A stretch of 41,584 nucleotides of DNA from an uncultured bacterium (GTDB taxonomy: Bacteria > Atribacterota > Atribacteria > Atribacterales > Caldatribacteriaceae). The position numbers and the translations under genes were made by a program. The stretch is from contig CALAIW010000018.1 of NCBI GenBank assembly GCA_937922705.1, positions 1 through 41,584 of the forward strand, given 5' to 3'. Under the pieces are notes generated by a model, which saw only the letters and a list, made by a program, of their open reading frames with translations, was not told where the DNA came from and did no database searches. This document shows positions 1 through 41,584 of the stretch, piece by piece (positions within the stretch are counted from its first letter, which is position 1; every line of letters starts with the position of its first letter).

Positions 1-1011
1 GAGGGGGTCCTGGCGCAAGACGCTTCGGGCCGTCCTCTTGAGACCATAGCAGAAAAGGCCAAAAAGAGGGGTTTCCGAGTTGGCATTGTCACCAACGTTG
101 CCCTGAATGACGCCACCCCTGCTGCTTTCTACGCTCATACCTCTTCTCGAAAAAACTACGATGATATTGCCTGGCAGATGGTAAAAAGCGGCTTTGACCT
201 TTTGGTAGGAAGTGGCATAGTGACTACGACACGACCGCAGCGTGACGAAATTCTCTGTCACGCCGCAAAACGGGGATACCGAATCGTCACGAATTTCCAG
301 GAATTTCTCGCTCTGGAGGGGGGAACACCAACCATTGCCCTTCTTCCCTTTACCTTTGCCATTGACCGAACCCAAGCGCACCCAAATTTCACCCAGTGCG
401 TTCGCAAGGCTCTGGAGCTTCTTGAAAACCCCTTAGGATTTTTCCTTGTGATTGAAGGAGGACGTATCGATTGGTGCAACCACATGAACGACATCGTTTC
501 CTCCCTAAAAGAACTTGAAGACTTCAACGCTGCTATTCGCGAAGCCTTACTCTTTGGCCAAAAATACCCCCAAGAAACCCTTATCCTTGTGACCGCAGAC
601 CATGAGACCGGAGGACTGCACTGGGAAAGGAAAGGGCCCCTTACAATGCCACCTCAAAAGGGTTCGTACGATCGCTTCCTCACCGAACTTCGAACTCTTC
701 CTCAGGAGGAAGCAACTCTGAAACGTTTCCTCATTTCCTTCTGGGGAAAGGAAAAAGAGGACATAGAAAAAGCTCTAAGCGACTTTCTTACTACTCAAGA
801 AGCAAAGACGCTTTGGATTTCTCTTGCCCGCTCTTTTGCCAAAGAAGCTGGAATATCCTGGTCCACTTTGGGACACACTGGTACCCCTGTTCCCCTCTAC
901 GTTTGGGGAGAGGAGGCAGACCTTTTTGCCAGCGCCCAAGAAAACACAGACATTGCACGAATTCTCACCGAGATTCTCACAGGAACACTTGCCCTTGAGG
1001 ATGTGTTTTAA
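1..1011 (+). CDS. Alkaline phosphatase, C-terminal part (cut by window edge)
   Basis: The reading frame is open from base 1, so the gene starts upstream of the window; 336 residues are visible. Alkaline phosphatases of the PhoA family are metal-dependent phosphomonoesterases, usually exported. Visible family motifs in order are NDATPAAFYAH (usually T-H-ATPAAFYAH), the metal-binding stretch IEGGRIDWCNHMND, the ligand block VTADHETGG, and the late histidine in GHTGTPVPLYVWG. The first motif carries N-D where T-H is common. The catalytic serine region and any signal peptide lie outside the window. An ATG at 178 is internal and should not be taken as the start. The next gene begins 32 bases downstream on the same strand. 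Family assignment is firm; the physiological substrate is unknown. Confidence 0.9.
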   Translation, partial: EGVLAQDASGRPLETIAEKAKKRGFRVGIVTNVALNDATPAAFYAHTSSRKNYDDIAWQMVKSGFDLLVGSGIVTTTRPQRDEILCHAAKRGYRIVTNFQEFLALEGGTPTIALLPFTFAIDRTQAHPNFTQCVRKALELLENPLGFFLVIEGGRIDWCNHMNDIVSSLKELEDFNAAIREALLFGQKYPQETLILVTADHETGGLHWERKGPLTMPPQKGSYDRFLTELRTLPQEEATLKRFLISFWGKEKEDIEKALSDFLTTQEAKTLWISLARSFAKEAGISWSTLGHTGTPVPLYVWGEEADLFASAQENTDIARILTEILTGTLALEDVF

Positions 1012-1043
1012 TATAAAAAACAAAAAGGAGTCGATGCAAAGGG

Positions 1044-1496
1044 ATGCTTCAGATAGGAAGGGTTCTGTGTCTTGAGAGGGAATATGCCCTGGTGCACATG
1101 GAGAAAAAGTCTGGGTGTGGTGGGGAACGATGCCCCTTGAGCTCTTCTCTTATTGATGACTCTCAAAGCGACTTTTACACTATCCGTGCCTGGAATGAGA
1201 TAGGTGCATCCCCAGGAGACCTTGTGCTCGTTGCGGTAAAAGACCAAACGGTACTTACCATAGCCTTTCTCCTCTACATTGTTCCCATACTCTCTGCTCT
1301 CCTGGCATATCTTCTTTTCCGCTTTCTTACCGCCTCCGAGTCCTTGGCAATTTTTGGGCTTTTCGGAAGCCTTGGAATGTCATTTCTTTTTCTTCGAAGA
1401 CTCAACAGAAAATTTACCATTGAATACCGAATCGTGGAGCGCGTGTCCTCAAAAGAGTGCAGTACGTGCCCTCTTCTTTTGCAACCCAGGCGGTGA
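1044..1496 (+). CDS. RseC/MucC-family membrane protein (SoxR-reducing-system type)
   Basis: This 150-residue protein has the RseC layout: a short N-terminal domain with a cysteine group (SGCGGERCP), a small beta-rich segment, two membrane segments at about residues 70-95 and 103-118, and a basic tail ending in a second cysteine pair (CSTCP). RseC proteins are found with the Rnf-like SoxR-reducing system or as regulators of envelope-stress sigma factors; no rnf/rsx gene is in view. The start is the ATG at 1044, with AAGGAG at 1025-1030 rather far upstream (about 13 bases). An ATG at 1034 is closer to that site but opens only a 13-codon frame. The stop overlaps the GTG of the following sensor gene (GTGA), which implies translational coupling. 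Function beyond redox or membrane sensing is unclear. Confidence 0.72.
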   Translation: MLQIGRVLCLEREYALVHMEKKSGCGGERCPLSSSLIDDSQSDFYTIRAWNEIGASPGDLVLVAVKDQTVLTIAFLLYIVPILSALLAYLLFRFLTASESLAIFGLFGSLGMSFLFLRRLNRKFTIEYRIVERVSSKECSTCPLLLQPRR

Positions 1497-4400
1497 AAAC
1501 GGTGAAGCAGTCTTTTGGAGTCCTTGTGACACCAAGGGTACACGGGTACGGAGCCATACTCTTTGGATTTCTCCTCCTCTTTGTCTTTGTGGCCTTTCAT
1601 GGAAGACTCATGGAAGAACCCCTACCTGTGTGGCTCTCTTTCCTTCTTGGGGGTATCACTTCCCTTGCTTTTGGTGTCCTCACTCTTGTTTCTAAAGAAA
1701 GAGTTCTTTCGCAAAAGGTAGTCGAACAAGAAAGGCTTCTTGGATTTCTCCTTGAGTACATCCCCGACCACGTGTACTTCAAGGACCGACAAAGTCGCTT
1801 CATTGGTGGCAGTCGCTCTCTTGCCCAGTACTTTGGTCTTGAGCGTGTCGAAGACCTTATCGGGAAAACCGATTTCGACTTCTTTGCCTCCCCTCACGCT
1901 GAAGAAGCCTATGCCGACGAGCAGCGCATCATAGAAACAGGAGAGGCCATTGTGGGTAAAGTGGAACGGGAAACCTGGCCTGATGGAGGCATAAGCTGGG
2001 TGCTCACCACCAAAGTTCCTCTCCGGAACGAAAAAGGAGAAATCATTGGCATTGTTGGGATATCGAAGGATATCACTGAACTCAAAGAAAAGGAAGAAAC
2101 TCTTGAAAGGGAACGACAATTCTTAAACAGCGTTTTTGAGGGGATTCAAGACGGTCTCTCGGTCCTGAGCAAAGACCTCACCATCCTTCGGGTGAACTCA
2201 TTTATGGAACGCCTTTATGAAGAGGCCATGCCCCTTGTGGGGAAAAAGTGCTACGAAGCGTATCACGGGCGCCAGGCTCCCTGCTTTTTCTGTCCTACGA
2301 TTCCAGCAATGGAAATGAAGCAAAAAGTAACCCACATTGTTCCTTACACCAAAAAGGGCGAGGTCCAGGGTTGGCTTGAGCTTACCGCTTATCCTTTTAT
2401 CGACAAAGAAGGTAACGTTCTTGGAGTCATCGAGCACGTCAAGGACATTACCGACCGCATTACGGCTGAGGATGCCCTTCGGGAGAGTGAGCGTAAATTC
2501 CGAACAATTACTCGCCTTGCCCCGGCAGCAATCGTCATTTACCAGGACAATCGTTTCGTGTGGTGCAACGAAGAGGCTGAGCGCCTCACCGGATACACTC
2601 AAGAGGAGCTCTTTTCTCTCCCTCCAGACTTTGTAGTCCATCCAGATTTCAAAGAACGAGTACGGAAAAACATGATGCTCCGACAGGAGGGAAAAGAGGC
2701 GGAGTTGCAGTACGAGGCAAAGATTGTGCGAAAAGACGGTGAAGAACGTTGGATCCTCATTCGAGGAGCCACAATCCATTACCGGGGAAGACCCGCAGGC
2801 CTTGGAGTAGTCCTTGATATCACACAAGAAAAAGAGCGAGAAGCCCGGCTTTTACATCTCAACAAGGTGCTCAAGTCTGTTCGCAATGTAAACCAACTCA
2901 TCACTCGCGAAAAGGGCCGAGAAAGACTCGTACAGGGTATTTGCCGAGAACTCGTTGAGGGTTGCGGGTATACCGGTGCCTGCGTTGCCCTCTTTTTAGG
3001 AGACGACACGCCCCCATACACAGTAGGCTTAGGGTTCTCCAAGGAAGCCCTTGAGGCCTTTAGCACAACGTGCGATTTCGAGAAAGCCCGCAAAGAGCTT
3101 CAAAAGGGTGCTGCAAAGAGAGTATCAAAAATCTACCCTGGTGATCCTTGTGAAGCACCTCTTGGGCATCTTCTCCAGCCACAAGAAGGGCTTTTTGTTG
3201 CTCCTCTTGAATGGGGAGAAAGATTCTACGGGTTTCTTGTAGCATCTCTGCCTCTTGTTTTTTGGGAAGATGAGGAGGAAGAGATGCTCTTTCTTGAGCT
3301 CTCTCAAGACCTTTCTTTCGCCCTCTACAGCATTGACCTTGAAGAGGCTCGCGCGAAAGCTCAAAAAATCCTTGAAGCAAGCGAGGAAAAATTCCGAACC
3401 CTCGCTGAGTCACTTCCCGTAGCGGTACTCATCAGAACACAAGAAAGTTGGGTCTATGCCAACCCCTTCCTTGAAGCCCTCACAGGATACAAACCTGATG
3501 AATTTCTGAGGAATAACCTATGGCAGGAAATTTCTCCAGAAGGAGCTTGCCTTATCAACAGGTGGGAAAAGGAACTAGGCTCTATCCCCTTTGAGCAGGA
3601 ATTTGCGCTTACCACACGAGGTGGCCAAAAGAAATGGGTTCTTGCCCGTTTTACCCCTATACGGTACGAGGAGAAAGACGCACTCCTCGTACTCCTCCTT
3701 GATCTGACCGAGCGCAAACTTGCCGAGGAACGTGTTCGATACCTCACGTTTCATGACGTCCTCACTGGGCTCTACAACCGAACGTTTCTTGAACAAGAGA
3801 TGGTTCGCCTTGACACCCCAGAAAACCTCCCCCTTAGTGTCATTATGGGAGATCTCAATGGGCTGAAGCTTGTCAACGACACTTTTGGCCATGCCATGGG
3901 GGATGAACTTCTGCGCCAGGCAGCACGCACCCTCGAGAGAGTATGTGGAAATAAAGGGACTATCGTTCGACTCGGGGGTGATGAGTTCGTCGTACTTCTG
4001 CCCCGTACTTCGAGTGCGGAAGTCCAGGCCTTAGGTGAACGTATCCAGGAGGAATTCAAGAAAACCAAAATTGAATCCATTCCTTTGAGCATTTCCCTTG
4101 GTTATGGTACCAAAACTGACCCTGAACAACCCCTGGATGAAGTCCTTCGGATTGCGGAAAACTGGATGTACCAGAGGAAACTTACCGAAAGCCTCAGCTT
4201 CCACAACCAGGTTCTCCAGGCCTTTCGGGCTTCGCTTCGCGCGGTAACCCAGGAAACAGAAGAACACTCACAGCGCATCCGAGATCTTGCCCTGCGTCTT
4301 GGAAAGGCCTTAGGACTTTCACAGCGGGAACTCGATGAACTGAGCCTTCTTGCCGAATTCCACGACATTGGGAAAATTGCCATTCCTCAGAATGTTCTTG

Positions 4401-4798
4401 AAAAGCCTGGACCTCTTGATGAGGAAGAATGGGCTATTGTCAAAAAACACCCGGAAGTGGGATTTCGGATTACCCAGTCTATATGGGAACTTTCTTCCAT
4501 CGCCAACTACATTCTCTTCCACCATGAGTGCTTTGACGGTACAGGATACCCAAGAGGTCTCAAAGGAGAGGATATCCCCCTTCTTTCCCGCATCATTGCC
4601 ATCTGTGACGCTTATGATGTCATGATCAGTGGCCGCCCGTACCGAAAAGCACGAACTAAGGAAGAGGCTATCGCAGAGCTTAAACGCTGCAGCGGAACGC
4701 AATTTGACCCTCGTATTGTGGAGGCTTTTCTTGCTATCCTTGAGGAGTCGAAGCCCCAAGATCCGTCGGTGCCCGCCCCAGAGACCGCAAAAGACTGA
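1493..4798 (+). CDS. Membrane-anchored PAS/GAF sensor with GGDEF and HD-GYP output
   Basis: A 1101-residue signalling protein predicted to make and break cyclic di-GMP. After two membrane segments (about residues 20-38 and 46-66) come PAS1 (about 85-195), PAS2 (about 210-325), PAS3 (about 340-450), a GAF-like region (about 465-625), PAS4 (about 640-745), GGDEF (about 755-910) and HD-GYP (about 920-1080). The cyclase signature GGDEF and the substrate loop MGDLNGLKLVNDTFGH are intact, but the RxxD inhibitory site normally five residues before GGDEF is absent (GNKG instead). The phosphodiesterase has HDIGK and HHECFDGTGYP intact. PAS2 carries a three-cysteine motif (C-x10-C-x2-C) also found in the regulator at 30017. 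I chose GTG 1493 because it overlaps the rseC stop as GTGA; ATG 1457 in the same frame is possible. The 3' end overlaps the convergent gene by 65 bases. Confidence 0.9.
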   Translation: MKTVKQSFGVLVTPRVHGYGAILFGFLLLFVFVAFHGRLMEEPLPVWLSFLLGGITSLAFGVLTLVSKERVLSQKVVEQERLLGFLLEYIPDHVYFKDRQSRFIGGSRSLAQYFGLERVEDLIGKTDFDFFASPHAEEAYADEQRIIETGEAIVGKVERETWPDGGISWVLTTKVPLRNEKGEIIGIVGISKDITELKEKEETLERERQFLNSVFEGIQDGLSVLSKDLTILRVNSFMERLYEEAMPLVGKKCYEAYHGRQAPCFFCPTIPAMEMKQKVTHIVPYTKKGEVQGWLELTAYPFIDKEGNVLGVIEHVKDITDRITAEDALRESERKFRTITRLAPAAIVIYQDNRFVWCNEEAERLTGYTQEELFSLPPDFVVHPDFKERVRKNMMLRQEGKEAELQYEAKIVRKDGEERWILIRGATIHYRGRPAGLGVVLDITQEKEREARLLHLNKVLKSVRNVNQLITREKGRERLVQGICRELVEGCGYTGACVALFLGDDTPPYTVGLGFSKEALEAFSTTCDFEKARKELQKGAAKRVSKIYPGDPCEAPLGHLLQPQEGLFVAPLEWGERFYGFLVASLPLVFWEDEEEEMLFLELSQDLSFALYSIDLEEARAKAQKILEASEEKFRTLAESLPVAVLIRTQESWVYANPFLEALTGYKPDEFLRNNLWQEISPEGACLINRWEKELGSIPFEQEFALTTRGGQKKWVLARFTPIRYEEKDALLVLLLDLTERKLAEERVRYLTFHDVLTGLYNRTFLEQEMVRLDTPENLPLSVIMGDLNGLKLVNDTFGHAMGDELLRQAARTLERVCGNKGTIVRLGGDEFVVLLPRTSSAEVQALGERIQEEFKKTKIESIPLSISLGYGTKTDPEQPLDEVLRIAENWMYQRKLTESLSFHNQVLQAFRASLRAVTQETEEHSQRIRDLALRLGKALGLSQRELDELSLLAEFHDIGKIAIPQNVLEKPGPLDEEEWAIVKKHPEVGFRITQSIWELSSIANYILFHHECFDGTGYPRGLKGEDIPLLSRIIAICDAYDVMISGRPYRKARTKEEAIAELKRCSGTQFDPRIVEAFLAILEESKPQDPSVPAPETAKD

Positions 4799-6047
4799 GC
4801 GTAGCGGCAATCTGTTCCTCTATCGTTTCCCCCTCATGGGCTCTCTCGGGATAGAGGGTGTACCTTGAGCGAAACGAAAGAGGCGTTACATTGAGCATCA
4901 AAGAGTTTGCACCCGCCAGAAGACCAAGACGCGCCGCCTGAGGATCAAGGGTCTCAAAGGCTGTAGTAACAAGAATCTTCGCATTTTTAGGGTCCACAAG
5001 ACGAGCTATCGCGAGGGTGTTCAGGACAAGAGAAGGTGACGGCGGGAAACAGTGCGAAAGAGGAGTTGCAGGATGGGGAATAAAAGGACCAAAACTGTAC
5101 ATCTCGGCAGAAAGGGACTTTGCAAGGAGCACGTCATTGAGGATATCCTCAAGGGTTTGCCCCGGAAGTCCAATAAGCCCTCCGGTAGCTATAAGGTACC
5201 CAATTTCCTGGGCTTTCTCAAGGTGTGCTAAGCGAGTTCCAAGAGTGTATCCAAGATGGAGTTTTGCATAAAGTGCGGGGTTGCTTGTTTCAAAACGAAG
5301 AAGAAGCCCTCGAGCCCCAGCTTCGTAGAGTTTTTCCAGAGCCTCAAGGCCAACCTCTCCAAAACTCACAAAAATGAGAACGGCGTAGTGCTTTTGAATG
5401 GTGCGAATGATACGAACAAGGTCATCAAGAGGCCTCTTGGGGTCCTCTCCACTCTGGAGGACAAGAGACTGAAATCCGTACACCTCCACCGCCTCATGGA
5501 CAGCAGCAAGAATTTCTTCTTCAGTCATGCGGTACCGAGAAAGGTCTCGGTTGTGTGAGGAAAGGCCACAATAGGCGCAATTTCGGTGACAAAAGCTCGA
5601 AATTTCAAGGATTCCGTGAACACAGGCCCCATTCCCAAGGTTTTTCCAGCGTAGGAAATTGGCCACTTTGTATAAATATTCCCGCTCTTGAGGTGTTTCA
5701 AGGCGCAAAAGCTCAAGGAGTTCTTCTTTTGTGAGGGGACGCTCTTCTAAAGCCTTGTCGAGGATGCGGAGAACCTTCTTGGCTACACCTTCGCTTTTTA
5801 CAGCAAGGCGACTCAAGCGAAGATCCATCTCTTGCAACTCAAAAAAAGTTTCCTTCCAAACCGCAAGAATGTCCTGGGCTTCCTGCGGTGGAAGAACTTT
5901 AATGACAAATCCTCCCTGAGCGTAGACAAAATCTCCAACTCGCAGAGAGGGTATTTCATTGTATGCTTTTTTGCGTTCTCCAAAGTACTCAATGGTTGCT
6001 ACACGCCCGTCAAGAGCCACAACTTGTCCCGGAATGGCGTAACACAT
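4734..6047 (-). CDS. HypC domain fused to a HydE-type radical SAM enzyme
   Basis: A 437-residue fusion. Residues 1-75 match HypC, the [NiFe] hydrogenase chaperone that carries the Fe(CN)2CO unit: it begins MCYAIPGQV with the conserved Cys2 and ends RVGDFVYAQGGFVIKV, where the usual VHVGFA histidine is replaced by Gln43. After a helical linker (about 76-135), residues 140-425 match HydE: the radical SAM triad C153/C157/C160 in CHRNCAYCGL, RYRMTEEEI, LVLQSGED, the LLLRFETSNP strand, GGLIGLPGQT and GPFIPHPATPL. HydE normally works on the [FeFe] H-cluster. The C-terminal cysteines of the optional second HydE cluster are missing. It is the last gene of the hydrogenase operon, 9 bases after hypA, with GAGGAA before the ATG. 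Domain calls are firm; a role in making or delivering the Fe ligands of the [NiFe] site is inference. Confidence 0.88.
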   Translation of the reverse strand: MCYAIPGQVVALDGRVATIEYFGERKKAYNEIPSLRVGDFVYAQGGFVIKVLPPQEAQDILAVWKETFFELQEMDLRLSRLAVKSEGVAKKVLRILDKALEERPLTKEELLELLRLETPQEREYLYKVANFLRWKNLGNGACVHGILEISSFCHRNCAYCGLSSHNRDLSRYRMTEEEILAAVHEAVEVYGFQSLVLQSGEDPKRPLDDLVRIIRTIQKHYAVLIFVSFGEVGLEALEKLYEAGARGLLLRFETSNPALYAKLHLGYTLGTRLAHLEKAQEIGYLIATGGLIGLPGQTLEDILNDVLLAKSLSAEMYSFGPFIPHPATPLSHCFPPSPSLVLNTLAIARLVDPKNAKILVTTAFETLDPQAARLGLLAGANSLMLNVTPLSFRSRYTLYPERAHEGETIEEQIAATLSLLRSLGRAPTDLGASTPQG

Positions 6048-6056
6048 ATCGTTTCC

Positions 6057-6299
6057 TCATTCTCCCTCGAACCCAAGAAGTCGCAGCTCCCGAACCGGAC
6101 TTTCTTCGATGACTAACTCTGCACCCTCAAGGATGGTCCCCGGAGAGGACTCGGCAAACAAATGGCGCACAATTTCTGGGTCAATTTCTGTAAACCCTCC
6201 TATACGGAGGTACACTCTGGTAATCCGCTGCATCCCTTCCTCTTCTCCGCGCCGCAAAAGGTCTTCAAAAAGCTCTCGAACCAAACGAAGCTCATGCAC
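6057..6299 (-). CDS. HypA-like nickel-insertion protein lacking the zinc domain
   Basis: HypA delivers nickel to the [NiFe] hydrogenase large subunit. Starting at the GTG at 6299 gives an 80-residue protein beginning M-H-E, which places the nickel-binding His at position 2 as in all HypA. The body follows the family (LVRELFEDLLRRGEEEG, ITRVYLRIGGFTEIDPEIVRHLF, EGAELVIEESPV) and then passes directly to the usual HypA tail (RELRLLGFEGE). The intervening zinc finger with its two CxxC pairs, normally about 30 residues, is absent and the protein has no cysteine at all. The start overlaps the protease stop by 8 bases. Longer starts upstream would push His2 inside the protein and are unlikely. Whether the shortened protein is functional cannot be judged from sequence alone. 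Confidence 0.8.
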   Translation of the reverse strand: MHELRLVRELFEDLLRRGEEEGMQRITRVYLRIGGFTEIDPEIVRHLFAESSPGTILEGAELVIEESPVRELRLLGFEGE

Positions 6300-6786
6300 A
6301 CCCCACAACCTCCTCGAGGTAGGCAAGAATAGCCTGCGCAGCCTCTCGCACCGCCTCAGTCAGTCCTTCTCCAAAGGAGACATCCCGAGGTTGAATTCCT
6401 ACAAAGAAAACGGGACAACCTGCTTCCTCAGCAACAATGCGTGCTACGATGGGAAGAGGAAATGTATGCGTACTTAGTGTGGAAGCTGCAATCTCCTCCT
6501 CTTCGAGGACCCGGATTTCTCCCGGTTTTCCCCCAAAAGAGGCGGCATCAATAAACACGACTTTGGCGGGATGTTCCCGGAGAATATCGTCAAACACACG
6601 TTCGGGAGCAAACCCGGCAAGGACAACCGAAAAGAAAGGCAAACCTCTTCGCCCTATCTCCTCCCCGATGTACACTCCCACTCCATCGTCACGCCGGAGT
6701 GGATTCCCCACCGCCACAAGAACGGTTTTTTTACCCTTTAAAGGACGAAGAACCTCTTTTACCCTATCGTCCAACAAAGGAGACAT
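6292..6786 (-). CDS. [NiFe] hydrogenase maturation endopeptidase (HycI/HyaD family)
   Basis: This peptidase clips the C-terminal tail of the large subunit after nickel insertion. The 164-residue protein carries the family motifs VGNPLRRDDGVGV near residue 25, VFIDAA near residue 75 and STHTFPLP near residue 105; the Asp in DDGVG, the Asp in FIDAA and the His in THTF correspond to the nickel-sensing residues of HybD/HycI. The ATG at 6786 lies inside the 3' end of the large-subunit gene (23-base overlap), a normal arrangement for a substrate-protease pair. An upstream in-frame extension to 6891 lies wholly within the large-subunit gene and has no family similarity. The substrate is very probably the large subunit immediately upstream, whose predicted tail is nine residues. 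Confidence 0.88.
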   Translation of the reverse strand: MSPLLDDRVKEVLRPLKGKKTVLVAVGNPLRRDDGVGVYIGEEIGRRGLPFFSVVLAGFAPERVFDDILREHPAKVVFIDAASFGGKPGEIRVLEEEEIAASTLSTHTFPLPIVARIVAEEAGCPVFFVGIQPRDVSFGEGLTEAVREAAQAILAYLEEVVGCA

Positions 6787-8089
6787 TGAGAAAATGAGTC
6801 GAGCAAGAGATACAGGGATCGTAGGCCCGCACAAGCATCTCCAGAGCAAGCTGAATCTCTTCGTCACTTTGGTCAAGAATCTCGGGAACAAGTTTTCTCA
6901 TATCGTACTCGATGTTTCGGAGATTTTGCCCGGTAGGGATGACACAGTTGGCATTCACTATGCGGCCGTGGTCATCGACCTCATAGTGATGGTACAGCGT
7001 TCCGCGAGGCGCTTCCACCGCCCCAACTCCGCTTCCTGCCCGAACTGGGATACGCTTGGTCTCATTAAGACCCACAACGATTTCCTCTTCGTAATTGATT
7101 CCCGAATGTAAAAATTCTTCGACCACGTCTTTAGCATGATAGAGACAGTGAAAGCACTCCACAAGTTGTGCAACCGTATTGAGGTAAGGGTTTGTTACTT
7201 TTCGGTTCATGCCAAAGAAATCTCCAACCTCTTGTGCTTTAGGATGAAGTTTGGGGTAGTTGAGATTGAGGCGGGCTAGAGCTCCGACCATATAAGAATC
7301 ACGGCTCAAACGAGTGTGCTTTGCAGTGGAGTGGGGAACCACAAATTCGTTGGTGATTTTCTGGTATTCTCGCTTTGGCAAGCGGACACCATCGGTTGAG
7401 CCAATGTCTCCCATAAGGAGGGGATACTCTGCATCATCGGAAACAAGGGCCACGTACTCAGTATCTCGCTCAAACTCTGGGAAACGGAGCCCTTTCACAA
7501 GTTCTACAGTAGCCTCAAGGTCTGGGATCATGCTCTCCAGGAGTTTCTGCATGGCCTCAAGGTCCTGCGGGCGAGGGAGTTTGGTGAATCCGCCAACCAC
7601 AGAGCTTATAGGATGCACATGTCGCCCAACAAGAATGTCGCAGATGTCGTTGCAAGTTTTCTTAAGTCGTAGCGCTCTCCGGACCACAGTATTGTGGGTA
7701 TCCACAAGAGGAACAAAACTCTTCACCCCAAGAAGGTCTGGAGCGGCAAGAAAGTAGATGTGAAGGATGTGGCTATCGAGGATTTCGAGGTCAAGAAGGA
7801 GCTTTCGCAGTTTCACAGTTTGCTCACTTGGGGTAAAACCTATAGCATCCTCTGCAGCTTGAATAGAGGCAAGGGAATGGGCACAGGCACAAATACCACA
7901 GATACGGGAAGTAATATGCTGTGCCTCAAAAATAGACCGCCCCCGAAGCATGCCTTCAAAAAATCGTGGTGACTCAATAATTTCCAGACGGCATTCTTGC
8001 AATACTCCATCACGCACATCAATCACAATATTCCCGTGACCTTCGACTCTCGTCAGGTACTCCACATCAATGCGCACGCTTTTCTTCAT
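6764..8089 (-). CDS. hydA: [NiFe] hydrogenase large (alpha) subunit, group 3b type
   Basis: The 441-residue catalytic subunit has both nickel-binding motifs: N-terminal RICGICACAHS (Cys64, Cys67, with His71) and C-terminal DPCISCSTH (Cys426, Cys429, His432). The proton-transfer glutamate is in TRVEGHG (Glu16). Cleavage after His432 would remove FLNVSFVGR. Length and the beta-gamma-delta-alpha gene order match the soluble NAD(P)-linked hydrogenase/sulfhydrogenases of group 3b, such as Pyrococcus furiosus SHI. It probably couples reversible H2 oxidation to NAD(P)+ in the cytoplasm and may reduce polysulfide; the direction and electron carrier preference are inferred. It overlaps the small-subunit gene by 23 bases and the protease gene by 23. 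Here hydA means the [NiFe] alpha subunit, not the unrelated [FeFe] HydA. Confidence 0.94.
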   Translation of the reverse strand: MKKSVRIDVEYLTRVEGHGNIVIDVRDGVLQECRLEIIESPRFFEGMLRGRSIFEAQHITSRICGICACAHSLASIQAAEDAIGFTPSEQTVKLRKLLLDLEILDSHILHIYFLAAPDLLGVKSFVPLVDTHNTVVRRALRLKKTCNDICDILVGRHVHPISSVVGGFTKLPRPQDLEAMQKLLESMIPDLEATVELVKGLRFPEFERDTEYVALVSDDAEYPLLMGDIGSTDGVRLPKREYQKITNEFVVPHSTAKHTRLSRDSYMVGALARLNLNYPKLHPKAQEVGDFFGMNRKVTNPYLNTVAQLVECFHCLYHAKDVVEEFLHSGINYEEEIVVGLNETKRIPVRAGSGVGAVEAPRGTLYHHYEVDDHGRIVNANCVIPTGQNLRNIEYDMRKLVPEILDQSDEEIQLALEMLVRAYDPCISCSTHFLNVSFVGR

Positions 8090-8846
8090 AGACCATTCCT
8101 GCTCCCTTCAGTATTCGGCAGGCATTGTACATGTCCATTCTCCGCAGGAGAAACTCAAGGCTTATCCCATACTGTCTTAAAACCTCAAGGAACCCCTTCT
8201 CGTTCGGATTCGACACCATTCCCCGGCACCCATAACAAATATTGCCGTTATTAATGCACCAGGAATTGCACCCTGCTCGAGTAATGGGACCAAGACAGGT
8301 GATTCCCCGCTCATAGAAACAGACGTTTTCGTTGAACTTACACTCCACGCAAACAGCTACGTCTGGCACATGGTAGGGAATACCCAAAAGCGCACACTTG
8401 AGGACTTCAAGGAATTCTGGTTGATACACCGGGCACCCATGGACAAAGTACTCTACTGGAACAACCTCATGTACCGGTTTTGTGGGAAGCGTTTCGAAAA
8501 ACTTTGCGCTCTCGCCATACACGTATCGCTTGATTTCCTCAAGATCAAAAGCGTTCTTCATCCCATTAACGCCACCGATAGTGGCGCAGGATCCATAGGC
8601 AATAAGAGTCTTCGAACGCTCGCGAATCTTTCGTATCCTTGCAACATCGTGAGGTGTGGTAATACTTCCTTCCACAATGGCGACATCGTAAACCCCATCC
8701 CATCGTTCGCTCATCGTCTCTCGAAACTCCACAAGATCGATAGAGTCCAAGAGTTCAAGAAGGAGCTCACCGAGATTGGCCACCTGGAGCTGGCAACCCT
8801 CACAGCAGGTAAAGTCAAAAAACGCCACTTTTGGTGCCTTCATCAT
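8067..8846 (-). CDS. hydD: [NiFe] hydrogenase small (delta) subunit
   Basis: This 259-residue subunit relays electrons from the active site. The proximal [4Fe-4S] ligands are visible as TCCEGCQ near residue 14-17, YGSCATIGG and FVHGCPVYQPEF. The C-terminal half has two more clusters, with cysteines in VCVECKFNENVC, ITCLGP, AGCNSWC and NICYGCRG, as in group 3 enzymes. There is no Tat signal peptide, in keeping with a cytoplasmic complex. Two adjacent ATG codons open the gene; the first overlaps the gamma-subunit stop as ATGA. It is the third gene of the hydBGDA operon. Confidence 0.94.
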   Translation of the reverse strand: MMKAPKVAFFDFTCCEGCQLQVANLGELLLELLDSIDLVEFRETMSERWDGVYDVAIVEGSITTPHDVARIRKIRERSKTLIAYGSCATIGGVNGMKNAFDLEEIKRYVYGESAKFFETLPTKPVHEVVPVEYFVHGCPVYQPEFLEVLKCALLGIPYHVPDVAVCVECKFNENVCFYERGITCLGPITRAGCNSWCINNGNICYGCRGMVSNPNEKGFLEVLRQYGISLEFLLRRMDMYNACRILKGAGMVYEEKRAH

Positions 8847-9679
8847 ATCGCCCCTTTAAGGTTTTTAATCCGCTCATAAAAGAAAACCGGGCCATCTTGG
8901 CAACAGTAAATGTCGTGGATTTGACAATGACCACATTTCCCAAGGCCACATTTCATGTGCCGCTCAAGGGAAAGAACAATCTGGCTTTCGGGAATGCCCT
9001 TCTTCAAAAGCTCGGCAATCACGAACCGGTACATAACTGGGGGACCCACCATAACAGCAAAGGTTTCCTCAGGGTTTATATCGATCCCAGGGATAAGAGA
9101 GGTCACAAGGCCCACGTTACCTTTCCAATCAGGGTCTGCTCTGTCCACCGTGCATTGGAACCCCACATCCATACGGCGCTGCCACTCCTCGATTTCATCC
9201 TGAAAGAGGAGATTCTGAGGATCCCTACACCCAAAAAGGACGTGAACCCTCCCAAAATCACGCCGATTATCGAGGATATACTTGATAAGCGAACGCAATG
9301 GAGCAAGACCTATACCCCCGGCAACAAGCAAAAGATCATGCCCAATGAGCTTAGTGATTGGAAAACCAACTCCAAAGGGACCACGAATACCAACAACATC
9401 TCCTGGTTCAAGGCGGTGTAAGGCATGGGTCAGCCGTCCTACCGCACGTACGCAGAGTTCAAAGCTTTTCCGCTGGGTCGGTGAGGAGGAGAGAGATATT
9501 GGCGCCTCCCCTATACCCACCAGGGAAACCTCCACAAATTGCCCCGGCTCAAAATCCAAAATTTCTCCCCCTACAAGAGCAAGCTCAAAGAGCTTGTCGC
9601 TTTCGGTGAGGCGGGTAACGCGGAGAATCCGAGCCTCTCTAACCTCATATCCTGTATGGCTGATACGGATTTTTTCCAT
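8843..9679 (-). CDS. hydG: Hydrogenase gamma subunit: FAD/NAD(P)-binding reductase with 2Fe-2S
   Basis: The 278-residue flavoprotein passes electrons to or from NAD(P). The FAD-binding beta barrel contains PGQFVEVSLVGIGEAPISLSS (about 45-65), with a second FAD contact near VGIRGPFGVGFP. The nucleotide-binding fold has GGIGLAPLRSL (about 119-129) and MVGPPVMYRF. A C-terminal [2Fe-2S] motif of the dihydroorotate dehydrogenase electron-transfer type is present: CGLGKCGHCQ followed by Cys residues in DIYCCQDGP. The start ATG at 9679 lies 14 bases after the beta-subunit stop. The symbol follows Pyrococcus usage and is unrelated to the radical SAM protein also called HydG. Confidence 0.92.
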   Translation of the reverse strand: MEKIRISHTGYEVREARILRVTRLTESDKLFELALVGGEILDFEPGQFVEVSLVGIGEAPISLSSSPTQRKSFELCVRAVGRLTHALHRLEPGDVVGIRGPFGVGFPITKLIGHDLLLVAGGIGLAPLRSLIKYILDNRRDFGRVHVLFGCRDPQNLLFQDEIEEWQRRMDVGFQCTVDRADPDWKGNVGLVTSLIPGIDINPEETFAVMVGPPVMYRFVIAELLKKGIPESQIVLSLERHMKCGLGKCGHCQIHDIYCCQDGPVFFYERIKNLKGAI

Positions 9680-9693
9680 GGTTCCACCCCGAA

Positions 9694-10740
9694 CTAGACC
9701 TTGAGATACCCCGTTTCCCGGGCAAGTTGTGCAATAGTCTCCTTGAGGTCAATTTTTGCCATACACACACGACTGCACCGCCCACAACCCGTGCAGAAGA
9801 AGCGATTGTACCGTTTCACCGGGTAGGAAAACTTTCGATTGAATCGGTGGCGTTTCCGATCAGACCGTTCCGCTCTGAAACTCTCTCCACTTGCAATCTT
9901 AGCAAAAGGCTCATTCTGGCACGAGTCCCAAACTCGAATACGCTTCCCTGTTCGGAGATCCAGGTTCATAACATCTTTCACATCAAAGCAGTAACAGGTG
10001 GGACACACATTCGTGCAATTCGCGCAAGAAAGGCATCGGTTGCCAACATCTTCCCAAACCTTTGCCTCAAACCCTTCCTGGAACATGCGGGGCAAAAGGA
10101 AACGGTCAACAGGAACCTCAGGGCGAAAGATCTCGGCCTTTTTTGCCCGAAGGAGCTGCAAATCCCAGAAATGCCTTGATTCTGCCCTTTGGAAAAGCGA
10201 AAAATTCGCAACTATATCCTCTCCCCTTTGTGTCCCCACATGGACAAAAAAGTAATCCCCAAGATCGGTGAAAAAGAGGTCATACCCACCTTGAGGAAGA
10301 AACGTTCCCATAAGCCCGCAAGAGGCGTACTGATCACAATACTCGTTACACTCAAGTCCTATGATGGTAACGTATCCTCTGCGGACAAGGTAATTGAGGT
10401 CTTTTGGACGGTCGCTAAATACCACGTCAAGACACTGTATGCCAGCAAGATCACAGGTGTGAACCCCAAAGAGAACGATGTGCTCTACCTCAACCACAGG
10501 ATACAGCTTTTGCCCTTCCCGGATATCGTATTCGGCAAGAGTTTCGTACTGAGGCATAAAGTACTTCTTGGGAGGAAGGATGGTGGGGATATACTTGAGA
10601 GCAATATCTCTCGCATCCGTAACTTCCTCAAAGGCAAAATGGCGTTCACTCTTTGCCACCGGAGCTATAACCTTACCGTACTGTCTCAGGGCATCTACAA
10701 AAGAACCTAAGGCACTCTTTGGAAGAACGGCGTACTCCAC
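9694..10740 (-). CDS. hydB: Hydrogenase beta subunit: 4Fe-4S ferredoxin-like
   Basis: First gene of the operon, 348 residues. It belongs to the sulfhydrogenase beta/anaerobic sulfite reductase A family. The N-terminal two thirds has scattered conserved cysteines (VHTCDLAGI, LECNEYCDQYASCG). Two C-terminal [4Fe-4S] motifs are present: CLSCANCTNVCPTC and CTGCGRCSRVCMAKID. It links the flavin subunit to external acceptors and, in the archaeal enzymes, is associated with sulfur reduction. The start is the GTG at 10740, preceded by a full AAAGGAGGT ribosome site and, 22 bases further up, a recognisable promoter. Confidence 0.92.
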   Translation of the reverse strand: MEYAVLPKSALGSFVDALRQYGKVIAPVAKSERHFAFEEVTDARDIALKYIPTILPPKKYFMPQYETLAEYDIREGQKLYPVVEVEHIVLFGVHTCDLAGIQCLDVVFSDRPKDLNYLVRRGYVTIIGLECNEYCDQYASCGLMGTFLPQGGYDLFFTDLGDYFFVHVGTQRGEDIVANFSLFQRAESRHFWDLQLLRAKKAEIFRPEVPVDRFLLPRMFQEGFEAKVWEDVGNRCLSCANCTNVCPTCYCFDVKDVMNLDLRTGKRIRVWDSCQNEPFAKIASGESFRAERSDRKRHRFNRKFSYPVKRYNRFFCTGCGRCSRVCMAKIDLKETIAQLARETGYLKV

Positions 10741-10761
10741 GTATAACCTCCTTTCAGAACC

Positions 10762-10790
10762 ATTTTACTTTACTATTTTAAAAAACTCAA
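10762..10790 (-). promoter_or_regulatory. Probable sigma-70-type promoter of the hydrogenase operon
   Basis: On the minus strand TTGAGT (10790-10785) is followed after exactly 17 bases by TAAAAT (10767-10762). The predicted start point near 10755 leaves a leader of about 15 bases that includes AAAGGAGGT just before the hydB GTG. The spacer is very A/T rich. No operator could be recognised. Confidence 0.65.
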
Positions 10791-10935
10791 TAGCATTCTT
10801 CTTATTCCCTCTTCTAGTCCCATGGCAAGAACACAATAGTCTCCAGGTACCCAGAGCGTCTCAGAACGGGAGTAACGAAAAGAGAAAAAACTAGTAGTCT
10901 AAGGAAGTTCCAGAAGTACCTCTATTTCTTGGTGT

Positions 10936-10960
10936 AGAAAGGGCCGCTTCCTCGGCCCCC
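10936..10960 (-). terminator. Probable intrinsic terminator of the sugar importer operon
   Basis: A perfect 6-bp G/C stem (GGGCCG and CGGCCC, 10941-10946 and 10953-10958, six-base loop) sits 8 bases after the stop of the last permease gene and is followed on the minus strand by TTTCT. The U tract is short, so termination strength is uncertain. Confidence 0.6.
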
Positions 10961-10965
10961 ATTTC

Positions 10966-11817
10966 TCACCCTTTTACTGCACCCATGGTGAGACCACGCA
11001 CAATGTAGCGCTGCACGGTAAGGGCAAGAAGCGTTGGCGGGAGAATAGCAAGAAGAAGCCTTGTTGAAACGTACCAGAATTGCACCCCCTGGGTATGCTC
11101 TGTCCCAGCAATAATAATGGTCATTGGAGTTGCCTTTTTATAGGTCAAAACAAGAGCAAAAAGAAATTCATTCCAGGCAAAGGAGAAGCAGATAATGACC
11201 GTAGCTACAAGCGCTGGAGCAGCAAGGGGAAGAGCAATTCTCCAGAATGCTTCAAAACGTGAACATCCATCAACAAGCGCAGCTTCCTCAAGCTCCACCG
11301 GAAGCTCCCGGAACATGTCCTTCATAATGAGGACTGCAAAAGGCATGGCAAAGGTAGTATTCACAAGGATAAGTGCCGTCCTCGTATCAAGAAGCCCAAA
11401 AGACTTCATAAGGAGAAAGAACGGGATAACCGTAGCAGCAGGAGGAAGAAAACGTTGTGAAAGGAACCAAAAAGCCATACTTTGGTTACGCCACTTCACA
11501 TAGCGATACCGAGCAAGCCCATATCCTGCGAAGGTTCCAAGAGCTACAGCAAGAAGAGAAGCAAAAACAGCGATAATGATGCTGTTAGTGATACCCCGGA
11601 GGATCTCCGGACCCCTTTGGGTGAACTCCGTCTGCCAGTTACTCAGGGTTGGGGTGAACTGAAGCCAAGGTATGCTACTCAGACGAAACACATCCGCCGG
11701 CTTTTTAAAAGAGGTAATGACCGTCCAGTAGAAGGGAAAGAGCACCCAAAGAATGGCTACCACCACGATAACCCACACCAAAACCTCGGTTACAAGGGAC
11801 CCTTTGCGCCTTCGCAT
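10966..11817 (-). CDS. Carbohydrate ABC transporter permease, MalG type
   Basis: Inner-membrane permease of 283 residues with six predicted membrane segments, starting with a segment at about residues 10-30. The cytoplasmic EAA loop that docks the ATPase reads EEAALVDGCSRFEAFWRIALP. I prefer the ATG at 11817, which has GAGGAG six to seven bases upstream; a GTG at 11832 overlaps the preceding stop as GTGA and is an alternative. It is the last gene of a three-gene importer cluster (binding protein, MalF-type permease, MalG-type permease) that lacks an ATPase. The substrate is not known. Confidence 0.9.
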   Translation of the reverse strand: MRRRKGSLVTEVLVWVIVVVAILWVLFPFYWTVITSFKKPADVFRLSSIPWLQFTPTLSNWQTEFTQRGPEILRGITNSIIIAVFASLLAVALGTFAGYGLARYRYVKWRNQSMAFWFLSQRFLPPAATVIPFFLLMKSFGLLDTRTALILVNTTFAMPFAVLIMKDMFRELPVELEEAALVDGCSRFEAFWRIALPLAAPALVATVIICFSFAWNEFLFALVLTYKKATPMTIIIAGTEHTQGVQFWYVSTRLLLAILPPTLLALTVQRYIVRGLTMGAVKG

Positions 11818-11828
11818 GGTTTCTCTCC

Positions 11829-12692
11829 TCACTCGTAAATTTCTCGATACCTGCGGAAGAATAAAAGCCCAATGACCATGGTAATGGCAAGGAGGAAATA
11901 CGCCATAGCACTGGCGTAGCCAAGGTCGAAGTTCCGAAGTCCCTGAGTGTAAATGTAAAACGTAAGCGTTCGGGTTGCTGTACCTGGTCCACCGCTTGTA
12001 AGGCTAAAGGGAATATCAAAAACTTTGAATGCGTCAACCATCCGGAGCATGATGACGGTTCCAAGAACCGGCGAAAGAATTGGAAGGGTGATATGCCGAA
12101 AAATAGCCCAACCAGAAGAGGTATCAATAACTGCCGCTTCATAGATTTCGTCAGAAATCGATTGAAGTCCTGCAAGAAGAATGATAAAAGCAAAGGGCGT
12201 CCACTGCCACACATCCACAAGACATATTGCCAGAGTCGCCCAAAGGGGATGAGAAAGCCAGGGAACTTTTCCTAAACCAATGTATTTCAAAAGGACATTA
12301 ATGGGCCCATTCTCCTCATAAAACATCATGACCCCAAGGTACCCCAAAGCGACTGGGGCGGTAAAAAGGGGCATGGTTAGGATAGAGCGGAACGCCCGAA
12401 GGCCCTTCATCTTTCGATTAAAGACAATCGCAAGACCAAGTCCGATAAGCGTTGTCACGCAAACGCTAAATGCCACAAAGATAAGGGTAAAGCGCAGCGT
12501 TCCCCAAAAGCGATAGTCCCCAAACATTCGAAGGTAATTCGCTGCACCGGCAAATCCAGCAATCTTCCCATAGAGGACTTTAGAGAGGCTTATCCTAAAA
12601 GAGTACACCAAGGGGAAAATGGTGAAAGCAAGTACCCAAAGAATGGCAGGCACAACAAAAACATTTCCTTTTTCCCGTACTTTCCGTTTCAT
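11829..12692 (-). CDS. Carbohydrate ABC transporter permease, MalF type
   Basis: A 287-residue six-helix permease of the MalF/UgpA class. Typical features are the first helix ending FPLVYSFRIS, the DVWQWTPFAFIILLAGLQSI block, the EAA loop YEAAVIDTSSGWAIFRHITLP, and the SGGPGTATRTLTFYIY segment. It forms the heterodimeric channel with the next gene. It follows the binding-protein gene across a 79-base gap that holds a strong hairpin, so it is probably expressed at a lower level than the binding protein. Confidence 0.92.
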   Translation of the reverse strand: MKRKVREKGNVFVVPAILWVLAFTIFPLVYSFRISLSKVLYGKIAGFAGAANYLRMFGDYRFWGTLRFTLIFVAFSVCVTTLIGLGLAIVFNRKMKGLRAFRSILTMPLFTAPVALGYLGVMMFYEENGPINVLLKYIGLGKVPWLSHPLWATLAICLVDVWQWTPFAFIILLAGLQSISDEIYEAAVIDTSSGWAIFRHITLPILSPVLGTVIMLRMVDAFKVFDIPFSLTSGGPGTATRTLTFYIYTQGLRNFDLGYASAMAYFLLAITMVIGLLFFRRYREIYE

Positions 12693-12722
12693 CCGTCACT
12701 CTCCCTTCCCTAAACACAAAAG

Positions 12723-12757
12723 AGGGGGGAAGAGGTCAACTCTACCTCTTCCCCCCT
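12723..12757 (-). terminator. Strong hairpin between binding-protein and permease genes
   Basis: A 14-bp stem (12723-12736 with 12744-12757, six consecutive G-C pairs, seven-base loop) lies 15 bases after the binding-protein stop. On the minus strand it is followed by CTCTTTTGTGTTT. It looks like an intrinsic terminator acting as a partial attenuator, a known way of making binding protein in excess over permeases. Confidence 0.8.
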
Positions 12758-12771
12758 TTGCACGCCTTCCA

Positions 12772-14406
12772 TCACTCTGGCTTGTAGCCACACTCTGGCT
12801 TGTAGCCAATAGCCTCCTGGTAAATCTTCTTCAGCGTATCTTTGCCATAGCGTTCTACAACCGCTTTCCACTCTTCAGCGATACGGTTTAGGGCTTCTTC
12901 CGGGGATACCTGCCCGGTCACCGCTTCGGAGAGGTGGATATCGTAAATTTCCCACATTTCAGGAGTGCCGGGGATGCGGAGGTAGGTCTGGCGGAGAGGG
13001 TACTTGGTCCACATTTCTTCGTAAGCGGTTACGAATTGACGAGCATCCTCAGCATCGTAGCCGGTAGCCACGTATTCTTCGATAGTAGCCTTTCCTGTTG
13101 GCTGCAGGAAGTCATAGCTTGTACCAGGGTCAACACCAGTCCAACCCCAGACAACGTTCCAGTGGTTGATTTGCGGTGTAGCCTGCCAGGAGAGGAAGTA
13201 CGCAGCAAGTTCCTTGTTCTTGCAGTACTTGGAGATGACCCCATGCCAGGAAGCACCAACCGTATTGGCTACAAAGTTCTTTTTGTACACCCACTGCTTC
13301 GTTTCGAGGTCGTAGTACTTGTCACTTCCAGGAATTGGAGCAACGCCTAGCTTGCCTTTGATGTCGGAACGGTCAGGAAGCTGGGCAAGGGATCCAACGT
13401 CACCCCAGGACCAGCACATAACCGCCTTGCCTCGGAGGAAAGCATCCCAAGCCTCACCAAGGCTCCATCCAAACATAGCAGATGGTCCAGTCTTGGAGAG
13501 CTTGATAAGCATGTTCAGCGCTTCAACAAAGCCAGGGGTATTCACCAGAGGTTCCATGGTCTCAGGGTCAAACCAGTACACGTTATGGTAACGGGTGACC
13601 TTCGCAGGGTTATCGCCAGGCGCAGGGGAAACGACATATGGGGCAGAAAGCGCCATAAAGTGGAAGAATCCCTGACCACCGACTTTAAGGTGCATGCTGA
13701 TACCGTAATCTGGTTCACCATCGCCATTCCAGTCCTTACCGTTAAAGAAGTCGCAAATTTCATAGACTTCTTCCCAGGTCCATGGGGGAGTAGGCATATC
13801 TTTGCCCTTCTCTTTCTTGAATTCCTCTTGCCACTTCGGATCGCTCAAAATGTCCCGACGGTAATACATAACCTGACCATCGTGGTCATTGTTGTACCCG
13901 ACGAGCTTATCACCCCACATGTAGAGCTCCCGGACCGGAAGGGCAACGGATTCTGGTTCCCACTTGGGCATACGAGGGTCGTTCAAGAATTCTTGGGAAG
14001 GAACAATCCAGTCGTTGATGATGTAGTCGCCATAGAACCAGCTTGGACCGACAATAATGTCATAAGCGCCCGTACCAGTCATAAGGTCGGTGAAAATCTT
14101 TTCTCGCAGCTCTCCAAAGGGGATTTCCACGATGTCGTAAGTAGCGCCGGTAAGTTTCTCAAAGTAGGGACGCCAGAAATACAAAGGACCAGAAATCGCC
14201 CCCCGAGGGCCAGCAGAGTACACTGCAATGGTGAGTTTTTGCCCTTTCCAAGCAGGATCAGGATTTCCTTTGTCTGCTGCCTCAAAAGCAGCATTAGCCG
14301 TTTGAATCTCGAGTTCTGAAGCTCCTTCCTGAGCAAGTGCTCCAAAGATAAACCCCAACACAAAAATCACAGATAAAACAACAACGCGTAACCTACGCCA
14401 TTCCAT
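12772..14406 (-). CDS. Extracellular solute-binding protein (family 1, sugar-type importer)
   Basis: A 544-residue periplasmic or lipid-free binding protein. The ATG at 14406 opens a signal peptide (basic RRLR followed by a hydrophobic stretch ending FGALAQ). Mature sequence features are KLTIAVYSAG, FEKLTGATYDIVEIPFGELREKI and a calcium-loop-like NGKDWNGDGEPDYGI, as in large family-1 binding proteins. Upstream in-frame starts up to 14499 would add a hydrophobic but implausible leader. The C terminus carries an exact duplication of the last six-residue unit (GYKPEC GYKPE). The promoter is at 14531-14559. The two permeases follow; no ATPase is in the cluster, so a shared MalK-type ATPase is expected. 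The substrate cannot be assigned, though the large size suggests an oligosaccharide or polyol class. Confidence 0.88.
   Translation of the reverse strand: MEWRRLRVVVLSVIFVLGFIFGALAQEGASELEIQTANAAFEAADKGNPDPAWKGQKLTIAVYSAGPRGAISGPLYFWRPYFEKLTGATYDIVEIPFGELREKIFTDLMTGTGAYDIIVGPSWFYGDYIINDWIVPSQEFLNDPRMPKWEPESVALPVRELYMWGDKLVGYNNDHDGQVMYYRRDILSDPKWQEEFKKEKGKDMPTPPWTWEEVYEICDFFNGKDWNGDGEPDYGISMHLKVGGQGFFHFMALSAPYVVSPAPGDNPAKVTRYHNVYWFDPETMEPLVNTPGFVEALNMLIKLSKTGPSAMFGWSLGEAWDAFLRGKAVMCWSWGDVGSLAQLPDRSDIKGKLGVAPIPGSDKYYDLETKQWVYKKNFVANTVGASWHGVISKYCKNKELAAYFLSWQATPQINHWNVVWGWTGVDPGTSYDFLQPTGKATIEEYVATGYDAEDARQFVTAYEEMWTKYPLRQTYLRIPGTPEMWEIYDIHLSEAVTGQVSPEEALNRIAEEWKAVVERYGKDTLKKIYQEAIGYKPECGYKPE
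12773..12808. repeat. Perfect 18-bp tandem duplication at the end of the binding-protein gene
   Basis: Two identical copies of an 18-base unit beginning CACTCTGG lie at 12773-12790 and 12791-12808. The repeat keeps the reading frame and repeats six residues (GYKPEC) at the C terminus. Confidence 0.95.
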
Positions 14407-14530
14407 CGAGCACATCCCCCCTGAAATACAGTGTAAAGTGCACCAAATGCAAAACAACGGCGTAAAGGAAAACCACAAAAAAACCTTTTCTCCTCTCACC
14501 CCCCAAGAGACAATTGTTTAACCAACCTCA

Positions 14531-14559
14531 ATTATAAATCCCTATTGTTTCACCGTCAA
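14531..14559 (-). promoter_or_regulatory. Consensus promoter for the sugar importer operon
   Basis: On the minus strand TTGACG (14559-14554) is separated by exactly 17 bases from a perfect TATAAT (14536-14531). The leader to the ATG at 14406 is about 120 bases. An 8-base palindrome ACAATTGT lies just downstream of the expected start point, at about 14512-14519, and could be an operator, though that is weak evidence by itself. Confidence 0.82.
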
Positions 14560-14608
14560 CGGCCTTTGCAAGAATAAGCTTCGTTACACAATTTTGAAGA
14601 CCACAAAC

Positions 14609-15724
14609 TCATGACAAGAAAGCATTGCGATCTTTGAGCTGTGCTGCTATCCTCCCCATACGAAAACGAAGGAGTATCTCCACAAAGGCTTCGTTTTGGA
14701 GAGGTGGCTGAGGAAGGTAGAAGAGGTGACTCCTGCAGGAACAGTCTGAGACCCCAAAGAAAGGAATTCCCTGAGCTATATTTCCCAGTTCTCTGGCAAT
14801 AGCACATTCGAGGCGCTCGGAACTCTGTATTGGAAAAGCGCGAAGGCCTTCGAGAAAGGGGGAAAGAAAATCAATGTGCCAGTGCCTCTTTTTGCTCTTT
14901 CGGAGATGCCGCCGTACCCGGCGAGAAAGGGATTGCATAGCTGAACCAACGTAGAGATAGAAACCTCTCAAGAAACATTGTTTCCCAAGGCTTCCAATGG
15001 GTATACACATATCCTCTCTGAGGTATCCTGCAAGAATGTAACTCCCTCGGTCTTGAGCCTCCCTCTCATAGAGTTCCCAGGGAATAGAAAGATTGCGCAC
15101 ATACTCGAAGTCCCCACTTTCTCTCCAGCGTACCGCTATAGCGTAAATACGAAGTTTCTCACGAAGGGAATGCAGTGTCCTTGCAAAATCAAAATCGGTA
15201 TGAAAATCGGGAAGAAAAGCAAAGCACGAGGGAGAGTGAACCACAAAAAGCACCACCCCGCCTACCTTTCCAAGAAGTTCAAGGTGCTTTCTCCCTCGCA
15301 CTGTCACTGCATCGGGAAACATGGCAAGACCATCAAAAAAGAGGGTACACGATTTCACCTCAAGGAAACACTCTTCCTCGCCCCGCTTGAGAAGAAAATC
15401 AAGGCGAGAACCCCAAAGAGGAACTTCGCGCCGGACAACTCCAAAGCCCTTCAAATCCTCGATTTTTCCTTCCTCAAGGAGCTTTTGGGCCACAGACGTC
15501 GTCGCAGAAGTGTCGAGAAAGACAATGCCCTCTTCTTTGATGGCACCCCACACACGGGGCAGAGAGAGTTCTTTGCGGTCTTCAAGAAGCAGCATTCTCC
15601 CTGGAAGGAGGATTTCCCAAAGCCGCCCAGGATTAGGAAGGTGGGCGGGAAACACCCGCCCACCTTCCTCACAGAGCACAACAAAGCGGTTCAAACGTTC
15701 AAGAAAACGGACCTTTCGAAACAC
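14609..15724 (-). CDS. sfsA: SfsA nuclease domain fused to a DUF123 (GIY-YIG-like) domain
   Basis: The first ~230 of 371 residues match SfsA, first described as a sugar fermentation stimulation protein and now regarded as a DNA-binding PD-(D/E)xK-type nuclease: HLPNPGRLWEILLPG, LDTSATTS, the catalytic-type strand WGSRLDFLL followed by CFLEVKSCTL, and FPDAVTVRGRKHL. Residues ~245-345 match DUF123, a compact GIY-YIG-like domain: GSYILAGYL, GFYLYVGSAM, RRVRRHLRKSKKRHWHIDFL and the late SDCSCRSHLFYL. The gene starts with GTG 10 bases after the preceding stop and without a clear ribosome site, so it may depend on coupling to the ABC-2 operon. DNA processing is the likely role; the link to that operon is unexplained. 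Confidence 0.85.
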   Translation of the reverse strand: MFRKVRFLERLNRFVVLCEEGGRVFPAHLPNPGRLWEILLPGRMLLLEDRKELSLPRVWGAIKEEGIVFLDTSATTSVAQKLLEEGKIEDLKGFGVVRREVPLWGSRLDFLLKRGEEECFLEVKSCTLFFDGLAMFPDAVTVRGRKHLELLGKVGGVVLFVVHSPSCFAFLPDFHTDFDFARTLHSLREKLRIYAIAVRWRESGDFEYVRNLSIPWELYEREAQDRGSYILAGYLREDMCIPIGSLGKQCFLRGFYLYVGSAMQSLSRRVRRHLRKSKKRHWHIDFLSPFLEGLRAFPIQSSERLECAIARELGNIAQGIPFFGVSDCSCRSHLFYLPQPPLQNEAFVEILLRFRMGRIAAQLKDRNAFLS

Positions 15725-15733
15725 AGAAACACG

Positions 15734-17062
15734 TTACGTCTCTACCTTCGCTCTGCGACTTACAATAAGCGAAGCACCCACCAGAAGAGGAATAAAGGCA
15801 ACGAGATAGAGATACACGCTGTATTCCTTTCGCAAAAACCGGATAGTACGTTCACTTTTGGGGAGAGGAATGTGGTCTTCTCCTGATACGGTCTGAATAG
15901 TGTAATCAACCTTGGGAAGCTCTGGCCCAAGAATCACTTTGTAGCTCTCAAAGGTTGGTTTGTATCCTCGCTTCTTCAAATCCTCATCATAATCCACGAT
16001 TTCATATCCAAGCTCTGGACCAGGAATCTGTTTCACAAAGTAAGGAGCTCTGGTGACCGCCCGCAATATCTCCTTTCCCCGACCGAAAAGAAGGGTGGCT
16101 TCCTTTACAGGATCGACGTGAACCCATTTCCACCGCTCAACGCGCCCGATATTCTGCGGATCTTGGAGCTTATTATGGTAGAGCTCGTTGTACTCCTCCT
16201 GGGTAAAAGGATTAAAGTAGAGCTCATTTTTCCCCACGGCGTGAATAATCCATGAGGGATCGTCACAATTTTCACGTCGTGTCCACCGATTTCCAGGGAT
16301 GATTTCGTAACCAACACCGCCCTTCCTTCGAGAGGTAAAGACGACAATTCGCTTTTCGCTTCCCTCAAGGATGGTCCCATCGTCAAGGCGTACCCGCATC
16401 TCGTAGTGGCCAGGAGGAAGATTAACAATAAATCCATATGCTGGTTCAGAAACATAGAAATTCACAAACTCGGGGGGTGAGGGTTCCTTAGGGACAGGAA
16501 TGTTTAAAGGTCCTGTTTCACCAGCTTCCCGGCGCTTTCGAACTTCTTCGAAGAACTTATTCAATTCTTCCCGGTACTTCCGCATATCTTCGTAGTACTG
16601 CTTCAATTTCTCGTTAAATGCATCCATAGCCTTTTTGTACTCGCTGTGTTTTGCATCAGCCTCCTCGTCAAGGTACATAACGGTTTTCTCTGACCAGTAC
16701 CCCTCAGGGTAGTACAAGACGTACTTACGTTCCTCAAGAGTTGCAATAACTTTCCCACCCTGAAGAATCTCCAACTTCCCAGGAATTCCCTCGTTCAACG
16801 TACTGAACCCTGCCATGTACCGGCGGGTAATCGGCCAGTAGTAGACAATGGTTTTCCGGGGGGAAACAACGTTATTGGTGTTGGCTATGAGGTACACTGT
16901 ATCTTCACTTTGAGGGGCAAAACTTTTACTATAGGTAGAACCATTAAAAGCGGTAAGCGAATATACCAGCTGTTCTCGAACTGGCGGTTGCGCAAAAACC
17001 TGGCACGAGACAAGTACAAATAATCCCACAAGGATACAAAGGAGCACACCCCGGCGCTTCAT
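15734..17062 (-). CDS. Uncharacterised exported, membrane-anchored protein with a coiled coil
   Basis: I do not recognise this 442-residue protein. It has an N-terminal signal sequence (residues 1-24, ending VSCQVFAQ), a long extracytoplasmic region, a charged helical stretch at about 130-185 rich in K, E and Y that should form a coiled coil, a beta-rich middle part (YGFIVNLPPGHYEMRVRLDDG) and one membrane helix at about 415-435 followed by SRRAKVET. This is a type I membrane topology. The beta section around residue 215-240 resembles domains that wrap a polypeptide or sugar. Its start overlaps the upstream ABC-2 permease stop by four bases (ATGA), so it belongs to that transporter operon and may be its extracellular partner. 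No enzymatic motif is visible. Confidence 0.75.
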   Translation of the reverse strand: MKRRGVLLCILVGLFVLVSCQVFAQPPVREQLVYSLTAFNGSTYSKSFAPQSEDTVYLIANTNNVVSPRKTIVYYWPITRRYMAGFSTLNEGIPGKLEILQGGKVIATLEERKYVLYYPEGYWSEKTVMYLDEEADAKHSEYKKAMDAFNEKLKQYYEDMRKYREELNKFFEEVRKRREAGETGPLNIPVPKEPSPPEFVNFYVSEPAYGFIVNLPPGHYEMRVRLDDGTILEGSEKRIVVFTSRRKGGVGYEIIPGNRWTRRENCDDPSWIIHAVGKNELYFNPFTQEEYNELYHNKLQDPQNIGRVERWKWVHVDPVKEATLLFGRGKEILRAVTRAPYFVKQIPGPELGYEIVDYDEDLKKRGYKPTFESYKVILGPELPKVDYTIQTVSGEDHIPLPKSERTIRFLRKEYSVYLYLVAFIPLLVGASLIVSRRAKVET

Positions 17063-17877
17063 GCTTTGACCCCCTTTTTCCCCATGACATACACTGAGAG
17101 GAACATGAAAACAAGGGAATACACAACAGCATATCCAATATTGGCCACGTAAAGTAGCGGACTTTCAAGAACAACGCTATCCAGCCCACGGTTCAGATAC
17201 GCAAAAGGTGAAACCCAACTGATGCCCCGGAAAACATAGGACATGGTTTGCCGAACATAAAGCATAGGCACGGAAAGGGATTCCTTTTCAAAGCCCAGAA
17301 GGGCATTATAGCCAAGCTGAATAGCAAGGAATGCTCCAAGAATGGCCACAAGGGCAAGAACAGAACTTCGAATGCGCCCGGTGAAAGAGGAAACAAAGAG
17401 CCCAAAGCTCACCACACAGGAGAGGAGAAAAATGCTCATAATAAGCGCTTTCACAAGCCCCAGGGTAAAACCAAGGTTCGTAAGAAGACTCACAAAGTAG
17501 AAGTATACTGCAGTAAACCCTAAGGCTACCATGCCAAGACACAAATCCTTCAAATACTTCCCCCACAAGAAACTCCCCGGGGTCACCGGACCATAGAACA
17601 GAACCTCAAGAGTACCCTGTTCCCGTTCCCGGGAGATGGAAACCCCAGAAATAATAACAAGGTATAGAGAGATGATAATCAGGGTAATGTAGAGGGGGTA
17701 GTTTAAAGGGTAGGCAGATACGAGGATATCCTCTTCGCCAATGCTATCCAGAAAATTTTTGAGAATAAAGGAAGAAACAATAAAAGAAGCAAAAAGTGCC
17801 ACGTAATACCCAAAACTATAGAGGGAATACAGAAAATCTCTCTTAAAGAGCGTTTGCATAACCCGTACAGCACGCAT
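17059..17877 (-). CDS. ABC-2 type transporter permease
   Basis: The 272-residue integral membrane protein has about six hydrophobic segments and the ABC-2 family element SISREREQGTLEVLFYGPVTPGSF between the second and third helices, where export-type permeases such as NosY and the GldF group contact their ATPase. It ends MGKKGVKA. It begins two bases after the stop of the preceding membrane-anchored protein and overlaps the next gene by four bases. Together with the ATPase at 19540 it should form an exporter or a mechanotransmission-type complex; the cargo is unknown. Confidence 0.88.
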   Translation of the reverse strand: MRAVRVMQTLFKRDFLYSLYSFGYYVALFASFIVSSFILKNFLDSIGEEDILVSAYPLNYPLYITLIIISLYLVIISGVSISREREQGTLEVLFYGPVTPGSFLWGKYLKDLCLGMVALGFTAVYFYFVSLLTNLGFTLGLVKALIMSIFLLSCVVSFGLFVSSFTGRIRSSVLALVAILGAFLAIQLGYNALLGFEKESLSVPMLYVRQTMSYVFRGISWVSPFAYLNRGLDSVVLESPLLYVANIGYAVVYSLVFMFLSVYVMGKKGVKA

Positions 17878-17879
17878 AC

Positions 17880-18596
17880 TTATTCCTCCCTCTTTTGGAG
17901 CTCCACATCTTCAATAAATTCCGTAAAATCTCCCTGGGGGGTATGCAGGACAACCTCCAAAAGTCCATACTTTTCCTTCTCCTTATCAATGTGGAGTTTG
18001 TCCCAGGGGATAAGCCCCTTGTTTCGAGCAAGGTATGCTTTAGGATCCCAGAAGAGCTCAATCGGGCCTTCATAAAGGAGCCGGCCTCGCGAATAGTTAT
18101 CCTCGTCTCCTTCTCGGACGTAAAGTTTCCCCTCAAGCTGCAAGGGCATTCCCGGAAAGTCAGAGATTCCAATGCCCTTTGAATCCTTGAAGCGAATTTC
18201 AATCTCTATTCCCCGATCGGTAGGGTCGGCAAAGCAGATGATTCCGGCAAGGTCCGGAATTTCCTTTCCCTCCATGGTGAAGTTGAAAACGTTTATGCCC
18301 CGTTTTATCTCAAGTTCTTGAGAGAAAGGATAGTAATATGGGGCCTCGGCCTTCAAAATGTGTTTCCCAGGGGGAATCTTTGTAAGCTGATAGTCCTTAC
18401 TCCGGAAAAGAATGTCAGAGCGACCGCCAATTGAAAGGTATAACTTTCGCACCACATCCTGCGAGTAGAGATCCACCACTACTCCCTTAAGAATGCCGTA
18501 ATGCACTCGAGTGGTCAGGTAGGCAACTCCAAAGAGTACCGCAACAAGCACCCCAAAACCCAGGGCTACTATGCCCCCGGTGCGCAAGCGCCTCAT
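17880..18596 (-). CDS. Uncharacterised signal-anchored beta-rich protein of the ABC-2 operon
   Basis: A 238-residue protein with one N-terminal membrane segment (about residues 8-28) and a soluble outer part. Residues 35-105 look like a carboxypeptidase-regulatory or PEGA-like beta sandwich (LKGVVVDLYSQDVVRKLYLSIGG, LTKIPPGKHILKAEAPYYYPF). The rest is unrecognised. The gene lies between the ABC ATPase and permease, sharing a four-base overlap with the former (ATGA). The position suggests an accessory subunit of the transporter. No catalytic motif is visible. Confidence 0.72.
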   Translation of the reverse strand: MRRLRTGGIVALGFGVLVAVLFGVAYLTTRVHYGILKGVVVDLYSQDVVRKLYLSIGGRSDILFRSKDYQLTKIPPGKHILKAEAPYYYPFSQELEIKRGINVFNFTMEGKEIPDLAGIICFADPTDRGIEIEIRFKDSKGIGISDFPGMPLQLEGKLYVREGDEDNYSRGRLLYEGPIELFWDPKAYLARNKGLIPWDKLHIDKEKEKYGLLEVVLHTPQGDFTEFIEDVELQKREE

Positions 18597-19540
18597 GCCT
18601 TTCCCTCCTCCCGGGCAAGAAGTGAGATGTTCTGTTGCGTGATGGTAATAAACGCTTCTTCAAGGCTCATCTCCTTAGTTTTCATAGCAAGCACAAGAAA
18701 TCCCTTTTCATACAGGAACCGGGAGAGGTCAAGGCGATAATCCCGGTCTGTTTGGAGATGTACCTCAAGCTTATTGCCATCAACAGTGGAACCCTTTACA
18801 AAGGGTAACGTGGAAAGTTCCGAAGAAAGGCTTTCAGCATTTTGCGAGAGTTCAATCTCCAGGCGAACAGTATCTGTTAAGCGACGCTTGATATTGTCCA
18901 TAGTGTCCTCAGCAAGAAGCCTACCTCGGTTGATGATCGCCACCTTCTTACAAAGTCGCTCAACCTCAGAGAGGATATGAGACGACACAAAAACAGTGCG
19001 CCCTTTCCGATTCTCTTCCTCAATGAGATCGCGAATCTGTTTTATGCTTGTGGGATCGAGGTTTGCCACCGGTTCATCGAGGATGAGAAGTTCAGGGTCA
19101 TGAAGCAGTGCTCGAGCAAAAGCGAGTTTCTGCTGCATGCCCTTTGAGTACGCCCCAAGCTTCTTGTTCCGATCGCCCCAAAGGCCTACTGCCTCAAGGA
19201 GTTCTTCGATACGCTTTTGTACATTGGGGACTTCGTAAAGTTCGCCAAAAAAGGTCAAATACTCCTCGGCCGTCATTTCCTTATAGAGATACTGGTTTTC
19301 CGAGACGACGCCAACACGTCGTTTGATTGCAACGTTATTAGGTCGCAGCTCCTCACCAAGAAGAAAAATCTTCCCACTTGTTGGAGGAATGAGGCCAAGA
19401 ATCATCATAATGGTTGTGGTTTTCCCTGCACCATTTGGCCCAAGAAACCCATAAATGTCTCCTTTTTCTACTTGAAGGTTTAAGTTATCGACCGCTTTGA
19501 ACCCATTAAATTCTTTGGTGAGATTAACTGTTTGAATCAT
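18593..19540 (-). CDS. ABC transporter ATPase of the ABC-2 (CcmA/NatA-like) class
   Basis: The 315-residue ATPase has Walker A GPNGAGKTT (about 37-45), Q-loop VSENQYLY, signature YSKGMQQKL, Walker B LLILDEPVANLDP and switch FVSSHI. The C-terminal 80 residues (from VRLEIELSQNAESL) form the usual extra domain of drug/NatA-type ATPases, which is much shorter than the MalK type. The start is the ATG at 19540, with AAAGGAGG 13 bases upstream; further in-frame codons to 19675 lie in the leader. It energises the permease encoded two genes downstream. Confidence 0.9.
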   Translation of the reverse strand: MIQTVNLTKEFNGFKAVDNLNLQVEKGDIYGFLGPNGAGKTTTIMMILGLIPPTSGKIFLLGEELRPNNVAIKRRVGVVSENQYLYKEMTAEEYLTFFGELYEVPNVQKRIEELLEAVGLWGDRNKKLGAYSKGMQQKLAFARALLHDPELLILDEPVANLDPTSIKQIRDLIEEENRKGRTVFVSSHILSEVERLCKKVAIINRGRLLAEDTMDNIKRRLTDTVRLEIELSQNAESLSSELSTLPFVKGSTVDGNKLEVHLQTDRDYRLDLSRFLYEKGFLVLAMKTKEMSLEEAFITITQQNISLLAREEGKA

Positions 19541-19568
19541 AAGCCGGTATCGACCTCCTTTCCCCAAA

Positions 19569-19586
19569 AATTCCTCAAGAGGAATT
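19569..19586 (-). promoter_or_regulatory. Inverted repeat in the ABC-2 operon leader
   Basis: AATTCCTC and GAGGAATT are separated by two bases. As RNA this is a 7-bp stem with a CUUG tetraloop, followed by UUU and then directly by the ribosome site. It may be an operator or a small attenuator; the sequence does not decide between them. Confidence 0.4.
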
Positions 19587-19697
19587 ATCCGAGGAACCAA
19601 AGAAGAGTTCCAGAGGGAACGCGAAGAAAAACACAAAGATATTCTTTTGCAGATGCTTGATTTTCTGGGAACCACAGAGTATCATCTTTTGCGGTTT

Positions 19698-19742
19698 GGG
19701 TGCACCCGGGGAGTCAGCCGGGATAAAGGTTTGAGACTCCCC
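19698..19742 (-). other. Structured leader element upstream of the ABC-2 operon
   Basis: The 214-base gap between the creatininase stop and the ABC ATPase start holds a perfect 8-bp stem (GGGGAGTC with GACTCCCC, 19735-19742 and 19708-19715, 19-base interior) followed immediately by a 10-base palindrome GGGTGCACCC (19698-19707). A second, exclusive pairing (CCCGG with CCGGG) is possible in the same stretch. There is no U tract, so it is not a plain terminator. Confidence 0.4.
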
Positions 19743-19754
19743 AGGCCCCCCTCC

Positions 19755-20534
19755 TTAGTGCCGTTTTGGAAGCGTAGCAAAAACTTCCTCTATTTCTATT
19801 ATAAGCTTTCCACACGACTCGACAAGTTCCCCAAGAAGATTTTTTCCCACTTCTTCCGTAGCCCGCGTAGGATCTCCCCATACCCCACTTAAGGTAGCCC
19901 GAAAAAGCGACCCAGGATGCGTCAGAAAATACGCCACATGCATCGGAGGTTCAAGGGACGGACGAGTGAGAAACTCAGCCTCCATGTATTCTCTTTGAAC
20001 CAGCTCTCCACAAATAGCCATGCATAGCGCCGTTTCCCCAAAGCCAGCATGGAGTCCCCTTCCACCCTCGGTAAAAAGAGAGGTAAGCTCTTGCGGGAGT
20101 CCTTCCCAGTAAGAAAGAGCATACGCTATGGTTCCCTGAGGAAAAGAAGGATGGGCGGCAGCAAGTGCATAGGCAATAGCGTAGAGGTTATCATAGTGAC
20201 CATTCAGAAAAACAATCTTTTTCCAGCCACTTCGAGCAAGGGATAAGGCAATATCTTGAATGACTCGAAGATACGTCTCAAGAGAGAGCTCTATGGTGCC
20301 TGAGAAACCTCGATGAGGATACGAAAGCCCAAAAAAGAGGGGCGGAGCCACAACAGCATCGTATCGCTCAGCTATCCTTTGAGCAACCTCAAAAACACAG
20401 AAAGTGTCCGTACCCGTGGGAAGATGCTTGCCGTGTTGCTCCACTGATCCACAGGGAACGATGACTCGAACTCCCTGTTCCCTTTTCTCCTCAATTTCCC
20501 CTGCAGTCATTTCACTCCACAAAACCCTTGGCAT
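19755..20534 (-). CDS. Creatininase-family amidohydrolase
   Basis: A 259-residue metal-dependent amidohydrolase of the creatininase/MftE/ArfB fold. Metal-ligand motifs are GSVEQHGKHLPTGTDT (Glu, His and Asp ligands, residues ~29-44), NGHYDN near residue 110 and HAGFGETALC near residue 162 (Glu ligand), with GVWGDPTRATEEVG near the end as in the family. The family opens cyclic amides (creatinine), formamides and peptide-derived amides, so the exact substrate is open. It is the last gene of the importer-MttB operon and starts inside the MttB 3' end (23-base overlap), suggesting a linked catabolic step. Confidence 0.88.
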   Translation of the reverse strand: MPRVLWSEMTAGEIEEKREQGVRVIVPCGSVEQHGKHLPTGTDTFCVFEVAQRIAERYDAVVAPPLFFGLSYPHRGFSGTIELSLETYLRVIQDIALSLARSGWKKIVFLNGHYDNLYAIAYALAAAHPSFPQGTIAYALSYWEGLPQELTSLFTEGGRGLHAGFGETALCMAICGELVQREYMEAEFLTRPSLEPPMHVAYFLTHPGSLFRATLSGVWGDPTRATEEVGKNLLGELVESCGKLIIEIEEVFATLPKRH

Positions 20535-21936
20535 TGCTTTCCTCCTCTAAAAAGGCATCGAGTTCTTTGCGTTTTTTCTCCTCAAGGAGAGGCTGGGGAC
20601 GGGCAAGAATTTCCTGAAGCACTTCATGAGTTTTTTTGAGAATATCCTCCCCGGGACGGAAAGGTCCTCGAAAGCCCAAAGAGGGAATCCAGAACTCTTT
20701 ACGCACAAAACGCACCGTGTGGACAAGAGAGAGGAAAGAGCCCTCTTGGACTCCTTCCTCAATAGCCAAAAGATTAAGAGTCTCCTCGTCAATACTGAAC
20801 CCCTGTACAATGCGCTTACAAAATCCGATAAGCTCATTGTCAAGGAGAAGCTGTTCAAGGCTTCCTCCCTGGTCACTTCCCACAATACCCATGTGACCAA
20901 AGGTGGAAGCCGAAGAGAGCATACCAAGGATAAGCGTCACACCCTTTTCCCAGCCATTTTGAGGATCAAAAGCACAACTATCCGTAAGTCCTACGTTCAC
21001 ATACACTGGAAACCCGTATGATGCACCAATTGCAGCCATCGCTAAACTCAAGAGTCCTTGTTCTGGAGAACCAAAAACTATGCCTCCAGTTCTGGGATCA
21101 GCAATGTGGGGGATGCCGCCATAGCATATTGGGGTCCCCGGACGGAGTAATTCTGCGATAACCACTCCAGCGAGGATTTCCGCATTTTCCTGAGCAAGCA
21201 CTCCCGCAAGGGTTACAGGGCCTGTGGATCCAGCCTGAACCATAGGACCAATCATAACAGGAAGAGCAAGAAGGGTAGCCTCTTTGAGGATAGCAAGACC
21301 ACCTTCTGGAAACCGAAGAGGACTTATAGGTTCAAGAAAGGCGAAAAGACGAGGTTTTTCCCGGGCTTTGCTCTCCCCTCCAGCGCATATGGCGCTCATA
21401 GTGAAGACCCGGCGGAAATTCTCCCTTGTCGAGAACCAGAGGAAAATTGGCTTATCCGTCCGAGCAAAGAGTTCTCGAGCCATAAAGACTTCCCGCAGAG
21501 AAGGTGGATACTCAGAGGGCATAGCAAGCCCTCCAACAACATCAATATTGGGGAGGTAATGCGCAAGGTGCACCGCGCGAAGAAAATCGTCCTTTCGAGG
21601 TTCCCGCCGCGTTCCATTTTCGAACCAGGCAAATTGTCCTGGAGAGGAGCAGAAAACCGTTGACCCTTGTGCAAAAGTCGCAAACCGTCTTGCATCTCTT
21701 CCATAGAGCGTAAACGACTTCCCCGCCTTTTGCACAGACTCTTCCACCAGAGAAGAAGGTATCAGGATGCGACCATTCTTTTTCTGTGCCCCATGGTCCA
21801 AGAGAAGAGTTACGATTTCCCCGTCTGGGATGGCAACACCAATTTTCTCAAGAATGGAGCACGAAGCTTCATGAATACGGGCAATGTCCTCTGTACCCAG
21901 AAAAGTAATTTTAGGTCGTATCAGCTCTTTAACCAT
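20512..21936 (-). CDS. MttB-family (trimethylamine methyltransferase-like) methyltransferase, non-pyrrolysine
   Basis: The 474-residue protein is a TIM-barrel member of the MttB superfamily. Visible features are ILEKIGVAIPD, YGRDARR, FCSSPGQF, VVGGLAMPSEYPPSLREVFMARELF, VMIGPMVQAGSTGPVTLAGVLAQ, CYGGIPHIADPRTGGIVFGSPEQ and FGHMGIVGSDQGGSLEQLLLDNEL. No in-frame UAG occurs, so unlike true MttB it contains no pyrrolysine; such homologues (for example MtgB) demethylate quaternary amines such as glycine betaine, proline betaine or carnitine onto a corrinoid protein. No corrinoid protein or MtgA-like partner is encoded nearby. It overlaps the dehydrogenase gene by 16 bases and the creatininase gene by 23. 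Family is firm; substrate is unknown. Confidence 0.9.
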   Translation of the reverse strand: MVKELIRPKITFLGTEDIARIHEASCSILEKIGVAIPDGEIVTLLLDHGAQKKNGRILIPSSLVEESVQKAGKSFTLYGRDARRFATFAQGSTVFCSSPGQFAWFENGTRREPRKDDFLRAVHLAHYLPNIDVVGGLAMPSEYPPSLREVFMARELFARTDKPIFLWFSTRENFRRVFTMSAICAGGESKAREKPRLFAFLEPISPLRFPEGGLAILKEATLLALPVMIGPMVQAGSTGPVTLAGVLAQENAEILAGVVIAELLRPGTPICYGGIPHIADPRTGGIVFGSPEQGLLSLAMAAIGASYGFPVYVNVGLTDSCAFDPQNGWEKGVTLILGMLSSASTFGHMGIVGSDQGGSLEQLLLDNELIGFCKRIVQGFSIDEETLNLLAIEEGVQEGSFLSLVHTVRFVRKEFWIPSLGFRGPFRPGEDILKKTHEVLQEILARPQPLLEEKKRKELDAFLEEESNAKGFVE

Positions 21937-23009
21937 AAGTCGATGGGCTTTTGCACCCCTCGGGCATCGAAGGGAAAGGTAATTTTTCTCCCCTCTCCCG
22001 CCGAGGCGTAAGCTGCACAGATAATCTCAAGCACCGCCTTTCCGTCCTCTCCTGTTTCTTTTGGCTTTTCAAGCCCGAGAACGCAACGGGCAAAATGTTC
22101 CATCTCTTGGGGGAATCCGTAATTCCAAATCTCTTCATACACGGTGAACGTCCATCCCTTCGTCGTAGGGGCTTTTTCTACCGCGTACCCGTAACCGTAT
22201 TCGCTGTAGGTAACAAGAGAAATCCCCATGTGAAGGACAGCATAGGTTACTCCACCTTCACCATAGATTTCTGCCCGGTCATCCATCCCTCCCCTTTTAG
22301 CCCAGCTGTTTTCAATAATCGCATAAGCATCGTTCTCAAATTCTACGATGGTTACCGCTTCGTCATCACCTCGAGTTTTCTCCTTGTGGACGTAGGTTCC
22401 AAGGTGCGCATAGACACTCTTCACCTTTGGTTTTCCAAGGACAAACCGGGCAAATTCAATACCGTGGCATCCCATATCCATAAGAACTCCGCCACCTGAG
22501 CGATTCACATCCCAAAACCATTCTGAGTGCGGCCCAAAGTGCTTCTCACTCTGCTTCACAAGGTACACTTTCCCTAGGGCACCCTCATCCACAAGCTCTT
22601 TAGCCCGCACATACTTTGGGGTAAAGCAAAGCTCTTCGGCATAGAAAAGAAAGACGTTATTTTCTCGACAAGCATTGATCATGCGGTCTGCTTCTTCAAG
22701 ATTCAGACAAAGAGGCTTCTCACAAACGACATGCTTTTTGCTTTGCGCTGCGTCGATGGTCATTTGAGCATGGAGGTAATTGGGAGCGCAAATAGTAATC
22801 ATGTCGATATCTCTATCCTCGAGCATCTGGCGGTAATCAGTATAAAAGCGAGGAATGTTAAAACGGCGAGCAAAAGCCTCCGCGTGTCCTGGACTTGGAG
22901 AAGCCACCGCTATAACCTCAGCAACATGGGGAATTTTTTGAAACGCAATGGCATGAATTTCGGCTTCAAAACGAGATCCAATAATCCCAACCCGAACCCT
23001 ATCCGGCAT
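21921..23009 (-). CDS. Gfo/Idh/MocA-family oxidoreductase
   Basis: A 362-residue NAD(P)-dependent dehydrogenase of the glucose-fructose oxidoreductase type. The Rossmann start is RVGIIGSRFEAEIHAIAF, the catalytic-type signature is VVCEKPLCLNLEEADRMI (Lys in EKP), and the second conserved block is RSGGGVLMDMGCHGIEFARF (Asp and His). The ATG at 23009 is preceded by GGAGGAGGG and AAAGG. Upstream in-frame codons to 23345 lie in the binding-protein gene and are not part of it. Family members act on sugars, inositols and amino sugars; in this operon it could oxidise the imported compound. Confidence 0.92.
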   Translation of the reverse strand: MPDRVRVGIIGSRFEAEIHAIAFQKIPHVAEVIAVASPSPGHAEAFARRFNIPRFYTDYRQMLEDRDIDMITICAPNYLHAQMTIDAAQSKKHVVCEKPLCLNLEEADRMINACRENNVFLFYAEELCFTPKYVRAKELVDEGALGKVYLVKQSEKHFGPHSEWFWDVNRSGGGVLMDMGCHGIEFARFVLGKPKVKSVYAHLGTYVHKEKTRGDDEAVTIVEFENDAYAIIENSWAKRGGMDDRAEIYGEGGVTYAVLHMGISLVTYSEYGYGYAVEKAPTTKGWTFTVYEEIWNYGFPQEMEHFARCVLGLEKPKETGEDGKAVLEIICAAYASAGEGRKITFPFDARGVQKPIDLWLKS

Positions 23010-23026
23010 ACCTTTCCCTCCTCCAA

Positions 23027-23065
23027 AAGAAAAAGGGGAGGGTGCTATACCCTCCCCTTTTTCTT
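23027..23065 (-). terminator. Hairpin between binding-protein and dehydrogenase genes
   Basis: A 17-bp stem (23027-23043 with 23049-23065, five-base loop) starts at the binding-protein stop codon. On the minus strand its 3' arm ends in a run TTTTTCTTTT, the form of an intrinsic terminator. As at 12723, it probably lowers expression of downstream genes. Confidence 0.8.
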
Positions 23066-24456
23066 CACCTGTTCTTCGGATTGTTGGGGCTTGTGTCAAG
23101 CACCTGTTGCTGTAAGAGGGCAATGTTGTCCAGGGCTTCTTTGGGAGTCTTTTTACCGATGTAGGCAAGATTGAGCTCTCGCTGTTGAATGTCAAGGAGT
23201 TCAGCATATTCAGGCCATGTCCAGACGTCTCGAGCAATACCTTCAACAATGGTGCGGATAGAAGCCCACTTCGGTTCAAACTGCTTCTGGTAATCGAGAA
23301 GATCGGTACGGGCACTGGCATACCCAGCCGTTGGGTCATCCACAAGCATTTTTTCTATCTCATAGGACTTCAACCACTGGAGATACAACCAGGCTTCTTT
23401 TTTATGCTTCGAGAAAGCATTAATGCCAATTCCCTGAGAACCAAAGGTGGAGGCTCGGCGAATCTGACCAGTTTGGGGATCTCGATATCCAGGCATAACT
23501 GTGTACCCCCACTTCCCAGCGGTCTTCGAAAGAGCCGGATTATCAGCGACGTTAGCGAAACTCACCCAGGTGAACCACATGGCACATTTGTCTTGCGTTG
23601 CTGCATTCATGATTTCATCCACGAACCAGTTCGCCGTTGCCGGATCCACCACCTTGTGCTTTAGGTTGAAGTCTACGAAGAACTGCAGCGCTTCCACAGC
23701 TTTGTCAGAGTTAATGATTCCCTGAGCTGTCCAGGTTTCGGGGTCCCAGAGTTCTGCTCCGAAGGAAAAGTGGAAGGGAAGCCACTGCTGGGTGATACCA
23801 TCACTCAGCCGCGTCGCATACCAGGCGATACCGTAGCGGTCGATTTTCCCATCTCCATCAACGTCTACAGTGAGCTTCTTGGCATACTCAAGCATTTCGT
23901 CCCAGGTTTCAGGAGGCCCAGGGATACCTGCTTCGGCATAGAGGTCTTTGCGGTAGCTAAAGATAAGCCCGCCACAGGTCCAGGGAAGACCATAAAGTGG
24001 AGCATCGGTGTACTTTTTCCATGCATCTCCTGGGCGAAGGGCGTCATCCCCTAAGGTGGGGAACTTTCCAATGTAGGTAGCAAACCCCTGAATGAAATCT
24101 TTTTCAAAGTTGATGGTACTTTCTGGAGAGAAGAGGTACTCTGGGGTGTCGAGGCGCTCTAACCCCCCAGCCAGAACCATCTCGCCAATCCACTGACTGT
24201 CGTACTCGAAGAGGTCGTACTCATCACTTCTGCTGTCGATAATCTCTCGAATCTTATACTCCACGAATTGATACGGAGGGCTTTCAATAATAACTTTGAT
24301 ACCCGTTCTCTGGGTAAAGATTTCATTGGCTAGTCGCTGTTCCACTGGGGTTTGTGGCCAGGGCAAACTCAAGATACGCAACGTTACTTCCTCAGCAAAG
24401 ACCACACTCCACCCCATGCAAAGCACCACAAAGAGAACCAAAAACCATCTTTTCAT
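23065..24456 (-). CDS. Extracellular solute-binding protein (family 1) of the MttB operon
   Basis: The 463-residue binding protein has a signal peptide (residues 1-22, ending SVVFAEEV) and a typical family-1 mature chain: VTLRILSLPWPQTPVEQRLA, FTQRTGIKVIIESPPYQF, DLFEYDSQWIGEMVLAGGL, LYGLPWTCGGLIFSYRKDLY, a calcium-loop-like VDVDGDGKIDRYG and GSQGIGINAFSKHKKEAW. The ribosome site AAAAGGAGGAG precedes the ATG. It follows two ATPase genes and two permease genes. Relatives bind sugars, glycerol-like polyols or sugar derivatives; the partner enzymes hint at a modified or N-methylated compound, which is inference. Confidence 0.92.
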   Translation of the reverse strand: MKRWFLVLFVVLCMGWSVVFAEEVTLRILSLPWPQTPVEQRLANEIFTQRTGIKVIIESPPYQFVEYKIREIIDSRSDEYDLFEYDSQWIGEMVLAGGLERLDTPEYLFSPESTINFEKDFIQGFATYIGKFPTLGDDALRPGDAWKKYTDAPLYGLPWTCGGLIFSYRKDLYAEAGIPGPPETWDEMLEYAKKLTVDVDGDGKIDRYGIAWYATRLSDGITQQWLPFHFSFGAELWDPETWTAQGIINSDKAVEALQFFVDFNLKHKVVDPATANWFVDEIMNAATQDKCAMWFTWVSFANVADNPALSKTAGKWGYTVMPGYRDPQTGQIRRASTFGSQGIGINAFSKHKKEAWLYLQWLKSYEIEKMLVDDPTAGYASARTDLLDYQKQFEPKWASIRTIVEGIARDVWTWPEYAELLDIQQRELNLAYIGKKTPKEALDNIALLQQQVLDTSPNNPKNR

Positions 24457-24530
24457 CGTTTCCTCTCCTCCTTTTCAAATTTTCAAAAACGCAACTTTCC
24501 AGGCAAAGCGTTCTGTACTGAAACCGCGCA

Positions 24531-25637
24531 TCACCCTCCTTTCTCAAGGCGTTTCTCACTCTCAGGATCAAAAAGATGCCAGAAATCCTCCTCGAAACGC
24601 ACCCATACATTCTGACCCACGGAAGGGGTAAAACGCAAAGCGTTTCGGCGAAGCCGCGCCTTGAGACTCACCTCACGGGCAGAAAGAGTGAAAATATACT
24701 CGTTACTCTGGGGCTCAATGACTTCGAGGGTAGCAGGAAAAGCACCATCTTCAGGGTACGGGAAAAGCCTAACGTCCTCTGGACGAATACCAAGAATCAC
24801 TTTTTCCTTCCCCCGCCTCCGAAGAGCGCAAGCCCACTCGGAACTCACAAGAAGCGAAAAGCTTGAGGAAGCAAGAAAGACGAGATTATCCTCTTCACGA
24901 ATCTCAAGGGAGAAGAAATTCATTCGAGGCGTGCCAATGAAACCAGCGACAAAGAGATTAGCTGGCCGCTCATACACCTCCTCGGGCGTTCCTACCTGTT
25001 TCACCTCACCAAAGTCCATAACCACCATAATGTCCGCCACTGCCTGAGCTTCAGTCTGGTCATGGGTAACGTACACCGTGGTGATACCAAGAGTCTCCTG
25101 AATCTTCCGGATTTCAGCTCGCATCTCAACTCGGAGCTTAGCATCGAGATTGCCCAGCGGTTCATCAAGTAGGTAGATCTTTGGCCGGCGCACCAGAGCC
25201 CTTCCAAGAGCAACCCGCTGCTGTTGACCACCAGAGAGCTGTCCCGGGTACCGATCGAGGAGAAACTCCATGTGGAGGAGGCGGGTTACTTCCTCAATTC
25301 TTTTGGCCATTTCCTGAGGGGAAATTTTCTCTGCATAGAGAGGGAACGCCCAATTTTCCCGAACCGTCATGTGGGGATAGAGAGCAAAGGTCTGAAAGCA
25401 CATAGCCACGTCTCGCTCCCCAGGGGAAATATGCAGCGCTGGTTTCCCATCAAGGTATACCATGCCTTTCTCAGGGCGCGTGAGACCAGCAATGACCCGA
25501 AGAACGGTTGTTTTCCCACAACCCGAGGGTCCGGTAATAACACAAAGTGACCCACGAGGTACCGTGAAGCTCACGTCCCGGAGAACCACATTTTTTCCGT
25601 ACCGAACTTGAATGTTCTCAAGGCGAATCTCTGACAT
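24531..25637 (-). CDS. MalK/UgpC-type ABC ATPase (first of two)
   Basis: 368 residues with Walker A GPSGCGKTT, Q-loop CFQTFALYPHMTV, signature LSGGQQQR, Walker B IYLLDEPLGNLD, switch VTHDQ and a C-terminal TOBE/regulatory domain with GIRPEDVRLF and EPQSNEYIF. It is most like UgpC/MsmK importers for carbohydrates. It begins 10 bases after the neighbouring ATPase gene and precedes the binding-protein gene by a 74-base gap in which I see no terminator. Confidence 0.94.
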   Translation of the reverse strand: MSEIRLENIQVRYGKNVVLRDVSFTVPRGSLCVITGPSGCGKTTVLRVIAGLTRPEKGMVYLDGKPALHISPGERDVAMCFQTFALYPHMTVRENWAFPLYAEKISPQEMAKRIEEVTRLLHMEFLLDRYPGQLSGGQQQRVALGRALVRRPKIYLLDEPLGNLDAKLRVEMRAEIRKIQETLGITTVYVTHDQTEAQAVADIMVVMDFGEVKQVGTPEEVYERPANLFVAGFIGTPRMNFFSLEIREEDNLVFLASSSFSLLVSSEWACALRRRGKEKVILGIRPEDVRLFPYPEDGAFPATLEVIEPQSNEYIFTLSAREVSLKARLRRNALRFTPSVGQNVWVRFEEDFWHLFDPESEKRLEKGG

Positions 25638-25647
25638 CCTCTCTCCC

Positions 25648-26748
25648 TCAAAGGAGGCGTTTCTCCGTCACAGGATCAAAGAGATAGAGGTAGCGGTCCT
25701 CAAAGGTAACCTCTATGACCTCACCCGGTTTTGGAAGCGATACAAGTTCCCGCTTCTCAATCCTCATCTTCACGATTTCATCCCCAACCTTCAAATCGAG
25801 AATGTACTCGTTGCTCTGGGGTTCCACTACGTAAACTTCTCCACGAAAGACGTTCTCTGTTGTACCCTTCGCAAGCGCAAGATGCTCCGGTCGTACTCCG
25901 AGAATGACTTCACGCTTTTCAAGAGAAGCAACTCTCCCTGCAAGCCCCCGAGAAAGGGGAATGTGTATCCCGTTTCCCCGAAACTCTACCCTTGCTCCCT
26001 CCTCGAGGAGGACACCGCGCAAGAAATTCATCGCTGGCATCCCCACAAACCCTGCAACGAAGAGATTTGCAGGATTCTCGTAGATTTCGATGGGTTTTCC
26101 CACTTGCTGCACCCGCCCTTGATGCATAACCATGATTTTGTCCGCAAGACCCTGGGCTTCAGTTTGATCATGGGTTACATAAATAGTGGTGATTTTGAGC
26201 TCCTGCTGGAGCTTGCGCAAATTCGCCCGCATTTCTACCCGAAGCCGGGCATCGAGCTGACTCAAGGGCTCATCCATGAGAAAAAGCTTAGGTTTCCGAA
26301 TCAAAGCCCGTCCTATGGCTACACGTTGCCTCTGTCCCGCAGAGAGCTCCTGAGGATACCGATTGAGAAAATCTTCAAGGTGGAGAAAGTGAGCAATTTC
26401 TTCCACGCGTTTGGCAATCTCCTGACGCGAAATACGCTTTGCCTGAAGCGGAAAAGCAAGTTGCTCTCGCACCGTAAGATGCGGATAAAGGGCATAACTC
26501 TGGAAAATCATAGCTACATTGCGGTCTCCAGGATAGAGGTCGTTTATGACCTCTCCATCGAGGTAAATCTTCCCCGAAGTTGGCTTCACAAACCCAGCAA
26601 TCATTCGAAGGGTCGAAGTTTTTCCACATCCCGAGGGACCGAGAAACACACAGAGCTCCCCATCCTCCACCACGAGATCTACATCTCGAACCGCGTGGGT
26701 ATGCTTCCCATACCAGAGATTGAGTTTTTCAAGGACAAGCGTCGCCAT
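25648..26748 (-). CDS. MalK/UgpC-type ABC ATPase (second of two)
   Basis: 366 residues with Walker A GPSGCGKTS, Q-loop IFQSYALYPHLTV, signature LSAGQRQR (Ala in place of the usual first Gly), Walker B LFLMDEPLSQLD, switch VTHDQ and a TOBE domain with GVRPEHLAL and EPQSNEYIL. Its sequence differs clearly from the other ATPase in the operon, so the pair probably forms a heterodimer, as in the two-ATPase glycerol importer type (GlpS/GlpT). It begins three bases after the permease gene. Confidence 0.94.
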   Translation of the reverse strand: MATLVLEKLNLWYGKHTHAVRDVDLVVEDGELCVFLGPSGCGKTSTLRMIAGFVKPTSGKIYLDGEVINDLYPGDRNVAMIFQSYALYPHLTVREQLAFPLQAKRISRQEIAKRVEEIAHFLHLEDFLNRYPQELSAGQRQRVAIGRALIRKPKLFLMDEPLSQLDARLRVEMRANLRKLQQELKITTIYVTHDQTEAQGLADKIMVMHQGRVQQVGKPIEIYENPANLFVAGFVGMPAMNFLRGVLLEEGARVEFRGNGIHIPLSRGLAGRVASLEKREVILGVRPEHLALAKGTTENVFRGEVYVVEPQSNEYILDLKVGDEIVKMRIEKRELVSLPKPGEVIEVTFEDRYLYLFDPVTEKRLL

Positions 26749-26751
26749 AGT

Positions 26752-27579
26752 TCATCGCATCCTTCCAAAGCTCATGCCCCGAATGAGTTCATTCCGCACA
26801 AAAATTGTAAAGACCACGACCGGAATCATAAAAATCACTGCTGCTGCAGAGATTCTTCCCCAGTCAGTTCCGAGAAAGGTCTGCAGTTTTGCAAGACCCA
26901 CAGGTGCCGTCACTGCCCGTCGAGTCGTCAAAGTAAGGGCTACCAGGAACTCATTAAGAGACTGAATGAGGCAGAAAATAGCTGTAGTGGCAAGACCAGG
27001 CCGAACCAAAGGCAAGCTCACCCGCCAGAAGACCTGTGCTGGAGAGTACCCGTCAAGCCTTGCTGCCTCCTCAAGTTCAATGGGAATCTCGTCAAAGAAT
27101 CCCTTCAAAACCCAGATAGAAAAAGAGATGTTGAAAATACAGTACACAAGTACCAGCGCAAGGTTAGTATCCAAAAGCCCAAGAGAACGAAAGAGAAGGT
27201 AGAAAGGAATAACCACAGCAATTGGTGGAAGCATCCGAAGGGAAAGAATCCAAAAGAGAATATTATCGCTTCCCCGAATCGGGTACCGAGAAAATCCATA
27301 GGCAGTGAGGCTTCCAAAAACAAGAGAAACCCCTGTAGAAATCGCAGCAACAAGGAGACTGTTTTTCAACTGGTACATAAAGTCAGAGTGGAGAATGTCC
27401 TTGTAATTCTGTAGAGTTGGGAGAAATATCCACTTTGGAGGAAGCACGAAAATCTCAAGACGCGTCTTAAAAGACGAGAGAATGACCCACAAAAGAGGAA
27501 ACATGAAAGCCAGAGTAATACCCAAAGTGACAACCAAAAAGACAATCCGTCGTATCAGAGACTTCGTCTCCTCACGCAT
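26752..27579 (-). CDS. Carbohydrate ABC transporter permease, MalG type (MttB operon)
   Basis: A 275-residue six-helix permease. The EAA loop reads LEEAARLDGYSPAQVFWRVSLPLVRPG, and the chain ends NELIRGMSFGRMR, the family's usual closing. It pairs with the MalF-type permease upstream, from which it is separated by nine bases. Confidence 0.92.
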   Translation of the reverse strand: MREETKSLIRRIVFLVVTLGITLAFMFPLLWVILSSFKTRLEIFVLPPKWIFLPTLQNYKDILHSDFMYQLKNSLLVAAISTGVSLVFGSLTAYGFSRYPIRGSDNILFWILSLRMLPPIAVVIPFYLLFRSLGLLDTNLALVLVYCIFNISFSIWVLKGFFDEIPIELEEAARLDGYSPAQVFWRVSLPLVRPGLATTAIFCLIQSLNEFLVALTLTTRRAVTAPVGLAKLQTFLGTDWGRISAAAVIFMIPVVVFTIFVRNELIRGMSFGRMR

Positions 27580-27588
27580 TTTCCTCCC

Positions 27589-28515
27589 TCACAGTCCAGT
27601 ATCCACCATCTCCCGTGGAATCTTCTTCCGCGGACTCAAAACCTTAAGGAGGACATTCACAAGAATATTCACAATAATGACCACAAACCAGGAAATTGCC
27701 GAAGCAACCCCTACCTTAAAGAAGGAAAAGAGATTTCGGTACCCTAAAAGCGAGAGAGTAGTCGTGAGATCCCCTGGTCCCCCACCAGTGAGAATGTAGG
27801 GGACGTCAAACATCTTCAAAGTATCGATAGAGCGGAAGAGAACCGCAATGAGAATCGGCATGCGAAGGTAGGGAAGATAGATATTCCTAAAACGCATCCA
27901 CGGGCTTGCCCGGTCAAGAATGGCAGCTTCCTGAAGCTCCTGAGGAATCGTTCCAAGACCCGCAAGGACAAGAAGTACAACAAAAGGTGTCCACTGCCAC
28001 ACATCGGTAATGATGATGCCCCAAATGGCGAAACGGGGATCAGTCAGCCATTCCACAGCCCCAAAACCAAGCCGTTCCAGGAAAAAGTTCACCAGACCAA
28101 AGGTCTGGTCAAGAAGCAATCTCCAAAAAAGCCCAGCCACAAGTGGGGCAAGCATCATAGGAAGAAAAATCAAAAGTCTAAAGAACCCCATCCCTGGGAT
28201 CTTCTGACTCAGAGCAAAACCTAAAAGAAGCCCTAACCCCATTTCAATGGCAAGGCAGGTTAAGGTAATACGCAGTGTTATCCAGGTAACAAGCCAGAAC
28301 TGCTCGCTTCGGAAAAGCTGGGCATAGTTCCCAAAACCTATAAAACGGGGTTCTCGACCCCGAACGTAATCGTAGAAGCTGATATTGACGGAATACACAA
28401 GGGGAAATATAACCATGAGGACAAGGAAAACAATGGTGGGAACAAAAAGGAGTAACCGAAACCGCAATTCCTCCCGGTGCCGACGCCGCACAAGGACATC
28501 GATGCGCTCGGTCAA
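27589..28515 (-). CDS. Carbohydrate ABC transporter permease, MalF type (MttB operon)
   Basis: A roughly 308-residue six-helix permease and the first gene of the operon. Features are IFPLVYSVNISFYDYV, DVWQWTPFVVLLVLAG, the EAA loop LQEAAILDRASPWMRFRNIYLP and GGGPGDLTTTLSLLGY. I place the start at the TTG at 28515, which has GGAGGGG five to six bases upstream. Another TTG at 28542 is in frame, but it lies about at the transcription start predicted from the promoter at 28547-28555. Confidence 0.88.
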   Translation of the reverse strand: MTERIDVLVRRRHREELRFRLLLFVPTIVFLVLMVIFPLVYSVNISFYDYVRGREPRFIGFGNYAQLFRSEQFWLVTWITLRITLTCLAIEMGLGLLLGFALSQKIPGMGFFRLLIFLPMMLAPLVAGLFWRLLLDQTFGLVNFFLERLGFGAVEWLTDPRFAIWGIIITDVWQWTPFVVLLVLAGLGTIPQELQEAAILDRASPWMRFRNIYLPYLRMPILIAVLFRSIDTLKMFDVPYILTGGGPGDLTTTLSLLGYRNLFSFFKVGVASAISWFVVIIVNILVNVLLKVLSPRKKIPREMVDTGL

Positions 28516-28546
28516 CGTATCCCCTCCCTCGGGAAACGACAATAAT

Positions 28547-28555
28547 ATTATACCA
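28547..28555 (-). promoter_or_regulatory. Extended -10 promoter of the importer-MttB operon
   Basis: On the minus strand TGGTATAAT (28555-28547) is a TGnTATAAT extended -10 element. No convincing -35 box is present at 17 bases. The predicted start near 28540 leaves a leader of about 25 bases. It lies between the operon start and the 3' end of the DUF2007-like gene. Confidence 0.7.
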
Positions 28556-28566
28556 AAGAAAAGCCC

Positions 28567-28785
28567 TTATGACCCCTCAAGCCCAGAAAGAATTCCCCGA
28601 GCCTTTCTAAAGCTCTCTTCAGGAACTTGAACTTCTACAGGTCCGGTGTCCCCAAAGTATGCTTCGCCCCCATAGGGACGCGTTGAGGGCTTCAGAAAAA
28701 CGCGAATTCCCTCTGCTTCAAGGTATCCACGGATAAGTTCCGCCTCCATACGATTAGCCGCAATCTTCACCGTTTTATACCTCAT
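28567..28785 (-). CDS. DUF2007-like small protein
   Basis: The 72-residue protein has the DUF2007 (putative signal-transducing) pattern: a first strand MRYKTVKIA, a helix NRMEAELIRGYLEAEGIRVFL and a final VEVQVPEESFRKARGIL. DUF2007 is a ferredoxin-like fold often found near membrane or regulatory genes, with no proven function. It overlaps araD by four bases (ATGA). Confidence 0.72.
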   Translation of the reverse strand: MRYKTVKIAANRMEAELIRGYLEAEGIRVFLKPSTRPYGGEAYFGDTGPVEVQVPEESFRKARGILSGLEGS

Positions 28786-29480
28786 AGCTTCTCCCTCTGT
28801 CCATAGTAGGCTCCTGGCCCGTGTTTGCGAAGGTAGTGCTTCTCAAGGAGTGCCTGGGGAATTCCCAAGAGATTAGGACGAAAAAGGAGCGAAAAATACG
28901 TCGTCTTGGCTACCTCCTCAAGAACAACACTCACGTGTACCGCCTCCATAGGGTCTTTCCCCCAGGTAAAGGGCCCATGTCCTGCCACCAAAACCCCCGG
29001 TATGGCTTCGTAGTCAAGATTCTTAAAGCGCTCGACAATAACCAGTCCTGTGGCCCTTTCGTAGCCTCCCTCAACCTCCTCCCGAGTCAAAAGGCGCGTG
29101 CAGGGAACCGGGCCACAGAAGGTGTCAGCCTGGGTTGTCCCAAGACAAGGAATATCACATTGGGCTTGAGCCCAAACGCAAGCCCAAGAAGAATGGGTGT
29201 GAGCTACCCCTCCTATCCGCTCAAAGTGCCGATACAACTCAAGATGTGTTGGTGTGTCAGAAGAAGGATTGAGCTTCCCTTCAACCACCTTTCCTTCAAG
29301 ATCCACAACCACCATGTGCTCCCAAGAGAGGGAATCGTACGGAACACCACTCGGCTTGATAACCACAAGACCCCTCTCTCGATCAATACCACTCACGTTC
29401 CCCCAGGTGAGAATCACAAGGCCCTGACGGAAGAGTTCTACATTTGCCTTCCAGACTTCCTTTTTGAGCTCTTCAAGCAT
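28782..29480 (-). CDS. araD: L-ribulose-5-phosphate 4-epimerase (AraD, class II aldolase fold)
   Basis: The 232-residue length equals that of AraD. Family features are LVILTWGNVSGIDRERG, IKPSGVPYD, the zinc histidines in VAHTHSSWA and AGHGPFTWG, and the AraD-specific end KHYLRKHGPGAYYGQ. It converts L-ribulose 5-phosphate to D-xylulose 5-phosphate in L-arabinose use (UlaF/SgbE in ascorbate use are close relatives). It follows the flavodoxin-like gene by two bases. No araA or araB is in the window, so its pathway role is inferred from family only. Confidence 0.9.
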   Translation of the reverse strand: MLEELKKEVWKANVELFRQGLVILTWGNVSGIDRERGLVVIKPSGVPYDSLSWEHMVVVDLEGKVVEGKLNPSSDTPTHLELYRHFERIGGVAHTHSSWACVWAQAQCDIPCLGTTQADTFCGPVPCTRLLTREEVEGGYERATGLVIVERFKNLDYEAIPGVLVAGHGPFTWGKDPMEAVHVSVVLEEVAKTTYFSLLFRPNLLGIPQALLEKHYLRKHGPGAYYGQREKL

Positions 29481-29482
29481 TG

Positions 29483-29944
29483 CTATCCCCTTTCACAAAG
29501 TGCCTGGATTTCCAAAGCAAAGCGCATGGCATCTTTAAGGTCTTTCTCGTTTGGCCTACCCCTGTTCATGCCACCAACAAGCCACAGGGGCCCAAAGGTG
29601 TCAAAACCGCGGCAGGCAAAACTTCCAAGAACAACAAACCCTCGCTGCACCAAAAGCTTCTCAAGGGAACGGTTGTACTCTTTTTTTCCCAAGCCACTCG
29701 TAGAAAAAACAAAGCTCTTTTTCCCCACACAGGGGGAGAGATTCTCCACAAAGCGCAAGAGACGCCTGTGGAATTTCCCGAAGTAAACTCCCGAACCAAA
29801 GCCTATAAGGTCATAAGACACAAGCTCCTCCTGCGAAACTTCTCCCGGTCCTTTAACCACACCCCCCAAAACCTCAGAAAGTGCCAAGGCTACCTTACGG
29901 GTATTCCCATGATGCACTGATACCACAATGATAAGACTTCGCAT
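29483..29944 (-). CDS. Flavodoxin-family protein
   Basis: The 153-residue protein starts with the phosphate-loop strand MRSLIIVVSVHHGNTRKVA, followed by LIGFGSGVYFGKFHRRLLRFVENL and a flavin-contact region FSTSGLGKKEYNRSLEKLLVQRG. This matches small FMN flavodoxins of the WrbA/flavodoxin-like set, probably electron carriers. The ATG has GGGGTGAGG upstream. It is the first gene of a flavodoxin-araD-DUF2007 operon, divergent from the PAS-LuxR gene across 72 bases. Confidence 0.82.
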   Translation of the reverse strand: MRSLIIVVSVHHGNTRKVALALSEVLGGVVKGPGEVSQEELVSYDLIGFGSGVYFGKFHRRLLRFVENLSPCVGKKSFVFSTSGLGKKEYNRSLEKLLVQRGFVVLGSFACRGFDTFGPLWLVGGMNRGRPNEKDLKDAMRFALEIQALCERG

Positions 29945-29957
29945 CCCTCACCCCTTC

Positions 29958-29986
29958 TTGTCTCCTTCCCACCTTTTTAGTATTCT
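29958..29986 (+). promoter_or_regulatory. Possible promoter of the PAS-LuxR regulator gene
   Basis: TTGTCT (29958-29963) and TATTCT (29981-29986) are 17 bases apart and lie about 30 bases upstream of the GTG start. Each box matches the sigma-70 consensus in four of six positions. Confidence 0.45.
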
Positions 29987-30016
29987 AAAGGAAAATGGAA
30001 GAGAGAGGAACACGTT

Positions 30017-30817
30017 GTGGAAATCTTCCACCTTCTTGGTGCAACCTGGGATGGCGTACCTGACGGGGTGAGTATCCTCGACGCATCCTTCTCGATAATT
30101 ACGATGAACGCCACCATGCGCAACTGGTATGCCTACCGCACGCTTCGCCAGGGAGCAAAGTGCTTTGAAGTGTACCATGGACGAAACCGACCCTGTCCCC
30201 AGTGTCCCACGCGCTACGCCCTCAAATCGAAAAACGCAGCAACGGGAATTGTCCCCTACCATGGACCAAGGGGAGAAATTAAAGGGTGGCAGAAACTCAC
30301 CGTTTTCCCCCTTTGCGTGGAAGGGGAAATCGTTGGCGTTATAGAGTACGTACAGGACGTTACTGAGAAGAAACACCTTGAGGAGGAAAGAGAGCACCTT
30401 CAAACTCGGATACAATTTCTTGAAAGAGAAACGCAACTTCTTACCACACTCCTCTCCCGTGAGAGAGAAAAGGAGAAAGAGCGCCTGCGTTTTTTCGCAT
30501 CAAACATAGCACCACTTTTCGATCTCCTTTTTTCATCCCTCCCTCACGATTTTCAAAGAACGCTTCTTAGAATCCTTTGGGAAGCAGTCACTTCTCTCTT
30601 TGAGGGTCACACTGTTTTAGACCTTCCTCACCTCACTCCTCGGGAATGGGAGGTGGCAAAACTCCTTGCCCAAGGTTTGACGAGCAAGGAGATTGCTGAA
30701 ATTCTTTCGATTTCGAAAAAGGCTGTAGACTTCCACCGGGGAAACATTCGCAAAAAGCTCAGACACATGGACCTCCACTCCTTCTTTGCCTCACTGAAAT
30801 CCCTGGAAACCACTTAG
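30017..30817 (+). CDS. PAS-LuxR transcriptional regulator with a cysteine-rich PAS domain
   Basis: A 266-residue regulator. Residues 1-120 form a PAS domain (PDGVSILDASFSIITMN, VIEYVQDVTEKK) containing the motif KCFEVYHGRNRPCPQCP with Cys49, Cys60 and Cys63. A charged coiled coil spans about 115-160. The C-terminal LuxR helix-turn-helix is at about 205-260: LTPREWEVAKLLAQGLTSKEIAEILSISKKAVDFHRGNIRKKL. The cysteine motif suggests redox, metal or Fe-S sensing. The GTG start has AGAGGA eight bases upstream. It precedes a flavin oxidoreductase gene whose upstream region carries repeated sequence, so it may regulate that gene. There is no receiver domain and no histidine kinase partner in view. 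Confidence 0.88.
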   Translation: MEIFHLLGATWDGVPDGVSILDASFSIITMNATMRNWYAYRTLRQGAKCFEVYHGRNRPCPQCPTRYALKSKNAATGIVPYHGPRGEIKGWQKLTVFPLCVEGEIVGVIEYVQDVTEKKHLEEEREHLQTRIQFLERETQLLTTLLSREREKEKERLRFFASNIAPLFDLLFSSLPHDFQRTLLRILWEAVTSLFEGHTVLDLPHLTPREWEVAKLLAQGLTSKEIAEILSISKKAVDFHRGNIRKKLRHMDLHSFFASLKSLETT

Positions 30818-30820
30818 AAA

Positions 30821-30852
30821 TTTTCTGGTACTTTCCTGGTATTTCCTCGTAC
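30821..30852 (+). repeat. Three direct 11-base repeats upstream of the flavin oxidoreductase gene
   Basis: TTTTCTGGTAC (30821-30831), TTTCCTGGTAT (30832-30842) and TTTCCTCGTAC (30842-30852) lie head to tail, about one helical turn apart, 45-76 bases before the ATG. This spacing suits binding of several activator molecules on one face of the DNA. Confidence 0.6.
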
Positions 30853-30896
30853 ACGTTTCCATCCTATGCTTCTTACAGGAAAGGAGGTTACCCACG

Positions 30897-32141
30897 ATGA
30901 GCGTGAACGAAAATCTTCTTTTTACTCCTATTACAATCGGCACGAAAAGAGCTGAGAACCGTTTCGTCATCAACGCTATGGAGTGCTGTGATTCTGACGA
31001 ATACGGTAATCCCTCACCACGGACATACCGAAGATACGAGAGACTCTTTGAAGGAAACGCCGGGGTCGTTTTCCTCGAGGCAATTACTGTAAGCTATGAA
31101 AGCCGAGCACGCCTGCACCAGCTGAGCATCATGCCTCACAACGCAAAGGCTCTTGAAAAATTTGTTGCTGCAATGAAGCAGGTAAATCCCAAACCCCTCT
31201 TCATTTTCCAGCTCACCCACGCAGGAGAGCTAAGTAACCCTGAGTTCTCCCGAAGGGTTTGCGTGAAACCACTCCCCGGTATTGGTGGAGACATCTTAAG
31301 CGAAGAGGAAGTCGAAACCATTATCGACCAATTCGTCCTGGGAGCAAAGATTGCCTACGACGCGGGAGCAGATGGCGTGGATGTGAAACTGTGCCATGGG
31401 TACCTGGGAACCCAAATCCTCCGCCCGTACAATGACCGCCCCTGGAAATACGGAGGACCCTGGGAGAAACGACGCCAATTCGCTTTCGAAATCTACGAAC
31501 GCATCCGAAAGGCTATTCCCGATAGGAACTTCCTCCTTGGCTCTAAAGTGACCATGTGGGAGGGTATTCCTGGGGGTCAGGGATGCGCAGGCCCTGATAC
31601 CGCCATTATGGACCTTACCGAACCCCTAGATCTGCTACAGGGTTTAAAAGAGCGCGGAGCAGACTTCATCCTTGTTTCTGCGGGAAATCCATCCCTCACC
31701 ATCGCCTTGGCGCACCCAGACAAGAGAATTCCTGACTATGCCTACCTTCACCACTACTTTCAAAAAGAGGCACGCAAAGTCCTTGCCCCTGAAGTAGTCA
31801 CCATGGGTTCTGCATACTCTATCTTCCGAGACGGAAACAATAACTTCCTTGGTGTGGAGCGAGAAAAAAGCTCCCTCCTCTACTGGGGAGACAAAAACAT
31901 AAGAGATGGCGTTGTGGATATGATAGCCATAGGTCGACAGTCCTTTGCCGATCCGCTGCTTCCCAAAAAGCTCCAGGAAGGAAGAGCCCAGGAAGTCCAA
32001 TGGTGCACTCTCTGTGATGCTTGCATGGAACTCCTTATTCGGCAACAACCCACAGGGTGCGTCGTGTACAACAAAGAGTATACCGAAATCCTTCGCAAAA
32101 CTCGAGAGCAATACGGCGTTTTGAAGTTCAAGCATACATAG
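30897..32141 (+). CDS. Old-yellow-enzyme-type flavin oxidoreductase with 4Fe-4S motif
   Basis: A 414-residue FMN-binding TIM barrel of the NADH:flavin oxidoreductase family. It has the flavin-binding start PITIGTKRAENRFVINAM, the strand FIFQLTHAGE, the active-site-type HGYLGTQILRPYNDRP, and the phosphate-binding tail MIAIGRQSFADP. The C-terminal Fe-S motif reads WCTLCDACMELL...GC (Cys-x2-Cys-x2-Cys-x11-Cys). The chain stops about 25 residues later and therefore lacks the FAD/NAD(P)H domain found in 2,4-dienoyl-CoA reductase; electrons must come from a separate reductase. AAGGAGGT precedes the ATG. It lies downstream of the PAS-LuxR gene and overlaps the convergent opuCA gene by 14 bases. The substrate, some activated C=C compound, is unknown. 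Confidence 0.88.
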   Translation: MSVNENLLFTPITIGTKRAENRFVINAMECCDSDEYGNPSPRTYRRYERLFEGNAGVVFLEAITVSYESRARLHQLSIMPHNAKALEKFVAAMKQVNPKPLFIFQLTHAGELSNPEFSRRVCVKPLPGIGGDILSEEEVETIIDQFVLGAKIAYDAGADGVDVKLCHGYLGTQILRPYNDRPWKYGGPWEKRRQFAFEIYERIRKAIPDRNFLLGSKVTMWEGIPGGQGCAGPDTAIMDLTEPLDLLQGLKERGADFILVSAGNPSLTIALAHPDKRIPDYAYLHHYFQKEARKVLAPEVVTMGSAYSIFRDGNNNFLGVEREKSSLLYWGDKNIRDGVVDMIAIGRQSFADPLLPKKLQEGRAQEVQWCTLCDACMELLIRQQPTGCVVYNKEYTEILRKTREQYGVLKFKHT

Positions 32142-33099
32142 GAGCACAGTACCGGGGCAAAAGACGGCACAGGTGTTCGAAAGAGAGTACCCCCGCTACA
32201 CGACCTGTGCCGTCCTCTACCACAGCAACTCGCTGCTCACCCCCAAGAAGCATCTTCCGCAGAGCATCCTCAAGAGAGGCAGAGAGAGGAATAGTCACTC
32301 GAGGCATCTTGTCCGAAAGCTCAAGAAGGGGAATATCCCGAATACGCACCATTCGAAGCACTTGGAATAGCCCCCCTCTTCCCAGAAATTCCTCGACAAA
32401 AGAATCCTGAGGGGAGAAAAGAAGCTCATACGGTGGACCAAGCTGAACCATTCTGCCCTTTTGCATGACTCCAAGAGTAGTAGCAAGTTTCATCGCTTCC
32501 TGAAGGTCATGGGTCACAAAGAGTACCGTTTTTCGTAGTTTCCTGTGAATGCGCAAAAGCTCCTCTTGGAGCTGCTCCCGGGTAATTTGGTCAAGAGCAC
32601 CAAAGGGTTCATCCATAAGAATGAGCTCTGGGTCCCCTGCCAGTGCTCGTGCAACCCCTACTCGCTGTCGCTCTCCACCACTCAGTTCCCTTGGAAAGCG
32701 AGAAAGATAGGACTCATCAAGATTCACAATCTCAAGAAGCTCTCGAGCCCTCCTCTGCTGCACATGCCGAGGAATGCCCATAATGCGCAAGACGTAGGTC
32801 ATATTTTCTCCCACCGTGAGGTGTGGAAAGAGGCCTATCTGCTGAATCACATAGCCAATCTGGCGGCGCAGCGCCACCGGATCCCAGCTTGCCGCGTCTT
32901 TCCCATATACCTCAACCCATCCGGAGGTTGGTTCCACAAGACGGTTCACCGTCTTTAGTAGCGTTGTTTTACCGCATCCTGAGGGACCAATAAGGCAGAG
33001 AAATTCTCCCTCGTCAATCGAAAAAGAGACCTTGTCAAGAGCTTGTACCCCTCCAGGATATACCTTTGAGACCTCGTGGAATGCAACCACCGTTGCCAT
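32128..33099 (-). CDS. opuCA: Osmolyte (OpuC/ProV-type) ABC ATPase with a CBS domain
   Basis: A 323-residue ATPase of quaternary-amine importers. Motifs are GPSGCGKTT, the Q-loop QQIGLFPHLTV, LSGGERQR, LILMDEPFGALD and VTHDL. The C-terminal ~75 residues include a single CBS-like repeat (MPRVTIPLSASLEDALRKMLLGGEQRVAVVEDG...AGVLSFEHLCRLL), the region that senses ionic strength in OpuA relatives. Only one CBS repeat is present, whereas OpuCA usually has two. The gene follows the binding protein by three bases and is the last of the operon. Substrate class is glycine betaine, choline or carnitine by family. Confidence 0.9.
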   Translation of the reverse strand: MATVVAFHEVSKVYPGGVQALDKVSFSIDEGEFLCLIGPSGCGKTTLLKTVNRLVEPTSGWVEVYGKDAASWDPVALRRQIGYVIQQIGLFPHLTVGENMTYVLRIMGIPRHVQQRRARELLEIVNLDESYLSRFPRELSGGERQRVGVARALAGDPELILMDEPFGALDQITREQLQEELLRIHRKLRKTVLFVTHDLQEAMKLATTLGVMQKGRMVQLGPPYELLFSPQDSFVEEFLGRGGLFQVLRMVRIRDIPLLELSDKMPRVTIPLSASLEDALRKMLLGGEQRVAVVEDGTGRVAGVLSFEHLCRLLPRYCAPMYA

Positions 33100-33102
33100 T
33101 GT

Positions 33103-34032
33103 TCAAATCAATCCCTCTTCTTTCAGAAACTCCCGGGCTACGTCTTTCGGGTCGCGACGCTCTTCATCAACAAGATAGTTCATCCGAGTCATTTTCTCGT
33201 CGCTGATACGTCCTGCAAGAAGCCCAAGAACCTCGGAAACCTCAGGGTAACGCTCCACGACCTCCCTCCGGACAACCGGCGCGCAGAAGTACGAAGGGAA
33301 ATAGCCCTTATCATCCTCAAGAACAACAAGATTGAACTTTTGCAAAAGCCCATCGGTCGAAAAAGCGTTAATGACATCAACCTCTCGGGAAACAATAGCC
33401 GGATACTTAAGGGCTATGGCCATTTGCTTTACTGCTTTGAACCGGAATCCATACGTAGCCACAAGGTTCTCGTATCCATCCTTCCGCTCGAAAAAGTCTG
33501 GCTCTGCCCCAAAGACGTAACGCTCTGAAACTCGAGCAAGATCGGAGAACGTTCGTAACCCATCCTTTTCTGCAGATTCCCTCCGAACCGCAAGGGTAAA
33601 CGTGTTGTTGAAACCAAAAAGCGGTAACCACAAAAGTCCAAAGCGCTCCTCATATTCCCTTTGCACCGCTTCGTAAAGTTCCATGGGATCGCGAATGATA
33701 TTCTCTTGCTTTAGAACCTCCTGCCAGGCTGTTCCAGTATACTCTGGATACAGGTCAATCTCTCCACTCAGAAGAGCAGGATGGAGAATAGACGTTGTTC
33801 CTCCTTCGATGATCCGCCGCTCCACAGTGAGGTTGGTATGGTGCTCAAGGAGCTGAATCATAATTTCCGCAAGAATGTACGACTCGGTAAAAGGCTTGTT
33901 ACTCACGACGATTCTACCTGAAGTCTCCGATGCCGAAACACGGGCACTCCAGATACACCATCCCTGTCCAAAGACTTCACTCCCACCAAGGATAAGCCCA
34001 GAAACGAGGACGGCAATGATTACTATCTTCAT
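33103..34032 (-). CDS. opuCC: Osmolyte-type substrate-binding protein (OpuC/OsmF family)
   Basis: A 309-residue binding protein. After a signal sequence (KIVIIAVLVSGLILGGSEVFGQ) comes a SBP_bac_OpuAC-type chain: IVVSNKPFTESYILAEIMIQLLEHH, EIDLYPEYTGTAWQEVL and VINAFSTDGLLQKFNLVVLEDDKGYFP. The EYTGTA and STDG motifs are diagnostic of this family. I place the start at the ATG at 34032, which has GGGAGG eight bases upstream; an ATG at 34053 overlaps the permease stop. Proteins of this set bind glycine betaine, choline, carnitine or related quaternary amines. Confidence 0.9.
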   Translation of the reverse strand: MKIVIIAVLVSGLILGGSEVFGQGWCIWSARVSASETSGRIVVSNKPFTESYILAEIMIQLLEHHTNLTVERRIIEGGTTSILHPALLSGEIDLYPEYTGTAWQEVLKQENIIRDPMELYEAVQREYEERFGLLWLPLFGFNNTFTLAVRRESAEKDGLRTFSDLARVSERYVFGAEPDFFERKDGYENLVATYGFRFKAVKQMAIALKYPAIVSREVDVINAFSTDGLLQKFNLVVLEDDKGYFPSYFCAPVVRREVVERYPEVSEVLGLLAGRISDEKMTRMNYLVDEERRDPKDVAREFLKEEGLI

Positions 34033-34049
34033 AGACTTTCCTCCCTTCA

Positions 34050-34694
34050 TCACATCTGCACCCGACGGAGGAGTTTCCGCTCCACAAGGCCAAGCACGCT
34101 ATCTACCCCCACCGCAAGAGCCGCCACAAGAAAACTCCCCAGAACCACGAGTTCGGTATAGTACGATGTAATCCCCCGGAAAATGAGTACCCCAAGCCCC
34201 CCTGCTCCAATGAAGGCAGCAATGGTGGCTACCGAAATGGTCATAACCGTCACCGTCCTGAATCCCGCAACAATAACCGGAAGGGCAAGAGGAATTTGTA
34301 CGTACCAAAGGAGTTGCCACTCTGTACTTCCCATGCCTCGAGCCGATTCCACAATGGCTGGATCAACGGTGGTGATACCTACGTAAGTGTTCCGCACAAG
34401 GGGCAAAAGTCCATAGATGAAGAGGGCAAAAAGGGTCGGTCGAATCCCAATGCCCAGAACGGGAATCATAAAACCAAAGAGGGCTAAAGCTGGAATCGTA
34501 TAGAGGATGCCAGTGATGCCGATAACCCATGGGGCAATGGTCCGGAAACGGGCAATGAGAATTCCAAGAGGAATGCCACAGAGGGCAATGAGAAAACAGG
34601 CAAAAAGAGATATAGCAACGTGCTCTTTGAGACTTACAAGAACCAGAGACTTCCGTTCTATAGCAAGGAGTAAAACCCTCAAGAGAAACGCCAC
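34050..34694 (-). CDS. opuCB: Osmolyte ABC transporter permease (OpuCB/OpuCD type)
   Basis: A 214-residue permease. It has about five membrane helices and the family's PLGILIARFRTIAPW, LYTIPALALFGFMIPVLGIG, LPLVRNTYVGITTVDPAIVESARGMG and MTISVATIAAFIGAGGLGVLIFRGI. A single permease gene is present, so the channel should be a homodimer. The GTG at 34694 has GGGGGAG upstream, 12 bases after the dsrE-like stop. Confidence 0.9.
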   Translation of the reverse strand: MAFLLRVLLLAIERKSLVLVSLKEHVAISLFACFLIALCGIPLGILIARFRTIAPWVIGITGILYTIPALALFGFMIPVLGIGIRPTLFALFIYGLLPLVRNTYVGITTVDPAIVESARGMGSTEWQLLWYVQIPLALPVIVAGFRTVTVMTISVATIAAFIGAGGLGVLIFRGITSYYTELVVLGSFLVAALAVGVDSVLGLVERKLLRRVQM

Positions 34695-34706
34695 TGGTTC
34701 TCCCCC

Positions 34707-35054
34707 CTAGAGGAAAAGCACTGTGTACCCAGCTTCAGCAAAACGGCGTATACTCGGGTGGCCACTCATATCGTCGAGAAGAGGAATCCCCTCTTTCACA
34801 ACTTCCTGCAGAACTCCCATCTTGGCAGAGCAAGCTCGACAAGCCCCAGCAACGCCACCCTGGGTCTTTACTTTCGTGTACAATTCATGAAGTGGATGGT
34901 CTTCTGCCGCAAGAAGAGGGACAAGTCGGGTTGCTCTCCCCTCAAAGACAAGGTGAAAAGTCTTACCTAAGGCAATGGAGTCCAAGGCGTACAAGAGCAC
35001 GTGAATGAAACACATCTCTTCATCCCTGAAAACGAAACACGCTACCTTTTCCAT
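34707..35054 (-). CDS. DsrE/DsrF-like small protein
   Basis: The 115-residue protein has the DsrE-like (YchN) sandwich pattern: KVACFVFRDEEMCFIHVLLYALDSIALG, VFEGRATRLVPLL and, near residue 72, the cysteine pair GACRACSAKMGV, followed by DMSGHPSIRRFAEAGYTVLFL. Relatives take part in sulfur transfer, but many are uncharacterised. The ATG at 35054 with GGGAGGTG upstream is preferred to a GTG at 35063, whose ribosome site would be too close. The gene lies between mutY and the osmolyte importer. Confidence 0.75.
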   Translation of the reverse strand: MEKVACFVFRDEEMCFIHVLLYALDSIALGKTFHLVFEGRATRLVPLLAAEDHPLHELYTKVKTQGGVAGACRACSAKMGVLQEVVKEGIPLLDDMSGHPSIRRFAEAGYTVLFL

Positions 35055-35091
35055 CTCTTGCACCTCCCTTTACAGAGGGGAAACCAAACCG

Positions 35092-36153
35092 CTACAGAGG
35101 GTATTCCCCTGGAAAAGCCAAACAAAGCGCCTTACGAAAAAGAGATGGAAAGGGGTATTTTGAGAGTTTCCCCTTCGGAACCCAGACCCCTTCCTCCCCT
35201 TGTCTTCTCACCAATACTCGAAAGACCCTCACGTAAACCTTATACCGCGTATATGCATGAGTAAAGGCCCCTACAAAATGCAGATTTTCAGGAGTAAAAT
35301 CGTACCTTTTCCCGAGTTCCTCCATCCAAGTTTTGGGATCTCCAGTATCTTCTCCCCAGGGAAACACAAAAAGCTCGGCAAAGAGTCTCCCGGCGCTTTT
35401 TTCAAGAAGCACCATTTCATCCTCAAAACACAGAGCAACACGGAGATTTTTAAGAATACGCTTTTGGGCTTTCCCCACGGAACCCTCCCTTCCACAGGAT
35501 ACACAGTCTTCCCGCAAAGGGCAGGGTGAGCACTTTGGATTTCGAGGTGTGCACACTAAAGCCCCAAAATCCATAATAGCCTGGTTCACCAAACGAGCCT
35601 TCCCCTGGGGAATGCATGATGCCAGATGTTCCACAACTTCTTGAGGGATATGCTCTCTTGAAAGGCCAAAGAATCGGGCAAGCACTCGCCGCCCATTGGC
35701 CTCAAGGGCAAGGACAGGGTCATTGTACCCGATAGCAAGAATGGCAGAAGCAATATAGGGTCCAACACCAGGTAACTTCCGAAGGCTCACGTAATCCCGG
35801 GGTATCGTGCCACCAAATTCCTGAGAAATGACCTGTGCCGCTTTGTGCAAATCAAGGGCCCGCCGGTAGTATCCAAGGCCTTCCCAAAGAAGGAAGACCT
35901 CTTCTTGTGAGGCAGAGGCTAAAGAGGCCACATCAGGAAAACGCTTGAGAAAACGCTCATAGTATGAAACGACTCGCGCAACCTGAGTCTGGGAGAGCAT
36001 GACTTCAGCAATCCAGACCCCGTAGGGGGTATACTCCCTCCGCCAGGGGAGGTCTCTCGCATGCTCTTCAAACCACAAAAGGAGTACAGAGACAAACTGC
36101 GCAAAGGGAGCCTCCCCAAAAGAATGGGGAGGCTCACAAAACAGGTCACTCAA
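35092..36153 (-). CDS. mutY: A/G-specific adenine glycosylase (MutY)
   Basis: MutY removes adenine mispaired with 8-oxoguanine. The helix-hairpin-helix is LPGVGPYIASAILAIG, the catalytic Glu is in WIAEVMLSQTQV, and the Fe-S motif is CTPRNPKCSPCPLREDC (C-x6-C-x2-C-x5-C). A C-terminal NUDIX-like MutY_C domain follows (about 215-350). The catalytic Asp that normally follows VxxLDGN is Glu here (ALEANGRRVLAR; codon at 35701-35703), and the next conserved Val is Gly. No ATG exists near the N terminus. I give the TTG at 36153, which overlaps the upstream stop, but GTG 36162 or TTG 36198 are possible. Homology begins near the APFAQFVSVLLLWFEEHARDLPW segment, and a hairpin covers the codons before it. 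Confidence 0.88.
   Translation of the reverse strand: MSDLFCEPPHSFGEAPFAQFVSVLLLWFEEHARDLPWRREYTPYGVWIAEVMLSQTQVARVVSYYERFLKRFPDVASLASASQEEVFLLWEGLGYYRRALDLHKAAQVISQEFGGTIPRDYVSLRKLPGVGPYIASAILAIGYNDPVLALEANGRRVLARFFGLSREHIPQEVVEHLASCIPQGKARLVNQAIMDFGALVCTPRNPKCSPCPLREDCVSCGREGSVGKAQKRILKNLRVALCFEDEMVLLEKSAGRLFAELFVFPWGEDTGDPKTWMEELGKRYDFTPENLHFVGAFTHAYTRYKVYVRVFRVLVRRQGEEGVWVPKGKLSKYPFPSLFRKALCLAFPGEYPL
36108..36135 (-). other. Hairpin across the mutY start region
   Basis: A perfect 10-bp stem (GAGCCTCCCC with GGGGAGGCTC, 36126-36135 and 36108-36117, eight-base loop) lies ten bases after the binding-protein stop. No U tract follows it on the minus strand, so it is not a standard terminator. 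It could mask or expose the mutY start or block RNA decay. Confidence 0.6.
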
Positions 36154-37729
36154 GCCACACACTCTGGAAGTACTTGCGGTCAAGCGGATGGAGAACAAAA
36201 CCCTTTACGTTCTTCCTGAAAACCATTTGCAGCTTAGCATGAGCCAGAGGAACCCAGGGAGCGTCATTGTGGATAATCTCTTGAGCCTTTCTATAGAGGG
36301 ATTCGCGTTCTTCTTGGTCGTATATTCTCTGCGCCTTAATGAGGATTTCGTGGAGTTCGTCATTCCGATAAAAAGCTACGTTCGCAGCGCTTCCTACAAT
36401 AGCGTTATCCTTGTCAAGGAGGACATAAAGGAAGTTATCAGGATCTCCATTGTCTCCAATCCATCCAAGAAGGCACATGGGGTGCTTCCCCGCTTCTGTT
36501 TCCTGGAGATAGGTTCCCCATTCCACCGTGTAAATCTTTGCCCGGATGCCAACTTCTTCAAGATCTGCCTGGATCGCCTCAGCAATTTTTGGGGGATCAA
36601 ACATGTACGGGCGGGAGACAGGCATGACCCAGAGGGTGGTCTCAAAACCATTGGGATACCCAGCTTCCGCAAGGAGTGCCTTAGCCTTCTCAGGGTCATA
36701 TTCGTAATCCTCGATATCGTCGTTATACCCCCACATGGTTGGTGGAATAGGGTTCTTTGCCGGTATCGCTGTCCCCTTATAGAGGTGTTCCACTATGGCC
36801 TTCTTATTGATTGCATGATTTACCGCTCTCCGGACGCGAACGTCTCCAAAGGGTTTCTGGAATCCAGGAGTGTCCTCACCCATGTTCATTGCGAGATACC
36901 CAACATTGACTCCAGGAAGTTCAAGAAGAACAAGGTCTGGGTTTTTGGCAATTCGCTCAAGGTCATCGGGATTTGGGTACTCCATGCAATGGATAGATCC
37001 CTTCTCAAGCTCCAAAAGCCGAACGGAAGGGTCAGGAATAACTCGGAAGATAATGCGGTCAAGATACGGACGCCCACCCCAGTAGTCCTCGAAAGCTTCC
37101 ACCGTCAGGTGGTCATCTTTTACCCATTCTACGAATTTGAACGGTCCCGTGCCCACTGGATTCTTAAAGAAATCTCCTTTGTATTTCTCACAGGCTGTTG
37201 GGCTTACGATAGCCACTGTGAACATAGCAAGGCTTGTAAGAAACGAGGCGTTTGGCTGCGAAAGGATTATGCGCACCGTGTAATCGTCAACCTTTTCCAC
37301 ATCCTTCACATAATGAAACATCCATTGCCAGTACGCCCATTCTCCATATTGGTGAAACGGATGATTGGGATCAAACTGGCGCTTCAGAGAGTACACCACC
37401 GCATCGGCGTTACAATCTGTTCCATCGTGGAACTTGACCCCTTTCCGAAGATGAAAGGTAAAGGTAAGACCGTCTTCAGAAACCTCCCATGACTCTGCAA
37501 GCCACGGCTCAATTTCAGTGCTTCCAGGTTTATACCGAACAAGTCCTTCGAACATCGCATCCGTCCGGGTGATGGAAATCCCATCGGTCACATCTGCTGG
37601 ATCAAGGCGGGTGGCATCACCAGCACTCCCATAAATCAGCGTCCCTCCATACCTTGGTTCAGAAGCAAGGGAGGGAACTGTGAGGAAGGCAAAAACCACA
37701 AAACACACAAGGAGAAACACTTTTCGCAT
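36146..37729 (-). CDS. Peptide/nickel-type ABC substrate-binding protein (SBP_bac_5)
   Basis: A 527-residue exported binding protein. A signal peptide (RKVFLLVCFVVFAFLTVPSLAS) precedes GGTLIYGSAGDATRLDPADVTDG. Other marks of the DppA/OppA family are WLAESWEVSEDGLTFTFHLRKGVKFHDGT, NPVGTGPFKFVEW, DVRVRRAVNHAINKKAIVEHLYKG and YPNGFETTLWVMPVSRPY. The ATG at 37729 has AAAGGAGGG upstream; upstream in-frame codons to 37885 lie inside the preceding gene. An extended -10 promoter overlaps that gene's stop, so the binding protein can be made in excess. Substrate could be peptides, sugars or nickel; the sequence does not decide. Confidence 0.92.
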   Translation of the reverse strand: MRKVFLLVCFVVFAFLTVPSLASEPRYGGTLIYGSAGDATRLDPADVTDGISITRTDAMFEGLVRYKPGSTEIEPWLAESWEVSEDGLTFTFHLRKGVKFHDGTDCNADAVVYSLKRQFDPNHPFHQYGEWAYWQWMFHYVKDVEKVDDYTVRIILSQPNASFLTSLAMFTVAIVSPTACEKYKGDFFKNPVGTGPFKFVEWVKDDHLTVEAFEDYWGGRPYLDRIIFRVIPDPSVRLLELEKGSIHCMEYPNPDDLERIAKNPDLVLLELPGVNVGYLAMNMGEDTPGFQKPFGDVRVRRAVNHAINKKAIVEHLYKGTAIPAKNPIPPTMWGYNDDIEDYEYDPEKAKALLAEAGYPNGFETTLWVMPVSRPYMFDPPKIAEAIQADLEEVGIRAKIYTVEWGTYLQETEAGKHPMCLLGWIGDNGDPDNFLYVLLDKDNAIVGSAANVAFYRNDELHEILIKAQRIYDQEERESLYRKAQEIIHNDAPWVPLAHAKLQMVFRKNVKGFVLHPLDRKYFQSVWLE

Positions 37730-37757
37730 AGGAAACCCTCCTTTAGACATTTTTTCC

Positions 37758-37766
37758 ATTATATCA
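37758..37766 (-). promoter_or_regulatory. Internal extended -10 promoter of the binding-protein gene
   Basis: TGATATAAT (37766-37758, minus strand) matches TGnTATAAT and overlaps the stop codon of the upstream ATPase gene. Its expected start point lies some 20 bases before the ATG at 37729. No good -35 box is present. Confidence 0.6.
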
Positions 37767-38736
37767 CTTTTGTACCCCCATACAGGTGACAGAATACAAC
37801 GTGCTCTGGTGTTGGGGAAAAAGCCTCCGGGGGATGAACCGAACACACTTCCATTCGCTTTGGGCAACGGGTGTGAAAGCGGCATCCTGAGGGGGGGTGG
37901 ATAGGACTTGGGGGATCGCCTTCAAGGACCATACGTTTTCGCTTATACGTTGGGTTAGGAACGGGAATGGATTCAAAGAGCGCTTGAGTGTAGGGATGGA
38001 GAGGGTTAGCAAAAAGTTCCTCAGTTGGGGCGATTTCGACAATGGTTCCAAGGTACATAACCGCAACCCGATGAGAAATATGATGCACTACGGCAAGATC
38101 ATGAGTAATGAAAAGATACGCAAGATGCATCCGCTCCTGGAGTTCAGAAAGCAGGTTGAGGATTTGCGCCCGAACAGAAACATCAAGAGCAGAAACTGGC
38201 TCGTCACAAACGACAAACTCTGGTTCAAGAATAAGGGCACGAGCAATGCAAACACGTTGCCTCTGTCCTCCAGAAAACTCATGGGGATAATTCCTCAGCA
38301 ACCTCGGATCAAGACCAACCTGTTCAGCCATTGCCTCTACTTTTTCCCGGCGAGCCCGAGGATTGCGCTCCCCATGGATAATAAGGGGTTCCTCAAGGAT
38401 AGAGAACACCGTCTTGCGCGGATTCAGCGAAGCAAAGGGATCCTGAAAGACAATTTGCATGCGCCGGCGATACGCCTTGAATTCCTTTAAGGGGAGCTTG
38501 AGGATATCCTTCCCCCGAAAAAGCACTGAGCCTCCGGTAGGCTCTAAAAGACGCAATATGCATCGAGCAAGGGTACTTTTTCCACAACCTGTCTCACCTA
38601 CAAGCCCTAAGGTTTCCCCCTGGAAAATGGAAAAGGACACCCCGCTTACTGCATCAACAAAAGCTCTCTCTTTGCCCCACTCCCCTGAAAGAACAAAGTG
38701 CTTCTTGAGGTTGCGAACCTCTACAAGAGGTGACAT
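37759..38736 (-). CDS. dppF: Peptide-type ABC transporter ATPase, OppF/DppF
   Basis: 325 residues. Walker A GETGCGKST, Q-loop VFQDPFASLNPRKTV, signature FSGGQRQR, Walker B FVVCDEPVSALDV and switch ITHDL are all present. The C-terminal oligopeptide-transporter extension contains the Fe-S-like cysteines GCRFHTRCPKRMEVC...FCH typical of OppD/OppF. It overlaps dppD by 16 bases. Confidence 0.93.
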   Translation of the reverse strand: MSPLVEVRNLKKHFVLSGEWGKERAFVDAVSGVSFSIFQGETLGLVGETGCGKSTLARCILRLLEPTGGSVLFRGKDILKLPLKEFKAYRRRMQIVFQDPFASLNPRKTVFSILEEPLIIHGERNPRARREKVEAMAEQVGLDPRLLRNYPHEFSGGQRQRVCIARALILEPEFVVCDEPVSALDVSVRAQILNLLSELQERMHLAYLFITHDLAVVHHISHRVAVMYLGTIVEIAPTEELFANPLHPYTQALFESIPVPNPTYKRKRMVLEGDPPSPIHPPSGCRFHTRCPKRMEVCSVHPPEAFSPTPEHVVFCHLYGGTKVI

Positions 38737-39686
38737 GCGACTTCGTGCCCTCTTTCCACTTCCCGGAGCCTTGGTTCCTCCTCACTGCACCTTGGGATGC
38801 GTTCCCGACAGCGGGGATGAAATCGGCACCCCAAAGGAGGAGCAATGAGGTCTGGAACAGACCCAGGAATAGCCTCAAGGCGAGACCTTTTCCCATCAAG
38901 GCGGGGCAAAGCCCCAAGGAGCGCTCGGGTGTAAGGATGGAGAGGACGAGCAAAGAGCGAAAAGACGTCACTCTTTTCCACAATTGTACCCGCATACATC
39001 ACTGCCACTTTCTGACAGTGCTCGGCTACAATCCCAAGATCGTGAGTGATGAGAAGAACAGCGGTTTTCATCTCCTCCTTTAGCGCTGCAATGAGTTCAA
39101 GAATCTGGGCTTGTACCGTTACATCAAGGGCCGTTGTCGGCTCATCGGCAATAAGGAGCTTAGGCCGACAGGCCAGGGCTTGGGCAATCATAACTCGCTG
39201 ACGCATGCCTCCCGAGAGTTGATGAGGATACTGGTACATGCGCCTTTCCGGCTCAGGAATGCGTACCATTCGCAAAAGCCGTATGGCTTCCCTTCGGGCC
39301 TCACTTCGCGTCAGTCCTTGATGTAGCATGAGTACCTCCACAATACCCTCCCCAACCGGGAAAACAGGATCAAGGGAGGTCATTGGCTCCTGAAAAATCA
39401 TGGAAATGCGCTTGCCCCGGATTCGACGCAATTCCTCCTCGCTTTTCTGTACCAGGTCCTCCCCCTCAAATTCGATTTTCCCTTCCACTATTCTCCCCTG
39501 CGGCTTTGGATAGAGCCCAAGAATCGAAAGTGCCAGCATGCTTTTGCCGCACCCCGACTCCCCCACAAGACCAAGAGTCTCTTCTTCAAGAATCGTCAAA
39601 CTCACTCCATCAACCGCTCGAACAACCCCTCGGTGTGTGGTAAGGTACGTCCGCAGATTCTCTACTTGGAGAAGTACCTTTTTCAT
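38721..39686 (-). CDS. dppD: Peptide-type ABC transporter ATPase, OppD/DppD
   Basis: 321 residues. Walker [11 protein letters not shown]-loop [15 protein letters not shown], signature LSGGMRQR, Walker [14 protein letters not shown] and switch ITHDLG are present. The C-terminal extension carries the cysteines [15 protein letters not shown]...ACH. It starts two bases after the permease stop. Confidence 0.93.
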
Positions 39687-39688
39687 AG

Positions 39689-40558
39689 CTACATCCGCAA
39701 CCTCGGATCAAGGAGGTCCCGCATTCCATCACCAAGGAGATTAAGCCCCAGGACAGCAAACACAATGGCCAGCCCTGGAAAAGTTACCGCCCACCAGGCT
39801 CCCGAAGTCAAGGCTTTGTGGCTCCCTGAAAGCATTGCTCCCCACTCAGGTGCTGGGGGCATTGCTCCAAGCCCCAAAAACCCCAGGGCTGCAGCATCAA
39901 GAATAGCTCCTGCCACACTTAGAGTTGCATACACCACAGCTGGAGCAAGAACATTGGGAAGGATGTGGTACAAGAGAATACGAGCATGACTCGCCCCAAG
40001 GGCTCGTTCCGCTTCGATGTACTCCATCTCCCGGATAACCAGGGTGACACTTCGCACGACTCGAGCCATCTGAGGTGTATAGACAATACCAATAGCAATC
40101 ATGGCCTTTTCAAGTCCTGGGCCCAAAGCAGCCATAATAGCAATGGCCAGGAGAATACTTGGAAAAGCAAAAAGAATATCTACAATGCGCATAAGCACAA
40201 TATCCACCCATCCCCCAAAGTACCCGGAAAAGAGCCCAAGAAACATTCCCAGAGCAGTGGAAATGGAAACAGCGATAACCCCGACAAGGAGAGAGGTTCT
40301 GGTTCCCCAGATAATGCGAGAAAGTACGCAACGGCCAAGGTAATCAGTCCCCAAAGGAAAGCGAGCAAACTCTTTCCCTGCCCAGAATCCCGGCTGGTAC
40401 CGCAGGGCTAAATCTCGCTTCAGCGGGTCATTAGGAGCAAGAAGCCAGGGAAAGAGGGCAACAAAAGTGTAGATTCCAAGAATGATAAGCCCTGCCAAAG
40501 CTGCTCGATTCCTGCAAAGGAGATATAAAGTCTCAGAAATTTGAGTAATCCTTCTCAT
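39689..40558 (-). CDS. dppC: Peptide-type ABC transporter permease, DppC/OppC
   Basis: 289 residues with an N-terminal helix at about 18-38, then the DppC marks [26 protein letters not shown] and the loop [24 protein letters not shown] that docks the ATPase. The ending [23 protein letters not shown] is typical. It overlaps dppB by four bases (ATGA). Confidence 0.93.
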
Positions 40559-41559
40559 CGGTATCGAATTCTCGGATTAATATAAGCATAGAGAATGTCG
40601 GTTACAAGATTCACGAAAACGAAAACACAGGCAATGAAGAGTACCGCCCCTTGAATAGCTGGGTAATCCCTGGCGTAGACTGCATCCACCGTGTATCGCC
40701 CAAGGCCAGGCCAGGCAAAAATGGTTTCGGTAAGAATAGCACCACCAAGAAGGAGTCCAAATTCCATGCCAATAACCGTCACAATGGGGATAAGAGCATT
40801 CCGAAGAGCATGGCGGTATATAACCAAACGTTCCGGAAGACCCTTGGCTCGTTCCGTACGGATAAAATCCTGGCGAATCACTTCAAGCATAGCCGATCTA
40901 GTCATGCGGGCAATGAGCGCCATAGGGATGGTCCCAAGGGCAATTCCTGGAAGGATAAGATGGGAAAAAGCATTCACAAAGGCTTTGCCATTCCAGGTAA
41001 GAAGGGAGTCAAGAAGGTACAATCCGGTAATCGTTCGAAGCTCTATTCCAGGGTCAAGACGGCCTGAGATGGGCAAAAGATCAAGATAAAGACCAAAAAA
41101 GAGCATGAGCATGAGACCAAGCCAAAAAACAGGTATGGAGATGCCAATAAGTGCACCAGTCATAGCAAGGTAATCAAAAAGAGAGTACTGTCGCACGGCA
41201 GAGATAATTCCTGCGGCCATACCAAGCACTACAGCGAAAAGCATCGCCACAAGGGAGAGCTCAAGGGTTGCGGGAAATCGCGAAAGAATTTCCTGGAGAA
41301 CAGGTGCTTTGGTAGCGATGGAAAGGCCAAGGTCCCCACGAAGTGCACGAGAAAGCCAGATACCGTACTGGACATAAAGGGGCTTATCAAGCCCCCATCT
41401 TGTACGTACCGCCTCGATAAACTCTGGTGAGGCATGCTCTCCTGCCATGACCTTTGCTGGATCCCCAGGAGCAAGACGTACCACAAGAAACACGACAAGG
41501 GAAATGCCAAAGAGAACAGGAATAGTAAAAACGAGCCTTCTTAGGATATACGCCCTCAT
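40555..41559 (-). CDS. dppB: Peptide-type ABC transporter permease, DppB/OppB
   Basis: 334 residues. The canonical start MRAYILRRLVFTIPVLFGISLVVFLVVRLAPGDP fixes the ATG at 41559. Further marks are the docking loop DFIRTERAKGLPERLVIYRHALRNALIPIVTVIG and ETIFAWPGLGRYTVDAVYARDYP. No Shine-Dalgarno sequence is seen before the ATG. It is the first gene of the dppBCDF-A operon, right beside the window edge. Confidence 0.93.
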   Translation of the reverse strand: MRAYILRRLVFTIPVLFGISLVVFLVVRLAPGDPAKVMAGEHASPEFIEAVRTRWGLDKPLYVQYGIWLSRALRGDLGLSIATKAPVLQEILSRFPATLELSLVAMLFAVVLGMAAGIISAVRQYSLFDYLAMTGALIGISIPVFWLGLMLMLFFGLYLDLLPISGRLDPGIELRTITGLYLLDSLLTWNGKAFVNAFSHLILPGIALGTIPMALIARMTRSAMLEVIRQDFIRTERAKGLPERLVIYRHALRNALIPIVTVIGMEFGLLLGGAILTETIFAWPGLGRYTVDAVYARDYPAIQGAVLFIACVFVFVNLVTDILYAYINPRIRYR

Positions 41560-41568
41560 TTTGAGAGC

Positions 41569-41577
41569 ATTATACCA
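41569..41577 (-). promoter_or_regulatory. Extended -10 promoter immediately before dppB
   Basis: TGGTATAAT (41577-41569, minus strand) lies 10 bases from the dppB ATG, so the transcript would start within about three bases of the start codon. Any -35 box would lie beyond the window end. Confidence 0.55.
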
Positions 41578-41584
41578 TGTCCTC

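Follow-up and report, generated by a model that had tools for sequence, protein, structure and literature searches.

A HypC–HydE fusion protein that, together with HydG, probably replaces HypD, HypE and HypF in [NiFe] hydrogenase maturation

The anaerobic synthesis of the [NiFe] hydrogenase cofactor has been described in a 2025 review as requiring six Hyp proteins, with the anaerobic source of its CO ligand still unsettled (PMC12134894). In this ordinary route, cyanide is obtained from carbamoyl phosphate by HypF and HypE (PMC12134894) and the Fe(CN)2CO unit is held between Cys2 of HypC and Cys41 of HypD (PMC11565642). In the route leading to [FeFe] hydrogenases, HydG converts tyrosine into Fe(CO)2(CN)Cys, which is passed to HydE, where the unit is reduced by SAM-radical adenosylation (PMC12752695, PMC11736057, PMC3105041). 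We found no report in the open-access literature of a protein combining HypC and HydE, or of HydE or HydG acting in [NiFe] maturation, and a published paper on the hydrogenases of WOR-1 leaves maturation aside. The fusion protein described here ties together these two pathways, which have been regarded as separate.

The fusion is encoded on contig CALAIW010000018.1 of an uncultured bacterium of the Caldatribacteriaceae (Atribacterota), of which a stretch of 41,584 nucleotides, referred to as the window, was analyzed (Table 1). A preliminary description had placed a HypC-HydE fusion at positions 4734–6047, and a single ORF of exactly this span is indeed found on the minus strand. Its residues 1–64 match the Pfam family HupF_HypC with 49.3 bits (cut-off 28.5) and residues 148–306 match Radical_SAM with 67.1 bits (cut-off 29.5), while the NCBIfam HydE model TIGR03956 covers residues 96–413 with 236.2 bits (E 6e-70), just short of the curated cut-off of 254.6, and the HypC model TIGR00074 scores 40.8 bits, below its cut-off of 48. 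The nearest solved structures are HydE from T. maritima (39% identity over about 336 columns in a fold search) and HypC. In an AlphaFold2 model of high confidence (pLDDT 92.1, pTM 0.92), the barrel superimposes on T. maritima HydE, including its complex-B-bound forms, with TM-scores (target) of 0.90–0.96 and a best rmsd of 1.5 Å, and the radical SAM cysteines and the HydE barrel are both intact, in line with the preliminary description. Orthologues in seven other Atribacterota genomes and, beyond Atribacterota, in seven or more phyla, together with the purifying selection evident from a dN/dS of 0.05–0.08 against the two nearest relatives, rule out that the fusion arose by chance or as an accident of assembly. 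The gene of Ca. C. saccharofermentans OP9-77CS (G014, L073:2224-3375) contains a frameshift in its middle, which is probably an error of the draft assembly. A search for viral carriage of the fusion gave no match.

Table 1. Features of the fusion gene and its surroundings, in positions of the window.
Feature	Position	Strand	Basis or remark
HypC-HydE fusion protein, 437 aa	4734..6047	minus	single unbroken ORF, ATG start
HypC domain, residues 1–75	5823..6047	minus	Pfam HupF_HypC
HypC Cys2	6042..6044	minus	N-terminal Met-Cys2, 44/44 fusions
Gln44, in place of the conserved HypC His	5916..5918	minus	Gln in 44/44 fusions; His in 13/13 ordinary HypC
HydE-like radical SAM barrel, residues about 91–431	4755..5777	minus	HydE profile, fold search, AlphaFold2 model
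Radical SAM CxxxCxxC, Cys153/157/160	5568..5591	minus	44/44 fusions
Fusion-specific Cys142 and His144	5616..5624	minus	44/44 fusions vs 0/21 stand-alone HydE
Short HypA, 80 aa from GTG at 6299	6057..6299	minus	HypA profile 2–70 of 112; no C-terminal zinc-finger half
HycI-type hydrogenase maturation protease	6292..6891	minus	profile match; true start probably later
[NiFe] hydrogenase large subunit, group 3b type	6764..8089	minus	four cysteine ligands; EAPRG and PT motifs of CN/CO site kept
[NiFe] hydrogenase small (delta) subunit	8067..8846	minus	profile match
FAD/NAD(P)-binding gamma subunit	8843..9679	minus	profile match
Fe-S beta subunit	9694..10740	minus	profile match
PAS/GGDEF/HD-GYP sensor gene	1457..4798	plus	convergent to the operon

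The fusion is the last gene of an operon that proceeds from the beta, gamma, small and large subunits of the hydrogenase via HycI to HypA, the very [NiFe] context that had been described, and no Hyp genes besides the short HypA and the fusion are found in this operon. The large subunit contains the motifs RICGICACAH and DPCISCSTH and a cleavable tail, and its intact ligand motifs rule out that it is degenerate. The truncated form of HypA recurs in many fusion operons, others containing a full-length HypA together with HypB. The large sensor gene on the opposite strand and the fusion gene overlap at their 3' ends by 65 bases.

Named relatives put the home genome close to Ca. Caldatribacterium. 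It is 99.4% complete and encodes HydE, HydF, HydG and two HydA on contigs other than that of the window. The preliminary description had regarded a complete [FeFe] set with the fusion as its only HydE as evidence against its proposal; such a set is present, but it includes a HydE of its own, and the fusion is thus an additional HydE-like protein. It is at the same time the sole HypC of this genome, as it is in all eight Atribacterota genomes that carry it, and in none of the eight, one of which is a single contig, did we detect HypD, HypF or HypE above the cut-off. Atribacterota relatives with an ordinary HypC contain HypD, HypF and HypE, with E-values of about 1e-150, 1e-38 and 1e-140, respectively. 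The HypE-like paralogues checked in two fusion genomes (G000 and G024) are missing the PRIC motif at the C-terminus, which a control HypE does contain. Within the home order, [NiFe] large subunits are limited to the eight genomes containing the fusion.

When species genomes were scanned for the two-domain architecture, full-length fusions turned up in no fewer than seven additional phyla, among them Omnitrophota, WOR-1, Mcinerneyibacterium, Fibrobacter/Chitinispirillaceae, a Patescibacterium, a MAG labelled as Gammaproteobacteria and a Micrarchaeon, a DPANN archaeon; most of the surveyed genomes are MAGs, and relatedness is taken into account in the counts only by the number of phyla. HypD, HypE and HypF are missing from the 11 non-Atribacterota fusion genomes that were searched, with a control genome scoring for all three, and a curated complete WOR-1 genome is without them. 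All 11 contain a [NiFe] large subunit with its four cysteine ligands and 10 of them HydG, while HydF was not found in six. Among 384 Omnitrophota, the fusion occurs in 42 genomes and HypD in at least 106 with no overlap, compared to 11.6 genomes expected to contain both (P 5e-7 ignoring relatedness, with two candidates scored per genome). The fusion operons carry subunits of group 1, group 3b and group 4 type, as assigned by similarity and gene context, and the suggestion that the fusion would track group 3b enzymes is thus not borne out. The Patescibacterial large subunit (L168:7158-8408) ends at its own DPCISCATH motif and therefore does not need cleavage by HycI.

The fusion had also been expected to accompany the absence of HydG, and here the opposite was found. 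In a targeted search for HydG, HydF and HydA in 66 genomes, including 37 fusion genomes and 20 HypD-bearing controls from Omnitrophota, HydG was detected in 36 of the 37 fusion genomes but in only one control (Fisher 6e-13, relatedness ignored), which also contains HydF and HydA. With seven out of eight fusion genomes from other phyla, the total amounts to 43/45 outside the home phylum, the two genomes where HydG was not found (G089, G059) being perhaps incomplete assemblies; in the Atribacterota drafts G012 and G015, no HydG was seen with a query designed for another protein. HydG is located immediately 3' of the fusion in 14/20 Omnitrophota neighbourhoods, and in one Omnitrophota genome (G139) HypC, HydE and HydG form a single ORF of 915 residues (L145:1501-4248) within a contig of 1.26 Mb. 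In 22 fusion genomes, namely 18 of the 37 Omnitrophota, two WOR-1 including the curated complete genome, one Patescibacterial and one Micrarchaeal, HydG is found with neither HydF nor HydA detected, based for the 18 Omnitrophota on all candidates in nine and on the best seven candidates in the rest, and an [FeFe] enzyme can thus not account for the HydG of these organisms. A gene for a Rex-like redox repressor (L092:11311-11949) is inserted between the fusion and HydG in one locus, and gaps of similar size are found in other operons. In the complete WOR-1 genome (L165:4203-10254), the neighbours of HydG are a radical SAM protein, a disulphide oxidoreductase and three MinD/Mrp-type P-loop ATPases, two of which carry ferredoxin domains.

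The HydG copies have retained the cysteines of the radical SAM motif and the outer two of the auxiliary cluster in 39/39 cases; the middle one is found at either of two neighbouring positions, among [NiFe]-linked as well as [FeFe]-linked copies. In a phylogenetic tree of HydG, both kinds interleave (7 changes compared to 13.3 when shuffled), and the existence of a single [NiFe]-dedicated clade is unsupported, indicating that no dedicated HydG has evolved. HydG thus appears to be interchangeable between both uses, in agreement with the home genome, whose one HydG would serve both types of enzymes. That this HydG is needed for the [FeFe] enzymes as well counts to some degree against the assignment proposed below.

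As the fusion genomes lack HypD, HypE and HypF, generally contain HydG and carry HydE joined to HypC, a relay leading from HydG via the HydE domain and Cys2 of HypC to the large subunit offers the simplest reading, and we consider it probable that HypC-HydE and HydG replace the three missing proteins, supplying both CO and cyanide from tyrosine. Its foundation is the observed gene content, domain structure, residue conservation, partnership with HydG and exclusion of HypD, from which each chemical step is inferred. In the absence of HypD, HypE and HypF, the fusion should cover cyanide and scaffold besides CO. Initially, HydG would split tyrosine into CO and cyanide and build Fe(CO)x(CN)y(cysteine) on its auxiliary cluster, a chemistry known for HydG and presumably shared by the fusion-linked copies. 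The Fe unit would then pass to the HydE-like barrel, much as HydE receives its substrate from HydG during [FeFe] maturation, and in this barrel SAM radical chemistry might remove the carrier cysteine, with one CO lost and one cyanide gained to yield Fe(CN)2CO. The unit would next reside on Cys2 of the fused HypC, perhaps bridged to Cys142 in place of Cys41 of HypD, before its transfer to the apo-large subunit, the insertion of nickel by HypA (and HypB where present) and the trimming of the tail by HycI.

The conversion within the barrel is the weakest of these steps because the known product of HydG has two CO and one CN. The discrepancy to a site with one CO and two CN would demand either an exchange of ligands or an unusual cofactor, which constitutes the main weak point of the proposal. 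It is possible that the iron center starts as, or even stays, Fe(CO)2(CN), although we regard this as less likely than the route itself since the motifs of the large subunit at the CN/CO site look ordinary. A separate maturation route, in which all CO and cyanide originate from tyrosine by a relay of HydG and HypC-HydE in bacteria and a DPANN archaeon, is still favoured, if with somewhat less assurance than the replacement of the Hyp proteins; this assessment applies to the route and not to the unusual ligand set. Our results support the view of the fusion as a radical SAM protein of the HydE type with a dedicated role in [NiFe] maturation. The related idea that Fe(CO)/CN is loaded onto HypC had overlooked the absence of HypD, HypE and HypF; its direction is probably correct, with a chemistry that we infer.

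The residues conserved in the fusion bear on whether the barrel is catalytic. In a tree, the HydE domains of the 44 fusions fall into a single clade (support 100) that excludes the 21 stand-alone HydE proteins. Equivalents of the T. maritima residues R159, R180, M291, Y303 and Y306 are each found in 44/44 fusions and M224 and T268 are also unchanged, all of which we take to be substrate-site positions of HydE, and the equivalent of T134 is F or C in most fusions. Newly invariant (44/44) are a Cys at T. maritima position 52 (Cys142), a His at 54 (His144), an Arg at 154 and a Ser at 226. Stand-alone HydE proteins contain His/Tyr and Arg at the first two of these positions, and the Cys/His pair is a candidate Fe ligand. 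This pair, the missing HypD and the HypC domain docked in the confident model would be compatible with a barrel that acts as stand-in for HypD, holding Fe(CN)2CO between Cys2 of HypC and one of its own cysteines without radical chemistry, with HydG alone making and ligating the Fe unit. We consider such a role unlikely, since the radical SAM cysteines and the SAM and substrate-site residues, which a pure scaffold should lose, are kept across eight phyla.

An earlier and narrower idea, in which the fusion and HydG provide CO alone and cyanide comes from another source, would address the unsettled origin of anaerobic CO in ordinary pathways (PMC12134894). It appears improbable in light of the missing HypE and HypF and since the tyrosine from which HydG makes CO also yields cyanide (PMC3105041), so that no further source of cyanide is needed. 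Even less probable is that the fusion serves [FeFe] maturation or some unrelated radical reaction, with HypC as mere docking domain: although HydE, HydF, HydG and HydA are all encoded in home genomes, the HydE is separate and the fusion belongs to [NiFe] operons, neither HydF nor HydA was detected in 22 fusion genomes and all 11 checked contain a [NiFe] enzyme, and the fusion genomes of the home phylum would be left without any HypC. Finally, that divergent HypD, HypE and HypF escaped detection or were lost from incomplete assemblies, as most genomes are MAGs, with the fusion as accessory, is highly improbable given their absence from a single-contig Atribacterota genome and a complete WOR-1 genome in presence of strong positive controls and the absence of HypD from the near-complete genomes G308 and G139 and all other fusion genomes.

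With the replacement of HypD, HypE and HypF as preferred reading, a large group of organisms from several phyla appears to manage without three of the six Hyp proteins, and tyrosine, via HydG, becomes a named candidate source for both types of ligands, which is directly testable by isotope labelling. HydG, HypC-HydE, HypA and HycI would also form a compact gene set for the production of [NiFe] enzymes in other hosts.

Among known systems, HypX, which generates CO from formyl-tetrahydrofolate, similarly is an extra enzyme that provides a ligand to the [NiFe] iron, but its chemistry is unrelated and it acts alongside HypCDEF under oxic conditions. In the synthesis of the [Fe]-hydrogenase cofactor by HmdB and Hcg, a radical SAM protein of the HydE/PylB family likewise takes part, but HypC is not involved, and the fusion scores 59 bits with the HmdB model compared to 236 with that of HydE. 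The HypCDEF pathway shares with the fusion system a HypC domain with Cys2, HypA, the HycI protease and an ordinary [NiFe] large subunit, whereas fusion genomes lack HypD, HypE and HypF, and their HypC is joined to a radical SAM barrel and has its His replaced by Gln. Conversely, the HydG-HydE relay of [FeFe] hydrogenases has in common the partner HydG and a HydE-like barrel in which the residues of the radical SAM motif and the substrate site are conserved; the fusion system differs from it by its [NiFe] client, by the lack of detectable HydF and HydA in 22 genomes and by a separate HydE clade with a new Cys/His pair. If its chemistry is confirmed, the fusion would define an additional route of hydrogenase maturation next to Hyp, HydEFG and Hcg.
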